64,000 nucleotides of DNA from Oceanimonas smirnovii ATCC BAA-899 (GTDB lineage Bacteria > Pseudomonadota > Gammaproteobacteria > Enterobacterales > Aeromonadaceae): positions 1 to 64,000 of the forward strand of contig NZ_KB908458.1 of the NCBI RefSeq assembly GCF_000381965.1, in the 5' to 3' direction. The position numbers and the translations under genes were made by a program. The first letter of the stretch is position 1. Each line of letters starts with the position of its first letter. Of this stretch, positions 1 to 64,000 are shown piece by piece. A model generated the notes under the pieces. The model searched no databases, had not been told where the DNA came from, and worked only from the letters and a program-made list of their open reading frames with translations.

Positions 1-31
1 TTGTGACCGTTGGCGTGTTGCCCCGTGTCAG

Positions 32-68
32 TGGATGCGCATTATAGGGAGCCGCGATTTTTGCGCAA
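32..68 (-). promoter_or_regulatory. rRNA operon P1-type promoter, reading out of the window
   Basis: Read on the minus strand, -35 TTGCGC (63-68), a 16-nt spacer and -10 TATAAT (41-46) are followed by the discriminator GCGCATCC and ACTGACACGG. This closely resembles E. coli rrn P1 promoters, with a GC-rich discriminator, a 16-nt spacer and the ACTGACACGG start region. The predicted start is near position 32. An A/T-rich block at about 70-95 could act as an UP element. A 16S rRNA gene should therefore begin just beyond the left edge on the minus strand. In E. coli gmhB is also followed by an rrn operon in the same direction. The rRNA gene itself is not in the window. Confidence 0.85.
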
Positions 69-134
69 GGGCTTTTTGCGGAAAAATCACTACTGCCGGC
101 TCAAGTGCTTAACGGTTAACCAGAATGGTGAACT

Positions 135-692
135 TTACCGCGCTTCGGTCAGTTGCCGTGCAAACTCCACCAGAGAAGGATAGACGCTTTGGGCCAGTTT
201 TTCCCCTTCTGCGGTAATTTCCTTGCCGGTGCGTACCAGCACGGGATGGCCCACACCGGCGGCAATGGCCGCATTCATGTCCGATACCTTGTCGCCCACC
301 ATATAGGAAGCGGCCATGTCGATGCCGAGTTCTTTGGCTGCATCCAATAACATGCCCGGTGCCGGCTTGCGGCAGTCACAGGCCTTGGTGTTCGGACCGT
401 TACCGGCAGAAGGATGATGAGGACAGAAATAGATGCCATCGAGATCGACGCCTCTGTCGGCCAGAGACCAGTCCATCCACTCGGTCAGACGCATAAAATC
501 GTCTTCGCTGAACAGTCCCCGGGCAATACCGGACTGATTGGTAACCACTACCAGCAGGTAGCCCTTTTCCTTAAGCAAGCGAAGGGCGTCGATCACCCCG
601 TCAATAAAAATGAAATCGTCAGAATGGGAGACATAACCGCTGTCTTGGTTGATGACACCGTCCCGGTCGAGAAAAATCGCTGGCTTTGCCAC
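135..692 (-). CDS. gmhB: D-glycero-beta-D-manno-heptose 1,7-bisphosphate 7-phosphatase
   Basis: HAD-superfamily phosphatase of 185 aa (E. coli GmhB is about 190). It removes the 7-phosphate from heptose bisphosphate in ADP-heptose synthesis for the LPS inner core. Visible motifs: FLDRDGVIN (nucleophile Asp9 and acid/base Asp11), [11 protein letters not shown], the zinc-binding CPHHP...CDCR loop followed by KPAPGML, and MVGDKVSDM with the metal-binding aspartates. The start is GTG (690-692), preceded by AGGCAGG. It lies 14 bp after the last ABC ATPase gene on the same strand, so it is probably the last gene of that operon, and it ends just before an rrn promoter. In E. coli gmhB instead neighbours metN. 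Confidence 0.95.
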
Positions 693-706
693 TGTAATAC
701 CTGCCT

Positions 707-1720
707 TTAGTCAATTGTTACCGAACGCATGGTAGCACAGGGCTGGCGGGCACCTGAGTCAATTTCAGCGGCATAATGGCAGGCGACTTTATGCTCACTG
801 CCTTGCAGCATTGGCACTTCCTGAGCACAACGATCACCGGCGTAAGGGCAACGGGTTCGAAAATGACAGCCACTGGGCGGGCTGGCAGGAGATGGCAGTT
901 CGCCGCTGAGCATGACGGGTTCTCGCCGAACTCTGGGATCCGGCCGGGGAATGGCCGAGATTAACACTCGTGTATAGGGGTGCATTGGCTGCCGGTAGAG
1001 CGCTTCCGCCGGTGCCTGCTCCACAATCCGCCCCAGATACATAACGGCGATATGATCCGACACATGCTTCACCACCGACAGATCATGAGCGATGAACAAC
1101 ATGGCCAGGCCTCGTTCCTGCTGCAACGATAACAGCAGGTTAAGGATCTGCGACTGTACCGACACATCCAGCGCCGATACCGCCTCATCACACACCAACA
1201 AGCGCGGGTTGAGCGCCATTGCCCGGGCGATACCAATGCGCTGACGCTGTCCGCCGGAAAACTCATGAGGAAAGCGATCCAGTGCAGAGGCTGGCAGCCC
1301 AACCCGTTCCAGCAACTCTGCCGCCCAGATCTGACGCTCGCGCCAGCTACCTGTTTTGTGAATAACAAACGGTTCCTGCAGCAGGGTGCCGATGGTATGG
1401 CGGCCATTTAAGGATTCTTGCGGATCCTGAAATACCATCTGCATTTCACGCCGCAGGGGCTGCATTTGCCGGCGGCTGTAGCCGGTGATGTCGGTGCCAT
1501 CATAGATGATGCGCCCTGAGGTGGGCTCATGCAGCTTGAGCAAAGCCCGGGCCAGAGTAGATTTGCCACAACCAGACTCTCCCACCAGCCCCAGCGTTTC
1601 TCCGGCTTTCAGTTCAAAGCTGATGCCATCCACAGCATAGAGTTTTTTCCCCGAACGCAACAAACCACCGCCAAGGGTAAAATGCTGAGTCAGCTGCTCT
1701 AACTGCAGCAGTGCCGTCAT
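707..1720 (-). CDS. peptide ABC transporter ATP-binding subunit (DppF/second half of YejF)
   Basis: Cytoplasmic ATPase of 337 aa, one of two that power the neighbouring Yej-type peptide importer. It shows Walker [10 protein letters not shown], the signature FSGGQRQR, Walker [13 protein letters not shown] and the C-terminal oligopeptide-transporter extension [14 protein letters not shown] with a [14 protein letters not shown] cysteine cluster. The start is placed at the ATG of 1718-1720, which overlaps the TGA of the upstream ATPase gene in an ATGA junction; a longer open frame exists upstream but lies inside that gene. E. coli YejF fuses two such ATPases in one chain, while here they are separate genes, as in Dpp and Opp systems. 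Confidence 0.9.
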
Positions 1721-2697
1721 AATGCCAGCTCCCGCCAATGGTGACACCAGACCTGATGCCCGTCTCCTGCCTGCTCCCGGGCCGGTTGAGTAGTGCACAC
1801 TTCGCTGCTGTACGCGCAGCGATTGGCAAAGCGACAGCCAGCCGGTAGCTGCTCCAAAGAGGGTACCTGCCCGGGAATCACCGGCAGCTCGGTTTTACTT
1901 TGACGGTCCAGCCGGGGAATGGATGCCAGCAGCCCCTGGGTATAGGGATGTCGCGGACGTTCGAACAGATCAAGCACACTGGCTTGCTCAGCGCTGCGAC
2001 CGGCATACATCACCAACACCTGATCGCAGATCTGGGCTACCACACCCAGATCATGAGTGATAAAGATCACCGCCATATTGTTTTGCTGTTGCAGCTCGTC
2101 AATAAGATGCAGAATCTGCGCCTGCATGGTCACATCCAGCGCCGTTGTGGGCTCATCGCAGATCAACAAGTCCGGTTCACAGGCCAGCGCCATGGCTATC
2201 ATTACCCGCTGACGCATACCTCCCGACAGCTGATGAGGGTACGCATTCAAGCGGGCCTCAGCTTCGGAAATGCCAACCTTATTGAGCATGTTTAACGCGG
2301 CTTCCCGCCGTTGTGTCTTGTTCAGCTCAGGCCGATGCAGATCATAAACTTCGGTCAGCTGGCGACCGATTGTATGCACCGGGTTCAGCGCCGTCATCGG
2401 ATCCTGAAATATCATGGCAATCTTGTTGCCCCTCAGCCGATAACGCGCTTTTGGGCTCAGAGTCAGCAGATCTGCTCCCTGAAACAAAGTCCGGCCACCT
2501 TCCACTTTCCCTGCCGGTTGCGGCAGCAGGCCCAGCAGGCTGAGGGCAGTCACACTCTTGCCACAGCCCGACTCACCCACCAGCCCCAGGGTCTGACCCG
2601 GTGCCAGCGAAAAACTGACGTCATCCACCACGCGAAAGCGGCCCGCTTCGGTGGTAAAACTGACCGCCAGGTTGTCCACTTCCAGCAATGCCGTCAT
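1717..2697 (-). CDS. peptide ABC transporter ATP-binding subunit (DppD/first half of YejF)
   Basis: ATPase of 326 aa with Walker [10 protein letters not shown], signature LSGGMRQR, Walker [13 protein letters not shown] and the C-terminal [16 protein letters not shown] extension with conserved cysteines typical of oligopeptide and nickel transporter ATPases. It pairs with the ATPase encoded downstream. Its ATG overlaps the end of the binding-protein gene by 4 bp and its TGA overlaps the next start, so translational coupling through the operon is likely. Substrate: a peptide or peptide-like compound, inferred from the YejA/B/E-like partners; the sequence does not define it. Confidence 0.9.
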
Positions 2698-4499
2698 TGG
2701 CTTTCAGGCCTCCGCCAGGTTTCCACCACGTCCAGTACCGGCTCGTATTTTTTGCCCCCGGCCTTGATCTCTGCCTGCAGCTGTTCATCAATCCAGAACA
2801 GACCGCCGGTGCTGTAAGGATAGCCTTCCATCGGCCAGAATAAGGACGGCGAATGCCGCGTACCCTTGCTCTCGGGCAGTTTCACATAACGCCAGTAGGC
2901 TTCCCGGGTATAAGGCACCTGATAGCCGGGAATAAAGATGGCCAGCTCGTGCACCCGGCGCTGAATTTTCCGGGAAACGGCCGCCTTGGCATCCAGGTCC
3001 ATGGTACGACGATATTCCTCGATTAACCGGTCGAGCTCCGCATCGCTGACATTGAACAGGTTGTTGGTCTGGGGCTTGTTGGCATTAAGAGAGTGAAAGA
3101 ACTCCCAGTACTGGGGGTAAAGACCGCCGCCGCCCCAGCCCAGCCAGGCGGCTTCATGCTTTTTCTCCAGCATCGACTTGAAGCCGGTGGCACCGTCTAC
3201 CAGGTTCAGTTGCAAGTCCAGCCCGGCCTTGCGCGCCTCTTCCCGCAGAATGGCCAGACGGGCAGTATGTTCCTGAGTGGTGTAAGTCACCGCCAGACTG
3301 AGCCGATCGCCTGTGGCATTAAGCAGAATACCGCCCGGCCCCTGACGATCGTAGCCGGCCTCGGCAAACAGGGCTCTGGCCTTGTTAATGTCGTACTCCC
3401 GGGCGCGAATATCGTAGTTGGTAAAGTCACCATAACCGGTGCCAAAACTATTCATACGCTCGTAATCACCGCGCAGTATGGTCTCCAGCATGCGCTGCAT
3501 ATTAATGGCATGAGCAATGCCCTGCCGCACCCGGACATCAGCCAGCCTGGGATGAGCCGTGTTCAGATGAAACCCCTGCGCACCCTGTTGCATATCGTTA
3601 TAGAACCAGATGCGATTAATAAGACCATCGCGGTATTCTGGAGTGTTGGTTTTGTCGTGCCACCATTCCGGCAGGATCAGACCAAAAGTATCCACATCGC
3701 CGCGCAGAAAATGGCGGTAGGCAATATTCAGATCCCGCACTACGGTGAGCCGGATTTCATCCACGTTAAAGCGATGTTTGTAATAGGTGAGTTCATTGCC
3801 CCACCAGTCGTCCAGCCGTTTAAAGGTAATGGAGCGGCCGCGCTTGACGTCACTGATCACGTAGGCACCGGTCACCGGCACCACTTCCCAGTTATAACGA
3901 CGCACCCAGTCTTCACTCATTTCATAAAAATGCGCGGGCTGGGGCACCAGCCCCAGCGTATTGAGCAGCTCGCGCCGGCTCTTGGGGCTGCCGGCGGTCA
4001 CCGAAATGGTGTGGTCATCATATTTGGTCACATCGGTAATTTCTTCGGTGAAGTAGTTGTTATACCATGGGGCCCGAATCACCTTGGAGCGCATAAATTC
4101 CAGCGCAAACAGAAAATCATCAGCAGTAACCGGCTCGCCATCGGACCAGCGAGCGTCCGGATTCAGCCTGAAATACATGGTGCGGTTGTCATCACCAAAG
4201 GCCCAGTGAGTGGCCAGCGCTGGTATGGGATTATCGGTTTGTGGATGCAGGGCATAGAGACCAAGCTGATTTTCCAGCACAAAAGACCGGAACGAAGTAT
4301 TGGAGTCGGGCCCTACGGTGCGAAAGGTGAGCGGAAAGCTCATCAGCGTCATATTAAAGCGTCCGCCCCGCTTGGCTTCAGGGGAAGCAAAAATGGGATC
4401 CGCAGTATTGGTTTCCCATTCCAGATTATCGGGCAGCTCAGCGGCCTGCAGACTCAGGGCCAGGCTGAAAGATGCGAGCATTGCCAGCAGTTTGTTCAT
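2694..4499 (-). CDS. yejA: periplasmic peptide-binding protein, family 5 (YejA-like)
   Basis: Extracellular solute-binding protein of 601 aa. An N-terminal signal peptide (MNKLLAMLASFSLALSLQAA) indicates the periplasm. The mature part shows SBP family 5 features, including the GGRFNMTLMSFPLTFRTVGP segment typical of YejA-like proteins and the YFRLNPDARWSDGEPVTADD block shared by oligopeptide-binding proteins. It delivers ligand to the two permeases encoded immediately upstream. The spacing is 11 bp to the upstream permease stop and a 4-bp overlap with the downstream ATPase. E. coli order is yejA-B-E-F; here the binding protein comes third (B-E-A-D-F). The symbol is assigned by resemblance. 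Confidence 0.85.
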   Translation of the reverse strand: MNKLLAMLASFSLALSLQAAELPDNLEWETNTADPIFASPEAKRGGRFNMTLMSFPLTFRTVGPDSNTSFRSFVLENQLGLYALHPQTDNPIPALATHWAFGDDNRTMYFRLNPDARWSDGEPVTADDFLFALEFMRSKVIRAPWYNNYFTEEITDVTKYDDHTISVTAGSPKSRRELLNTLGLVPQPAHFYEMSEDWVRRYNWEVVPVTGAYVISDVKRGRSITFKRLDDWWGNELTYYKHRFNVDEIRLTVVRDLNIAYRHFLRGDVDTFGLILPEWWHDKTNTPEYRDGLINRIWFYNDMQQGAQGFHLNTAHPRLADVRVRQGIAHAINMQRMLETILRGDYERMNSFGTGYGDFTNYDIRAREYDINKARALFAEAGYDRQGPGGILLNATGDRLSLAVTYTTQEHTARLAILREEARKAGLDLQLNLVDGATGFKSMLEKKHEAAWLGWGGGGLYPQYWEFFHSLNANKPQTNNLFNVSDAELDRLIEEYRRTMDLDAKAAVSRKIQRRVHELAIFIPGYQVPYTREAYWRYVKLPESKGTRHSPSLFWPMEGYPYSTGGLFWIDEQLQAEIKAGGKKYEPVLDVVETWRRPESQ

Positions 4500-4510
4500 G
4501 CAGTCCTCAC

Positions 4511-5557
4511 CTATTCGTATCGGGAAAAATGTTTGGGATCAAAGGCCTCACGAATGGCCTCACCAATAAAGGAAACATTGATCAGCACCAGCGACACCGC
4601 GCTGACCACCGACGCTACTATCCAGGGGGAGTCCAGGTGGTTCACGCCCTGACGCAGCAGCTCCCCCCAGCTGGGAGTGGGCGGCGGCAGGCCAAAACCG
4701 AGGTAATCCAGCGCCGTAAGCAGGGAAATATTGGCTACCACGGTAAAGGGGGCCAGGGTGACGATCATCATCAGGGTATTGGGCAGAATATGGTGCACGA
4801 TAATACGCACAGTGCCTGCCCCCTGGGCCCGGGCCGCCAGCACATAATCCCGGGCCTTTTCCTTGTAGGTCAGGGTACGCATATACCAGGTGATGCCCAT
4901 CCAGCCAAACAGCACGTTGATGGCCACAAACAGGGCAAAGTTGGGCTGAGTAATCGACACCAAAATCATGATCACATACAGAAACGGCACCTGCGACCAG
5001 ATCTCGATAAAACGCTGAAACAATAAATCAAAACGCCCGCCCAGAAAGCCCATCAGGCAGCCGAGCATCACGCCAATCACATAGCTGGCGGTCAGTGCAA
5101 TAAAGGCAAAGCCCACGGCGGTGCGAAAGCCGTAAACCAGCCGCGCCACTATGTCCCGGCCCGAGCTGTCGGTGCCGAGAAAATGCCGGCTGGCAAGGCT
5201 GGGAGCCGTGGGCGGATAGCCGTTACCGCTGTAATCCTGCTCGTAAGGACTCCAGGGCACCAGCGGCAGCAGCACCCAGTTGCCGGGCTGTTCGCTCAGC
5301 ACTTGCTTCAGCTCCCGGTAGTCGGTTTCATACTGATAGCCAAGGCCAAAGGTGTTGCCGGTGATCACGGCCCCATAGGTGGGAAAGTACAGCTGCCCCT
5401 CATACTTCACCAGCAGCGCCCGATTGCTGACCCACAGCTCGGCGGCGGCGGCCAGCAGCACCATCACCATAAAAATGATAAAGGCGTAGTAACCGCGTTT
5501 AATGCTGCGAAAGCGGCGCAGTTTCTTTTTGGTCACATCGGAAAGCAGCCTAGCCAT
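4511..5557 (-). CDS. yejE: peptide ABC transporter permease (YejE-like)
   Basis: Inner-membrane permease of 348 aa. It has an N-terminal cytoplasmic basic stretch, a first membrane helix at about residues 24-44, a long periplasmic loop carrying LLVKYEGQLYFPTYG and FLGTDSSGRDIVARL (typical of the DppC/YejE group), then five or so helices and the EAA loop AARAQGAGTVRIIVHHILPN that contacts the ATPases. It overlaps yejB by 8 bp. Together with YejB it should form the transmembrane channel. Confidence 0.9.
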   Translation of the reverse strand: MARLLSDVTKKKLRRFRSIKRGYYAFIIFMVMVLLAAAAELWVSNRALLVKYEGQLYFPTYGAVITGNTFGLGYQYETDYRELKQVLSEQPGNWVLLPLVPWSPYEQDYSGNGYPPTAPSLASRHFLGTDSSGRDIVARLVYGFRTAVGFAFIALTASYVIGVMLGCLMGFLGGRFDLLFQRFIEIWSQVPFLYVIMILVSITQPNFALFVAINVLFGWMGITWYMRTLTYKEKARDYVLAARAQGAGTVRIIVHHILPNTLMMIVTLAPFTVVANISLLTALDYLGFGLPPPTPSWGELLRQGVNHLDSPWIVASVVSAVSLVLINVSFIGEAIREAFDPKHFSRYE

Positions 5558-6569
5558 CGAACCTCACTCGCGGATCCACCAGCGCCACGCAGATGTCCGA
5601 CAATATATTGCCCAGCAGCATCAGCAGTGACGTCACCGCCAGTATGCCCATCACCACAGGGTAGTCCCGCTCCACCACCGCCTCGTAGCCGAGCAGGCCA
5701 AGGCCGTCGATATTAAAGATCACCTCAATCAGAAAGGAGCCGGCAAAAAACACCGAAATCACGTTGCCGAAATGGCTGGCAATGGGGATCAGGCTGTTGC
5801 GCAGGGCATGGCGAGTGACCGCCTTGCGAAACGGTAACCCCTTGGCCACGGCGGTGCGCACATAGTCTGCCGACAGGTTTTCCATCAGGCTGTTTTTCAT
5901 GGTCATGGTGAGCACGGCAAAGTCGCCGATGGCATAGGCAATCAGCGGCAGCAGGGCATGATGAAACAGGTTCAGGGTTTTGGGCCAGAAGCCCTCAAGA
6001 TAGTAGAAGTCGTCCCCCACAAAGCCCCCCATGGGAAACCAGCCCAGCTGAAAGGCAAACACCGTCAGCAGAAAAATGCCCACCACATAGGCCGGCAGGG
6101 CGTAACCGGCATAGATAAACATGGAGCTGACACTGTCGAAACGGCTGTTGTGTTTAAGCGCCTTGAGAATGCCCAAGGGAATGGACACCAGGTAACTGAG
6201 AATAAAAGTGCTGATGCCAAAAAAGGCCGAGACTGGCAGCCGCTCTTTTATCAGCTCCCACACCGGCAGGTAGTAGCGGGTAGATTCTCCCAGATCGAGG
6301 CGCACCAGCTTGCCCAGCCATTCCAGATAGGCTTCTCCCACCGGCTTGTCGAGACCATAGAAAGCTTTCAGCTCTTCAATTTGATCGGCAGACAGCACCT
6401 GTCCGCCCCGGCTGCTCTGGCTGAACTCACTGCTTGCCATCTGGCTTTCCATCAGCATGCGCTCTACCGGGCCGCCGGGCACAAAGCGGGTAATGGCAAA
6501 CACCACCAGGGTAATGCCTAAAAAGGTGGGGATAAGCAGCAATAATCGACGCAGAAAATACTGGCCCAT
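5550..6569 (-). CDS. yejB: peptide ABC transporter permease (YejB-like)
   Basis: Inner-membrane permease of 339 aa and first gene of the yej-type operon. It begins MGQYFLRRLLLLIPTFLG, followed by the PGGPVERM segment diagnostic of the YejB/DppB group and an EAA loop (AVAKGLPFRKAVTRHALRN). The start is set at the ATG of 6567-6569 because AAGGAA precedes it at good spacing and the family begins at this MG-Y-RR motif; the open frame runs 21 codons further without support. Upstream lie an 8-bp inverted repeat (6607-6630) and a dispersed hairpin element (6643-6758), so the operon promoter must lie within or close to these. Confidence 0.9.
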   Translation of the reverse strand: MGQYFLRRLLLLIPTFLGITLVVFAITRFVPGGPVERMLMESQMASSEFSQSSRGGQVLSADQIEELKAFYGLDKPVGEAYLEWLGKLVRLDLGESTRYYLPVWELIKERLPVSAFFGISTFILSYLVSIPLGILKALKHNSRFDSVSSMFIYAGYALPAYVVGIFLLTVFAFQLGWFPMGGFVGDDFYYLEGFWPKTLNLFHHALLPLIAYAIGDFAVLTMTMKNSLMENLSADYVRTAVAKGLPFRKAVTRHALRNSLIPIASHFGNVISVFFAGSFLIEVIFNIDGLGLLGYEAVVERDYPVVMGILAVTSLLMLLGNILSDICVALVDPRVRFDG

Positions 6570-6606
6570 CGGATTCCTTGTATTCGTTCCCTGAAAAAGA
6601 ATAAGT

Positions 6607-6630
6607 GTCTGCTGGCTTATCACAGCAGAC
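6607..6630. repeat. perfect inverted repeat upstream of yejB
   Basis: GTCTGCTG (6607-6614), an 8-nt centre, then CAGCAGAC (6623-6630). It ends 38 bp upstream of the yejB start codon. It could be an operator for a dimeric regulator or a hairpin in the 5' leader; no U-tract follows, so it is not a standard terminator. I do not recognise the motif. Confidence 0.5.
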
Positions 6631-6642
6631 AACGCACTGTCA

Positions 6643-6758
6643 GAAGCAATAGCAGGGATTACCGGATTCGACCGTCAAATGCCATGGATGGCATTTGCCG
6701 AGCGCCACATGGATGTGCTCGCAGCGTGTCGAAGAAGGTAACCCTGCTAGTGCTTCGC
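6643..6758 (-). repeat. dispersed hairpin repeat, copy R1
   Basis: About 116 bp. Outer arms of about 30 nt (GAAGCA.TAGCAGGG..TTACC...TTCGAC, and its inverse at 6729-6758) enclose two small stem-loops: AAATGCCA-TGGA-TGGCATTT and CACA-TGGA-TGTG. The core is shared with copies at 30333, 45268, 47967 and 53745, and more distantly with 21631, 45431 and 48128. It lies between the divergent yej and metNIQ operons. Confidence 0.85.
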
Positions 6759-6896
6759 TCAGACAACGCTGATGCTGAGCCTCTTGCCGCCAGCTTACGG
6801 CTTATCGTTATCTTTTACATCTTATATCAAGGCATTGGCATCGGGCCAAGGCAAAGGCATATGTTTCATTGTGGCAGCCTTACCGGTAAATACTCG

Positions 6897-6927
6897 TTGA
6901 CGCAGACGTCCAGACGGCTTAGCATTC
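6897..6927 (+). promoter_or_regulatory. metNIQ promoter with tandem MetJ boxes
   Basis: -35 TTGACG (6897-6902), a 17-bp spacer and -10 TAGCAT (6920-6925). The spacer is filled by two adjacent 8-mers close to the MetJ consensus AGACGTCT: AGACGTCC (6904-6911) and AGACGGCT (6912-6919), with a weaker third, TAGCATTC (6920-6927). In E. coli MetJ with S-adenosylmethionine represses met genes through at least two adjacent boxes, so methionine repression of metNIQ is expected. The other 6759-6896 and 6928-7013 bases show nothing I can assign. Confidence 0.85.
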
Positions 6928-7013
6928 TCTGCCATCAGTCATGATGACATGACTTGTCCCTGTTCTTACGCTGTTTACGCAGTGGATAACCATACCGGAA
7001 GGCTCATCCTCCG

Positions 7014-8057
7014 ATGATCAAACTAACCAATATTACCAAACGCTACGGAACAGGCGACTCCGCCGTTCACGCCGTGAAAAACGTGGATCTGGAGGTTGCT
7101 GCCGGCCAGATTATGGGCGTTATCGGCGAATCCGGTGCCGGCAAAAGCACCCTGATCCGTTGTGTTAATCTGCTCGAGCGCCCCACCGAGGGCAGCGTGC
7201 ACGTAGACGGTAACGATCTGACCGCCATGAGCGGTACCGAACTGTCCCGCGCCCGCCGCAATATCGGCATGATTTTTCAGCACTTCAACCTGTTGTCATC
7301 CCGCACCGTGTTCGACAATATCGCTCTGCCTCTGGAGCTGGCAGGCAACTCAAAGGCCGAGATCAAACAGCGGGTGAACGAACTGCTGGAGCTGGTCGGC
7401 CTGTCTCACCGTGCCCATGCCTACCCCAATGCGCTGTCGGGCGGTCAGAAGCAACGAGTGGCCATTGCCCGGGCACTGGCACCGGCCCCCAAGGTACTGT
7501 TGTGCGACGAAGCCACCTCGGCGCTGGATCCGCAGACCACCCAGTCCATTTTGGCGCTGCTGAAAGAGCTCAATCAACGTCTGGGCCTCACTATATTGCT
7601 GATCACTCACGAGATGCAGGTGGTCAAATCTATCTGTGACAAGGTCGCCATTATCAATGACGGTGAACTGATTGAGCAGGGTGACGTGGCCTGGTTCTTT
7701 GCCAATGCTCAGACTGATCTTGCCCGGCGCTTTATTGCTTCCACCATTAATCTGGATATTCCCGAGGAATATCAGCAGCGGCTGTCGGCTGTGCAGGAGC
7801 CAGGTGCCCTGCCCCTGGTGCGGCTGGGCTTTACCGGGGAAACCGTGGACACACCGCTGATCTCCATTTTAAGCCGGGAACTGAGCGTGGATGTAACCAT
7901 TCTCAGTGCCGATATCGAATATGCCGGCGGCGTAAAATTTGGCTTTATGCTGGCAGAGCTGGACGGTGCACCAGAACAGACTCAGGCTGCCATGACCTAT
8001 TTGAACGAACACAAAATTCAGCTGGAGTTACTCGGTTATGTCCGACGCCATGATTAA
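7014..8057 (+). CDS. metN: methionine ABC transporter, ATP-binding protein
   Basis: Cytoplasmic ATPase of 347 aa for D/L-methionine uptake. Walker [11 protein letters not shown]-loop [21 protein letters not shown], signature LSGGQKQR and Walker [13 protein letters not shown] are all present. The C-terminal ~90 residues (from about 260) form the NIL/ACT-like domain that binds methionine and inhibits transport when internal methionine is high. It is the first gene of metNIQ, about 90 bp downstream of the MetJ-box promoter. Confidence 0.97.
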
Positions 8058-8691
8058 TCTGCTGCTCTCGGCACTCTGGGAGACCCTGATCATGACCTTT
8101 GGCTCGGGCGCTATTGCCTGCGCCCTGGGCCTGCCACTGGGCATTGCCCTGCATGTGAGCAAGCCCGGTCAGATCTGGGAAAACAAGGCTTTTAACAAAA
8201 TACTGGGAACCGTGGTCAACATAGGTCGCTCCGTGCCCTTTATCATTCTGCTGGTGGCCATTATTCCCTTTACCCGGCTGGTGGTGGGCACCAGCATCGG
8301 CACCTGGGCTGCCGTGGTGCCGCTGACCGTGGCTGCCATTCCCTTTGTGGCCCGGCTGATGGAAGGGGCCCTGATGGAAGTGCCGTCAGGGCTGGTGGAA
8401 GCGGCGCAGGCCATGGGCGCGCGCCGGCTGCAAATTGTGTATAAGGTATTGCTGCCCGAGGCCCTGCCGGGCATGCTCAATGGCATTATCATCACCCTGG
8501 TCACCCTGGTGAACTACTCGGCCATGGCCGGTGCCGTGGGTGGCGGTGGCCTGGGAGATGTGGGTATTCGTTACGGCTACCAGCGCTTTGATCCGCAAAT
8601 TATGCTGATTACCGTGGTCATTCTGGTGGTACTGGTACAAATCATTCAGAGCGCCGGCGAACGGCTGGTAGCTCGAATGGATCGTCGCTGA
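8038..8691 (+). CDS. metI: methionine ABC transporter, permease
   Basis: Inner-membrane permease of 217 aa (E. coli MetI is 217). Five hydrophobic segments are visible, with the EAA coupling motif [20 protein letters not shown] before the last ones. The ATG lies inside the metN 3' end (20-bp overlap), preceded by CTGGAG, so translation is probably coupled to metN. Confidence 0.96.
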
Positions 8692-8715
8692 GTTTTCTTT
8701 ATCAAGGAGTGCAAT

Positions 8716-9546
8716 ATGAAAGCAGGACTGAAATCATTCGCTACCCTGGGTCTGCTGGCTTCGGCCCTGGCGCTGGCCGGTTGTGGTGAACAGAACGAAC
8801 AAACTACCGCCGAAGCCGAAGCTGCCAAGCCGCTGCGCCTGGGTGTGATTGCCGGTGCCGAGGAGCAGGTAGCCGAAGTGGCAGCCAGGGTCGCCAAAGA
8901 GCAATACAACCTGGAAGTAGAGCTGGTCTCCTTCAGCGACTACGTGACTCCCAACGTGGCCCTGAGCGACGGCAGCCTCGACATCAACGCCTTTCAGCAC
9001 AAGCCTTACCTCGACAAGCAGATTGCTGACCGTGGTTATGAGCTGGTACCGGTGGGCAACACCTTTGTATATCCCATTGCCGCCTACTCCAGGGTAGTCA
9101 AGTCGCTGGATGAACTGGCCGACGGTGCCAAAGTGGCCGTGCCCAACGACCCCACCAACCTGGGCCGCAGCCTGCTGCTGCTGGAGCAGCAGGGTCTGAT
9201 TGAAGTGGATGATGCCGTAGGCCTGGAAGCCACTCCCCTGAACATTACCGGCAATCCCAAAAACCTCGACATTATCGAGCTGGAAGCACCGCAGCTGCCC
9301 CGCTCGCTGGATGACGTGGCCTTTGCAGTGATCAACACCACCTATGCGTCACAAATCGACCTGCTGCCCGGCCGCGACAGCCTGTTTGTGGAAGACAAGG
9401 AGTCACCCTACGTTAACCTGATTGTATCCCGCAAAGATAACCAGAATGACGAGCGTATTCAGACCTTCGTCAAGGCGTATCAGAGCGAAGAGGTCTATCA
9501 GGCCGCACTGGAGCTGTTCAAAGGCGGTGTGGTAAAAGGCTGGTAA
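8716..9546 (+). CDS. metQ: methionine-binding lipoprotein
   Basis: Periplasmic, lipid-anchored methionine-binding protein of 276 aa (NlpA family). The signal peptide ends in the lipobox LAGC (Cys at about residue 23), followed by a low-complexity linker and the conserved LRLGVIAGAEEQ and DGSLDINAFQHKPYLD segments. A good ribosome site (AAGGAG, 8703-8708) precedes the ATG. A strong terminator follows at 9569, closing the operon. Confidence 0.96.
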   Translation: MKAGLKSFATLGLLASALALAGCGEQNEQTTAEAEAAKPLRLGVIAGAEEQVAEVAARVAKEQYNLEVELVSFSDYVTPNVALSDGSLDINAFQHKPYLDKQIADRGYELVPVGNTFVYPIAAYSRVVKSLDELADGAKVAVPNDPTNLGRSLLLLEQQGLIEVDDAVGLEATPLNITGNPKNLDIIELEAPQLPRSLDDVAFAVINTTYASQIDLLPGRDSLFVEDKESPYVNLIVSRKDNQNDERIQTFVKAYQSEEVYQAALELFKGGVVKGW

Positions 9547-9568
9547 GTTACTGCTCACTTTATCTTCA

Positions 9569-9596
9569 GGGCCACGGCATGCCGTGGCCCTTTTTT
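9569..9596 (+). terminator. Rho-independent terminator after metQ
   Basis: A perfect 22-bp palindrome (9569-9590, half-site GGGCCACGGCA) followed by six T (9591-9596). Confidence 0.9.
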
Positions 9597-9645
9597 ATGG
9601 TTGCTGCCATAATGCGATATTTACTCACCTGCGCAGGACGGATTT

Positions 9646-10149
9646 ATGCTCAACTGGTATCTTGCCCATTGCCGGCCCCGGGAAGAAGAGCGGGCGCTGC
9701 TTCATCTTGAGAACCAGAATGTGGAGTGTTTCTGTCCGTTTGTGGAAGCTAAACGTATCATTCGTGGTAAACGCATAGTCCGCAATGAAGCCCTGTTTTC
9801 CGGTTATGTGTTTTTGCGGGCCAACCTGAAAAAAATCAGCGCTACTTCTCTGCGTTCCACTCGCGGTGTCCGTAATCTGGTGCGCTTTGGCGACACTCCC
9901 TGCGTGGTGCCCGACGAACTTATTTTTGAGCTGATGTGCCGCACCGGAGACCCGCGTCTGCAGAACAAACTCAGCGATCTGCCCCAATGCGGCGACAGAG
10001 TCACCATTCACAGCGGTCCCTTTGCCGGTATGGAAGCCATCTATCAGGAAGCAGACGGCGATCATCGTGCTCTGTTGCTGATCAGCCTGCTGCAAAGTGA
10101 AACACGCGGCAGTTTTGCCAATACCGAATTTACCCCCCAGCCTAAATAA
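9646..10149 (+). CDS. rfaH: transcription antitermination factor RfaH
   Basis: NusG paralogue of 167 aa. The N-terminal NGN domain (WYLAHCRPREEERALLHLENQ...FSGYVFLRANL) binds RNA polymerase, and the C-terminal KOW segment starts at GDRVTIHSGPFAGMEAIY. In E. coli, RfaH recognises ops elements in long surface-polysaccharide, conjugation and toxin operons and recruits the ribosome. No ops element (GGCGGTAGC) is visible in this window. It is convergent with, and only 4 bp from, the gene at 10154, with no clear terminator between them. Confidence 0.93.
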   Translation: MLNWYLAHCRPREEERALLHLENQNVECFCPFVEAKRIIRGKRIVRNEALFSGYVFLRANLKKISATSLRSTRGVRNLVRFGDTPCVVPDELIFELMCRTGDPRLQNKLSDLPQCGDRVTIHSGPFAGMEAIYQEADGDHRALLLISLLQSETRGSFANTEFTPQPK

Positions 10150-10153
10150 GCCC

Positions 10154-11338
10154 TTAACGATGCTCCAGTACCAGGACTCTGTGATATTGCAGAGGCCGGT
10201 ATTCCTCCAGGTTATTATTTTCGGCAGGCCGCCACCAAAGTCCGGGAGAAAGTCTGAGGGGAAGCTCAAACATCAGTCGAATGCGGGATTCAAACTCGTC
10301 TTCGCTGTTATTCAGCACCGAGGTTTGTAACCGCAAAATACGCCAGGGTGCATAACTCAGCGACCACTGCCGGGAAGCGGCTGCCTTGTATTTATCACCA
10401 CTGCCGAACAACTGCAGCTGACGGCCCTGCCACTGGTAGTAACGGCCACTAATGCTGAGCCCGGGCAGCGCACTGATATTACCCTCACCAAACCAGACTC
10501 TCCCCGCAGCGGGCCGCTCACCGGAATACCAGGGAGAAAGCGGGCGGTATTGTGCTGCGCCCAGACGTAAATCCTGATGCTGCATCCATAATAGAACGCC
10601 ACCCCGTCTGTGATAGGTGTCATCCTGATAGTCAAACAGAGGCTGAAGGTGTAACTGATTGTCAGCCGGGAGATCACGGCGATAGTGCAAACCCAACTGA
10701 TAGGTAAGCCGGTCGTCCCGGTAATCTATTCCCAGTTCACTGTTAAGCTGCCGGTTCACCGGAAGTGCCAGCTGAGTATTAGCCCTGGCATCACGATCAA
10801 ACAAGGGTAATTGATAATCCCAGTACCAGTCACTGGGGTTCAGCCAGGGCAGCGCGGCCAGCTGGCTGGTGCCAAACGACAGAGTATCCTCAGCCAGCAG
10901 CTCGGTCTGGCTCAGCAGAAAACTGTCAATATCATCACTGGCAGCCGCTCTGGCAGCACTGGCCAGAGTCAGCAGCAACTCATCCGATTTGGGGGCAAGA
11001 GCAGGGTCGGGACGGCCCAGCACAGGCAAGGCCACTGAATCGGTAACGGGCAAGGTGGAAGTTCTGGCCGGCACCGGAGAAACCGCGCTCACATCGGTTC
11101 GCGGGGTTTTACGTGGTACTGACTTGTTTGGTACCCAAACCCAGTCTCCCGGTGCCAGCGGCACCAGAAAGCGCTCCCGGTTAAACTCAAATCGCAGCCG
11201 GCGTTCACTCAGCTGATAACGAGCCGCAAGCGCTCTCCAGCTCTCGCCTGCCACTACCTGATGCATCACCATCACTGGTCCGGCGGCCATGGCTGGCGTC
11301 ATGATCAACAAACACAGCAGCAGGTAAAACCAACGCAC
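10154..11338 (-). CDS. LysM plus inverse-autotransporter beta-barrel protein without passenger
   Basis: Protein of 394 aa, predicted in the outer membrane. A signal peptide (residues 1-18, ending AMA) is followed by a LysM-like module (about 26-70: VVAGESWRALAARYQLSERR...PGDWVWVPNK), a Ser/Ala/Pro-rich linker (70-150) and an inverse-autotransporter (intimin/YchO-type) barrel from about 160. Barrel hallmarks include LGIDYRDDRLTYQLGLHYRR, GERPAAGRVWF, GLSISGRYYQWQG and the terminal strand YHRVLVLEHR. Intimins and invasins carry Ig-like passenger domains after the barrel; here the protein ends with the barrel, as in YchO-like proteins. It lies 39 bp downstream of dgt on the same strand and may be the third gene of arcB-dgt. 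Function unknown. Confidence 0.75.
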   Translation of the reverse strand: MRWFYLLLCLLIMTPAMAAGPVMVMHQVVAGESWRALAARYQLSERRLRFEFNRERFLVPLAPGDWVWVPNKSVPRKTPRTDVSAVSPVPARTSTLPVTDSVALPVLGRPDPALAPKSDELLLTLASAARAAASDDIDSFLLSQTELLAEDTLSFGTSQLAALPWLNPSDWYWDYQLPLFDRDARANTQLALPVNRQLNSELGIDYRDDRLTYQLGLHYRRDLPADNQLHLQPLFDYQDDTYHRRGGVLLWMQHQDLRLGAAQYRPLSPWYSGERPAAGRVWFGEGNISALPGLSISGRYYQWQGRQLQLFGSGDKYKAAASRQWSLSYAPWRILRLQTSVLNNSEDEFESRIRLMFELPLRLSPGLWWRPAENNNLEEYRPLQYHRVLVLEHR

Positions 11339-11377
11339 CTGTCAGCCTCCAGCATTATTTATATCACGGTCTGGTAT

Positions 11378-12733
11378 TCAGCTCTGAAGACCACACAGCA
11401 GCCGATATTCTTCCAGCACATAGGTATCTGTCATGCCACTGATAAAGTCCAGCAGCAGGCGCACGCGAAAATACCATTCCCGCTCGGCCTCACTTTCAAA
11501 AAAAGGTGCGCTTTGGCTGTCGCGCCGATAGGCCGCCAGGTGCCGTGCCGGTAACCGGTGAAACAGCCGGCGCAGCAGCTGGCCATTGGCATCGCGGCGG
11601 TTTTCAAGATCCACAAACTCGGCCGCAGACAATGTCAGCAAAGGCGCAAAAGCGTCGAGCACACCCTTGAGTGCGGCAAACCCTGCCAGCTCAAGCGATT
11701 CGACCTCACGACGGCGAAACACATGTTCGTGAGCAAAGCTTTTCAGCCACTGCAGCGCGTCGGCGGGAGCCTGCTCCGCCGCCAGCAGCGGCTGATCGTG
11801 CTCCCCCTCAAGAATGGCCTGTTGGTACAACATAAACTGCTCAGTAACCAACGGCAGCAAGTCTTGCCCCAGCCGCTCACGAAAGCGGCTGAAAAACCCC
11901 GGCTCCTGCACGCGGGAGCCCTGCCATAGCGTCTTCAAATAGTCGTTGCCGTTATTCAGCAGGGCTCGTTCCAGCTCGGCCAGGCTGAGCACCCCCCTGT
12001 CGACGGCATCCTCCAGATCCGCCACGCCATAGGCCATGTCATCGGCCGCTTCCATCAGAAATGTCAGCGGATGACGGCCCCGGGCGGTAGTGGGAAAAAG
12101 TTGCCGGATTTGCTGCACCAGCGGCCGCTCACTGAAAAAGTGTCCGGGTTTTTGCTGCCAGCGGCCGCCGGTTTTGGGCTGATAAGCACCGCGCACATAT
12201 TTTTGCAGTGCTGCCAGCTGACTCAGGCTCAGATTCAGATCCTGCAGGGTATGCACCAGCCGAAGGCTCTGGGCATTCCCCTCAAACTGGCGTAAATCTG
12301 CCAGCAGCATAGGCCATTGCCGGGACGGCTCACCCACGGCCCGGCGAAACAAGCCCGGCAGCTGCTGTCCCAGCCAGTCAATCATAACCGCCTCGCCAAA
12401 ATGTCCAAAAGGCGGATTACCCACATCGTGCAGCAGGCAGGCCATCTCCACCAGACTGACCAGCGCATCCCGCTCTACTTCAGGTTCAAGCTCAGCGGCC
12501 ACCCTAAGTGCCAGCTGACGCCCGGTTTCCTTTACCTCCAGAGAATGAGTCAGGCGACTACGTACCGAGGCTTTTACGTCCAACGGAAACACCTGAGTCT
12601 TTTGCTGCAGCCGGCGTACCGGCGAGCACTGCACAATACGCGCCCTGTCTGCTTCTATTGCCTGCACTGTGGTTTCCGGTACAGAAGCAGGTCGTAACCG
12701 CTCAGCGCGGATCAGGTCTGCATAGCGACTCAT
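11378..12733 (-). CDS. dgt: deoxyguanosinetriphosphate triphosphohydrolase-like HD protein
   Basis: HD-superfamily dNTPase of 451 aa that hydrolyses dGTP (or dNTPs) to the nucleoside and triphosphate. The metal-binding residues are visible: His in RSRLTHSLEVKETG, the HD pair in CLLHDVGNPPFGHFGEAVM, and Asp in MEAADDMAYGVADLEDAV. It is shorter than E. coli Dgt (about 505 aa), so it may belong to the dGTPase-like group with a different substrate preference. Its ATG overlaps the arcB stop (ATGA), so the two are probably co-translated. Confidence 0.88.
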   Translation of the reverse strand: MSRYADLIRAERLRPASVPETTVQAIEADRARIVQCSPVRRLQQKTQVFPLDVKASVRSRLTHSLEVKETGRQLALRVAAELEPEVERDALVSLVEMACLLHDVGNPPFGHFGEAVMIDWLGQQLPGLFRRAVGEPSRQWPMLLADLRQFEGNAQSLRLVHTLQDLNLSLSQLAALQKYVRGAYQPKTGGRWQQKPGHFFSERPLVQQIRQLFPTTARGRHPLTFLMEAADDMAYGVADLEDAVDRGVLSLAELERALLNNGNDYLKTLWQGSRVQEPGFFSRFRERLGQDLLPLVTEQFMLYQQAILEGEHDQPLLAAEQAPADALQWLKSFAHEHVFRRREVESLELAGFAALKGVLDAFAPLLTLSAAEFVDLENRRDANGQLLRRLFHRLPARHLAAYRRDSQSAPFFESEAEREWYFRVRLLLDFISGMTDTYVLEEYRLLCGLQS

Positions 12734-15075
12734 ACACGCAACTCCAGCCAGTGCCGCAATTCCGCCAGATCCGGCTCAAGCAGCCGTTCCAGTTCATTCA
12801 CTCTGTCATCCAGCCGTTCCCACCAGTCGGGCAAATCCGGGCTTTGTATCTGCTGGGCCAGCAGCTGCACCCGCTTCAGCCCCACCGAACCCGCCGCCCC
12901 TTTTATTTTGTGAGCTTCTTCCACAATTTCCTGCTGCCGGCGTTCGGCAGTAACGCTTTTCAGCCGCGACAGATAATCACCCGCCATGGTGCCAAGCATA
13001 TCCACACTGGACAGCAAGGCCGCAGCACCTACCGTCTCCACATAGTCCTGCAGAAAAACAGTATCCAGTACCGCGTCGTCCCGGGAAGCCTCAGCAACGG
13101 CAGAAGAGACCGCCCTTGCAGCCTTGCCGCAAGGTGGCTTATGACCAAAAAAACGGGCCAGAACGCCTTTGATGGCCTTGGACGAGAGCGGTTTGCTGAT
13201 GGCATCATCCATACCGCCGGCCAGGTATTTCTGCTTGTCACTAATGACATTCGCTGTCAGCGCTACCAGCGGCGGCAATCTGGTTCCCTGCTGCTCAGCG
13301 TCTTGCCGCAGCCGGCCGGCGATATCAAAACCCGTCATGTCCGGCAGCTGAATATCCAGGAACACCAGATCAAACTGCTGCTCAGCCAGTAATGCAAAAG
13401 CTTCACCGCCGTTGCGGGCAACACTGACACTATGACCCAGTTTTTCCAGCAGAGCACAGGCCACGGTAATATTCAGCTCGACGTCTTCCACCAGCAATAC
13501 AGACAAACAAGGCAGCTGGGCCAGCACAGGGTCGTCTTTGGGTGCCTGAGTGGTAGGCACGGTAATGGTAATACTGAAGCAGGAACCCTCCCCCGGCTCG
13601 CTGTCCAGTTCAATGGTGCCATGCATGGCTTCCACCAGCTGCTGTGACACTGCCAGACCAATGCCGGTGCCGGTAGCGTGTTTGCTGCCTTCAATCTGAA
13701 AATAGAGCGCAAATATCTTTTGCTGCAAGGCGGCAGGAATACCGATACCGGTATCTTCAATATCAAAGCGCAGAGTAACTTCTCCGGGGGTCAGTTCATC
13801 AGCCATACAACGAATGGTGACGCCACCGTCGTCAGTAAACTTGACCGCATTACCCACCAGATTCCACAGCACCTGACGTAACCGGGTGCCATCCGCCTCA
13901 ATCCAGTCGGGTATGTCACCGTCCCGGTCAAAGTGCAGATACAGCCCCTTCTGCTCCGCCTGCAGCCGTGCCAGACTCTCCAGGTCATCAAGAAAGCCGG
14001 GCAAATCCATGGGTTCAGGTGCCAGCGTCAGCCGGCGGCGGTCCATTTTGTCGAGATCAATAATGTCATTAAAGATATTACCCAGGGTCACAGCGCTGAA
14101 GTGAATGGTCTTGAGATGCTGGCGCTGCTCGTCGCTGAGTTCAGTGGCCAGCAAAATACGGCTTAAGCCCACTATGCCGTTCAGCGGCGTACGCAGTTCG
14201 TGGCTGATGGTGGATATAAAAGTGGTTTTGTCCTGGCTCGCCTGCTCCAGCTCATTCTGATAGCGCTTGCGCTCGGTAATATCGCGGCCATAGCCCAACA
14301 GTCCCAGACGCTTGCCATCCCGATCAAAGAAGGGCACCTTGCGCAGCTCAAAGCAGGCTCGGCGGCCATCCGGATATTGCAACCACTGTTCGTAGGTTTG
14401 GGTTTCGTTGCGGGCAAAGACTTCTTTGTCGGTTTCTACTACTTTATCAGCCACGTCTTCCGGATACACATCGTAAGGAGTAAGGCCTATCAGCTCTTTT
14501 TCCGGCCGGCCGAGCAGATTTTCCATGGCCTTGTTACAGCCCGAAAATTCCTCCAGCTCATTACGGTAATACACCAGATCAGGTGAAGTATCGATAAAGG
14601 AGCGCAACAGTGCCGAGCGTTCCTGGGATTCCATCTGAGCTTTTTCCCGCTGAAACACTTCACTTTCCAGATCTTCAATGGCCTGCTGGCGGGCCGCCTG
14701 CGCCTTGCGGGTTTCTTCAATCTGACGATTAAGCAGCTCGATTTTTTCCTGCAACTCGCTGTTCAGCTCCTGATCCCGGTCGCGCATTTGCTGCAGCTTC
14801 TGCACCAGACGACTCAGCCGCTGGCGTGAATCCTCCAGCTGATCCACTACCACCGACAGAAAATACACCGCCCAGGGAGTGATCAGCAGGCCAAAGAAAA
14901 TAGAGCGCACCATATCCACCGACTCTACCGAGCCACGCAGAAACAGGGTAACCCCCACCTGTATAAAGATGGCCAGCAGAATAATGCAGGCAGCCAGCAA
15001 CATGCTGAAGCGGACTATGCCCAGCTTGGTCATCAGGTCCACATAGTACTGGGCCCAGGTTTTAATGGGTTTCAT
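12730..15075 (-). CDS. arcB: aerobic respiration control hybrid sensor kinase ArcB
   Basis: Tripartite sensor kinase of 781 aa (E. coli 778). Two N-terminal membrane helices (about 22-47 and 58-78) are followed by a long coiled coil (80-150), a PAS domain (155-270), a HisKA domain with ISHELRTPLNG (His292), a HATPase domain (NAVKF, DTGIGI, GTGIGLA), a receiver (FLDIQLPDMTGFDI) and a C-terminal HPt domain (EEAHKIKGAAGSVG). His292 and the cysteines at 180 and 241 fall at the same numbers as the phosphorylation site and redox-active cysteines of E. coli ArcB, so quinone-linked redox sensing and phosphorelay to ArcA are expected. The start is ATG 15073-15075, preceded by AAGGAAAG; the open frame extends 43 codons upstream without support. 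arcA is not in the window. Confidence 0.95.
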   Translation of the reverse strand: MKPIKTWAQYYVDLMTKLGIVRFSMLLAACIILLAIFIQVGVTLFLRGSVESVDMVRSIFFGLLITPWAVYFLSVVVDQLEDSRQRLSRLVQKLQQMRDRDQELNSELQEKIELLNRQIEETRKAQAARQQAIEDLESEVFQREKAQMESQERSALLRSFIDTSPDLVYYRNELEEFSGCNKAMENLLGRPEKELIGLTPYDVYPEDVADKVVETDKEVFARNETQTYEQWLQYPDGRRACFELRKVPFFDRDGKRLGLLGYGRDITERKRYQNELEQASQDKTTFISTISHELRTPLNGIVGLSRILLATELSDEQRQHLKTIHFSAVTLGNIFNDIIDLDKMDRRRLTLAPEPMDLPGFLDDLESLARLQAEQKGLYLHFDRDGDIPDWIEADGTRLRQVLWNLVGNAVKFTDDGGVTIRCMADELTPGEVTLRFDIEDTGIGIPAALQQKIFALYFQIEGSKHATGTGIGLAVSQQLVEAMHGTIELDSEPGEGSCFSITITVPTTQAPKDDPVLAQLPCLSVLLVEDVELNITVACALLEKLGHSVSVARNGGEAFALLAEQQFDLVFLDIQLPDMTGFDIAGRLRQDAEQQGTRLPPLVALTANVISDKQKYLAGGMDDAISKPLSSKAIKGVLARFFGHKPPCGKAARAVSSAVAEASRDDAVLDTVFLQDYVETVGAAALLSSVDMLGTMAGDYLSRLKSVTAERRQQEIVEEAHKIKGAAGSVGLKRVQLLAQQIQSPDLPDWWERLDDRVNELERLLEPDLAELRHWLELRV

Positions 15076-15664
15076 CAGGCTTTCCTTCGGCAACGGCAAG
15101 CTCAAAGAATACCGGCTCCGAAGTGCACTGTCATGTAGCCTGGCTGAATGATGTCTGCACCAAAAGAGGTAAATTTGACGTAACTCAGCGCCAGTCATTA
15201 CCAAAGACGATCAATATAAGCCGGTACATTTAGCCGATATGCACCAAAATTGAACATGCAACCAGCTGAACACGGACCACTTTCCCGCCTATGCACTGGT
15301 ATGGGGCAATTAATGCACCAATAAAATGCAGGAGTAAAATCAAGAAAAAGCGCCATTTTGTTGTAATAAAACAACAACTGGTGTGCATCACTTGCTTACG
15401 CCAAACATCAATAAAGAAAAGGATCAAAGGCACAAAAATCACATCAGGGCGGCATTAAACCCTAAACAAGCGCTTTTTACATTAAAAAAATCTGACATCA
15501 AGTCGCAGGACACGGTTACTTCGGAATGAAAACATTTCGTTGACCTCACAAAAAATTATCGATATTTTTGTAATTAAGCCACTTATGGCAACGGACGCTT
15601 CGACGCAGAATGCGCTGAGTAATACGCAGTCGCCCGGCCAGCAGCCGAGCAATGGAGGAAAGCA
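15076..15664. other. arcB-gltB divergent intergenic region
   Basis: A 589-bp A/T-rich spacer with no convincing gene. It contains a repeated half-site GCACCA at 15157-15162, 15241-15246 and 15315-15320, an inverse-like TGGTGTGC at 15379-15386, and several further TGCAC words; NtrC sites have GCACC/GGTGC arms. A sigma70-like promoter for gltB lies near its right end. A 70-codon hydrophobic minus-strand frame (15230-15442) has no ribosome site and looks like a by-product of A-rich DNA. Confidence 0.5.
15540..15568 (+). promoter_or_regulatory. probable sigma70 promoter of gltBD
   Basis: -35 TTGACC (15540-15545), a 17-bp spacer and -10 TATTTT (15563-15568). This leaves a leader of about 90 nt before gltB, whose start is preceded by TGGAGGAA. 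Confidence 0.5.
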
Positions 15665-18600
15665 ATGTCTCTTTATGACCCCACACTGGAAAAGGACAAC
15701 TGTGGCTTTGGTCTGATCGCCCATACCGAAGGCGAAACCAGTCATAAGCTAGTGCGCCTTGCCATTTCGGCACTGGATCGTATGCAGCACAGGGGCGGTA
15801 TTGCCGCTGACGGCAAAACCGGTGACGGTTGTGGCCTGCTGATGCAGAAACCCGACAGCTTCTTTCGCGCCGTGGCACAAGACAAGGGCTGGAGCCTGGG
15901 CCGTAAATATGCTGTGGGCATGCTGTTCCTCAACCCAGATGCCGCCCTGGCCGAGCAACACAGAGCCATTATTAACGAAGAGCTGGAGCGGGAAACCCTG
16001 AGCCTGGTGGGCTGGCGCGAGGTGCCGGTAAACCCGGGTGTGCTGGGCGAGATCGCCAAGGCTTCGCTGCCGCGCATTGAGCAGGTATTTGTTAACGCCC
16101 CTGCCGGCTGGGCCGAACAGGACATTGAGCGCCGCCTCTATATCGTGCGCCGCCGCATTGAAAAGCGCATCAGTGACGACTTTTTCTATGTGGTCAGCCT
16201 GTCCAACCTGGTGATGACTTACAAGGGCCTGTGCATGCCTGCGGATCTGCCCCGGTTCTACCTGGATCTGGCCGACATTCGCATGCAGTCTGCCATTTGC
16301 GTGTTTCACCAGCGCTTTTCCACCAATACTCAGCCGCGCTGGCCGCTGGCCCAGCCGTTCCGCTTTCTGGCCCACAACGGTGAAATCAATACCATCGGTG
16401 GTAACCGTCAGTGGGCCCAGGCCCGGGCCTACAAATTTGCCTCGCCGCTGCTGCCGGATCTGAAGGACGCCGCTCCCTATGTGAACACGTCAGGCTCCGA
16501 CTCCTCCAGCCTCGACAACATGCTGGAGCTGTTCCTGGCCGGCGGCATGGACCTGTTCCGTGCCATGCGCATGCTGATCCCGCCCGCCTGGCAGAAAAAC
16601 CCGGCCATGGACGAGGATCTGCGCGCCTTCTACGACTTCAACTCCATGCACATGGAGCCCTGGGACGGCCCTGCCGGCATAGTGATGTCCGACGGCCGCT
16701 TTGCCGCCTGTGCCCTGGACCGCAACGGACTGCGTCCGGCCCGCTATGTGCGCACCAAAGACGGCTTCATTACCCTGGCGTCGGAAATCGGCATCTGGGA
16801 CTACACCCCGGACGAAGTGCTGGAAAAAGGCCGGGTCGGCCCAGGCGAGCTGTTCGTGGTAGACACCGCCAGCGGCAAGATCTGGAACAGCTTTGAAATC
16901 GATGACGATCTCAAAGGCCGCCACCCCTATAAGGAATGGATGACCAAACACAAACGCAAACTGGAGCGCTTTGAAGACCTGTCCGACGAACAGGCCGGCC
17001 AGCGCGAGCTGGACGAGCGACAACTGCGCACCTATCAGAAACTGTTCGGCTATTCCATGGAAGAGCTGGACCAGGTCATTCGGGTGATGGGCGAAAACGG
17101 CCAGGAAGCGGTCGGCTCCATGGGGGACGACGCCCCCATGGCGGTGCTGTCCAGCCGGGCCCGCTCCGTCTATGACTATTTTCGCCAGATGTTTGCCCAG
17201 GTGACCAACCCGCCCATCGATCCGCTGCGGGAAAATCACGTTATGTCTCTGGCTACCCTGATCGGCCGGGAGCAGAACGTGTTTAACGAAACCCATGGCC
17301 ATGCCAACCGGGTTCAGTTTGAGTCACCCATTCTGCTGTACTCCGACTTTCATCAGCTGATGCAGCTGGATCAGTCCGAGCACAAACACTGCGTGCTGGA
17401 TCTGAACTTTGAGCCGGCCGAAGGCCTGAAGGCGGCCATCGAGCGGCTGTGTGAAGAAGCCACCACCGCCGTGCGCGACGGCGCCGTGCTGCTGGTGCTG
17501 AGTGACAGAGCCATTCGCGAAGACCGGCTGCCGATCCCCGCCGCCATGGCGGTGGGCGCAGTACAACGCACCCTGGTGGAAGCCAACCTGCGCTGCGACT
17601 CCAACATCATAGTAGAAACCGCCAGCACGCGGGATCCGCACCAGTTCGCCGTGCTGCTGGGCTTTGGCGCCACCGCCATCTACCCCTATCTGGCCTACGA
17701 GACCCTGGCCCGCCAGGTGGCCGACGGCGTGCTGAACATGCCCCTGCGCCAGGCGCTGCTGAACTTCCGCAACAGCATCAACAAGGGCCTGTACAAGGTG
17801 ATGTCCAAAATGGGCATCAGCACCGTCGCCTCTTACCGCTGCTCCCAGCTGTTTGAAGCCATCGGCCTGCACGACGAGGTGGTGGAACTGTGCTTCAAGG
17901 GAGTGTCCAGCCGTATTCAGGGCGCCGCCTTTGAAGATTTCCAGCAGGACCTGTTCAACCTGAGCAAGCTTGCCTGGATTGCCCGCAAGCCCCTGAACCA
18001 GGGCGGCCTGCTCAAATACGTGCATGACGGTGAATATCACAGCTACAACCCGGACGTGGTTACCAGCCTGCAAAAGGCGGTGCGCTCCGGCAACTATGAC
18101 GACTACAAGGTCTACGCCAGACTGGTGAACGAGCGTCCGGTGGCCACCCTGCGGGATCTGCTGACGCTGAAGCCCGCCGGTGCCGGTATTGACCTGAGTG
18201 AGGTGGAGCCTGCCAGCGAACTGTTCCCCCGTTTCGACAGCGCCGCCATGTCCATCGGCGCGCTGGGGCCGGAAGCCCACGAGTCGCTGGCCGTGGCCAT
18301 GAACCGCCTGGGCGGGCAGAGCAACTCCGGCGAGGGCGGCGAGGATCCCCGCCGTTTCAACAGCCTGAAGAACTCCAAAATCAAGCAGGTGGCCTCAGGC
18401 CGCTTTGGCGTGACCCCGCACTACCTGATGAACGCCGAGGTCATTCAGATCAAGGTGGCTCAAGGGGCCAAGCCCGGCGAGGGCGGCCAGCTGCCCGGCC
18501 ACAAGGTAACCGCCGAAATCGCCAAGCTGCGTTATGCGGTACCGGGGGTGACCCTGATCTCGCCGCCACCGCACCACGATATTTACTCCATCGAGGATCT

Positions 18601-20122
18601 GGCCCAGCTGATCTTTGACATCAAGCAGATCAACCCCGACTGCCTGGTGTCGGTGAAGCTGGTGTCCGAGCCCGGCGTGGGCACCATCGCCACCGGCGTG
18701 GCCAAGGCCTATGCCGATTTGATCACCGTGTCCGGTTACGACGGCGGCACCGGCGCCAGCCCGCTGACCTCGGTCAAGTACGCCGGCTCTCCCTGGGAGC
18801 TGGGCCTGGCCGAAACCCAGCAGGCGCTGGTGGCCAACGGCCTGCGCCACAAGGTCCGGCTGCAGGTGGACGGTGGTCTCAAAACCGGTCTGGACATCGT
18901 CAAGGCCGCCATTCTGGGTGCCGAGAGCTTTGGCTTTGGTACTGGCCCCATGGTGGCCCTGGGCTGCAAGTACCTGCGTATCTGCCACCTGAACAACTGC
19001 GCCACCGGCGTGGCCACCCAGGATGAAAAGCTGCGCAGGGATCACTTCCTCGGTCTGCCGGAGATGGTAGAGAACTATTTCAAGTTTATCGCCGAGGAAA
19101 CCCGCGAGCTGATGGCGCAACTGGGTGTGAGCAAGCTGACCGACCTGATCGGCCGCACCGATCTGCTGCAAGCCCTGCCCGGCCTCACCGCCAAACAGCA
19201 AAAACTGGATCTGTCCGGCATTTTGGCCAAGCCCGAGCCCAAACCGGGCCTGGGTGTGTTCTGCCAGACCGGCAATCCCAACTTCGACAAGGGTGTACTC
19301 AACCTGAAAATAACCGAAGACGCCCTGCCTGCGGTGGAAAGCAAGACCGGCGGTAACTTCTATTATGCCATTCGCAACACAGACCGCTCGGTGGGGGCCC
19401 GTCTGTCCGGCGAAATAGCCAAACGTCACGGCAACCAGGGCATGGCAGCCGACCCGGTACGCATTCATCTGGACGGCACTGCCGGTCAGAGCTTCGGAGT
19501 GTGGAATGCCGGCGGTCTGGAGATGATCCTCACCGGAGATGCCAACGACTATGTAGGCAAGGGCATGACCGGCGGCAAGCTGGTGATCAAGTCTCATGTG
19601 GGCGTGGCCTTTGCCTCTCAGGACGCCACCCTGGCAGGCAACACCTGCCTCTATGGTGCCACCGGCGGTTACCTCTATGTGGCCGGCCGCGCCGGCGAGC
19701 GGTTCGCGGTGCGCAACTCCGGCGCCATTGCCGTGGTGGAAGGCCTGGGCGACAACGGCTGCGAGTACATGACCAGCGGCATTGTCACCGTGCTGGGCCG
19801 CACCGGCGTGAACTTCGCCGCGGGCATGACCGGCGGTTTTGCCTATGTGCTGGACGAAGACGATGATTTCGAGCTCAGAACCAACTTTGAGCTGGTTGAG
19901 CTGCTGGGACTGGACGAGCTGGTCATCCATCAGGAGCACCTGCGCGGCATTATTACTCAGCACCTGCAGGAAACCGGCAGCGACCGGGCACAGCAAATAC
20001 TGGCCGACTTCGACCGTTACCTGCCCATGTTCAAGCTGGTCAAACCCAGGTCCAGCGATGTGAAATCCCTGCTGGGTCACCAGAGCCGCTCTACCGCCGA
20101 GCTCCGTGTCCACGCGCAGTAA
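15665..20122 (+). CDS. gltB: glutamate synthase (NADPH), large subunit
   Basis: GOGAT alpha subunit of 1485 aa. It converts glutamine plus 2-oxoglutarate to two glutamates. The class II amidotransferase domain is at the N terminus; a 12-residue propeptide precedes the expected nucleophile Cys13 (CGFGLIAHTEG). Then come the central domain, the FMN-binding TIM-barrel synthase domain (SGYDGGTGASPLTSVKYAG; DGGLKTGLDIVKAAILGAE), the 3Fe-4S cysteine cluster CKYLRICHLNNCATGVATQ and the C-terminal beta-helix with repeated G-x-x-G-x-x-x-G turns. Length matches E. coli. It forms an operon with gltD, 12 bp downstream. Confidence 0.98.
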   Translation: MSLYDPTLEKDNCGFGLIAHTEGETSHKLVRLAISALDRMQHRGGIAADGKTGDGCGLLMQKPDSFFRAVAQDKGWSLGRKYAVGMLFLNPDAALAEQHRAIINEELERETLSLVGWREVPVNPGVLGEIAKASLPRIEQVFVNAPAGWAEQDIERRLYIVRRRIEKRISDDFFYVVSLSNLVMTYKGLCMPADLPRFYLDLADIRMQSAICVFHQRFSTNTQPRWPLAQPFRFLAHNGEINTIGGNRQWAQARAYKFASPLLPDLKDAAPYVNTSGSDSSSLDNMLELFLAGGMDLFRAMRMLIPPAWQKNPAMDEDLRAFYDFNSMHMEPWDGPAGIVMSDGRFAACALDRNGLRPARYVRTKDGFITLASEIGIWDYTPDEVLEKGRVGPGELFVVDTASGKIWNSFEIDDDLKGRHPYKEWMTKHKRKLERFEDLSDEQAGQRELDERQLRTYQKLFGYSMEELDQVIRVMGENGQEAVGSMGDDAPMAVLSSRARSVYDYFRQMFAQVTNPPIDPLRENHVMSLATLIGREQNVFNETHGHANRVQFESPILLYSDFHQLMQLDQSEHKHCVLDLNFEPAEGLKAAIERLCEEATTAVRDGAVLLVLSDRAIREDRLPIPAAMAVGAVQRTLVEANLRCDSNIIVETASTRDPHQFAVLLGFGATAIYPYLAYETLARQVADGVLNMPLRQALLNFRNSINKGLYKVMSKMGISTVASYRCSQLFEAIGLHDEVVELCFKGVSSRIQGAAFEDFQQDLFNLSKLAWIARKPLNQGGLLKYVHDGEYHSYNPDVVTSLQKAVRSGNYDDYKVYARLVNERPVATLRDLLTLKPAGAGIDLSEVEPASELFPRFDSAAMSIGALGPEAHESLAVAMNRLGGQSNSGEGGEDPRRFNSLKNSKIKQVASGRFGVTPHYLMNAEVIQIKVAQGAKPGEGGQLPGHKVTAEIAKLRYAVPGVTLISPPPHHDIYSIEDLAQLIFDIKQINPDCLVSVKLVSEPGVGTIATGVAKAYADLITVSGYDGGTGASPLTSVKYAGSPWELGLAETQQALVANGLRHKVRLQVDGGLKTGLDIVKAAILGAESFGFGTGPMVALGCKYLRICHLNNCATGVATQDEKLRRDHFLGLPEMVENYFKFIAEETRELMAQLGVSKLTDLIGRTDLLQALPGLTAKQQKLDLSGILAKPEPKPGLGVFCQTGNPNFDKGVLNLKITEDALPAVESKTGGNFYYAIRNTDRSVGARLSGEIAKRHGNQGMAADPVRIHLDGTAGQSFGVWNAGGLEMILTGDANDYVGKGMTGGKLVIKSHVGVAFASQDATLAGNTCLYGATGGYLYVAGRAGERFAVRNSGAIAVVEGLGDNGCEYMTSGIVTVLGRTGVNFAAGMTGGFAYVLDEDDDFELRTNFELVELLGLDELVIHQEHLRGIITQHLQETGSDRAQQILADFDRYLPMFKLVKPRSSDVKSLLGHQSRSTAELRVHAQ

Positions 20123-21550
<1,428 letters not shown>

Positions 21551-21570
21551 GTTCGCTTGTCTTCATGTGC

Positions 21571-21597
21571 AAAGGCCGCTCACCGAGCGGCCTTTTT
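21571..21597 (+). terminator. Rho-independent terminator after gltD
   Basis: AAAGGCCGCTC (21571-21581), loop ACC, inverse arm to 21595, then more T. Confidence 0.9.
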
Positions 21598-21630
21598 GTT
21601 TTAACTGTCGGTTGAGTCATGCAAATACGT

Positions 21631-21740
21631 CGGCCAAAGGGCACTGCTTCTTCGGCTCGCCGTAAACCCATCCCTGGGGGCTCCGTCGCGCCATCCTTGG
21701 CGCGAAGGGCACGCCGAAGCAGACACCCTTTGTCCTCCTT
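21631..21740 (-). repeat. dispersed hairpin repeat, copy R8
   Basis: 110 bp. Its reverse complement closely follows the copies at 45431 and 48128: AGGAGGACAAAGGGTGTCTG at one end, GCAGTGCCCTTTGGCCG at the other, and inner stem-loop GCGCCA-TCCT-TGGCGC. It occupies most of the gltD-mtnN spacer. Bases 21741-21859 show nothing else I can assign. Confidence 0.85.
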
Positions 21741-21859
21741 ATTCACCACCGGGCTGTCTGTAGCTATTTGCTGGCAACCCTGCTGGTGCTTCGCAATCCA
21801 CAAATCCACATCCAACAAACGAATTTAGGTGCTGTGCAATCGGCCTTTTAAGGTGATGG

Positions 21860-21868
21860 TGGTACACT
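21860..21868 (+). promoter_or_regulatory. extended -10 promoter of mtnN
   Basis: TGG TACACT (21860-21868), 32 bp upstream of the mtnN start. The same word GGTGGTACACT occurs upstream of ppa (50423-50433). No good -35 is visible, as expected for extended -10 promoters. Confidence 0.5.
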
Positions 21869-21899
21869 TGCGGCCATCATTTTTGCGGGAATCAGTGTT

Positions 21900-22598
21900 A
21901 TGACTATCGGAATTATCGGGGCCATGGAGCAGGAAGTAGCCGAGCTGCGCGCCCAGCTGGAAAACGCCACTACCACCACAGTAGGCGGCTGCGAGTTTTA
22001 TCAGGGCCGACTTGCCGACAAGGAGGTGGTGATCACCCGCTCCGGTATCGGCAAGGTAGCCGCCAGCATTGCCACCACCTTGCTGCTGGAGCGCTTTTCA
22101 CCCAAGTGCGTGATCAACACCGGCTCCGCCGGCGGCTTTGATCCGGCCCTGCATGTGGGCGATGTGGTGGTATCCAGCGAGGTGCGCTTTCACGATGTGG
22201 ACGTGACCGCCTTTGGCTACGAAATGGGGCAGATGGCCCAGCAGCCGCCGGCCTTTACCGCCGATCCGGCGTTGATTGAACTGGCCCGGGAATGCCTCAC
22301 CGGCCAGGATAACATCAATTCCGCCGTCGGCCTTATCTGTACCGGCGATCAGTTTATGCACCGGGAAGAGCAGCTGAACAAGGCGGTCACCGAGTTTCCG
22401 GCCATGAAGGCCTGCGAAATGGAAGCCGGTGCCATTGCTCAGGTGTGCCATCAGTTCAAGGTGCCCTTTGTGGTGGTGCGTGCCCTGTCGGACATTGCCG
22501 GCAAGGAGCAAGCCGAATCCTTTGAAGCCTTTCTGGACGTGGCGGCACGCCACTCTTCGGCCATGGTCAAGGCCATGGTACAGCGTCTGCCCGGCTAA
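21900..22598 (+). CDS. mtnN: 5'-methylthioadenosine/S-adenosylhomocysteine nucleosidase
   Basis: Nucleosidase of 232 aa (E. coli MtnN/Pfs 232). It cleaves MTA and SAH, recycling SAM by-products and yielding S-ribosylhomocysteine. Visible features: [16 protein letters not shown] with the catalytic Glu12 region, the phosphorylase-type [11 protein letters not shown], the substrate-binding [13 protein letters not shown] and the catalytic Asp in RALSDIAG. It is first of a probable mtnN-cbiB-btuF operon (3-bp gap, then 8-bp overlap). Confidence 0.96.
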
Positions 22599-22601
22599 GC
22601 C

Positions 22602-23525
22602 ATGACGTTTCTGCTGGAACACCCTCTCAGCCTGCTGACGCTGGCACTGCTGCTCAGCCTGCTGCAGCCTGCCGACAAATTGCAGCCGCTGCTCACCCAA
22701 GGGCTGACAAGCCTGGGCCGGCGGCTGAACAAATCCGGCTACAGCCAGGGTTACCTGAAAGCCGCAGGGATGGGGCTATGGCTGGTGGTGCTGCTGCCGC
22801 TGCTGGCCGCCTGGTGGGCCATTGCCGAGCTGGCCCCCTGGCCCGAGTTACTGGATGTGCTGTTGTTGTGGGCCTGCCTGGATGCGGGCCGGATCAGCCG
22901 GCGGCTGCCGCAAACGCTTAAACAGATAGCTGAACAACGCAATCTGGCCCAGTTAACTCTGGCCCCTCTGTGTTTGCGCCAGACCGATGCCCTCTCCGAG
23001 CTGGGGCTGCGCAAGGCAGCGGCGGAAGTGGCGGTGCTGCGGCTGGCCGGGGATTTTGCCCTGGCCTGCTGGTATCTGGCCGGAGGCATTTATGCGGCGC
23101 TGACCTTTGCCCTGCTGCGGCTGGCGGTACAGGCCTGGCCATGCAAGCTGAATGACTGGCGCGCCTTTGGCACTCTGCCCTCGGCGCTGTACCGTGCTAT
23201 GGCCTGGCTGCCATTTCATATGCTGGCACTGACCCTGCTGATTTATCCCGGCTCCCGCCGGGCAGTCCGTGGCTGGGCCAAAGGCAGCCTGTGGGGCTTT
23301 GCTGCCGCCGGCCGGCTGCTGGCAGTCGCCGCTGCTGGCGTGAATGCTGGCCTGGGCGGGCCACGACGTTACACTCAGGCCACCGAGTATTACCCCAAGC
23401 TGGGCAGCGGCAATCAGCTGCGTTCTGATCAGGCCCGCGGGCTGCTGCTGCGGCTGGCTCTGGCGTTACTGTTCTGGCTCTCCATTGGCTGGACCCTGAC
23501 TCTGGTGCCGCTGCTTTATGGCTAA
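22602..23525 (+). CDS. CbiB/CobD-like adenosylcobinamide-phosphate synthase family membrane protein
   Basis: Membrane protein of 307 aa resembling CbiB (CobD), which joins an aminopropanol arm to adenosylcobyric acid. Several hydrophobic segments alternate with the family-like LRLAGDFALACWYLAGGIYAA block, a second hydrophobic run near 185-230 and the C-terminal GGPRRYTQATEYYPKLGSG. No other cobalamin-ring genes are nearby; between mtnN and btuF it probably serves corrinoid salvage. Identification rests on family resemblance plus the btuF neighbour. Whether it keeps CbiB catalytic activity cannot be judged here. Confidence 0.7.
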   Translation: MTFLLEHPLSLLTLALLLSLLQPADKLQPLLTQGLTSLGRRLNKSGYSQGYLKAAGMGLWLVVLLPLLAAWWAIAELAPWPELLDVLLLWACLDAGRISRRLPQTLKQIAEQRNLAQLTLAPLCLRQTDALSELGLRKAAAEVAVLRLAGDFALACWYLAGGIYAALTFALLRLAVQAWPCKLNDWRAFGTLPSALYRAMAWLPFHMLALTLLIYPGSRRAVRGWAKGSLWGFAAAGRLLAVAAAGVNAGLGGPRRYTQATEYYPKLGSGNQLRSDQARGLLLRLALALLFWLSIGWTLTLVPLLYG

Positions 23526-24333
23526 ATTACTGCTGCTGTTAGTGCTGATACCGGCGCTGGCCTACGGAGAGGCAAAACGCATTATCAGTCTGGCCCCGCA
23601 TATTACCGAAATACTGTTTGCCATTGGTGCCGGCGAACAGGTGGTGGGAGTGGATGAGGCCAGTGATTATCCCGAGGCCGCCACTGCCCTTCCCGACATT
23701 GCCAATTACCGTTCCATTAATCTGGAGCAAGTGCTGGCACTGGAGCCGGATCTGATTATCGCCTGGCAAAGCGCGCAGTCGCTGCAGGTGGCTCCCTTGG
23801 TGCAACTGGGTATACCGGTAGCCTATTCCGAGCCCAAACAACTGGATGACCTGAGTGACGAGCTGCTCAGATTTGGCCGGCTCACCGGCCATGAGCAGCA
23901 GGCTCAGCAGGTGGCAGAACATTATCGGCACCGCCTTGCCGCCCTGCGTCAGCGCTATCAAGAAGCAGCGCCGGTCAGACTGTTTTATCAGCTGAACGAA
24001 GTGCCATTGATGTCGGCCAGCCAGCATACCTGGATGGGCCAGGCGGTCAGCCTGTGCGGCGGAGACAGTATTACCGCCGACAGTCCCACGCCCTATCCGC
24101 AAATTGATGCAGAATTTGTGCTGGCACAAAATCCGGACGTGATTCTGGCCCGGAACCTGTCTGCTCTGCAGCGCTGGAAAGACTGGCCAGAGCTTGCTGC
24201 CGTACAACAAAACCAGCTGTTCACTATGGATGTGGACACTCTGCACCGCTTTACTCCACGCACTCCCGGCGGCATTGCCGGGCTTTGCCAGCAGCTGGAT
24301 CTGGTTCGTCAACACAGACAGAAGGCGAATTGA
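23518..24333 (+). CDS. btuF: vitamin B12-binding periplasmic protein
   Basis: Solute-binding protein of 271 aa (E. coli BtuF 266) that delivers cobalamin to BtuCD. An N-terminal signal peptide (MAKLLLLLVLIPALAYG) is followed by RIISLAPHITEILFAIGAGEQVVGVDEASDYP, the hallmark of the BtuF/FhuD group, and LEPDLIIAW. The ATG overlaps the upstream CbiB-like gene by 8 bp. btuC and btuD are not in the window. Confidence 0.92.
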   Translation: MAKLLLLLVLIPALAYGEAKRIISLAPHITEILFAIGAGEQVVGVDEASDYPEAATALPDIANYRSINLEQVLALEPDLIIAWQSAQSLQVAPLVQLGIPVAYSEPKQLDDLSDELLRFGRLTGHEQQAQQVAEHYRHRLAALRQRYQEAAPVRLFYQLNEVPLMSASQHTWMGQAVSLCGGDSITADSPTPYPQIDAEFVLAQNPDVILARNLSALQRWKDWPELAAVQQNQLFTMDVDTLHRFTPRTPGGIAGLCQQLDLVRQHRQKAN

Positions 24334-24343
24334 GTTCCTCATA

Positions 24344-24372
24344 CCGCCTCTATACAATGGCGGCCCTTTTTT
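24344..24372 (+). terminator. probable terminator after btuF
   Basis: CCGCC (24344-24348), a 10-nt loop, GGCGG (24359-24363), then CCCTTTTTT. The stem is short, so strength is uncertain; the loop also contains TATACAAT, which could be a -10 for the next gene. Confidence 0.5.
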
Positions 24373-24388
24373 GTTGAGGTAAAGACAA

Positions 24389-25018
24389 TTGCTGCCCCTG
24401 GTTGATTCGGTATTTTACTGGAGTGATTTATTCGGCACCGCCGTGTTTGCCTTTTCGGGCATTCTGGTTGCAGGCCGTTTGCGCATGGATGGCTTTGGCG
24501 TCATCGTACTGGCAGCCGTCACCGCTATTGGCGGTGGCACCATACGGGACCTTATTATCGGGGCCGAGCAAGTTTTCTGGGTAGCGGATACCCTTTATCT
24601 TTGGGTCATTCTGGGCACGGCCATGCTGGGACTCTATATAGTTCGCCTGCCCCGCCGGCTGCCCTGGTATATGTTGCCTCTGGCCGATGCCTTTGGCCTG
24701 GCGGTGTTTACCGTGATTGGTGCCGACAAGGCTCTGAGCCATGGCACCTCGGGCATGGTGGCGGTGGTGATGGGCGTGATCACCGGGGTGGCCGGCGGCA
24801 TGATTCGGGACGTGCTGGCCCGGGAAGTGCCCATGGTGCTGCAACGGGAAATCTACGCCACCGCCTGTATTCTGGGCGGCATTCTCTACACCGGTACTCT
24901 GGCGCTGGGCCTGCCCACCCTGCTGGCCACCGCCCTGGGCATGCTGGGCACCTTTATACTCAGGGTTGCCGCCATTCGCTGGCACCTGTCGTTGCCGGTG
25001 TTCTCGCTGACGCGGTGA
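24389..25018 (+). CDS. TRIC-type (UPF0126) cation channel family membrane protein, YadS-like
   Basis: Inner-membrane protein of 209 aa with two tandem UPF0126 repeats. Each carries the glycine-rich motif [11 protein letters not shown] (about residue 49) or [11 protein letters not shown] (about 134) and three hydrophobic helices. The family is related to trimeric intracellular cation channels; E. coli has YadS directly after btuF, matching this position. The start is a TTG at 24389, preceded by TTGAGG (24373-24378); no ATG occurs at a family-consistent place. Confidence 0.85.
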
Positions 25019-25025
25019 GGAAAAC

Positions 25026-25055
25026 AAAAAGGCAGCTCAATGAGCTGCCTTTTTT
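25026..25055. terminator. bidirectional terminator between yadS-like gene and tyrS
   Basis: AAAAAGGCAGCTC (25026-25038), loop AAT, the inverse arm and a T-run; it serves both convergent genes. Confidence 0.88.
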
Positions 25056-25073
25056 AGCGTTAAAGCCTCAGAC

Positions 25074-26270
25074 TCAGGCCACGGTGACCCTTGCAAACTT
25101 GCGCTTGCCTACCTGATATACCGCCTGACCGGGCAGTACCTGCAGCTTGCTGTCTTCCAGCTTGTCACCGTCCACTTTTACCGCACCCTGCTTGATCATG
25201 CGCAGAGCCTCGGAGGTGGACGCCACCAGACCGGCGTCTTTCAGCAAATTTGCAATGCCCATGCCGTCGGCACCGGCATTCAGGGTCACTTCCGGCAGAT
25301 CGTCAGGAATGGCGTTTTTCTGAAACCGCTGCACAAAGTCCTGATAAGCCTGTTCGGCAGCTGCTTCGTTGTGGTAGCGGGTGATAATTTCTCTGGCCAG
25401 CAAAATCTTGGTATCCCGCGGGTTGGCACCGTCGGCTACTTCCTGCTTGAGGGCGGCCAGCTCGTCCAGACTACGACGGGACAAGAGCTCGAAATAGCGC
25501 CACATCAGCTCATCGGACAGCGACATGATTTTGCCGAACATTTCATTGGGAGCTTCGTCCACACCAATGTAGTTGCCTGCCGACTTGGACATTTTCTTGA
25601 CGCCGTCCAGGCCTTCCAGCAACGGCATGGTCAGCACCACCTGAGGCGTCATACCTTCGTCTTTCTGCAGCTCACGTCCCATCAGCAGGTTAAAGCGCTG
25701 ATCGGTTCCTCCCAGCTCAATATCGGCCTTCAGTGCCACTGAATCGTAGCCCTGCAATAACGGGTACATAAATTCATGAATAGCAATGGACTGGCCGGAA
25801 GCATAGCGTTTCTTAAAATCGTCCCGTTCCAGCATACGCGCGACTGTCTGACGGGCAGCCAGACGAATCATGCCGGTGGCACCCAGTTCACTCAGCCAGC
25901 TGGAGTTATACACTATCTCGGTTTTCGCCGGGTCCAGCACCTTGAATGCCTGCTCGGCATAGGTTTTGGCATTAGCGGCCACCTGCTCGGCAGTCAGCGG
26001 CGGGCGGGTCGTGTTTTTGCCGGACGGATCGCCTACCTGAGCGGTAAAGTCACCAATCAGCAGCAATACTTGATGGCCCAGATCCTGAAACTGACGCAGC
26101 TTGTTAAGGATCACGGTATGACCCAGATGAATATCCGGCGCGGTGGGATCCATACCCAGTTTTACCCGTAGCGGGCGACCTTCCTTCAGCTTTGCAATCA
26201 GCTCTTCTTCAACCAGTATCTCTTCGGCACCACGTTTAATTTCCGCCAGCGCCGCTTCCAGCTGGGACAT
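25074..26270 (-). CDS. tyrS: tyrosyl-tRNA synthetase
   Basis: Class I aminoacyl-tRNA synthetase of 398 aa, the shorter TyrZ/TyrS2-like type of many Proteobacteria. The HIGH-equivalent is HLGH in [20 protein letters not shown] and the KMSKS loop is [14 protein letters not shown]-terminal S4 RNA-binding domain covers roughly the last 60 residues. The start is ATG 26268-26270 with AGGAGT upstream; the open frame extends 19 codons further without support. Confidence 0.96.
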
Positions 26271-26435
26271 GACAACTACACTCCTGTTGGCAAGCCTGAG
26301 GCACCCTCTGGCGCTTTGCCGGGGCACAAAAAGGGATCAGGCAATATAATTTAGTTAAGCAAGCCATATTACTGGAATGGCGAAGAAATTGGAAAGACTG
26401 TAGAATTTTTGCCAGTTTTCAGGGAAGAGCCGAGC

Positions 26436-27731
26436 ATGCCTGTGATTAAACTGCTGAATAATTTACCCCGTCGACATCGTATTGCCATTTTTGCCCTTGG
26501 TATCGGTATGGGCATACTGGCCATGTTGCCCAGTGAACAGGCCGTTGCCAGCCGGGCGATAGCTGAGCAAACCGATGCCCTCATTGTGGCTGGCGAGCGT
26601 TATCCTCTGGCGTTGGAAGTCGAGAATATTCCTTTTAATGAGTCTCGCCGTCATGCTCAGGAGCAAATAGTTCAGGTAAAGTCCGGTGATGCGCTGTCGC
26701 TGATTTTTTCCCGTCAGGGCCTGCCCTCTGCATTGCTGCACGAGCTCAGCCAGCTTGAAGAAGCGAAGGCCCTGCAGTCACTGCATCCCGGTGACAAACT
26801 CACATTTCGCTACAACCGCAATAATGAATTTACCGCCCTGCTCTATTCTCTGGACGCCGCCCGCACATTGGAAATCACCAAAGGTGCCAAGGGACTGAGC
26901 AGCCGTATTCACAGTGCCAGTCTGGAAAGCCGCAGCCGGTTTGCCCAGGGCAGAGTCAGCTCGAGCTTCTGGAATGCCGGCAAGACTGCTGGCCTCAGCG
27001 CCAGTCAAATTATGAGCCTGGCCGGCATGTTTGCATGGGATCTCGACTTTGCGCTGGATATTCGCGAAGGTGACTATTTTACCGTGCTGTTTGAAGAGCA
27101 GTACAAAGACGGGCTGAGGGTAGGCAGCGGCGACATTCTTGCCGCCGAATTTGTGAATCAGGGCAAGGTCTATCGCGCTGTGCGTCATGAAGACGGCAAC
27201 TACTATTCACCGGAAGGCCGCGCCATGCGTAAAAGCTTTTTGCGGGCACCGGTGAACTTTACCCATATCAGCTCCAACTTTAACCCCCGCCGGCTGCATC
27301 CGGTCACCGGTCAGGTGCGGCCGCACAGAGGCATAGACTATGCAGCACGCACCGGCACGCCGATAATGGCCGCCGGCAGCGGTGTCGTGACCGAGTCTGG
27401 CTATAACCGCTTTAACGGCAACTATGTGTTTATTCGCCACGACAGTACTTATGTGACCAAATATCTGCATCTGCATAAACGCATGGTTAAAAAAGGTCAG
27501 CGGGTAAAGCAGGAGCAGCAAATCGGAACGCTCGGGGCCACCGGCCGGGTCACCGGCCCGCATTTGCATTATGAGTTTCTGGTTAACGGCGTGCACAAGG
27601 ATCCCAAGACGGTGAAGCTGCCTCAGGCCGCCAAACTGCCCACTGCCGAACTGGCCCGGTTCAAGCCCAGGGCTAACCAGCTGCTGGCCCAGCTGACTCG
27701 TGTCGGCAATGTGATGCTGGCGAAGAACTGA
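26436..27731 (+). CDS. mepM: M23-family murein endopeptidase, MepM-like
   Basis: Peptidoglycan DD-endopeptidase of 431 aa. An N-terminal membrane anchor (about 16-35) is followed by a LysM/OapA-like region (VQVKSGDALSLIFSRQGLP; LHPGDKLTFRYN) and a C-terminal LytM domain. Its zinc ligands are intact: H and D in HRGIDYAARTGTP, H in KYLHLHKRM and the HLH of GPHLHYEFLVNG. It cuts cross-links to allow wall growth. The ATG at 26436 has AGGGAAG 7 nt upstream and is preferred to the upstream TTG (26409). It is divergent from tyrS. Confidence 0.9.
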   Translation: MPVIKLLNNLPRRHRIAIFALGIGMGILAMLPSEQAVASRAIAEQTDALIVAGERYPLALEVENIPFNESRRHAQEQIVQVKSGDALSLIFSRQGLPSALLHELSQLEEAKALQSLHPGDKLTFRYNRNNEFTALLYSLDAARTLEITKGAKGLSSRIHSASLESRSRFAQGRVSSSFWNAGKTAGLSASQIMSLAGMFAWDLDFALDIREGDYFTVLFEEQYKDGLRVGSGDILAAEFVNQGKVYRAVRHEDGNYYSPEGRAMRKSFLRAPVNFTHISSNFNPRRLHPVTGQVRPHRGIDYAARTGTPIMAAGSGVVTESGYNRFNGNYVFIRHDSTYVTKYLHLHKRMVKKGQRVKQEQQIGTLGATGRVTGPHLHYEFLVNGVHKDPKTVKLPQAAKLPTAELARFKPRANQLLAQLTRVGNVMLAKN

Positions 27732-27735
27732 TACA

Positions 27736-27765
27736 AAAACGGCCCGCATTGGCGGGCCGTTTTTT
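27736..27765. terminator. bidirectional terminator between mepM and HIT gene
   Basis: AAAACGGCCCGC (27736-27747), loop ATTG, inverse arm with GCGGGCCG, then six T. It sits between two convergent genes. Confidence 0.88.
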
Positions 27766-27766
27766 A

Positions 27767-28195
27767 TTAAGCAGCGACAAAGTCCGGCAGTGCAGCCAAC
27801 CGTTCACACCAGCGGGCAGCTTCGGCCTCAAGATCATCATAGAGCAAGGCCTCAAAACGCCCCCAGACAGGGCCTGGCCAGGCGTCATCGGTGGTAAAGC
27901 GGGCAACATGGTGCAGGTGCAGCTGAGGCACCATATTGCCGAGTGCGGCCACATTCAGCTTATCGGGTGACAGCGACTGTTCCATTAATTGCGCCAGCGC
28001 ACAGGACTCACGCATCAGCTGCTGTTGATCCGCCTCGCTCAAGTGATGAATTTCCCGCAATTCGGCATAACGGGGCACTAAAATCAGCCAGGGATAGCGG
28101 CCGTCTTTGGCCAGCAGCACCCGGCTTAACGGCAGGTCGCCCAGCACCACGCAGTCGGCGGCCAGGCGCTCATGGAGCACAAAGTCATCGCTCAT
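27767..28195 (-). CDS. HIT (histidine triad) family protein
   Basis: Protein of 142 aa of the HIT superfamily (nucleotide hydrolases/transferases such as Ap4A-type enzymes). N-terminal [22 protein letters not shown] is typical. The triad region reads [12 protein letters not shown], the Q-x-H-x-H variant in which the first His is Gln; this is common in proteobacterial members and leaves the catalytic central His. Substrate unknown. Its ATG overlaps the stop of the glutaredoxin-like gene by 4 bp. Confidence 0.85.
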
Positions 28196-28518
28196 GATGC
28201 CTTGCCGAAGTGCAGGCGCAGGTAGGCGGCAATATCTGCCGATTCATACAGCCAGAAATAGTCACCGTTTTCCTGTTCAATGCGCAGGCAGGGCACCATA
28301 CGCTGGCCGCCACCGGCCATCAGCGCCTGCAGGTGCTCGGGGTTATTGGTGTCATATTCGGCAAGCTCAAGATCCAGCTCGCGCACTACCGCGCTCACCT
28401 TCTGACAAAAGGGGCACCACTCTTTTTTATACAGCGCCAGCTTTTCCGGGCTCTGTACAGCCGGTGCCGCTTCGGCCGCCTTGCTGGCACCACCGCCAAA
28501 CCAGTCAAACAGGGACAT
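28192..28518 (-). CDS. glutaredoxin-like thiol-redox protein
   Basis: Protein of 108 aa. An N-terminal [10 protein letters not shown] plus an Ala-rich linker precedes a glutaredoxin fold: [22 protein letters not shown] with the CPFC active site, the cis-proline VPCLRI and the C-terminal [15 protein letters not shown]. It ends 4 bp inside the HIT gene and begins 8 bp after erpA, so it is probably transcribed with erpA. A role in thiol redox or Fe-S chemistry is an inference from the neighbour. Confidence 0.8.
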
Positions 28519-28526
28519 ATTCAGCC

Positions 28527-28871
28527 TCAGATGCTAAAGGAAGAGCCACAACCACAGGTGCTGGTGGCATTGGGATTGGTTACCAGAAAGCGGGAGCCCT
28601 CAAGACCTTCAATATAATCGACGGTACCGCCCACCAGATATTGCAGGCTCATGGCGTCTACCACCATGATGATGCCGTTCTTTTCAATCACGGTGTCGCC
28701 GTCATTGCTTTTTTCATCAAAGGTAAAGCCGTACTGAAAGCCGGAGCAGCCGCCGCCGGTAATATAAACCCGCAGCTTCAGATCCGGGTTTTCCTCTTCG
28801 GCGATCAGGGCTTTTACCTTGTTGGCTGCCGCATCGCTCATCTGGATCGGCAAGGGGACTGCTTCGCTCAT
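28527..28871 (-). CDS. erpA: A-type iron-sulfur cluster insertion protein ErpA
   Basis: Protein of 114 aa, the same length as E. coli ErpA. It carries and delivers Fe-S clusters, including to the IspG/IspH isoprenoid enzymes. The three ligand cysteines are at 42 ([11 protein letters not shown]), 106 and 108 (STCGCGSSF). The start is ATG 28869-28871 with AGAGGTAG upstream; the open frame runs 46 codons further upstream, through the promoter and IscR site, and is not coding. It is divergent from hemL. Confidence 0.96.
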
Positions 28872-28902
28872 CACTACCTCTTTATATATGGTGTTCTGCA
28901 AA

Positions 28903-28935
28903 ATTATCCGATACCCGACTAAACAGTTCAAGTAT
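28903..28935 (-). promoter_or_regulatory. erpA promoter with IscR type-1-like operator
   Basis: On the minus strand, -35 TTGAAC (28926-28931), a 17-bp spacer and -10 GATAAT (28903-28908). A 25-bp element covering 28911-28935 begins ATACTTGA, contains TTTAGTCGGG and ends GGGTAT; it agrees at about 21 of 25 positions with the E. coli type-1 IscR consensus as I recall it. It covers the -35 and most of the spacer, so repression by [2Fe-2S]-IscR is expected, as reported for E. coli erpA. iscR is not in the window. Confidence 0.8.
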
Positions 28936-28972
28936 TGTGCGACCGGGGCCGATTCTCGGCCTGAGCAGATTT

Positions 28973-28981
28973 TGCTATAGT
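28973..28981 (+). promoter_or_regulatory. extended -10 promoter of hemL
   Basis: TGC TATAGT (28973-28981), 39 bp before the hemL ATG; no strong -35. Confidence 0.5.
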
Positions 28982-29020
28982 CGGCACCACACTCGACCAC
29001 AACCACCAAGGATTTTGTGC

Positions 29021-30307
29021 ATGTCCAAGTCTGACGAACTCTTTAACCAGGCCCGCCGCTTTATTCCCGGCGGTGTAAACTCTCCGGTTCGCGCCTTCAG
29101 CGGTGTGGGCGGCACCCCCCGTTTTATTGAGCGCGCCGACGGTGCCCGCATGTATGACGTGGACGGTAACAGCTATATCGATTACATCGGCTCCTGGGGC
29201 CCCATGATACTGGGCCACAATGCTGACGTAGTCAAAGATGCCGTGATTGAAGCCGTGTCCCGTGGCCTTAGCTTTGGTGCCCCCACCGGCGTTGAGGTGA
29301 CCATGGCCGAGAAAGTTTCCCAGCTGGTACCGTCCATGGAGCAGGTGCGCATGGTAAACTCCGGCACCGAGGCTACCATGAGTGCCATTCGTCTGGCCCG
29401 GGGCTACACCGGCCGTGACAAAATTCTCAAGTTTGAAGGTTGTTACCACGGCCACGCCGACTGCCTGCTGGTAAAAGCCGGCTCCGGCGCTCTGACTTTG
29501 GGTCAGCCCAATTCACCGGGCGTGCCCGCCGACTTTGCCAAACACACCCTGACCTGCACCTTTAACGATCTGGACTCGGTACGCGCCGCTTTTGAGGCCG
29601 CTCCTGCCGACATCGCCTGTATTATCGTGGAGCCGGTCGCTGGGAACATGAACTGTATTCCGCCTGCCCCCGGCTTTCTGGAAGGCCTGCGCGCCATCTG
29701 TGACGAGTTTGGTGCCCTGCTGATTTTTGATGAAGTCATGTGTGGCTTCCGCGCTTCGCTCGGCGGTGCTCAGCAGCGCTTTGGCGTCAAGCCCGACCTC
29801 ACCACCCTTGGCAAGATCATCGGTGGCGGCATGCCCGTGGGTGCCTTTGGTGGCCGTCGCGATGTGATGGAACATCTGGCACCTACCGGCCCCGTGTATC
29901 AGGCCGGTACCCTGTCCGGGAACCCGGTGGCCATGGCGGCGGGTCTGGCTACTCTGAATGCCATCGGCAAGCCCGGTGTGTATGAGGCGCTGGAGCAGAA
30001 AACTCAGGCTCTGGTTGAGGGCATGCAGGCGGCCGCCGACAAGCACGGTATTGCCTTTACCACCACCCGGGTGGGTGCCATGTTTGGCTTCTTCTTTACC
30101 GAAGAAAAAAACATCAGCCGCTATGAGCAGGTCACCCGCTGCGATCTGGACGCCTTTAAACGCTTCTTCCACCTGATGCTGGATAACGGTGTTTATCTGG
30201 CACCCAGCGCCTTTGAAGCCGGCTTTATGTCGCTGGCCCACGGTGAGCAGGAAATTGCCGACACCCTGGCCGCCGCCGACAAGGCCTTTGCCGCGCTCAA
30301 GAGCTAA
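29021..30307 (+). CDS. hemL: glutamate-1-semialdehyde 2,1-aminomutase
   Basis: PLP-dependent enzyme of 428 aa (E. coli 426) that makes 5-aminolevulinate in the C5 haem pathway. Visible: [37 protein letters not shown], the cofactor-binding [11 protein letters not shown], and the Schiff-base lysine in [18 protein letters not shown]. The start is ATG 29021 with AAGGA (29008-29012); the open frame begins further upstream in the divergent promoter. No ordinary terminator follows; hairpin repeat R2 begins 26 bp after the stop. Confidence 0.97.
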
Positions 30308-30332
30308 AGGCTAGTACCGAGCCGTCTTCACC

Positions 30333-30450
30333 ACGAATCAACGGCAGGGTTACCTCCACCGACACGCTGCAAGTACATCCATGTAGCGCTCGGCAAATGC
30401 CATCCCTGGCATTTGACGGTCGGTTACGGTAATCCCTGCCATTGCTTCGC
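30333..30450 (+). repeat. dispersed hairpin repeat, copy R2
   Basis: 118 bp. Arms: ACGAATCA.CGGCAGGGTTACC...ACCGAC and its inverse (30418-30450). Core stem-loops: TACA-TCCA-TGTA and AAATGCCA-TCCC-TGGCATTT. Its reverse complement is very close to R1 (6643-6758). It may terminate or stabilise the hemL transcript. Confidence 0.85.
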
Positions 30451-30493
30451 TGAATATGAGCACAGCTTCAGAAGTCTCAAATATCCATTCTGC

Positions 30494-30919
30494 TTACGCC
30501 GGCCGCTGTATTTCCACCAGCGGTGCTTCCAGCAACTCCACGCTGTTGCCGTCGGGATCCATAATAAATACATAGCGGGCACAGGTCTGACCCGGCACCG
30601 GCGTTGGTTTATCGGCCAGCAAGCCGGCCCCGTGCAAACTGCTTAAGGCATCATCCAGATCAGTAACCTGCAGGGCAAAATGTCTCAGCCCCAGCCTATG
30701 GCTCTGCGCCCAGGGCGGCAAAGCGCCCAGATCCGGCTCTTCTTCAGGGCGAAAACAATACAGCTCCAGCCGCGCCTGCCCCAGACGAAGATGACAAATC
30801 TGCAGCTCGCCCTGCTCATCCTGCCAGCGGTAATCAGGCTCAAACCCCAGCCCTTTGTAAAACCCTTCTGATGCATTCAGATTACGCACATTTAACGTTA
30901 CATGATGAAAAGCAAACAT
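30494..30919 (-). CDS. VOC (glyoxalase/bleomycin-resistance) family protein
   Basis: Metal-dependent fold protein of 141 aa with two beta-alpha-beta-beta-beta modules: MFAFHHVTLNVRNLNASEGFYKGLGF at the N terminus and LRHFALQVTDLDDALSSL at about residue 75. Putative metal ligands are His5 or His6, a Glu in the LYCFRPEE strand region, His in LRHFAL and Glu near DPDGNSVELLE. Substrate unknown; the family spans glyoxalases, dioxygenases and resistance proteins. The start is ATG 30917-30919 with GGAGGGAAG upstream. It is a single gene. Confidence 0.8.
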   Translation of the reverse strand: MFAFHHVTLNVRNLNASEGFYKGLGFEPDYRWQDEQGELQICHLRLGQARLELYCFRPEEEPDLGALPPWAQSHRLGLRHFALQVTDLDDALSSLHGAGLLADKPTPVPGQTCARYVFIMDPDGNSVELLEAPLVEIQRPA

Positions 30920-30991
30920 AGCGCTTCCCTCCGTCTCTCTATTCAGCATATACGGAGACGGTGGCTTTCACCCGTTTGCGCCGGCATCAAC

Positions 30992-31023
30992 AATAAGGGG
31001 GAGCACAGTGGCTCCCCCTTATT
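30992..31023. terminator. terminator after mrcB
   Basis: AATAAGGGGGAGC (30992-31004), loop ACAGTG, and the exact inverse (31011-31023). It lies just past the mrcB stop on the minus strand. Confidence 0.8.
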
Positions 31024-31040
31024 TACTCAGCTTATTATCA

Positions 31041-33371
31041 TCAGCGGGCAAAGTTAAAAATATCCCGCAGCCAGTCGCCCACCTGCTCTCCGCTGGGCAG
31101 CTCAGGCATGGACGGCTGACAGCCGCGTATCGGCGGCAGACCACTGGTGCGGGCCGGCAATAGCCGGGTCTGCTCACAACGGGGGTCGGCAGGCTGGCCG
31201 TCACTCAGGGCAAAGTTGACCTGATCAATACCCGCCGGCGGCGACAGCTGTAAAGAGTCAACGCCACGGCCATCGAGATAGCGGCTGTAAATGCGCAGGG
31301 CACCGCTGGCACCGGTCAGGCCGGTCACGCCGTTATCGTCCCGGCCCACCCAGGCGGTAACCAGCTCTTCGTTATCCAGTCCGGAGAACCAGGCATCCCG
31401 CAAGTCATTGGTAGTACCGGTTTTACCCGCCATGATCCGGTTAGGAAAACGGGCCGCCAGATGGGCCGCGGTACCACCGCCCACTACCCGGGTCATACCA
31501 TAAAGCGCCAGATAACCGGCCTGAGGGTCCAGCACCTGAGTGGCCTTGGCAGTGTGCTGATAAATCAGCTCGCCCTTTTCGTCCTGAATGGCCCGAATAG
31601 ACGTCAGCGGCTGATACAACCCCTGATTAGCCAGAGTCAGATACAGCTGGTTGACTTCCAGCGGGGTCAGCTCCAGCGTGCCCAGCAGCATGGAAGGATA
31701 AGGCGGCACCGGCTGCTCTACGCCCATGCGCTTGAGTCCGTCCACTATTTTATCCAGACCCACTGCCATCCCCAGGTTCACCGTGGGCACGTTCAGGGAT
31801 TTGGCCAGACCATCCACCAGCAGCACGCTGCCGCGATACTGGCGATCGTAGTTTTTGGGCCGCCATACCTGTCCGCCTTCACTGCGCAGGGTAACGGGTT
31901 CGTCCTTAAGCGGGCTGGACAGACGATAGCCGTTTTCCAGACCCAGCGCATACACAGGCGGCTTAATCAGCGAGCCTATCTGGCGACGGGCTGACAGCGC
32001 CCGGTTAAAGCCGGCAAAGGCCGGATCGGCTCCGCCCACAACAGCACTCACTTCCCCCTTGCGCCAGTTTGACACCACCATGGCCGCTTCCAGATCCTGG
32101 CGCTTGGTATTGGCACGCAGCTGCTTTATCTGCTCGGCCACCGCCTGCTCAGCAGTATGCTGGGCGATGGGATCCAGACTGGTAAAAATACGCAGGCCGT
32201 TCTGATTGAGAAAGCCGGCACCAAAACGGGTGTTGAGCTCGTCCTTCAGCAGCCCCATAAAAGCCGGAGTGCGGCCATAGCCCATACGGCCACGCTCAAT
32301 CAGCCCCAGATCCCGGCTGCTGGCCTGCTCATAGGTCTGGCGGTCAATATGACCTTCATTGGCCAGCAGCCGCAGCACCAGATCCCGGCGATCACGGGCC
32401 CGCTCACTGTTACGCCAGGGATCGTAAAAAGAAGGTCCTTTTACCAGCGCCACCAGCAGCGCCATCTGATCCGGATTCAGCTCGTTGATGGGCAGGCCGA
32501 AATAAAAATAACTGGCCAAACCAAAGCCATAAACCCCTTTGGCACCGTTTTGCCCCAGATAAACTTCATTCAGATAGGCTTCAAGAATTTCGTCCTTGTC
32601 GTAGCGAAAATCGATGATCAGTGCCATGTAGGCTTCCTGAACCTTGCGCCACAGGCTGCGGTCCTGACTGAGGAAGAAGTTCTTGGCCAGCTGCTGAGTC
32701 AGGGTACTGCCGCCCTGCACGGTGCGGCCGGCCTTGATGTTGACCACCAGGGCCCGCAATATCGCCAGCGGCGACACGCCATCGTGCTGATAGAAGTCTC
32801 TGTCTTCCACCGTGATCAGCGCCTGCACCAGCAGCTCGGGCACCTGATCCAGACGCACCAGCAGCCGGTCTTCCCGTTCGTCCACATTGAGCCGGTCAAG
32901 CAGCACCGGATCCATGCGCGCATAACCCAGTTCGCGGCCGTTATCCGGATTCTGCATGCGGCTCAGACGCTGGCCGTCAAAGCTCAGCAGCAAAGTACGG
33001 GCCTGCTCGGCACCATCAGAGAAGTTGAACGGCCGGCGATGAATTTCAATACGGTTACGGCTCACCGCATATTCACCGGGCCGCGAAGGGCTGGCCACCT
33101 TGCGATAATTCAGCATCTGCAGTTCACGCAGCATCTGGGCATGAGACAGCTTCTGCCCCGGAAACAGCTCCAGCGGCCGGCTGTAGACCAGCGCTGGCAG
33201 CGACCACTTCTGTCCTTCAAAGCGGGCGCGCACCTGGCTGTCCAGATAAATGCCGAAAATGCCCATTAATACTGTCCCTACCAGGGCCAGCTTGAGCATG
33301 AGTCCCCAGCCAAAGCGGCGCTGTTTTTTCACCGGCTTTTTGCGGGATTTACGGGTTGTCTTTTTTGCCAT
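31041..33371 (-). CDS. mrcB: bifunctional penicillin-binding protein 1B
   Basis: Class A PBP of 776 aa that polymerises and cross-links peptidoglycan. A short basic cytoplasmic tail precedes one membrane helix (about 25-45) and a UB2H-like region (about 55-140), where LpoB docks in E. coli. The glycosyltransferase domain has catalytic Glu in TVEDRDFYQHDG and QGGSTLTQQLAKN. The transpeptidase has SLIK (serine nucleophile), SLN and KTGTTND. It begins 2 bp after hrpB ends, same strand, so the two form one operon. Confidence 0.97.
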   Translation of the reverse strand: MAKKTTRKSRKKPVKKQRRFGWGLMLKLALVGTVLMGIFGIYLDSQVRARFEGQKWSLPALVYSRPLELFPGQKLSHAQMLRELQMLNYRKVASPSRPGEYAVSRNRIEIHRRPFNFSDGAEQARTLLLSFDGQRLSRMQNPDNGRELGYARMDPVLLDRLNVDEREDRLLVRLDQVPELLVQALITVEDRDFYQHDGVSPLAILRALVVNIKAGRTVQGGSTLTQQLAKNFFLSQDRSLWRKVQEAYMALIIDFRYDKDEILEAYLNEVYLGQNGAKGVYGFGLASYFYFGLPINELNPDQMALLVALVKGPSFYDPWRNSERARDRRDLVLRLLANEGHIDRQTYEQASSRDLGLIERGRMGYGRTPAFMGLLKDELNTRFGAGFLNQNGLRIFTSLDPIAQHTAEQAVAEQIKQLRANTKRQDLEAAMVVSNWRKGEVSAVVGGADPAFAGFNRALSARRQIGSLIKPPVYALGLENGYRLSSPLKDEPVTLRSEGGQVWRPKNYDRQYRGSVLLVDGLAKSLNVPTVNLGMAVGLDKIVDGLKRMGVEQPVPPYPSMLLGTLELTPLEVNQLYLTLANQGLYQPLTSIRAIQDEKGELIYQHTAKATQVLDPQAGYLALYGMTRVVGGGTAAHLAARFPNRIMAGKTGTTNDLRDAWFSGLDNEELVTAWVGRDDNGVTGLTGASGALRIYSRYLDGRGVDSLQLSPPAGIDQVNFALSDGQPADPRCEQTRLLPARTSGLPPIRGCQPSMPELPSGEQVGDWLRDIFNFAR

Positions 33372-33373
33372 AG

Positions 33374-35806
33374 TCAGTGATTCATTCGTTTTTTGGTGTA
33401 CCGGGTCGGCGCCGTATTGGCGGGATCATCGGGCCACGGGTGTTTGGGGTAGCGTCCGCGCATTTCTTTTTTTACATCGTCATAGGCACCGGCCCAGAAG
33501 GCAGCCAGATCCCGGGTCAGCTGCAGCGGCCTGCGCGCCGGTGACAACAGCTCAAGAAGCAGTGGCACCCGGCCTTCCGCCAGCAGCGGAGAACCGGGTT
33601 GCCCGAACATTTCCTGCAGCTTTACCGGCAAAACCGGATCTTCCTGTTTCCGGTAGCGAATCGCTGCTTTGGTGCCGGTGGCCAGTTCAAGCTGGCTGGG
33701 TAGCAGAGTATCCAGCAATTGCCGCTGTGGCCAGTCCAGCCGGCTCAGTAAAATGCCGTGCCAGTCGAGCTTGCCAAGCTCACTCCAGCGGCCAAGGCCG
33801 TGCAGGTGAGGGGCCAGCCACTGCTCGGCATCGGCCAGCCAGGCGGTTTCATCACATTCCATAAAGCCTTTATCGGCCAGTTTTTGTCCGGCGAGCTGCA
33901 TGCGAAGCCAGGTTTGTTCGGCTTTTTCGTTCAGCGGTAGCGCCGCCCAGCCCCGTTTTTGTATTTCCTGCAGCAAACATTGCGCCTTTTGTTCCGGGCT
34001 GACCGAACTCAACGGCGTCCGTTGCAGCACCAGTCTGCCAAAACATCGCTGTCGCTCGGCCCGCACCCTGTCGGCATCAGCATCCCACTCCAGTTGCTCC
34101 CGCTCACTGAAACGCTCCGGTAACAACGACTGAAGCTGACTGAGCTCCACCGGTTCAGCAGCCTGCACAAACACGCCCCGCTCGCTCCGGCTGAGTGCCG
34201 CCACCGCCAGCCAGCTTTTGCCGGTAAGCGGGCTGCCTTCGGGCAAATCGGCACTCAGGCCGCCGGCCAGACCGTAGCGACGCCCGCCGCGCAACTGCCC
34301 CAGCCACTCTGGTCTGGCGTTGGCCAGCAAAACGCCCACATAAGTGCCTTCGGGCTCACTCATTGGCTGCTTTATTCGTTCAAACCAGCGCCGGGCACTG
34401 GCCCTGATGCGGCCTTTGCCCGCCAGTATTTGTCCGGACAGGGGGCTATCTCCGAGCCGGTTTTCTTCCAGCAGCGCCAGCAGCCAGACGCCATCGGCCA
34501 GCGCGCCCTTATGGCCCTGCTGCTGCCACGCCAGTGCAGTCAGCAACAACTGCCCCAGCCAGGGCTCACAGCCCAGCTGCCAGACCCGCCGGCCCAGTGG
34601 CGTCAGCTGAGTGCCGGTCAGTAATCCCAGCACTTCCAGCTGCTGCTGCGCCGCCGCCAGCAAGGAGGCCGGCGGCGGCGTGAGCAAAGGCAACTGTTCT
34701 GGCTGGGCCCCCCAGGCGGCACACTCCAGTAAAAAACCACTGAGGCAGCTTTGCTCTATTTCTGCCGGCCGCCGCGGGTCCAGCCGTTCCTGCTGCTCCC
34801 GGCTCCACAGCCGAATACAGGTGCCCGGCTGCAGCCGGCCGGCACGGCCGGCCCGCTGAGTGGCCGAGGCCTGGCCGATGAGCCGGCTGTGCAACTGAGT
34901 GATACCCGACTCAGGGTCAAAACGGGCCTGGCGCTCCAGCCCCGAGTCCACGACCAGGGTAATACCTTCAATGGTGAGCGACGTTTCTGCCACATTGGTG
35001 GCCAGCACCAGCTTGCGCCGGCCTTCTTGGGCTGGCGCTATGGCTGCCTGTTGCTCCGCAAGGGAAAGACGACCATATAAGGGTCTGAGTTCCACATCAT
35101 CGGGCAAGCGCTCATTCAGCCACTCTGCAGACCGGCGAATTTCCCGCTCGCCGGGCAAAAAGGCAAGCAGGCTGCCCTGCTCACGGCTGAACGCATCCAG
35201 CACGGCCCGGCCCAGGCTTTCTTCCAGGGGCGTATGCAGGTTGCGGGGGCGGTATTCCAGCGCCACCGGAAAACTACGGCCTTGGCTTACCACCAGCGCG
35301 GCCTCGGGCAACAAAGCATCAAGGGCCAGGCCATCCAGGGTGGCCGACATCACCATAATCTTGAGGTCATCGCGCAGCGCCTGGCACTCCAGGGCAAAGG
35401 CCAGTGCCAGATCCGCCTGCAGGCTGCGCTCGTGAAACTCATCAAAAATCAGCAGTCCAACCCCGTTCAGCTCCGGGTCAGCCTGCAGCATGCGGGTCAG
35501 CACTCCTTCGGTCACGACTTCCAGCCGGGTCTGCTTACCAATACGGCTTTCACCACGCATGCGATAGCCTACCGTCTGCCCGGGCTGCTCATTCAGCTGA
35601 GCCGCCAGATATTGAGCAATGGAACGGGCCGCCAGCCGGCGCGGTTCCAGCATAATAATGCGCCCTTCAGTCATCTGCTGCTGCAACAGCCACAACGGCA
35701 GCCAGGTAGACTTACCGGCACCGGGTGGTGCTTCAATAATTATCTGGCTGGCCTCAAGGGCTTGTTGCAATTGCGGCAGGACCTGGGTTATGGGTAGCTG
35801 GTTCAC
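33374..35806 (-). CDS. hrpB: ATP-dependent helicase HrpB
   Basis: DEAH-type helicase of 810 aa (E. coli 809-824). Motif I GAPPGAGKST-like (APPGAGKSTWLPL), motif II DEFHER, motif III SATLDG, and motif VI with QRAGRAGRLQPG are visible, followed by the HrpB-specific C-terminal region ending YPKHPWPDDP. Its cellular role is poorly defined. The neighbour mrcB is conserved, as in E. coli. Confidence 0.95.
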   Translation of the reverse strand: MNQLPITQVLPQLQQALEASQIIIEAPPGAGKSTWLPLWLLQQQMTEGRIIMLEPRRLAARSIAQYLAAQLNEQPGQTVGYRMRGESRIGKQTRLEVVTEGVLTRMLQADPELNGVGLLIFDEFHERSLQADLALAFALECQALRDDLKIMVMSATLDGLALDALLPEAALVVSQGRSFPVALEYRPRNLHTPLEESLGRAVLDAFSREQGSLLAFLPGEREIRRSAEWLNERLPDDVELRPLYGRLSLAEQQAAIAPAQEGRRKLVLATNVAETSLTIEGITLVVDSGLERQARFDPESGITQLHSRLIGQASATQRAGRAGRLQPGTCIRLWSREQQERLDPRRPAEIEQSCLSGFLLECAAWGAQPEQLPLLTPPPASLLAAAQQQLEVLGLLTGTQLTPLGRRVWQLGCEPWLGQLLLTALAWQQQGHKGALADGVWLLALLEENRLGDSPLSGQILAGKGRIRASARRWFERIKQPMSEPEGTYVGVLLANARPEWLGQLRGGRRYGLAGGLSADLPEGSPLTGKSWLAVAALSRSERGVFVQAAEPVELSQLQSLLPERFSEREQLEWDADADRVRAERQRCFGRLVLQRTPLSSVSPEQKAQCLLQEIQKRGWAALPLNEKAEQTWLRMQLAGQKLADKGFMECDETAWLADAEQWLAPHLHGLGRWSELGKLDWHGILLSRLDWPQRQLLDTLLPSQLELATGTKAAIRYRKQEDPVLPVKLQEMFGQPGSPLLAEGRVPLLLELLSPARRPLQLTRDLAAFWAGAYDDVKKEMRGRYPKHPWPDDPANTAPTRYTKKRMNH

Positions 35807-36002
35807 GGCGTTACTCGGCTGGCATTAAACCCGGCTATTGTGCCAAAAGGTCTGCAGGAATGAAATTTGCGCCAGCGCAACACTCTCGCAAAACCCGGGC
35901 GTAAAATTGTGTATAGTATTTTATCGGTAACCAGACGGAGCTTGTTGCCCATGCATTGGTTTTTACCACCAGCAATTTCACGGATCTGCGCCGGCAGCTG
36001 TT

Positions 36003-38201
36003 ATGTTTAAAGCCCGGCTTAGCATTTTTTATACGCTGCTGACGTTTGTCTGCATTTTTTCTGTTGGCCTGTTTTATACGCACCTTAGGCTGCAGGCAGA
36101 TCGTAAAGAGCAGCTGCTGCTGGTAGAGGAAGTCGCCAGTGCTCAGGCCTCATCACTGGAGCGCCGCCTGACGCAGGCGCTGTCGTCTACCTATATTCTT
36201 GCTCAGGAAGTACGCCGCAGTAACGGAGAGTTTCATGACTTCAACAAGTTTGCCAGAGAAGTCATGGATTCTCTGGGTGGTGTGTCTGCATTACAGCTGG
36301 CACCAGACGGTACAACCGAGCAAGTCTATCCACTGCATGGTAATGAGCAGGGCATTGGTCATAATCTGCTGTTCAGTGACCAGCGCAGCAAAGAAGCCTG
36401 GCAGGCCGTCAACAGCAAAAAGCTGACTCTGGCCGGTCCCTTCCCGCTGGTGCAGGGTGGTGTGGGCCTGGTAGGGCGCAATCCTGTTTTTCTTGATCAA
36501 AATGGCCGTGAGGAGTTCTGGGGTTTTGTAACGGCCCTGATCCACCTGGATGATTTGCTGGCAGTCACAGAGCTGGGGACGCTGGCACAAAAACACTACA
36601 CCTATACCCTGTCACGCCAGCACCCCGATACCGGCAGCACCGATATTTTTGCCCGCACTGACGCCCCGCTGACACCGTTGCAAATTACGCGTACCATTCA
36701 AGTGCCCAATGGTGAATGGACTCTGACCATGAGTCGTCCGGTCAGCTTTGTTCAGCCCGTGATCACCGGGGCCGGCTTCAGTCTGCTGCTTGCTGCCATT
36801 ATGTCTTTATTACTCCATCGCATCTTACGTGAGCCTGAACGCTTGCGCAGCCTGGTAAAACAGCAAACCAACCGGCTGGAACACCTGGCTTTTCACGACG
36901 AGCTTACCGGATTGGCTAATCGTCGCTTCCTGACCGAAAAGCTGGATCAGGCCCTTTTTCACAACCACCGCAAGGGTGAATGCCTGGCGCTGATGTATCT
37001 GGATCTGGATGATTTCAAACGCATCAATGACTCCACCGGCCATGAAGACGGTGACCGCTTGCTGGTGATGGTGGGGCACCGTCTGCAAGAAGCAGTACGG
37101 GAAGCCGATATCATCGGACGGCTGGGTGGCGATGAATTTGCAGTGATTCTGCTCAACATAGAAAATGCCGATAATGCCCGCCAGGTAGCCGAAAAGATTA
37201 TCAGCACCCTGAGCCAACCGGTAAACCTGGGGCAGCACGAGGCAACCATCAGTGCCAGCATCGGCATTACCATGGCTCCTGATGACGGCAGCAGTAGCAG
37301 CGAGTTACTGCGCAATGCTGATCTGGCCATGTATAACGCCAAGCGGGCAGGCAAGAATCAGCTGTCCTTCTATAACAGCGTTATGCAGGAGCAGGCGCTG
37401 CAGGCCATGGTGCTGGAAGATGAGTTACGACGGGCTCTGCAACGCCGGGAATTTGTGCTGATGTTTCAGCCCATAGTGTCTTTGACCAGCGGCAAAAACA
37501 TAAAATTTGAAGCATTAATTCGCTGGCAGCATCCTGAAAGAGGTCTGCTGGCCCCAGGCAGTTTTATCGATATCGCTGAACAAACCGGCCTGATTGTCCC
37601 TGTCGGCTATTGGGTGATTGAAGCCGCCTGCGAGTTTATTCGGCAGCAGTACCAACATGGCGTGCCGGTCAGACCCGTTGCCGTCAACCTGAGTGTCTGC
37701 CAGCTACGAGAGCCGGATCTCGCCTGCAAGATAGAGCGAATAATGGCACACCTGAAGGTGCCTCCCTATTTATTGGAACTGGAAATTACCGAATCCATGC
37801 TGATGGAAAATGTGGAGCTGGCCATGACGCTGATTAACCAGCTGCAACAGCTCGGCATTCGCATCTCTATTGACGACTTTGGCACCGGCTATTCCTCCTT
37901 GTCGCAACTGCGCCAGCTGCCGTTCAACTCCCTCAAAATTGACCGCTTGTTCATCAAGGATCTGGAAACCAGCCTGGTGGATCAACAAATGGTAGAAGCC
38001 ATTACCGCCATGGTGCACAAGCTCGACCTGATGGTGGTAGCAGAAGGCATAGAAACAGAATGGCAAATGGCATTTCTTGCTGCTGCCGGCTGTGATCATG
38101 GCCAGGGCTTTCTGTTCGCCAGACCGCTTCCGGCAGCCGATGCACTGCAATACCGCGGCCATAACATACGATCAAAAGGCGATCAAAAAGCAACGGTATG
38201 A
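36003..38201 (+). CDS. CHASE-GGDEF-EAL cyclic-di-GMP signalling protein
   Basis: Inner-membrane protein of 732 aa. A first helix (about 8-27), a periplasmic CHASE-type sensor (about 75-220: GHNLLFSDQRSKEAW, PLVQGGVGLVGRNPVF) and a second helix (about 257-280) precede GGDEF and EAL domains. GGDEF is intact (GRLGGDEFAV), with an RxxD inhibitory site (READ) five residues upstream. EAL is intact (KFEALIRW, NLSVCQLR, ITESMLM, DDFGTGYSS, KIDRLF). Both synthesis and breakdown of c-di-GMP are therefore possible. No clear Shine-Dalgarno precedes the ATG. A TATAGT -10-like box is at 35912-35917. Its TGA overlaps the thpR start. Confidence 0.92.
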   Translation: MFKARLSIFYTLLTFVCIFSVGLFYTHLRLQADRKEQLLLVEEVASAQASSLERRLTQALSSTYILAQEVRRSNGEFHDFNKFAREVMDSLGGVSALQLAPDGTTEQVYPLHGNEQGIGHNLLFSDQRSKEAWQAVNSKKLTLAGPFPLVQGGVGLVGRNPVFLDQNGREEFWGFVTALIHLDDLLAVTELGTLAQKHYTYTLSRQHPDTGSTDIFARTDAPLTPLQITRTIQVPNGEWTLTMSRPVSFVQPVITGAGFSLLLAAIMSLLLHRILREPERLRSLVKQQTNRLEHLAFHDELTGLANRRFLTEKLDQALFHNHRKGECLALMYLDLDDFKRINDSTGHEDGDRLLVMVGHRLQEAVREADIIGRLGGDEFAVILLNIENADNARQVAEKIISTLSQPVNLGQHEATISASIGITMAPDDGSSSSELLRNADLAMYNAKRAGKNQLSFYNSVMQEQALQAMVLEDELRRALQRREFVLMFQPIVSLTSGKNIKFEALIRWQHPERGLLAPGSFIDIAEQTGLIVPVGYWVIEAACEFIRQQYQHGVPVRPVAVNLSVCQLREPDLACKIERIMAHLKVPPYLLELEITESMLMENVELAMTLINQLQQLGIRISIDDFGTGYSSLSQLRQLPFNSLKIDRLFIKDLETSLVDQQMVEAITAMVHKLDLMVVAEGIETEWQMAFLAAAGCDHGQGFLFARPLPAADALQYRGHNIRSKGDQKATV

Positions 38202-38719
38202 CTGAAACGAACAATCGCCTGTTTCTGGCCTTCGCCGCCCAGCAGCTGGCCCCTGAGCTGACATTATTACAAAACCGGCTGGCGCTGCCGGGCCGGCGCG
38301 TTCCTCCCGAGCAATTCCATATGACTCTGCATTTTATGGGTCAATGCACACCCGAACAGCAGACCTCTTTGCTGGCCCAGATAGACCGCCTGACACTGCC
38401 TGCCTTTGCCCTCACTCTGGATCGGCTGGGCTGCTTTGCCAAAGCCGGCGTTATCTGGCTGGGGCCAAGCGCACCGCCTGACTCTCTGATGAAGTTATAC
38501 GAGACCATAGAGCTGAAATGCCGGGCTTTGGGTGCCGGCAAGCCCCACCGCGCCTACCGGCCTCATATTACTCTGTTCAGAAACTGTACCAGTGAGGCGC
38601 TACCACCCATAGCGCCACTGCATTACCGCCCGGACAGCCTGTGCCTGTATCGCTCCGAGCTGACCGCGCAGGGGCCGGTTTATCACTGCCAGAAGCGCTG
38701 GCCTTTGAAAAGGGAATAG
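38198..38719 (+). CDS. thpR: RNA 2',3'-cyclic phosphodiesterase (LigT/ThpR)
   Basis: 2H phosphoesterase of 173 aa (E. coli 176). The two catalytic motifs are HMTLHFMG (about residue 41) and HITLFRN (about residue 121). It opens 2',3'-cyclic phosphates at RNA ends; the archetype also ligates tRNA halves in vitro. The ATG overlaps the TGA of the cyclic-di-GMP gene by 4 bp, so it is probably translationally coupled. It is convergent with sfsA. Confidence 0.92.
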   Translation: MTETNNRLFLAFAAQQLAPELTLLQNRLALPGRRVPPEQFHMTLHFMGQCTPEQQTSLLAQIDRLTLPAFALTLDRLGCFAKAGVIWLGPSAPPDSLMKLYETIELKCRALGAGKPHRAYRPHITLFRNCTSEALPPIAPLHYRPDSLCLYRSELTAQGPVYHCQKRWPLKRE

Positions 38720-38733
38720 GGACTGGGAACTAG

Positions 38734-38772
38734 GGAGCAGGAATGTCGGTTATCGCAGCGCTATTCCGCTCC
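38734..38772. repeat. hairpin between convergent thpR and sfsA
   Basis: GGAGC-A-GGAAT (38734-38744) pairs with ATTCC-GCTCC (38763-38772) across an 18-nt loop. There is no T-run. It follows a GGGACTGGGAACTAGGG stretch. A possible transcript-end structure. Confidence 0.4.
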
Positions 38773-38802
38773 TGCAGACGGCTTTCAACGACACTTCGGT
38801 GT

Positions 38803-39507
38803 TTAAACCTCCACCGGTACTGGCTCGGTCAGGGTCATGCCTTCTGGTGAAATCGTTGCCTTCCAGGCCTGGCATTCCACGCCGGCGGCAACGGCTTCGC
38901 GCACCAGAGCGGCGTATTTGGGATCCAGATGCTCTGCGGGGCTGACCCGCTCAATGCCGGTGTGCAGCACGCAAAACAGCATCACCGCTCTGTGACCGGC
39001 CTTGGCGCATTCCATCAGCTCGCGCACATGTTTTTGTGCCCGCAGGCTTTGCGTATCCGGAAAAAAACCGGCCCCGCCACCTTCATGCAGGGTCACGCTT
39101 TTCACCTCCACATAACAGTCGGGCCGGCCTTCGCCACTCAGTAAAAAATCAATGCGGCTGTTTTCACTGCCATAGCGCACTTCGGCCCGCACTCGTTCAT
39201 AACCGGCCAGTGCCGGAATTCGCTGTTCACTCAGCGCCTCGGCCACCAGCTGATTGGCCCGGCTGGTATTCACGCAAATAAAATCACCGGCATCATTGCG
39301 GCTCAGCTCCCAGGTATGGGCATATTTTCGCCTGGGATTATCGGAAGTGGAGTAAAATACGGTCCAGCCCGGCTCGGCACACCCCGTCATCCGGCCGGTA
39401 TTGGGGCAGTGCAGCGTCAGCTCCCGCCCCTCCGCCTGCACATCGGCCAAAAAACGTTTATAGCGCCGAATCAGCCGCCCGCAGCCCAATGATGAGGAAA
39501 AATCCAA
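38803..39507 (-). CDS. sfsA: SfsA DNA/RNA nuclease
   Basis: Protein of 234 aa, the same length as E. coli SfsA. The conserved block LIRRYKRFLADVQAEGRELT is followed by HCPNTGRMTGCAEPG and YSTSDNPRRKYAHTWEL, then the nuclease core SRIDFLLSGEGRPDCYVEVKSVTL. SfsA was first linked to maltose-gene expression and later shown to have nuclease activity. The proposed start is TTG (39505-39507), with AGG 6 nt upstream; it gives exactly the family length. The frame stays open 65 codons further upstream but that part has no family similarity. Confidence 0.85.
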   Translation of the reverse strand: MDFSSSLGCGRLIRRYKRFLADVQAEGRELTLHCPNTGRMTGCAEPGWTVFYSTSDNPRRKYAHTWELSRNDAGDFICVNTSRANQLVAEALSEQRIPALAGYERVRAEVRYGSENSRIDFLLSGEGRPDCYVEVKSVTLHEGGGAGFFPDTQSLRAQKHVRELMECAKAGHRAVMLFCVLHTGIERVSPAEHLDPKYAALVREAVAAGVECQAWKATISPEGMTLTEPVPVEV

Positions 39508-39606
39508 AATAAAACCTATAGTTGTTGAAATGATACGGAATGGTAACCGTAACAAGGTTTCAGGCTCCAGACTTGAAAAGCGCTCACTTCGCCCCCATCT
39601 GGTGGG

Positions 39607-39639
39607 GTCACCATAAGAAAGCATGGACTCTTTGGTGAC
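39607..39639. repeat. imperfect hairpin in the sfsA-dksA spacer
   Basis: GTCACCATAAGA (39607-39618) pairs with TCTTTGGTGAC (39629-39639) with one bulge and a roughly 10-nt loop. It lies in the 285-bp spacer between divergent sfsA and dksA, on neither gene's obvious terminator side. Role unknown. Confidence 0.4.
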
Positions 39640-39709
39640 ATGGTGGTGGTGTTTATATAGCCAGATTGTGCCGTACGAAGACCACTTTCGCAGAAACAGC
39701 ACGGTAAAA

Positions 39710-39739
39710 TTGCTTTGCCATTATGCTTTCTGCTATAGA
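39710..39739 (+). promoter_or_regulatory. probable dksA promoter
   Basis: -35 TTGCTT (39710-39715), an 18-bp spacer and -10 TATAGA (39734-39739) preceded by TGC, 53 bp before the dksA ATG. Confidence 0.55.
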
Positions 39740-39792
39740 TAGCCGCTTCTCAAATTTGGTTGGCGCAATATTTGCTTTTTAGGAGATACAGA

Positions 39793-40245
39793 ATGCCAGC
39801 AGTCGAAACCAAAAAATCTCTCGGTATTCTGGCTATTGCCGGTGTTGAACCCTACCAGGCCAAGCCCGACGAAGAATACATGAACGAAGCGCAGAAGACG
39901 CACTTCCGCAAAATTCTGGGTGCCTGGCGCAATCAATTGCGCGAAGAGGTGGATCGCACCGTGGGCCATATGAAGGACGAAGCCGCCAACTTCCCGGATC
40001 CGGTAGACAGAGCCGCCCAGGAAGAAGAATTCGCCCTTGAGCTGCGTGCTCGCGACCGGGAACGTAAACTGATCAAAAAGATCGAAAAAACCCTGCAGAA
40101 AATCGAAGAAGACGATTTCGGCTTTTGCGAGCACTGCGGCGTGGAAATTGGCATTCGTCGTCTTGAGGCCCGTCCCACTGCCGATCTGTGTATCGACTGC
40201 AAAACCCTGGCCGAGATCAAGGAAAAGCAGATGGCCGGTTACTGA
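39793..40245 (+). CDS. dksA: RNA polymerase-binding transcription factor DksA
   Basis: Protein of 150 aa (E. coli 151). With ppGpp it binds the RNA polymerase secondary channel and tunes rRNA and amino-acid promoters. It has a coiled-coil (about 33-110) whose tip carries DPVDRA, the acidic tip residues needed for activity, and the C4 zinc finger CEHC...CIDC. The start is the ATG with AGGAGA (39781-39786). First gene of the dksA-gluQ-pcnB-folK-panBCD run, as in E. coli. Confidence 0.98.
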
Positions 40246-40260
40246 CCGGTCAGTATATCC

Positions 40261-41184
40261 ATGAATAACACAGCGCCCGACCGCTATACAGGGCGCTTTG
40301 CCCCCTCTCCCAGCGGTCCCCTTCATTTTGGCTCTCTTATTGCCGCTCTTGGCAGCTACCTGCAGGCCCGCAGTCTGGCAGGGCAATGGCAGGTGCGCAT
40401 TGAAGATCTGGACCCGCCCCGGGAAGTTGCGGGGGCAGCCGATGATATTTTACGCACCCTTGAGGCCTTTGGCCTGCACTGGGACGGTGCCTTGGTATAT
40501 CAGAGCCAGCGGCATGAGCGTTATCAGCAGATACTGGATGACTGGGCCAGCCGCGGGCTTACCTATTACTGTCACTGTACCCGCAAACAGATTGCCGCCG
40601 CCGGGGGGCTCTACACCGGCCACTGCCGGAAACTGGGACTGGCAGCAAAAGGTGCCGCCGTGCGGTTGAAAATGTTCAGCCCCGTCTATGGTTTTCACGA
40701 TCAGCTGCAAGGTGAGGTGCGCGTGGACGAGCGCCTCGCAGAAGAAGATTTTATTGTGCGCCGGCGCGACGGCTTTTATGCCTATAACCTGGCGGTGGTC
40801 ATTGACGACATGGATGCGGGCATCACACAAGTGGTGCGCGGTGCCGATCTGCTGGAGCCCACAGCGCGCCAGATTGCACTCTACCGTTTGCTGAATGCTC
40901 CCGTACCCGACTGGCTGCATTTACCCCTGGCGGTATTTCAGGGCAATAAGCTGTCCAAGCAAAACCATGCGCCTCCCCTGAATATAAAAGCACCAGGTGA
41001 GGCCTTGTGGCAGGCCCTGACGTTTCTCGGGCAGCAGCCACCGGCAGACTTGTTTGGTGCCGGTGCAGATGAATTGCTGGCCTGGGCCATTTCGAACTGG
41101 CAGCTGAATAAAGTGCCTTCGAGGCCAGATATTGAGCTGAATTGCGCCGACAGTTCGCATTTTCAGCGCCCTGCGCTATCATAG
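40261..41184 (+). CDS. gluQ: glutamyl-queuosine tRNA(Asp) synthetase
   Basis: Truncated glutamyl-tRNA synthetase paralogue of 307 aa that attaches glutamate to the queuosine of tRNA(Asp). [20 protein letters not shown] holds the HIGH-like motif (HFGS), a zinc site is formed by YYCHCTRKQ and CR further on, and KLSKQNH is the KMSKS-like loop. It lacks the anticodon-binding domain of GltX, as expected. It starts 15 bp after dksA. Confidence 0.95.
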
Positions 41185-41223
41185 TGCGCCGATTTTTCAA
41201 CCCCGACCCTCGCGAGGTGTCCT

Positions 41224-42627
41224 ATTTTTTCCCAGATTGCCGGCTTTTGTAAAAAGCTGCTGACCCGACAACAGGAGGCGTTGCCCTTGCAACCCGTGGT
41301 ACTGACGCGCGACCAGCATGGTATTTCGCGCCAACAAATCAGTGATAACGCCCTCAAGGTGCTCTATCGCCTGAACAAGGGGGGCTATGAAGCCTACCTG
41401 GTAGGCGGTGGCGTGCGCGACCTGCTGCTGGGCCGCCAGCCCAAAGACTTTGACGTGGCCACCAATGCCACACCGGAGCAGGTAAAGGGGCTGTTCAGCA
41501 ATTGCCGGCTGGTGGGCCGTCGCTTTCGTCTGGCCCATGTGCTGTTTGGCCGGGACGTGATTGAAGTGGCGACCTTTCGCGGCCATCACCACAGCGTGAA
41601 CACCAGCAAGCATGTGTCTTCCCGCTCCAAGGAAGGCATGCTGCTGCGGGATAACGTGTACGGCACCATCGAAGAAGATGCCGAACGCCGCGACTTTACC
41701 GTTAACGCCCTCTACTACAATATTGCTGACTTTACCGTGCTGGGCTTTGCCGGCGGCCTGGCAGATCTTGAAGCCCGCCGCCTTGATCTGATTGGCGACC
41801 CGGAGACCCGTTACCGGGAAGACCCGGTGCGCATGCTGCGTGCCGTGCGTTTTTCCGCCAAGCTGGGGCTGTCCATCAGTCCGCGCACCGAAGCGCCCAT
41901 CAGAGAGCTGGCACCACTGCTGACCGATATTCCGCCTGCCCGCCTGTTTGAAGAAACCCTCAAGCTGCTGCTGGCCGGTCAGGGTGTCGAAACCTATCGT
42001 CAGCTGCAGCACTACGGCCTGTTTGCGCCACTGTTTCCGGAAGCCTTTGAGGTGATGGGCCGCGGTAACAACCGCTATGGTCGCTTTATTGAGCTGGCCC
42101 TGGCCAACACCGATGAACGCATTGCTCAGGAACAGCGGGTCACTCCTGCTTTCCTGTACGCTGCGCTGCTGTGGGGCCCGGTAGAAACCCGCACCCAGGA
42201 ATTTGTTAACGAAGGCGGCCTTGGCTATCACGATGCCTTTATGCTGGCTGCCGACGAAGTCATTAGCCGCCAGGTCAAAAGCGTGGCCATTCCGCGTCGC
42301 TTCAGTACCGTCGTGCGCGATATCTGGCAGCTGCAGGACAGGCTCACCAAACGCGCCGGCAAGCGCCCGTTCCGCTTGCTGGAACATCCCAAGTTTCGCG
42401 CCGGCTACGACTTTTTGCTGCTGCGGGCCGAGCTGGACCCGCGTTTGCGTGAACTGGCCGACTGGTGGACCGACTTTCAGCAGGCCAACCCCATGGAACG
42501 CCACCCGGTGGGGCACCACCCCGCCGATCGTCAGCAACAGAGCCGCCCTGCGCGCAACAGCAACGATAACGAAGGCAGCAGCCGTAAACGCAAGCGTCGC
42601 CGCCCGCGCCGGAAAAAAGAGTCGTGA
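41224..42627 (+). CDS. pcnB: poly(A) polymerase I, with AUU start codon
   Basis: Poly(A) polymerase of 467 aa (E. coli 465) that adds 3' poly(A) tails and promotes RNA decay. Nucleotidyltransferase motif [28 protein letters not shown] and [16 protein letters not shown] are visible; the basic C terminus ends in [15 protein letters not shown] place the start at ATT 41224-41226, with GAGG (41214-41217) 6 nt upstream. Reading from there gives (M)[16 protein letters not shown], which aligns with the N terminus of E. coli PcnB (MFTRVANFCRKVLSREE), itself initiated at AUU. TTG codons at 41281 or 41287 would remove this conserved segment. Confidence 0.9.
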
Positions 42628-43112
42628 CACGGGTTTATGTCGCCCTGGGGGCTAATCTGAATGAGCCACTGGCCCGTATTCGCGCGGCCCAGCAGGCCCT
42701 GTCGTCCCTGGCTGACGCTGGCAGCCTGCGTCACTCCCGGCTGTATTGCAGCAAGCCCATGGGTCCGGCCGATCAGCCCGACTTTATCAATGGCGTATCA
42801 GTATTTGATACCAGCCTTTCCCCCCACGACCTGCTTGATGCGTTGCAGGCCATCGAGCAGCGGGAAGGACGCGTTCGCAAGGATGAACGCTGGGGACCCA
42901 GAGCACTGGATCTCGATATACTGCTCTATGGAGAGCAGCAAATTAATGATCAACGTCTTACCGTTCCTCACTACGGCATGAAGCAAAGGGAATTTGTACT
43001 TTATCCGCTGGCAGATCTCGCCCCTGAGCTTACCCTGCCCTGCGGCACGACTCTCTCCTCCCTGCTGCAGCAATGCCCGCTCAACGGCATGACGCCTCTG
43101 TCCGAGCAGTAA
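42624..43112 (+). CDS. folK: 2-amino-4-hydroxy-6-hydroxymethyldihydropteridine pyrophosphokinase
   Basis: HPPK of 162 aa (E. coli 159), which pyrophosphorylates the pterin before DHPS in folate synthesis. [12 protein letters not shown], the substrate loop and the signature [15 protein letters not shown] are intact. It starts with GTG overlapping the pcnB stop (GTGA), so translation is probably coupled. It lies 12 bp before panB. Confidence 0.95.
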
Positions 43113-43124
43113 CAGGAAACCAAA

Positions 43125-43919
43125 ATGAGTAAAATCACTACCGCCAGACTGCGGGCCATGAAGCAGGCCGGCGACAAAATCGCCATGATCACTGCCTATG
43201 ACGCCACCTTTGCCACTCTGTTTGAGCAAGCGGGTGTGCACGCCATTTTAATTGGCGACTCGCTGGGCATGGTGCTGCAGGGTGAAAGCAGCACCCTTGG
43301 CGTAACCATGGATGACATGGCTTACCATACCCGTTGTGTGGCTAATGGCTGCGAAAAGGCGTTCATCGTCGCCGACATGCCGTTTATGAGCTATAGCAAC
43401 CCGGAGCAAGCCTGCACCAATGCGGCAACGTTAATGCGCGCCGGTGCTCATATGGTAAAGCTGGAAGGAGGTGACTGGCTGTCCGAGACGGTGCAGCAGC
43501 TCACCCGTCAGGGCGTGCCGGTATGTGGTCATCTGGGGCTGACACCCCAGTCGGTGCATGTGTTCGGCGGCTTCAAGCTGCAGGGCCGTGAAGCCGAGCA
43601 GGCAGCGCAGATCAAGCATCATGCCAAAGCGCTGGAAGCCGCCGGCATTCAGCTGCTGGTACTGGAATGCGTACCCAGCCCGCTTGCGGCCGAGATCAGC
43701 CGCATGCTGTCGATTCCGGTGATTGGCATTGGTGCCGGTGCCGATACCGACGGCCAGGTGCTGGTGATGCAGGACGCCCTGGGGCTGACTACCGGCTATG
43801 TGCCCAAATTTACCAAAAATTTCCTGGCTGACAGCGGCAATGTAAAGGCCGCTATCGAGACCTATGTGGCCGAGGTGGCCGCAGGCCGCTTTCCCGGCCC
43901 TGAGCACAGCTTTAACTGA
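43125..43919 (+). CDS. panB: 3-methyl-2-oxobutanoate hydroxymethyltransferase
   Basis: Ketopantoate hydroxymethyltransferase of 264 aa (E. coli 264), the first committed step of pantothenate synthesis. Metal- and substrate-binding segments include [40 protein letters not shown] and [11 protein letters not shown], plus the catalytic Glu in [17 protein letters not shown] precedes the ATG. Confidence 0.97.
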
Positions 43920-43929
43920 GAGAAGTTCC

Positions 43930-44778
43930 ATGCAAGTGGTCAGTAATATAGAACAGCTGAGAGCCACCATCAGTGAGTGGCGTCGCGCCGGCCTGCGCAT
44001 CGGCTTTGTGCCCACCATGGGCAACCTGCACAATGGTCACCTGGAGCTGGTACGCCGGGCCCGTGAACAAGCCGACAGAGTCGTGGTCAGTATTTTCGTC
44101 AATCCCCTGCAGTTTGACCGTGCCGCCGATCTGGATGCCTATCCGCGCACGCTGGAGCAAGACTGCGAACGCCTGGGTGAGCTGGCCGAGCTGGTGTTTA
44201 CTCCCACCCCCGAGCTGATGTACCCCCATGGTCAGCAGCAACAGACCAAAGTCGTTGTGCCAGGTGTTTCCGAAGTACTGGAAGGGGCGCTGCGCCCGGG
44301 CCATTTCGACGGCGTCAGCACGGTTGTGTGCAAGCTGTTCAATCTGGTGCAGCCCGATGTGGCCTGTTTTGGCGAAAAGGATTATCAACAACTGGCACTG
44401 ATCCGTAAAATGACTGCAGATCTGAACCTGCCGGTAGACATTATTGGCGTGCCCACGGTACGCGCCGACGACGGCCTGGCGCTGAGTTCACGCAACGGTT
44501 ACCTGACCGAGGCCGAACGGGCACTGGCACCCATGCTTGCCGCCACCATGAACTGGCTGGCAGAACGGCTGACCGCCGGCGAACGTAACCTTGAACAGCT
44601 GGCTGCCGATGGCAGCGCCCGGCTGAATGACGCCGGTTTTCGCACCGATGGCATCGATATGGTAGATGCCGATACCCTGCTCCCGCTGAATGAACACAGC
44701 CGGGCAGTGGTCATTTTAATGGCCGCCTTTCTGGGCAAGGCCAGACTGATAGACAACCGGGTCGTCACACTCGGCTAA
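43930..44778 (+). CDS. panC: pantothenate synthetase
   Basis: Pantoate-beta-alanine ligase of 282 aa (E. coli 283). It shows the HIGH-like nucleotidyl motif [34 protein letters not shown] and the KMSKS-like LSSRNGYL. The start is ATG 43930, 10 bp after panB; the open frame begins inside panB. The ribosome site (GAGAGAAG) is modest, so coupling to panB is likely. Confidence 0.97.
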
Positions 44779-44798
44779 CGATACGGAGACAAGCAAAC

Positions 44799-45185
44799 AT
44801 GGACATGCAACGCATTATGCTCAGAGGCAAGCTGCATCAGGCCCGGGTTACCCACGCCGAGCTGAATTATGAAGGCTCCTGCGCCATTGATCAGGATCTG
44901 CTGGATGCAGTGAATATTCGCGAATATGAGCAGATTGATATTTATAACATCGAGAACGGCGAGCGTTTTCATACCTACGCCATTGCCGGTGAGCGTGGCT
45001 CGAAAATGATTTCCCTGAACGGTGCCGCTGCCCGCAAGGCCGCCGTGGGCGATCGCATCATCATCTGCGCCTATGCGCCCATGAGCGAGCAGCAAATAAA
45101 CTCTTACGACCCGAATCTGGTCTATCTGGATGCCGATAACAACATAGTGCGCACCAGCAAGAACATTCCGCTGCAACTGGCCTGA
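44799..45185 (+). CDS. panD: aspartate 1-decarboxylase proenzyme
   Basis: Pyruvoyl-dependent enzyme of 128 aa that makes beta-alanine. Self-cleavage is expected between Gly and Ser of YEGSCAID (Gly26-Ser27 from this ATG; the second ATG at 44805 would give the E. coli numbering 24-25). GGAG at 44785-44788 fits the first ATG better. panBCD are contiguous here, whereas in E. coli extra genes lie between panC and panD. A terminator follows. Confidence 0.97.
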
Positions 45186-45212
45186 TTATCGGCTTTCACC
45201 GCAGTAAATAAC

Positions 45213-45239
45213 AAAATGCAGCCAACTGGCTGCATTTTT
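45213..45239 (+). terminator. Rho-independent terminator after panD
   Basis: AAAATGCAGCC (45213-45223), a short loop, GGCTGCATTTTT. Confidence 0.9.
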
Positions 45240-45267
45240 GCTTAAACGAGCCGGAAAAGTCGTGCAA

Positions 45268-45383
45268 CGAAGCATCAATGCGGTTGCGCTCCGCCGACAC
45301 GCTTCAAGTACTTCCCTGTAACGCTCGAAAATGCCATCCATGGCATTTTATGGTCGGCTACGGCAATCCCCACTGCTGCTTCG
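45268..45383 (+). repeat. dispersed hairpin repeat, copy R3
   Basis: 116 bp. Arms CGAAGCATCAATGCGGTTGC...CGCCGAC and GTCGGCTACGGCAATCCCC...TGCTTCG pair imperfectly. Core: GACACGCTTCAAGTAC and stem-loop AATGCCA-TCCA-TGGCATT. Almost identical to R5 (47967-48082). Followed 47 bp later by R4. Confidence 0.88.
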
Positions 45384-45430
45384 GGCAACATCGGCGTTGC
45401 CTGCATGCTGCCAATCAGCTCCGAGTGTCC

Positions 45431-45540
45431 AAGAAGGACAAAGGGTGTCTGCTTCGCCGCACCCTCTGCGCCAGGGAGGGCGCAGCGGAGCCACCAGGGA
45501 GGGGTTCACGGCGTGTCGGCGAAGCAGTGCCCTTTGCCCG
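45431..45540 (+). repeat. dispersed hairpin repeat, copy R4
   Basis: 110 bp. Arms CAAAGGGTGTCTGCTTCGCCG and CGGCGAAGCAGTGCCCTTTG pair; inner stem CTGCGCC...GGCGCAG. Close to R6 (48128) and, inverted, to R8 (21631). Confidence 0.88.
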
Positions 45541-45569
45541 TTTACGCAGGCGTTACAGACACCTGCTGA

Positions 45570-46343
45570 TCAGTGCCGCAGGCCGCGGCCGGTGTGAATC
45601 AGGTACCAGGCCGCGCCGTAGAAGGCAGCGATAAAGGCAATAATAATGCCGTAGGCCACGGTCAGGGGCACATCACTGATGCCGAGAAAACCATAACGAA
45701 AGGCGTTCACCATATAGAGCACAGGATTGGCATGAGACACGCCCTGCCAGAACTCCGGCAGCAGCTCGATGGAGTAGAACACCCCGCCCAGATAGGTCAG
45801 CGGCGTCAGAATAAAAGTGGGAATAATGCTGATATCATCAAAGGAGCGGGCGAAAATGGCGTTCAGCAGCCCGGCCAGAGAAAACAGCACAGCCGTCAGA
45901 AAAACAGTAAAGATAACGCTGAACAGGTGGCTTATCTGCAAATCCACAAAAAACAGCGATACCAGACTGACAATAAGGCCTACCAGCAAGCCCCGGGTGA
46001 CACCGCCACCCACATAGCCGGCAATAATCACATAGGTGGGCACCGGGGCCACCAGCAGCTCTTCTACATTGCGCTGAAACTTGCTGCTGAAAAACGACGA
46101 GGCGACGTTAGAGTAGGAGTTGGTGATCACCGACATCATGATAAGACCCGGCACAATAAAGGCCATATAGGAATAGCCGCCCATCTCGCCGATACGGCTG
46201 CCGATGAGGTTGCCAAAAATCACGAAATAGAGGGTCATGGTAATGGCCGGCGGCACCAGGGTCTGCACCCAAATGCGGGTAAAACGCACTATCTCCCGGT
46301 GCAGTATGCTTTTGAAGGCGATGTAATATTGTCTGGTATTCAC
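45570..46343 (-). CDS. yadH: ABC-2 type transporter permease, YadH-like
   Basis: Inner-membrane permease of 257 aa with six predicted helices and the ABC-2 motif region (IGSRIGEMGGYSYMAFIVPGL; LTPLTYLGGVFYSIELLPEFW). It is the membrane half of an exporter with YadG, encoded just upstream (4-bp overlap). Substrate unknown, as for E. coli YadGH. Confidence 0.9.
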   Translation of the reverse strand: MNTRQYYIAFKSILHREIVRFTRIWVQTLVPPAITMTLYFVIFGNLIGSRIGEMGGYSYMAFIVPGLIMMSVITNSYSNVASSFFSSKFQRNVEELLVAPVPTYVIIAGYVGGGVTRGLLVGLIVSLVSLFFVDLQISHLFSVIFTVFLTAVLFSLAGLLNAIFARSFDDISIIPTFILTPLTYLGGVFYSIELLPEFWQGVSHANPVLYMVNAFRYGFLGISDVPLTVAYGIIIAFIAAFYGAAWYLIHTGRGLRH

Positions 46344-47260
46344 GCTTTTCTCCCCTGCTCCACCAGTGTTACAAACAATTCTTCCAGCCGGTTGGCCTTG
46401 TTGCGCATGCTCAGCACACGAATACCCTGCTCATTCAGCTGAGCAAACACTCCATTCAGCCCCTGCTCTTTTGCTACTTCCACTTCCAGGGTGTGATCGT
46501 CTGTCATCTGCCAGTTAAAACCCGATAAAAAGGGCTCGCGACAGTCGGCAGCCAGATCGAGAATAAAGGTTTCCACATTGAGCTTGCCCAGCAACCCCTT
46601 CATGGTGGTGTTTTCCACCAGCCGGCCCTTGTCGATAATGCCGATATGGCGGCACAATATCTCCGCCTCTTCCAGATAGTGGGTGGTAAGAATAATGGTG
46701 ATACCTTCAGCATTAATTTCTTTCAGAAAATCCCACATGGCCCGGCGAATTTCGATATCCACTCCGGCGGTAGGCTCATCAAGGATCAGTAATTTGGGCT
46801 GATGCATCAGGGCCCGGGCTATCATCAGCCGGCGCTTCATGCCGCCGGACAAAGTACGCGCCGGCAGATCCCGCTTGTCCCATAAATCCAGCTGTTTCAG
46901 GTATCTTTCCGCCCGGGCCAGAGCTTCCTTGCGCTCCACACCATAAAGGCCGGCCTGATTCACCACTATCTGGCGCACTTTTTCAAACTGATTGAAGTTG
47001 AATTCCTGGGGTACCAGACCAATGCAGGACTTGGCCTGCTCCAGCTCAGTATCTATGTCGTGGCCAAACACTTTCACCGTGCCGCCGCTCTTGTTCACCA
47101 GAGACGAAACAATGCCGATAGTGGTGGATTTTCCCGCTCCGTTGGGGCCCAGCAGGGCGTAAAAATCACCCGCTTCCACATTCAGATCTATTCCCTTGAG
47201 CGCTTCCACACCACCCTCATAGGTTTTGCGCAAGCCCTGAATTTCCAGTGCTTTGGTCAT
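46340..47260 (-). CDS. yadG: ABC transporter ATP-binding protein, YadG-like
   Basis: ATPase of 306 aa (E. coli YadG 308). Walker A GPNGAGKST, signature LSGGMKRR and Walker B LLILDEPTAGVD are intact; the C-terminal about 80 residues form the family's accessory region. The start is ATG 47258-47260 with GGAG upstream. It overlaps yadH by 4 bp. E. coli has the carbonic anhydrase gene can between hpt and yadG; it is absent here. Confidence 0.93.
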   Translation of the reverse strand: MTKALEIQGLRKTYEGGVEALKGIDLNVEAGDFYALLGPNGAGKSTTIGIVSSLVNKSGGTVKVFGHDIDTELEQAKSCIGLVPQEFNFNQFEKVRQIVVNQAGLYGVERKEALARAERYLKQLDLWDKRDLPARTLSGGMKRRLMIARALMHQPKLLILDEPTAGVDIEIRRAMWDFLKEINAEGITIILTTHYLEEAEILCRHIGIIDKGRLVENTTMKGLLGKLNVETFILDLAADCREPFLSGFNWQMTDDHTLEVEVAKEQGLNGVFAQLNEQGIRVLSMRNKANRLEELFVTLVEQGRKA

Positions 47261-47339
47261 ATTTTCTCCAAACGAAAAACATATGCCTGGGCAAGGACCA
47301 GGCATATGAAGGAATCAAGTGTCGGAATACAGGAGTGCG

Positions 47340-47870
47340 CTACTCCAGCGGTACCACTTTGCCGATGTAAGGCAGATTGCGGTAACGTTGTGCGTAGTCG
47401 ATGCCGTAACCTACCACGAATTCATCGGGAATGGTAAAGCCCACCCAGTCTACCGGCACCTGGGCTTCACGACGCTCGGGCTTGTCGAGCAGGGTGCAAA
47501 TGGTGAGCGAGGCCGGGCTGCGCAAAGACAGTATTTCCTTCACCTTACTCAGGGTGTAACCGGTGTCGATGATGTCTTCGACGATCAACACATGCTTGCC
47601 GTGAATTTCGTCATCCAGATCTTTAAGAATGCGCACATCCCGGTTGCTGTCCATGCTGTTGCCATAGCTGGAGGCGGTCATAAAGTCGAGCCGCACCGGC
47701 ACAGTGAGATGGCGGCACAGATCGGCCATAAAAATACAGGAGCCCCGCAGCAGACCCACCATGACCACTTCCTCAACGCCCTGATAGTGGTTGTTTATCT
47801 GTTCGCCCAGCGCCTGAGTTCTGGCATTGACCTCATCGGTGCCGATCAGCACATCCACTCGGTGTTTCAT
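47340..47870 (-). CDS. hpt: hypoxanthine phosphoribosyltransferase
   Basis: Purine-salvage PRTase of 176 aa (E. coli Hpt 178), converting hypoxanthine (and guanine) to IMP (GMP). PRPP-binding motif [14 protein letters not shown], the flexible loop TASSYGNSM, and the C-terminal [19 protein letters not shown] are diagnostic. It lies 79 bp upstream of yadG on the same strand. Both sides of hpt-yadGH carry the paired hairpin repeats. Confidence 0.96.
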
Positions 47871-47966
47871 TGTTACTGCTCCGTTCGGGTGGCCAGCACC
47901 CGGCTGTGATTAAAGCGGTATTTTAGCGGAATTCCCAAACCTGTGCACAAACGCGGATACGCAGCG

Positions 47967-48082
47967 CGAAGCATCAGTGCGGTTGCACTCCGCCGACACG
48001 CTTCAAGTACTTCCCTGTAACGCTCGAAAATGCCATCCATGGCCTTTTATGGTCGGCTTCGGCAATCCCCACTGCTGCTTCG
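47967..48082 (+). repeat. dispersed hairpin repeat, copy R5
   Basis: 116 bp, differing from R3 at only a few positions. The run GACACGCTTCAAGTACTTCC and the block after it, to CGCTCGAAAATGCCATCCA, are identical in both. Followed 45 bp later by R6. Confidence 0.88.
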
Positions 48083-48127
48083 AGTAACCTAGGCATCGCC
48101 TGCATACAGTCACCCCAGCACATTCTG

Positions 48128-48236
48128 AGGAGGACAAAGGGTGTCTGCTTCGCCGCGCCCTCTGCGCCATGGATGGCGCAGTGGAGCCCCCATGGATGGG
48201 TTCACGGCGTGCCGGAGAAGCAGTGCGCTTTGGCCG
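48128..48236 (+). repeat. dispersed hairpin repeat, copy R6
   Basis: 109 bp. Arms CAAAGGGTGTCTGCTTCGCCG / CCGGAGAAGCAGTGCGCTTTG; perfect inner stem-loop CTGCGCCA-TGGA-TGGCGCAG. The spacer 48237-48289 continues with TGTAGCTACA and shows no gene. Confidence 0.88.
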
Positions 48237-48289
48237 ACGAACTGCACTGTAGCTACAGACAACTGGTTTTTACTTCCAGCTTCCGAGTC

Positions 48290-48922
48290 CTAGCTTCGCT
48301 CTGATCCGTAACCCCAGCGGCTGACCAGATCCTGATCCAGCCCCAGATGATCCAGGATCCGTGCCACCATAAAGTCCACCAGATCGTCGATCGATTTGGG
48401 CTGATGATAAAAGCCCGGTGCTGCCGGCATGATGGTCACGCCCATGCGTGCCAGTTTGAGCAGGTTTTCCAGATGGATCTCGGATAACGGCGACTCGCGG
48501 GGCACCAGAATCAACTGGCCTTTTTCCTTGATCACCACATCGGCGGCGCGTTCAATCAGGTTGTCGGATGCGCCGCTGGCAATGGAAGCCACAGTACCCA
48601 TGGAGCAGGGGCAGATCACCATGCGCCGGGGAGCGCCTGAGCCGGAGGCCACCGGCGAGAACCATTCTTCCTTGCCATACACTCGAACCTGGCCGGGCCC
48701 GGCCTGATAGCGCTCGCACAGATAATCGGCCAGCTGCTCCGGTTTGCCAGGCCACTGTTCGCCCTGCTCGGTAGCCAGCACCACACGGGCAGCGCTGGAC
48801 ACCAGCAAATGCACCTGCATGCCGGCCTTTACCAGACATTTCAGCAAAGACAGTGCATAGGGCGCGCCGGACGCGCCGCTTAATGCCAGAGTGATCTGCT
48901 GCTGTCGGGAATACTCAGCCAT
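48290..48922 (-). CDS. ubiX: flavin prenyltransferase UbiX
   Basis: Enzyme of 210 aa that makes prenylated FMN, the cofactor of the UbiD decarboxylase in ubiquinone synthesis. [17 protein letters not shown], the active-site [26 protein letters not shown] and [16 protein letters not shown] are typical. The ATG (48920-48922, GGAGG upstream) overlaps the mpl 3' end by 8 bp, so it is co-translated with mpl. Confidence 0.95.
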
Positions 48923-50273
48923 GTTTAACCTCCAGTACCGCCAGCAGTTTGTCGTGAATACCACCAAAACCGCCGTTGCTCATGATCAGAATCTCATCGC
49001 CGGCCTGAGCCTCGCGTACCAGAGCGGCTATCAGTGCATTTAACTCGCCAAACACCCGGCCTTGCGGGCAGGCATCGGCCACGGCCTGCAAATTCCACTC
49101 AAGCCCGGGGGGCTGAAACAGATAGGTGGCATCGGCCTGTTGCAGCGAATTCGCGAGCTCTTGCTGGTGTATGCCCATTTTCATGGTGTTGGAGCGTGGC
49201 TCCAGCACCGCCAGTACCCGGCCGCCTTTGCTGCGGGCGCACAAGCCGGCCAGGGTGGTGGCAATGGCAGTGGGGTGGTGGGCAAAATCGTCCCACACCC
49301 GAATGCGGTTTACCTCGCCTTTTTGCTCCATGCGCCGTTTGGGCGACACAAAACCACAGAGGGCGGCAATGGCTTCGGCCACAGGCACACCGGCATGACG
49401 GGCGGCGGCCAGTGCCATCAGGCCGTTGTTCACATTATGCAGACCCATGCAGGACCAGTTCACCTCTCCTGTCCGCTCATCATCGAGCCAGACCGCAAAG
49501 TGACTGCCGTCGTCCGCCAGCAGCTCGGCGCGCCAGCGGCCCCCCTCGCCCACATATTCCAGCTCACTCCAGCAGCCCATGTTTTTCACCGCGTCCAGCG
49601 CCGGTGTATGTGTTGGCATCAGAATACGACCATGGCCGGGCACCATGCGCAGCAGATGATGAAACTGCCGCTGGATTGCCGCCAGATCGGGAAAGATGTC
49701 CGCATGATCAAATTCAAGGTTGTTCAGGATCAGAGTGCTGGGGCGGTAGTGTACAAACTTGGATCGCTTGTCGAAAAAGGCGCTATCGTACTCGTCCGCC
49801 TCGATCACAAAGAAAGGTGCATCACCCAGCCGGGCAGAAACCTCAAAGTTGCCAGGCACGCCGCCGATCAAAAAGCCGGGCGCAAGGCCGCAGTCTTCCA
49901 GAATATGCGCCAGCATGCCCGAGGTGGTGGTTTTGCCGTGAGTGCCGGCCACCGCCAGTACCCAGCGGTCCTGCAGCACATGCTCAAGCAGCCACTGCGG
50001 ACCGGAAGTATAGGGAATGCGCCGGTTGAGCACGGCTTCCACACAAGGATTGCCCCGGCTCATGGCGTTGCCGATCACCACCAGATCCGGCACTGGATCG
50101 AGCTGGCTTGAATCATAGCCTTCGATCAGCGTGATCCCCTGTTGCTCCAGCTGAGTACTCATGGGCGGATAAACATTGGCGTCACTGCCGGTGACCTGGT
50201 AGCCAAGCTGACGGGCCAGCACCGCCAGCCCGCCCATAAAAGTGCCGCAAATACCGAGAATATGAATATGCAT
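48915..50273 (-). CDS. mpl: UDP-N-acetylmuramate:murein tripeptide ligase
   Basis: Mur-ligase family enzyme of 452 aa (E. coli 457) that reattaches recycled L-Ala-gamma-D-Glu-mDAP to UDP-MurNAc. N-terminal nucleotide-binding [20 protein letters not shown], the ATP loop [14 protein letters not shown] and [20 protein letters not shown] are present. It is divergent from ppa and heads the mpl-ubiX operon. Confidence 0.96.
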
Positions 50274-50424
50274 GAGACTGCCTTCGGCGTTTAAAAAGTG
50301 CCGTCATTCTAGCAATGTGGCGGCTCTTTGGGCACTGCTCTGGTGATTCACGCGACAGGCCGGTTATAATGCCTGCCTGTCATCGCCGTTACCCATTTGT
50401 ATAACAGATGCAAAGCGGCCGCGG

Positions 50425-50433
50425 TGGTACACT
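50425..50433 (+). promoter_or_regulatory. extended -10 promoter of ppa
   Basis: TGG TACACT (50425-50433), 42 bp before the ATG; the same GGTGGTACACT word precedes mtnN. Confidence 0.5.
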
Positions 50434-50474
50434 CGATTCACAAATACGTAACTGACTATATACAAGGAAACGTC

Positions 50475-51005
50475 ATGAGCCTGAACCTGGTACCGGCCGG
50501 TAAGAGCCTGCCCGAAGATATCTATGTGGTAATCGAAATCCCTCAGAATGCCGATCCCATCAAATATGAAGTAGACAAGGACACCGGTGCCCTGTTTGTG
50601 GATCGTTTCATGGCCACTCCCATGTTCTACCCCTGCAACTACGGCTACGTGAACCAGACTCTGTCTCTGGACGGCGATCCGGTAGACGTGCTGGTACCCA
50701 CTCCTCACCCCCTGGTGCCCGGCTCAGTGATCCGCTGCCGTCCGGTTGGCGTACTGAAAATGACCGACGAATCCGGTGAAGACGCCAAGGTAATCGCCGT
50801 TCCCCACAGCAAGCTGAGCAAGGAATATGAGCACATTCAGGACATCAATGACGTGCCCGAGCTGCTCAAGGCCCAGATCAAACACTTCTTTGAGCGCTAT
50901 AAAGAGCTGGAAGCAGGCAAGTGGGTCAAGGTAGAAGGCTGGGAAGACAAGGCTGCCGCTGAAGCCGAAATTCTGGCTTCCGCCGAGCGTTACAATAAGG
51001 CCTGA
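50475..51005 (+). CDS. ppa: inorganic pyrophosphatase
   Basis: Family I soluble pyrophosphatase of 176 aa (E. coli 176). Active-site residues are in [24 protein letters not shown] and the signature DGDPVDVLV, with KxWxKVxGW near the C terminus. AAGGAA precedes the ATG; the open frame starts 26 codons earlier in the promoter region. A terminator follows directly. Confidence 0.98.
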
Positions 51006-51025
51006 TCATTCTGCCTTGCTGATAT

Positions 51026-51056
51026 AAAAAAAGAGCACTGCGGTGCTCTTTTTTTA
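51026..51056 (+). terminator. Rho-independent terminator after ppa
   Basis: AAAAAAAGAGCAC, loop TGCG, GTGCTCTTTTTTT. Confidence 0.9.
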
Positions 51057-51097
51057 TTGGTGTGGCGGTCAGCCGGTTTTTGATGAATGTTGGCAAA

Positions 51098-51120
51098 ATG
51101 GCTCTTAACGAGCCTTTTTT
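51098..51120. terminator. second terminator, probably for the small minus-strand gene
   Basis: GGCTC (51100-51104), loop TTAAC, GAGCC (51110-51114), T6 on the plus strand. Read on the minus strand the hairpin ends in ATTTT, 23 bp after the stop of the 28-codon gene at 51143-51229. Confidence 0.65.
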
Positions 51121-51142
51121 GTATACAGATTAACCGGTTGCC

Positions 51143-51229
51143 CTATATCATGATGGCCAGGATCCCGAGGCTTGAGACATAGCCAATGAACAGAAGCAAC
51201 CAAGTCATCCTGGACTTGTCTTTTTTCAT
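51143..51229 (-). CDS. 28-residue single-helix membrane peptide, unrecognised
   Basis: A 28-codon frame with ATG at 51227-51229 and TAG at 51143-51145. The N terminus is basic (MKKDKSR), followed by a hydrophobic stretch (MTWLLLFIGYV, then SSLGILAIMI) long enough for one membrane helix. AAGGA sits 7 nt before the ATG, a sigma70-like promoter lies at 51260-51288, and a hairpin terminator follows at 51098-51120, so a complete transcription unit is visible in an otherwise empty spacer. I do not recognise the peptide. It resembles regulatory or accessory small membrane proteins in form only. It is divergent from the TIGR03899-like gene. Confidence 0.65.
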   Translation of the reverse strand: MKKDKSRMTWLLLFIGYVSSLGILAIMI

Positions 51230-51259
51230 TCGGTGATCCTTTCAAAAGTTGCAGCTGAA

Positions 51260-51288
51260 TTTTAACATGGTGAAAACATAATTAACAA
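51260..51288 (-). promoter_or_regulatory. candidate promoter of the 28-residue peptide gene
   Basis: On the minus strand, -35 TTGTTA (51283-51288), a 17-bp spacer, -10 TTAAAA (51260-51265), about 30 bp before the ATG. Confidence 0.45.
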
Positions 51289-51303
51289 GCTGAATTGACG
51301 TTC

Positions 51304-52119
51304 ATGATCACCAAGACACTCAGTCAGGATACAAAGATAAAAAACAGTAAACATTTACTGCGCGAGCTGGCCGAACAGCGAGGCCTGGCAGGTTTGCTGC
51401 ACGGGGACTCACCCAACAGTTTTGGGGATCGTTACCGAATCCGGCAGCAGCTGGAAGACGCCGCCCGCCAGAAGAATCTGGAAACCATTATGCGCCTGGC
51501 TCATGAACAATGCGGCAGCGACGTAGGGGGCGAGCCGGATCCTGACTGGCTGAGTCATTTCATGAGTCTTGCAGAAAATATTCGTCACAGCGCCATGCAG
51601 CAGTTCTGGGCCAGCATACTGACCCGTGAAATTGCTCAGCCCGGCCGTTGTTCAGTACAGGCGCTCACCTGCCTGCGGCGTATGACCCAAAAAGACGCCC
51701 TGCTGCTGCAAAAGGCCAGTGCGCTTGGCTGCCATTTTGGCGATGACAATTTACGGCTGTTTCTGGGTTACCGGCAAAAAGGACTCTGGCAGGGGCTGCG
51801 CCAGCAAAAGCTGACTCCGGGCAAATATCGCCTGCCCTTTGCCGGCCTGATGCAGCTGTTTGAACTGGGATTATTACACCAGACCGAGCTGGAGTCGGGC
51901 GAGCTGACCACTGCCAACCCGCTCACCCTGATACTGGGAGACAGACGGCTCAAACTCAGCCCACGGCGCAAAGGCGTACGGCTGCTGTATTACCGTTTTA
52001 CCGGCATTGGCAACGAGCTGGCCGCGCTGATGACAGAAGTCACACCGGCAGACTATATAACGGATGTGCTGGAGTTGCTGGCCCCGCTGGGCCAGCTGGA
52101 GCAGGACAAAGGCGCTTAA
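51304..52119 (+). CDS. TIGR03899-like conserved protein of unknown function
   Basis: Soluble protein of 271 aa. It resembles the family named TIGR03899 that I recall next to ppa in Vibrio and Shewanella; there is no known activity. Visible features are a charged helical N terminus, the block HFMSLAENIRHSAMQQFWASILTREIAQPG (about 85-115) that is shared with DUF2806-type proteins, and a C-terminal LILGDRRLKLSPRRKGVRLLYYRFTGIGNELA. No signal peptide or membrane helix. The ATG at 51304 is used, although a TTG at 51295 is in frame and no strong ribosome site is seen for either. It overlaps the convergent cysG by 4 bp. Confidence 0.7.
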   Translation: MITKTLSQDTKIKNSKHLLRELAEQRGLAGLLHGDSPNSFGDRYRIRQQLEDAARQKNLETIMRLAHEQCGSDVGGEPDPDWLSHFMSLAENIRHSAMQQFWASILTREIAQPGRCSVQALTCLRRMTQKDALLLQKASALGCHFGDDNLRLFLGYRQKGLWQGLRQQKLTPGKYRLPFAGLMQLFELGLLHQTELESGELTTANPLTLILGDRRLKLSPRRKGVRLLYYRFTGIGNELAALMTEVTPADYITDVLELLAPLGQLEQDKGA

Positions 52120-53513
52120 ACAGCGCGATCGAGCAGGGTTTCAACCTCGGCCTGAGACTGAAACCAGCCCAGCTTGCCGGCCAGTGAGGTGACTGAGCCA
52201 ATTACCATCAGCGCCGGACTTTCCACTTGAGTTGCCAGCTCGCCAAGCTCATTCAGAGTGCCACGCACCAGCTTTTGTTGCTGAGTGGTGCCCCGCTCAA
52301 TCAGCGCCACCGGCGTGGCACCGCTTAAGCCATGCTCCATCAATCGCTGCTGAATATGCGCCGAGCGCATCAATCCCATGTAAATCACCAGGGTCTGGCG
52401 GCTGTTGGCCAGACTGGCCCAGTCCGGCTCTTCACCATCCTTCTTGCAGTGACCGGTAATAAATACCGCACTCTGAGCATGATCCCTGTGGGTCAGCGGA
52501 ATGCCGGCATAGGCGGTAGCACCGGCGGCAGCGGTAATGCCGGGCACCACCTGATAGCGAATGCCCGCTTCCACCAGGGTCTCCAGCTCTTCCGCGCCGC
52601 GGCCGAACATAAAGGGATCGCCGCCCTTGAGACGCACCACCCGCTTGCCTTCAAGCGCATGATCCACCAGCAGCTGATTGATTTGATCCTGGGGCACGCT
52701 GTGATTACCCGCCTTTTTGCCTACCGGGATCAATTCCGCTTCAGGACGGATCAGCGCCATGATCTCATCCGACACCAGTTGATCGTACAGCACCACATCG
52801 GCCTTCTGCAGCTCGTTCAGCGCCTTGACCGTCAACAGTTCCGGGTCGCCCGGGCCGGCCCCCACCAGGATCACTTCGCCTTGTGACGGCAGCTGCGCTT
52901 CCTGCTGCAGCCAGCGCTCTGCCGCCGCCAGGTTACCGTGTTTCAGGTAAGCATTGAGGGTGCCGTCATCCTGAGCCCGGGCCCAGAAACGACGACGCTC
53001 TTCGCTGCTGCCAAAACTGTTTTTCACCCGCTCCCGCAACCGGCCGGCCACCTCTGCCAGTGCGCCCCAGTGTGACGGCAGTAATGCATCAATACGAGCC
53101 CGCAGCAGGCGGGCCAGCCAGGGTGCCTTGCCACCGGTGCTGAGCGCCAGCTGCAGCGGAAAGCGCTCCACCACGGACGGAAAGATCACCGCCGAGCGCT
53201 TGCTGTCATCGGCCTTGTTGACCAGAATGCCGCGCTGATTGGCCAGCTGATAGACGCGGGCGTTCACTTCCTTGCTGCTGGTGGCGGCCACCACCAGAAA
53301 ATGATCCTGCAGATGCGTTTCGTCAAACTCGGCCTGCCGCCACTCAAACTCCGGCAGCAGTTGTTCCAGCTCGGGGCAGAGTTCGGGGGCCACCACGGTC
53401 AGCCTGGCTCCGCGAGACAGCAACAGCCGGGCCTTGCGGGCGGCCACGGCACCGCCGCCTACCACCAGGCAGGGACGTTGTTCAATGCTGATAAAAAGAG
53501 GCAGGTGTTCCAT
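52116..53513 (-). CDS. cysG: siroheme synthase (trifunctional CysG)
   Basis: Protein of 465 aa (E. coli 457) making siroheme, the CysI cofactor, from uroporphyrinogen III. The N-terminal precorrin-2 dehydrogenase/ferrochelatase half has LVVGGGAVAARKARLLL. The C-terminal uroporphyrinogen III methyltransferase half has VILVGAGPGDPELLTVKAL and VRLKGGDPFMFGRGAEE. The start is ATG 53511-53513. A 24-bp motif also found before cysJ lies 74 bp upstream, and a TATACT box is at 53570-53575. Confidence 0.96.
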   Translation of the reverse strand: MEHLPLFISIEQRPCLVVGGGAVAARKARLLLSRGARLTVVAPELCPELEQLLPEFEWRQAEFDETHLQDHFLVVAATSSKEVNARVYQLANQRGILVNKADDSKRSAVIFPSVVERFPLQLALSTGGKAPWLARLLRARIDALLPSHWGALAEVAGRLRERVKNSFGSSEERRRFWARAQDDGTLNAYLKHGNLAAAERWLQQEAQLPSQGEVILVGAGPGDPELLTVKALNELQKADVVLYDQLVSDEIMALIRPEAELIPVGKKAGNHSVPQDQINQLLVDHALEGKRVVRLKGGDPFMFGRGAEELETLVEAGIRYQVVPGITAAAGATAYAGIPLTHRDHAQSAVFITGHCKKDGEEPDWASLANSRQTLVIYMGLMRSAHIQQRLMEHGLSGATPVALIERGTTQQQKLVRGTLNELGELATQVESPALMVIGSVTSLAGKLGWFQSQAEVETLLDRAV

Positions 53514-53586
53514 GGCCGGCTCCGACAATAACAATAGACAGGCTAACTATAAACCGGCAGGCATATATCAGTATAATAATAAAAAA

Positions 53587-53610
53587 TGATTTTTTATGCT
53601 TTTAAGGAAT
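53587..53610 (-). promoter_or_regulatory. shared cys-gene upstream motif, cysG copy (CysB site candidate)
   Basis: A 24-bp block starting TGATTTTTTATGC on the plus strand and ending AAGGAAT. It matches 58208-58231 at 21 of 24 positions and, like that copy, ends exactly 74 bp from the start codon of its gene. CysB, the LysR-type activator of cys genes, is the obvious candidate; its sites are A/T-rich and weakly conserved, so the match to a consensus is not decisive. Confidence 0.6.
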
Positions 53611-53648
53611 CAATAGGGCTTGTGATTCCATTCGAAGGCAGGAATTTT

Positions 53649-53684
53649 GGCCTGTTTCACAGGCCCCGCCAACTAAAGTGGCGG
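53649..53684. repeat. two adjacent hairpins in the cysG-cysH spacer
   Basis: GGCCTG-TTTCA-CAGGCC (53649-53665), immediately followed by CCGCCA-ACTAAAG-TGGCGG (53666-53684). They lie downstream of cysH on the minus strand. There is no T-run. They could end or stabilise the cysJIH transcript. Confidence 0.45.
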
Positions 53685-53744
53685 CTACAAAAGTGCAGAG
53701 AAGATGGTGCAGTCAGGCAGGCAAAACCGAGACTTCCAAGGGGA

Positions 53745-53847
53745 GGACAAGGAGAGCGGCTTCACGACCGATCAAATGCCATGGATGGCATTTGCCGAGC
53801 GCCCCACGGAGGGGCTTGAAGCGTGTCGTGAAGTCGACTCCTTGTTC
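53745..53847 (-). repeat. dispersed hairpin repeat, copy R7
   Basis: About 103 bp. The core matches R1 (AAATGCCA-TGGA-TGGCATTT, then GCCGAGCGCC), but the second small stem is GCCCC/GGGGC and the arms are different (ACAAGGAG.CGGCTTCACGAC and its inverse). Both arm partners have changed together. It fills the spacer next to the cysH stop. Confidence 0.85.
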
Positions 53848-53878
53848 GACCTGCTCTGGGTTCCGCAGGTTCAGGGGG

Positions 53879-54646
53879 TCAAATACCGCTGCCGTCGGAC
53901 TCGGGTATTTCGTGCAGGCCGCATTCGCGCTTGAGGCCGTTGAAGCGGGTGTCCGCTTCGCTCATGCCCGGCTCCCACTTGGCGGTGGTGTGCACATCGC
54001 CCACCGACACATAACCCTGTTCCCACAACGGGTGATACGGCAGCTCGTGGTCTTTCAGGTAGTAGTGCACGTCCTTGTTGCTCCAGTCGATAATCGGCAG
54101 GAACTTGAACAGGCCGTTCTGAATACCCAGCACCTCAAGCCCTTCACGGGTATCGGACTGACTGCGGCGCAGGCCCGAGAACCAGACGCCGGCGTTCAGC
54201 TCACGCAGCGCCCGTTGCATCGGCTCCACCTTGTTCAGGTGGTTGTAGCGGCTGATGCCTTCCACCCCCTGCTCCCACAGCTTGCCGTGGCGGGCTTCCT
54301 GCCAGGCGGCGGACTCGGCGGCCCGGTACACCTTGAGGTTGAGCCCCAGGCGCTCGGTCAGCTCGTCAATAAAGCGGTAGGTTTCCGGAAACAGGTAGCC
54401 GGTATCGGTAAGGATCACCGGAATATCAGCCCTGACTTGCGTCACCAGATGCAGCATCACCGCCGCCTGAATACCAAAACTGGAGGAGAGCACTGGCTCT
54501 CCCGGCAGATGGTCCAGCGCCCAGCGCACCCGCTCGGATGCGCTCAGTGCCGCCAGCTCTTTATTGAGCGGCGCCAGGGCCTCGACCTGCTGCTGTCGGG
54601 ACAGGCCGGTCAGCTCATCAAGAGCGGGCAACACATTAGACTGCAT
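53879..54646 (-). CDS. cysH: phosphoadenosine phosphosulfate reductase
   Basis: PAPS reductase of 255 aa (E. coli 244) that reduces PAPS to sulfite with thioredoxin. [15 protein letters not shown] and [12 protein letters not shown] are substrate-binding; the single catalytic Cys is in the C-terminal ECGLHE. The second Cys pair that marks Fe-S APS reductases is missing, so PAPS is the expected substrate. The ATG (54644-54646) overlaps cysI by 11 bp. Third gene of cysJIH. Confidence 0.95.
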
Positions 54647-56327
54647 AAAAATCCCTCGCGGAGTCAACCACAGGCGCAATGATGCCGGCACGGATCACGA
54701 AGTCGCCAAAACCTTCACCGGCCTCACGCTCGGCGGCCCAGCGGGCAACCAGACCGTCGATCTCTTCCAGGATCTGGCGATCGGTGATGTTTTCCTTATA
54801 CATGCGCGGAATGCGGGTGCCTTCCCGGTTGCCGCCCAGGTGCAGGTTGTAGCGACCGGGTGCCTTGCCCACCAGACCGATTTCCGCCAGCATGGCGCGG
54901 CCACAGCCGTTGGGGCAGCCGGTCACACGGAAGATGATGCTGTCATCATTCACGCCGTGCTTGGCCAGCACGCCTTCGATCTCGGTGACGAACTCCGGCA
55001 GGAAGCGCTCAGCTTCCGCCATGGCCAGCGGACAGGTGGGCAGCGCCACACAAGCCATGGAGTTCTGCCGCTGTTCAGACACGCTGTCGTCCAGCAGGCC
55101 GTATTGACGGGCCAGCGCTTCAATTTCCGCCTTCTGCTCGGTGGGTACACCGGCAATGATCAGATTCTGGTTGGCGGTCAGGCGGAAGTCGCCCTGATGC
55201 ACTTTGGCAATCTCGGCCATGCCGGTTTTCAGCGGCTTGCCCGGATAGTCCAGAATGCGGCCGTTTTCGATAAACAGGGTCAGGTGGTGCTTGCCGTCTA
55301 TACCTTCCACCCAGCCAAAGCGGTCGCCGCGGCTGGTGAATTCGTAAGGGCGTACCGGCTCGAATTTAATGCCGGCGCGCTTTTCCACTTCTTCCTTGAA
55401 CGCATCCACGCCTACCCGCTCCAGGGTATATTTGGTCTTGGCGTTCTTGCGCTCAGAGCGGTTGCCCCAGTCACGCTGAGTGGTGACCACAGCAGCGGCC
55501 ACCTCCAGGGTGTGCTCCAGCGGAATATAACCGAAGTCGCTGGCCTTGCGCGGATAGGTATTGGTGTCGCCGTGAGTCATGGCCAGGCCACCGCCCACCA
55601 GCACGTTAAAGCCCACCAGCTTGCCGTTATCGGCAATGGCCACAAAGTTCAGATCGTTGGCGTGCACATCAATGTCGTTATGCGGCGGAATGACGACCGT
55701 GGTCTTGAACTTGCGCGGCAGATAGGTGGAGCCCAGAATCGGCTCTTCGTCGGTGGTTTCCAGCCGCTCGCCGTCCAGCCAGATCTCGGCATAGGCCCGG
55801 GTCTTGGGCAGCAGATGCTCGGAAATCTTCTTGGCCCACTCGTAGGCTTCCTGATGCAGCTCAGACTCTACCGGGTTGCTGGTGCACAGCACGTTACGGT
55901 TCACGTCACCGGCGGTGGCGATGGAGTCGATGCCGGTCTTGTTCAGGGTCTGGTGCATCAGCTTGATGTCACGCTTGAGCACGCCGTGAAACTGAAAGGT
56001 CTGGCGGGTGGTCAGGCGAATGCTGCCATACATGGTGTGATCAGCGGCAAACTTGTCAATGGTCAGCCACTGCTCGGGCCTAATAATGCCGCCGGGCAGA
56101 CGGGCGCGCAGCATCACATTGTGCAGCGGCTCCAGCTTTTGTGCGGTACGCTCGTTGCGAATGTCGCGGTCGTCCTGCTGATACATGCCGTGAAAGCGGA
56201 TCAGCATAAAGTTATCGCCGTTAAAGCCACCGGTGAGCGGATCCTGCAGATCCTGCGTTATGGTGCCACGCAGAAAATTACTCTCGCGCTTGAGGCGTTC
56301 GTTGTCAGACAGTTTTTGCTCGCTCAT
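54636..56327 (-). CDS. cysI: sulfite reductase (NADPH) hemoprotein beta-subunit
   Basis: Siroheme/4Fe-4S subunit of 563 aa (E. coli 570) that reduces sulfite to sulfide. The cluster-ligand cysteines are in [13 protein letters not shown] and [16 protein letters not shown]; the N-terminal [19 protein letters not shown] is typical. The start is placed at ATG 56325-56327 ([10 protein letters not shown]), 1 bp after the cysJ stop; an ATG four codons earlier (56339) overlaps cysJ and is also possible. Confidence 0.96.
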
Positions 56328-56328
56328 C

Positions 56329-58134
56329 TTAATAAACATCCCTTTGGTAACGCTTGGCGCTGCGCAGCGCATCCACATAATCTTCGGCCTGTTCGCGGGT
56401 CTTGCCGCCGTGCTCAGCCACCAGTTCGATCAGGGCTTCATGCACGTCTTTAGCCATTTTGTTGGCATCGCCACACACATAGAAATGCGCGCCCTGCTCC
56501 AGCCAGGCATAGACCTCGGCCCCCTCTTGCTTCAGCTTGTGCTGCACATAGACTTTCTCGGCCTGATCCCGGCTGAAGGCCAGGGAGATTTTGTCCAGCA
56601 GGCCGGATTTGACGTAGCGCTGCCACTCCAGCTGATACAGGAAGTCCTGAGTGAAGTGCGGGTTGCCGAAGAACAGCCAGTTTTTGCCCTCGGCACCTCT
56701 GTCATCCCGCTCCTGCATAAAGGCGCGGAACGGCGCTATGCCGGTGCCCGGGCCCACCATGATCACCGGGGTGCTGTCGTCGGCGGGCAGGCGGAAGTTG
56801 TCGTTGTGCTCCACGAACACCCGCACCTTGCCGCCCTCTTCCAGCCGGTCGGCCAGGTAGGAAGAGGCACCACCGGCACGGGGCTGTCCGTCGTGGTCAA
56901 AACGTACCACCCCCACGGTCAGGTGCACTTCCTCGTCTACTTCCGCCTGGGAGGAGGCAATGGAATAGAGCCGCGGCGTCAGTTTACGCAGGGCCCCCAG
57001 CAGTTGCTCGGCAGTCAGTGCCACCGGCTGCCCGGCGATAATGTCTTGAATCTGATGACTGGCACAGTATTCGCGCAGGGCAGCCTTGTCATCCACCAGC
57101 GCCTTAAGCTTGTCGCTGCCGGACAGTTCGGCATAGGCCTGTACAAAGCTGGCATACCCCTGAGTCAGCTCATAGTGGTTGATCAGCGCCTCATGCAGGG
57201 ACAGAGTCTTATCGTCCACCTTGACTTCAGTATCGCCGGACAGCTCCACCAGTTGCAGCAGGCTGTCTACCAGCGCCTCGTCGTTGCTGAACCACACGCC
57301 AAGCGCATCACCGGGCTGGTAAGTCAGGCCCGAGTCTTCCAGGGAGATCTCAATGTGGCGCACATCCCGGTCAGAATCCCGGCCGGTAATTTTCTGATTG
57401 GTGGACAGCTCGGCCACAAAGGGATTTTTCTTGCTGTAGAGGCTGGCGACCCCCTGAGTGGCGGGAGTGCCCGGGATCACTTCATTGGCGGCCTCACCGG
57501 CCAGGGCATCCTTGAGCAGTTCAAAGGCGGACTGGCTCCACTCGGCGGCGGGGCCTTCATAGTCCACATCACAGTCAAGACGGGCCAGCAGCGGCTTGGC
57601 ACCGGCCTTGCTGAGATATTCATCAAAGTCCTTGCCGGTCTGGCAGAAGAATTCATAAGAAGAATCACCCAGGCCAATCACGCCGTAGCTCAGGCCATCC
57701 AGCTTGCCGGCCTTGCCGGACTTCAGCTGCTTGTGGAATTCAATGGCATCATCGGGCGCTTCGCCCTCACCGTTGGTGCTGGCCACAATGATCACATGGG
57801 TTTCTTTCTTGAGCTGCTTGATTTTGTAGTCGGCAACATTATACAGCTCGGCAGCAATGCCGCTGGCATCAGCCTGGGCCTTGAGGGTCTCGGCCACCCC
57901 TTTGGCATTGCCGGTTTGTGAGGCGTAGAGAATCGTCAGCTTGCCTGCGGGCTGAGCCGCCACAGCGGCAGTGGGAGCAGCCGCAATGGCCTGGCCGTGC
58001 TGGCTGATGCCGTAAAAATAACCGCTGACCCAGGCCAGCTGAGTGGCGTTGAGCTCGGCCGCCACCTGAGTGAGCTTGTGCACCTGTTGTTCGTTCAGCG
58101 GGCTGGCGGCCGCCGCAAGTTCTTTTAAAAGCAT
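56329..58134 (-). CDS. cysJ: sulfite reductase (NADPH) flavoprotein alpha-subunit
   Basis: FMN/FAD reductase of 601 aa (E. coli 599) that feeds electrons to CysI. N-terminal flavodoxin domain ([18 protein letters not shown], residues ~65-200), FAD-binding region ([20 protein letters not shown]) and NADPH site ([16 protein letters not shown]), ending RYQRDVY. The ATG (58132-58134) has GGAAGG upstream. A TATAAA box lies at 58180-58185 and the shared cys motif at 58208-58231. Confidence 0.97.
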
Positions 58135-58207
58135 GACATTGCCTTCCACTTTTCCAGAGTGGATACAGCTTAAGCCATATTTATACTTAACAATAAAGAA
58201 TAAAGGG

Positions 58208-58231
58208 TGATTTTTTATGCATTAAAAGAAT
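58208..58231 (-). promoter_or_regulatory. shared cys-gene upstream motif, cysJ copy (CysB site candidate)
   Basis: 24-bp block starting TGATTTTTTATGC on the plus strand and ending AAAAGAAT, 74 bp from the cysJ start codon. See the matching copy at 53587-53610, which has identical spacing to cysG. Confidence 0.6.
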
Positions 58232-58250
58232 ATCCAAATATGCTTACCAA

Positions 58251-58279
58251 TAAAAAAGGGCTTCCTTGCGGAAGCCCTT
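58251..58279 (-). terminator. Rho-independent terminator of rpoBC
   Basis: On the minus strand, AAGGGCTTCC, loop GCAA, GGAAGCCCTT, then a T-run (58251-58257). It lies 25 bp after the rpoC stop, separating it from cysJ. Confidence 0.92.
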
Positions 58280-58304
58280 GTCTTATCAGCGAGTTAGTTA
58301 CTGC

Positions 58305-61300
58305 TTATTCACCAGTGTTACCGGCGTTCAGCAGATCGGCCAGGCTCTGCTCTGCTTCATCGGCAGAGATTTTCACCGGCTGCTCTGGCTGACGGCGGGC
58401 CTGACGCTTCTGATGGTAGGCAAAACCGGTACCAGCCGGTACCAGACGACCCACAATCACGTTCTCTTTCAGACCACGCAGATCGTCTACCTTGCCGGCC
58501 ACGGCCGCTTCGGTCAGTACGCGGGTGGTTTCCTGGAAAGACGCCGCCGAGATAAAGGACTCGGTGCTCAAAGACGCCTTGGTAATACCCATCAGAACAT
58601 GACGGTAAGCAATGGTACGCTTGCCTTCGGCTTCCAGAGCACGGTTAGCCTGACGGATGCGAACCACTTCGGCCTGTTCACCAGTGATAAAGTCGGAATC
58701 ACCGGCGTCCATGATCTCGGCACGACGCAACATCTGACGAACCACGGTTTCAATGTGCTTGTCGTTGATCTTAACGCCCTGCAGACGGTAAACCTCCTGC
58801 ACCTCGTTAACGATATAGTTCGCTACCGGGCTGATGCCACGCAGACGCAGAATATCGTGCGGAGACTCAGGACCGTCGGCCAGTACTTCGCCCTTCTCAA
58901 CCTTTTCACCTTCAAACACGTTGAGGTGACGCCACTTCGGAATCATCTCTTCGTAGGCATCGCCTCCTTCCAGCGGCGTGATCACCAGACGGCGCTTGCC
59001 TTTGGTTTCCTTGCCGAAGGAAATGGTACCGGAGACTTCGGCCAGAATGGCCGGCTCTTTCGGCTGACGGGCTTCGAACAGATCCGCAACACGCGGCAGA
59101 CCACCGGTGATGTCCTTGGTACCGCCGGATTCCTGCGGAATACGGGCCACCGCATCACCCACGTTTACCTGAGCACCGTCTTCCAGGCTCACGATGGCGC
59201 GGCCGGGCAGGAAGTACATGGCAGACAGGTCGGTGTCGGGAATAAACACGTCCTTGCCGGCGTCGTCCACCAGTTTCACAGTGGGCCGCAGCTCTTTACC
59301 GGAGCTGGGACGCTCGTTCACGTCCATCACGACGATGCTGGACAGACCGGTCAGTTCATCGGTCTGACGGCTGATGGTCACGCCGTCGATCATGTCGATA
59401 AACTTAACCCGGCCCGCCACTTCGGTAATGATGGGATGAGTGTGCGGATCCCAGTTGGCTACCACCTGACCAGCCTGCACCTGACCGCCGTCCGGCTGCT
59501 CCAGCAGGGCACCGTAAGGTACCTTGTGGTTTTCCCGGGTCTGACCCATCTCGTCGATAATGGTCAGCTCGGAAGAGCGGGACACGATAACGGTCTTGCC
59601 GTCCATATTGGTAACGGTCTGAGCATTCTGCAGCTTGACGGTACCGCTGTGCTTGATCTGAATGCTGCTTTCCGCCGCTGCCCGCGATGCCGCACCACCA
59701 ATGTGGAAGGTACGCATGGTCAGCTGAGTACCCGGCTCACCGATGGACTGGGCAGCGATAACACCGACTGCTTCGCCCTGGTTAACCAGATGGCCACGAG
59801 CCAGGTCACGACCGTAACAGTGAGCACAGACGCCGTGATCGTTATCACAGGTAATAACGGAGCGTACTTTCACCCGGTCTACCGAGCTGTCTTCCAGCAG
59901 GTCACACAGTTTCTCGTCGAGCAGCGTGTTGCGGGCTACCAGAATTTCGCCGTCAGAGGCAGGCTTGATCACGTCTTCCGCAACCACCCGGCCCAACACC
60001 CGCTCACGCAGGGGCTCAACCACGTCACCACCTTCAATCAGCGGCATCATCCACAGACCTTCGTGGGTACCACAATCGTCGGTAGTGATCACCAGATCCT
60101 GGGCCACGTCGACCAGACGACGGGTCAGGTAACCGGAGTTGGCGGTTTTCAGTGCGGTATCGGCCAGACCCTTACGGGCACCGTGAGTCGAGATGAAGTA
60201 CTGCAGTACGTTCAGACCTTCACGGAAGTTCGCAATAATCGGCGTTTCAATGATGGAGCCATCCGGCTTGGCCATCAGACCACGCATACCCGCCAGCTGA
60301 CGGATCTGGGCAGCACTACCCCGGGCGCCGGAGTCGGCCATCATAAAGATACTGTTAAAGGAGTCCTGCAGCTCTTCTTCACCGTCACGGTTAATAACGG
60401 CATCTTTCGACAGGTTTTCCATCATCGCCTTGGACACGCGCTCGTTGGCACTGGCCCAGATATCGATAACCTTGTTGTAACGCTCACCGGCGGTGACCAG
60501 ACCAGACTGGAACTGATCCTGAATCTCGGTTACTTCGGCTTCGGCTTCATCAATGATGTGCTTCTTGGCATCCGGAATCACCATGTCGTTAATGCCGACA
60601 GACACACCAGACAGAGTGGCGTAGTGGAAACCGGTATACATCAGCTGGTCGGCGAAAATAACAGAGTCTTTCAGACCCAGCATACGATAGCAGCCGTTCA
60701 GCAGACGAGAGATCTGCTTCTTGCCCATGGCCTGATCGATCATGCTAAAAGGCATACCTTTGGGCACGATCAGACTCAGAATGGCCCGGCCAATAGTGGT
60801 ATCGCGAATCGCCGTTTTTTCTACCAGGGTACCGTCTTCCATTTTTTCAAAGTCGGTAATGCGCACCTTGACCCGGGCATGCAGCTCGGCGTGACCGGCA
60901 CGGTAAACCTTTTCGGCTTCCTTGGCACTGGTCAGCAGCATACCTTCGCCCTTGGCGTTGATCTTGTCGCGAGTCATGTAATACAGACCCAGTACCACGT
61001 CCTGAGACGGAACAATGATCGGCTCGCCGTTGGCGGGAGACAGAATGTTGTTGGTGGACATCATCAGCGCACGGGCTTCGAGCTGGGCTTCCAGGGTCAG
61101 CGGCACGTGTACCGCCATCTGGTCACCGTCGAAGTCGGCGTTATAGGCCGCACACACCAGCGGGTGCAGCTGAATGGCCTTACCTTCAATCAGTACCGGC
61201 TCAAACGCCTGAATACCCAGACGGTGCAGGGTCGGCGCACGGTTCAGCAGTACCGGATGCTCACGGATCACCTCATCGAGGATATCCCACACCACAGCCT

Positions 61301-62513
61301 CTTCCCGCTCAACCATTTTCTTGGCCGCCTTGATGGTGGTGGCCAGGCCGCGGGTTTCCAGCTTGCCGTAGATGAAGGGCTTGAACAGCTCCAGCGCCAT
61401 CTTCTTGGGCAGACCACACTGATGCAGACGCAGGGTCGGACCCACGGTAATAACGGAACGACCGGAGTAGTCGACGCGCTTACCCAGCAGGTTCTGACGG
61501 AAACGACCCTGTTTACCCTTGATCATGTCGGCCAGGGACTTCAGCGGGCGCTTGTTGGAGCCGGTGATGGCGCGGCCACGACGGCCGTTATCCAGCAGGG
61601 CGTCCACGGACTCCTGCAGCATGCGCTTTTCGTTGCGCACGATAATATCGGGCGCGGCCAGATCCAGCAGGCGCTTCAGACGGTTGTTCCGGTTGATCAC
61701 CCGGCGGTACAGATCGTTCAGATCGGAGGTCGCAAAGCGGCCACCGTCCAGGGGTACCAGCGGACGCAGATCCGGCGGCAGCACCGGCAGCACTGTCATC
61801 ACCATCCACTCGGGCTTGTTGCCGGAGAAATGGAAAGCTTCCATCAGCTTCAGGCGCTTGGTGATCTTCTTGCGCTTGGTTTCGGAGTTGGTCTGATCCA
61901 GCTCTTCGCGCATGGTGTTGATCTCGCCTTCAAGATCAATATCACGCAGCAAAGACAGCACGGCTTCGGCACCCATCTTGGCGTCGAATTCGTCACCCCA
62001 CTCTTCCAGCGAGTCCAGATACTGTTCTTCAGACAGCATCTGACCACGCTCCAGGCTGGTCATGCCCGGCTCGATCACTACATAGGACTCAAAATACAGC
62101 ACCCGCTCGATATCGCGCAGGGTCATGTCCAGCAGCAGGCCGATACGGCTCGGCAGCGACTTCAGGAACCAGATGTGGGCAACCGGGCTGGCCAGCTCAA
62201 TGTGGCCCATGCGCTCACGGCGCACCTTGGTCTGGGTCACTTCAACGCCGCACTTTTCACAGATCACGCCACGGTGCTTGAGACGCTTGTACTTGCCGCA
62301 CAAACACTCATAGTCCTTGACCGGACCAAAGATCCGGGCGCAGAAAAGGCCGTCACGCTCCGGCTTGAAGGTACGGTAGTTGATGGTCTCAGGCTTTTTG
62401 ACTTCGCCAAAGGACCAAGAGCGGATCATGTCGGGCGAGGCCAGACCGATTTTGATACCGTCAAACTCTTCAGTCTTGTTCTGCGCTTTCAAAAACTTAA
62501 GCAAGTCTTTCAC
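58305..62513 (-). CDS. rpoC: DNA-directed RNA polymerase subunit beta'
   Basis: Beta' subunit of 1402 aa (E. coli 1407). N-terminal zinc finger [19 protein letters not shown], the catalytic Mg-binding [12 protein letters not shown], and the second zinc site with [19 protein letters not shown] are intact. The start is GTG (62511-62513), preceded by GGAG; E. coli rpoC also starts with GTG. The whole antisense strand is open for about 4.2 kb, which is a codon-use effect and not a gene. Confidence 0.99.
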
Positions 62514-62541
62514 GTTAGTCTCCTGTGAGGAGTTCTACCTG

Positions 62542-62574
62542 GGTGCCCCACCCTGTTAACAAGCGAGGGGCACC
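62542..62574. repeat. hairpin in the rpoB-rpoC spacer
   Basis: GGTGCCCC (62542-62549) and GGGGCACC (62567-62574) with a 17-nt loop, in the 86-bp spacer between rpoB and rpoC. A possible processing or stability element; there is no T-run, so read-through into rpoC is expected. Confidence 0.5.
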
Positions 62575-62599
62575 GTTATTTCCGAGGCAGTCTGATGCC

Positions 62600-64000
62600 T
62601 TAATTTTCTTCCAGCTCGATGTTGATACCCAGGGAGCGGATTTCCTTCAGCAGTACGTTGAAGGACTCGGGCATGCCCGGCTCCATGCGGTGATCGCCGT
62701 CCACTATGTTCTTGTACATCTTGGTACGGCCATTTACATCGTCCGACTTGACGGTCAGCATTTCCTGCAAGGTATAGGCGGCACCGTAAGCTTCCAGTGC
62801 CCACACTTCCATCTCACCGAAGCGCTGACCACCAAACTGGGCCTTACCGCCCAGCGGCTGCTGGGTGACCAGACTGTAGGAACCGGTAGAACGAGCGTGC
62901 ATCTTGTCGTCCACCAGGTGGTTCAGCTTCAGCATGTACATATAGCCCACGGTCACCGGACGCTCAAAGGCGTTACCGGTACGGCCGTCGAACAGGCGGA
63001 TCTGACCGGACTCGGGCAGGTCAGCCAGCTTCAGCAGACGCTTGATTTCATGCTCGCGGGCACCGTCAAACGCCGGCGTGGCAATGGGCATGCCGTTGCG
63101 CAGGTTATTGGCCAGTACGCGCACTTCGTCGTCGGAGAAGGTAGACAGATCCACTTTCTGACGAACACCGTCACCCAGATTGTAGACTTCCTGAATGAAT
63201 TCGCGCAGACGGGCCAGCTCCTGCTGCTCCTTGATCATGCGGTCAATCTTTTCACCGATACCCTTGGCAGCGAGGCCCAGGTGGGTTTCCAGAATCTGAC
63301 CGATGTTCATCCGCGAGGGTACACCCAGCGGGTTGAGCACGATATCGACCGGACGGCCCTGCTCGTCGTGAGGCATGTCTTCAACCGGGACAATGGTGGA
63401 TACCACACCCTTGTTACCGTGACGACCAGCCATCTTGTCACCGGGCTGAATGCGACGCTTCACCGCCAGGTAGACTTTAACGATCTTGAGCACGCCCGGT
63501 GCCAGGTCATCGCCCTGCGTGATTTTGCGGCGCTTGTTCTCGAACTTCTTGTCGAAGTCGGCCTTCAGCTCGGCGTACTGCTCGGCGATCTGCTCAAGCT
63601 CAATCTGCTTGCCTTCGTCGTCCAGGGCCTGCTCCAGCAGTTTTTCGCGGGCCAGTTTGGCGACCTTGTCGGCACTCATGCCGGCCGCAGTCAGCACAGA
63701 GCGGGCACGGGCGAAAATGCCGTCTTCCAGAATGCTGAATTCTTCGGTCAGATCTTTCTTGGCCTGCTTGAGCTGCATGTGCTCAATGTCCTGAGCACGC
63801 TTGTCCTTCTCGACGCCGTCACGGGTAAAGACCTGAACGTCGATCACGGTACCGTACACAGAGTTGGGCACGCGCAGGGAAGAGTCTTTAACGTCAGACG
63901 CCTTCTCACCGAAGATGGCACGCAACAGTTTCTCTTCCGGGGTCAGCTGGGTTTCGCCCTTGGGCGTTACCTTACCTACCAGAATGTCACCGGGCTTCAC
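62600..64000 (-). CDS. rpoB: DNA-directed RNA polymerase subunit beta, C-terminal part
   Basis: The last 466 residues of the beta subunit; the gene continues beyond the right edge. Conserved C-terminal blocks include [20 protein letters not shown], the KxxxGDKxxxRHGNKG segment ([20 protein letters not shown]), [17 protein letters not shown] and [17 protein letters not shown], ending [10 protein letters not shown]. Codon 64000 (GTG) is internal and not a start. rpoC follows after 86 bp. Confidence 0.99.

Follow-up and report, generated by a model that had tools for sequence, protein, structure and literature searches.

The siroheme synthase gene cysG and the cysJIH genes of Oceanimonas smirnovii ATCC BAA-899 are preceded by closely similar operator-like elements in the 64,000-nucleotide window analysed here (the whole stretch of DNA, NZ_KB908458.1, positions 1 to 64,000), and this pairing exceeds chance. 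Judged from their sequences, the two elements are very probably activation sites for the regulator CysB, and the synthesis of siroheme is likely coordinated with that of the enzyme that needs it.

The paired elements in the window and the genus

Both genes lie on the minus strand. cysG (52116..53513) encodes a siroheme synthase of 465 aa (NCBIfam NF007922, siroheme synthase CysG, 600.5 bits, cut-off 400). The cysJIH genes, on the same strand, comprise cysH, encoding PAPS reductase (53879..54691, start codon provisional; NF002537, 318.4 bits), cysI, encoding the haemoprotein subunit of sulfite reductase (54636..56378 as the listed ORF, start also provisional) and assigned from relatives that sit where E. 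coli CysI matches in related loci, and cysJ, encoding the 601-aa flavoprotein subunit (56329..58134; TIGR01931 cysJ, 846.4 bits, cut-off 668). A terminator-like hairpin after rpoC (58256..58279, minus strand) parts rpoC from cysJIH. A preliminary description had reported a 24-mer shared by the two upstream regions, and a comparison of the letters at 53587-53610 (TGATTTTTTATGCTTTTAAGGAAT, plus strand, cysG side) and 58208-58231 (TGATTTTTTATGCATTAAAAGAAT, plus strand, cysJ side) confirmed the claimed identity at 21 of 24 positions. Its claim that each 24-mer begins 74 bp from the ATG (cysG 53513, cysJ 58134) also held, with start codons picked by reference to the translated ORFs and to a Shine-Dalgarno-like stretch judged by eye. 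The identical spacing nevertheless owes something to luck: relatives have the ATAAAAA portion of the element 82-84 bp ahead of the cysG or cysJ start, and the gap between it and a -10-like hexamer hardly varies; the constant quantity is probably this distance to the -10, rather than 74 bp to the ATG.

A degenerate pattern derived from both 24-mers, with up to 3 mismatches, was found at only 2 places in the 64 kb and at none in 100 shuffles, which is a weak check because the pattern came from those same two sites. When matrices were built from relatives with all Oceanimonas rows omitted, both window sites outscored 2000 of 2000 dinucleotide shuffles. Across the 3.28 Mb genome, a profile of 14 cysJ operators returned the cysG site as the sole other significant place (E 1.4e-5; next separate place, E 0.105), and the reverse search with a cysG profile returned the cysJ site (E 0.0021; next separate place, E 2.89); on these reciprocal matches rests the conclusion that the pair is more than chance. 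The next-best profile matches (C1:225637, E 0.105; C2:196649; C1:194717) had no sulfur gene among the surrounding ORFs, as read by eye. A degenerate 17-base core had 3 exact matches in the genome, the third of which (C2:81948) falls within an ORF that by eye resembles an ATP-binding SMC-type protein and was attributed to chance. In a genus-wide search that scored, for each genome, the 150 top first-look candidates, 22 of the 23 genomes carried two strong sites (E <=2.4e-7), spaced like cysJ and cysG, and no third, and the remaining genome carried one strong site.

A coincidence, or a recent copying of one promoter onto the other, could be suspected from the window pair being the most alike of the 14 two-site genomes (21/24, against 15-19/24 in the 13 others). 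Such an origin is nevertheless extremely unlikely: Oceanimonas, Oceanisphaera and Zobellella have all kept both sites at orthologous positions, the sequences flanking the element differ between cysG and cysJ, and the conservation, the reciprocal profile matches and the two-site pattern of the genus genomes already speak against it.

Architecture of the proposed operators

The 24-mer starts with a LysR-type box, ATTC-N7-GCAT, placed at 53596..53610 for cysG and at 58217..58231 for cysJ (both minus strand), with a predicted centre at about -64. Its T-N11-A (T7, A19) is invariant in 30 of 30 sites. Dyads of the form ATNC-N7-GNAT or ATNNC-N5-GNNAT, patterns picked after the sites had been viewed, were present at the box offset in 27 of these sites, as against 0 of 1110 other offsets, and absent from the remaining 3. 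After the box comes an inverted repeat rich in A and T, which reads ATAAAAAAT-C-ATTTTTTAT in the cysG operator (53579..53597, minus strand) and is imperfect in the cysJ operator (58200..58218, minus strand); the sites of both genes have its symmetry axis at column 28. Columns A19-A25 and T27 are invariant across all 30 sites. This repeat is probably the activation half of both operators.

Further downstream, hand-chosen -10-like hexamers mark the proposed promoters, whose transcription starts are predicted: TATAGT for cysG (53546..53551, minus strand) and TAAGCT for cysJIH (58167..58172, minus strand). All 16 cysG upstream regions of the clade have TATAGT, and the 14 cysJ upstream regions have TAAGCT in 13 and TATGCT in 1; the box centre lies 50-51 bp from the hexamer in every region of both sets. 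LysR-type operators in general are described, in the available text of PMC3382589, as a T-N11-A within an interrupted palindrome, and both elements have this arrangement upstream of a proposed promoter.

It is very unlikely that the element is merely an AT-rich promoter feature (an UP element, curved DNA or the promoter itself) that aids the polymerase with no regulator involved. Its most conserved stretch is indeed purely A/T (ATAAAAA and a TTTATT stretch), and a sigma-70 consensus scan, which picked up neither the proposed cysG nor the proposed cysJIH promoter, placed one promoter-like site within the cysG operator (53605-53576; 0.3 expected by chance) and, at cysJ, one on the plus strand. 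An AT-rich feature would account poorly, however, for a symmetric box whose C and G occupy defined positions in most sites, or for a genome-wide specificity for two functionally linked genes.

CysB as the candidate activator

The genome encodes its own CysB (C11:71139-72107), which is 73% identical to E. coli CysB, matches the CysB equivalog model (NF009326, 598.2 bits, cut-off 436) and shares 57 of 66 residues with E. coli CysB in the DNA-binding domain. The preliminary description had proposed a shared activator site with CysB as the likeliest regulator, and this proposal gains support: CysB appears the best reading because a CysB equivalog is encoded, a LysR-type box lies at a fitting distance from the proposed -10 hexamer and the geometry resembles that of the E. 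coli cysDNC promoter. According to the accessible portion of PMC11329422, CysB activation sites are centred 50-60 bp upstream of the transcription start, and a BenM-like core, ATAC-N7-GTAT, has been proposed for CysB. The box of the two elements and its 50-51 bp distance to the -10-like hexamer would be compatible with both descriptions.

The cysJ and cysG sites might instead be read, as its only targets, by a different LysR-type regulator (a Cbl-like one, say, or one specific to siroheme or sulfite), with CysB acting elsewhere. The genome holds 23 further LysR-type matches to CysB, and the restriction to two sites per genus genome at high stringency would suit a regulator with so narrow a range. 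We consider this unlikely, as E. coli cysD, a CysB target according to the available part of PMC3773388, has the same geometry and left box, and the element is also found at the cysP of a congener. Besides, each of the 8 g1 genomes sampled encoded a close CysB and also carried cysJ, and the one complete genome without a CysJ or CysD match (G002) also had no CysB match at E 1e-90.

On the favoured reading, cysJIH and cysG, which stands just behind it, would be transcribed from separate promoters, both with a poor -35 and both carrying the same operator, which consists of the LysR-type box (ATNC-N7-GNAT, T-N11-A) and then the AT-rich inverted repeat, extending as far as about -40. N-acetylserine is the established effector of enteric CysB, and we infer the same effector and the same positive direction of regulation here: under sulfur shortage, N-acetylserine-loaded CysB would bind the operator and recruit RNA polymerase, so that siroheme (CysG) would be made alongside the sulfite reductase (CysJI), which depends on it.

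More tentatively, the clade operator could expose CysB's true DNA code, namely a BenM-like ATNC-N7-GNAT at about -64 plus the AT-rich inverted repeat, with two short half-site pairs per tetramer instead of 19-bp half-sites, and with a second ATTC in cysJ whose start is displaced from that of the first by 30 bp, or three turns. A crystal structure of CysB suggested two short half-site pairs per tetramer.

Sulfur promoters of the genome, of relatives and of E. coli

The expectation that the motif would recur at other cys genes was borne out only in part. A profile trained solely on cysJ and cysG matched the cysP promoter of a congener (G036, E 0.0367), and in separate promoter scans of the own genome cysK scored weakly (P 0.006), followed by cysD on C11 (0.031), cysP (0.084) and a second cysD (0.458), all uncorrected for four tests; yet no further cys promoter was significant in the own genome, either in the genome-wide profile searches or among the best 150 first-look candidates of the genus scan. 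Twelve weaker congener sites comprised 1 before cysP, 5 near an M6-metallopeptidase-like gene, 2 before a gene for an amino-acid-type binding protein and 4 others; they were drawn from 51 weaker rows, some of them opposite-strand readings of one place, with one protein per kind scanned.

The preliminary description had also suggested that siroheme supply may be more tightly tied to sulfur status here. Such a tie is not peculiar to this organism, nor is it a new kind of link: of the 80 best related loci, out of 529 detected, 54 have cysG immediately ahead of cysD. In the Oceanimonas clade, by contrast, cysG lies behind cysJIH and no longer adjoins cysDNC. Anchored at TATAGT, the cysG-cysDNC promoter of Aeromonas, Vibrionaceae and Prodigiosinella and the E. 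coli cysDNC promoter aligned within one base with the cysG promoter of the clade, Prodigiosinella and Oceanimonas being shifted by one base. This alignment retained the 57 of the 80 cysG upstream regions that passed a TATAG[T/C] filter; the 23 dropped came from Aeromonas, Tolumonas and unclassified Aeromonadaceae (12) and from more distant groups (11), and the window, absent from those 80 regions, had its distances measured separately. ATTCC-N53-TATAGT is common to E. coli cysD and to cysG of Oceanisphaera litoralis, O. pacifica and the MAG L024, and Prodigiosinella cysG has ATTCC-N54-TATAGT, one base longer. The cysG promoter of the clade is probably of common descent with that of the cysG-cysDNC operon of many relatives. 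The findings suggest that, in a clade where cysG stands apart from cysDNC, siroheme supply answers to the sulfur regulator by way of a promoter of its own, and such wiring would make the coupling of siroheme to sulfur independent of the operon. In the literature covered, from which subscription papers were largely absent and which was partly available as excerpts, we found no tie of cysG to CysB through a site.

The CysB sites of Salmonella/E. coli cysJIH, cysK and cysP, studied by Kredich and co-workers, share with the clade element a place before sulfur genes and a LysR-type regulator (for the clade the proposed CysB equivalog, with a near-identical DNA-binding domain); judged by the predicted start, the clade operator would also be similarly placed, with its centre some 50 bp upstream. 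They differ in that the clade element is strongly conserved and easily recognised, whereas the consensus of enteric CysB sites is described as very weak (PMC11329422, available text). With the clade matrix, seven known CysB targets of E. coli scored weakly, none of them significant by its own P value (0.061 to 0.332, against 0.88 for the control cysG), and the best matches in cysP, cysD and cysK (P 0.061, 0.062 and 0.332) all start at TTATTCC. Among 62 control promoters scored with the whole 42-column matrix and not matched for A+T, 1-2 outscored six of the seven targets, 19 outscored cysK and 59 the control cysG; given the unmatched A+T, these counts were accorded no weight. The E. coli and window cysJ promoters could not be aligned by eye. 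As the preliminary description had stated, E. coli cysG lies outside the cys operons, following nirBDC; it is coupled there to nitrite reductase and has no such box. Coupling of the siroheme synthase to a sirohaem enzyme is what is proposed for the clade as well.

Probable paired operators upstream of cysJ and cysG

On the minus strand of the window, rpoC is followed by a terminator-like hairpin (58256-58279), cysJ, cysI, cysH and cysG. The matching 24-mers announced in the preliminary description were confirmed: those before cysJ (58208-58231) and cysG (53587-53610) are identical at 21 of 24 positions and both begin 74 bp from the ATG of their gene. A terminator-like structure was looked for in the cysH-cysG gap and none was found, so read-through from cysJIH is possible and may add to cysG expression. 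The gap also harbours a repeated element (53742-53850), found with 81-97% identity in at least 39 other places of the 3.28 Mb genome (best 40 of 73 candidates scored).

Thirty sites from cysG and cysJ were aligned in gene orientation over 52 columns, 15 of which were invariant in all sites (A6, T7, A19, T20, A21-A25, T27, T33, A36, T38, T40 and T41). Both groups of sites showed the same symmetry axes, at columns 13 and 28. The first centres a dyad, ATNC-N7-GNAT or ATNNC-N5-GNNAT, present in 27 of the 30 sites and at 0 of 1,110 other offsets, the patterns having been picked post hoc; the second corresponds to an AT-rich inverted repeat. The 24-mer spans columns 6-29, its start thus coinciding exactly with the box. 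This box shares T-N11-A, the LysR rule, with LysR operators in general (PMC3382589, excerpt), and its ATNC-N7-GNAT form compares with ATAC-N7-GTAT, the core in an excerpt of PMC11329422 that proposes BenM-like binding by CysB.

A -10-like hexamer (TATAGT for cysG; TAAGCT or TATGCT for cysJ) lay 50-51 bp from the centre of the box in all 16 cysG and all 14 cysJ upstream regions. Assuming that transcription starts about 12 bp past the first base of the hexamer, the box would be centred near -64 and the operator near -52, in agreement with CysB activation sites, centred 50-60 bp upstream of the transcription start (PMC11329422, same excerpt). The -35 regions of both promoters looked poor by eye, and a sigma-70-type consensus scan missed both proposed promoters, returning instead one promoter-like pair inside the cysG operator and another on the opposite strand at cysJ.

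Conservation and genome-wide specificity

The relatives sampled were loci encoding CysG in named genomes (the best 80 of 529, with flanks up to 10 kb); the nearest named ones (Oceanimonas sp. CHS3-5, O. marisflavi and O. baumannii) encode CysG proteins 88-89% identical to that of the window. Fifteen of the 80 form a clade subset of Oceanimonas, Oceanisphaera, Zobellella and two MAGs without genus name. As in the window, the same block was kept upstream of cysG in 15 of 15 clade loci and upstream of cysJ in all 13 containing the cysJ start.

Sequence-only profiles, each with one window site in its training set, were then run against the whole genome. The one built from 14 cysJ sites recovered cysJ (E 7.2e-13) and cysG (E 1.4e-5), after which the best separate place came at E 0.105; the one built from 16 cysG sites recovered cysG (E 5.5e-9, and its opposite strand at E 0.0056) and cysJ (E 0.0021), followed by a separate place at E 2.89. 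With matrices trained without any Oceanimonas row, both window sites outscored 2,000 of 2,000 shuffles.

A joint profile of the 30 sites was searched in 23 genomes of the GTDB genus, with the limit that several of these belong to training species. Two strong sites (E ≤2.4e-7) appeared in 22 genomes and a single one in G033. The pairs lay on the same contig, 4.4-5.0 kb apart, in 21 of the 22, and on separate contigs in G001; the upstream site was assigned to cysJ by coordinates in 8 genomes and, outside the genome under study, its partner was assigned to cysG on the basis of spacing. Scoring covered the 150 top first-look candidates of each genome; among these, the remaining places had E ≥0.0139, bar two opposite-strand readings of strong sites. 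Of the 7 other genomes compared from genus g1, 4 had 100 bp before cysJ that exactly matched a training row.

CysB as candidate reader and the other cys promoters

A single close CysB is encoded in the genome (NF009326, 598.2 bits). It shares 73% identity with E. coli CysB overall and 57 of 66 residues in the DNA-binding domain; the stretch TSQPGISKQVRMLEDELG is the same in both. When the 57 of 80 cysG loci with a TATAGT hexamer were anchored on it (23 left out), the promoters of Aeromonadaceae, Vibrionaceae and Prodigiosinella cysG aligned within one base with that of E. coli cysD, whose operon cysDNC is listed among the CysB-activated ones (PMC3773388, excerpt). ATTCC-N53-TATAGT is shared by E. 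coli cysD and cysG of Oceanisphaera litoralis, Oceanisphaera pacifica and a MAG; Prodigiosinella cysG has ATTCC-N54-TATAGT. The close CysB, the well-placed LysR-type box and the cysD-like geometry support the earlier proposal of CysB, the likeliest candidate and probably the reader of both sites.

In six genomes assigned to Aeromonas by DNA match, the closest counterparts of E. coli CysB were only 43-50% identical to it, against 72-75% in other genera; in G016, the one compared in this respect, the DNA-binding domain differed. A seventh such genome, G012, gave no match at E 1e-90. Named Aeromonas also have a different box core upstream of cysG.

The recurrence of the motif at other cys genes, proposed as a check, was not cleanly seen in the same genome: four uncorrected tests gave P 0.006 for cysK, 0.031 for the C11 copy of cysD, 0.084 for cysP and 0.458 for the second cysD. 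By eye, own cysP carries ATATTCC at the corresponding place, and a profile with no training sites beyond those of cysJ and cysG matched the cysP promoter of a congener (G036, E 0.0367; CysP by NF008106, 552.3 bits). Seven E. coli CysB promoters gave P values of 0.061-0.332, with the cysP, cysD and cysK matches at expected places. Among 12 weaker congener sites fetched, one belonged to a cys gene, five lay near a metallopeptidase-like gene and two before an amino-acid-type binding protein gene. These scores imply either that CysB uses markedly weaker sites at other promoters, as published descriptions of a weak CysB consensus would suggest, or that some additional requirement, peculiar to the cysJ and cysG promoters, applies to the element.

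By eye, a perfect dyad, ATAAC-N5-GTTAT, largely kept in congeners, precedes cysK and one of the two cysD copies (C11:112484) and could represent a variant of the cysJ/cysG box. The sequence before the other copy (C1:181399), also judged by eye, looks coding and is without such a site. cysD is also duplicated in G001, G014 and G023. Separately, a box-like AT-rich palindrome recurred at five loci (L279, L280, L281, L283 and L287) close to a gene whose product weakly matches an M6 metallopeptidase, the proteins being 38-62% identical to that of L283; a sigma-54-type activator gene lies nearby in L279, L283 and L287.

Gene neighbourhood of cysG

In 54 of the 80 loci (best 80 of 529), including Aeromonas, Tolumonas, Vibrionaceae and Prodigiosinella (cysJIH-cysG-cysDNC), cysG lies directly before cysD, mostly with cysN and cysC further on; sulfur-linked cysG is therefore common among these relatives. 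In the Oceanimonas clade, cysG is found instead 117-698 bp behind cysH (14 loci), whereas in E. coli it follows nirBDC. The clade retains a cysG promoter akin to that of its relatives although the gene stands apart from cysDNC. The paired sites are probably a further instance of an already known arrangement, and their main interest is that such strong conservation may expose the sequence recognised by CysB. In four Aeromonas loci (L034, L035, L040 and L064), cysG is flanked by nirB immediately upstream and cysDN immediately downstream, which brings the nitrite- and sulfate-related uses of siroheme together at one locus.
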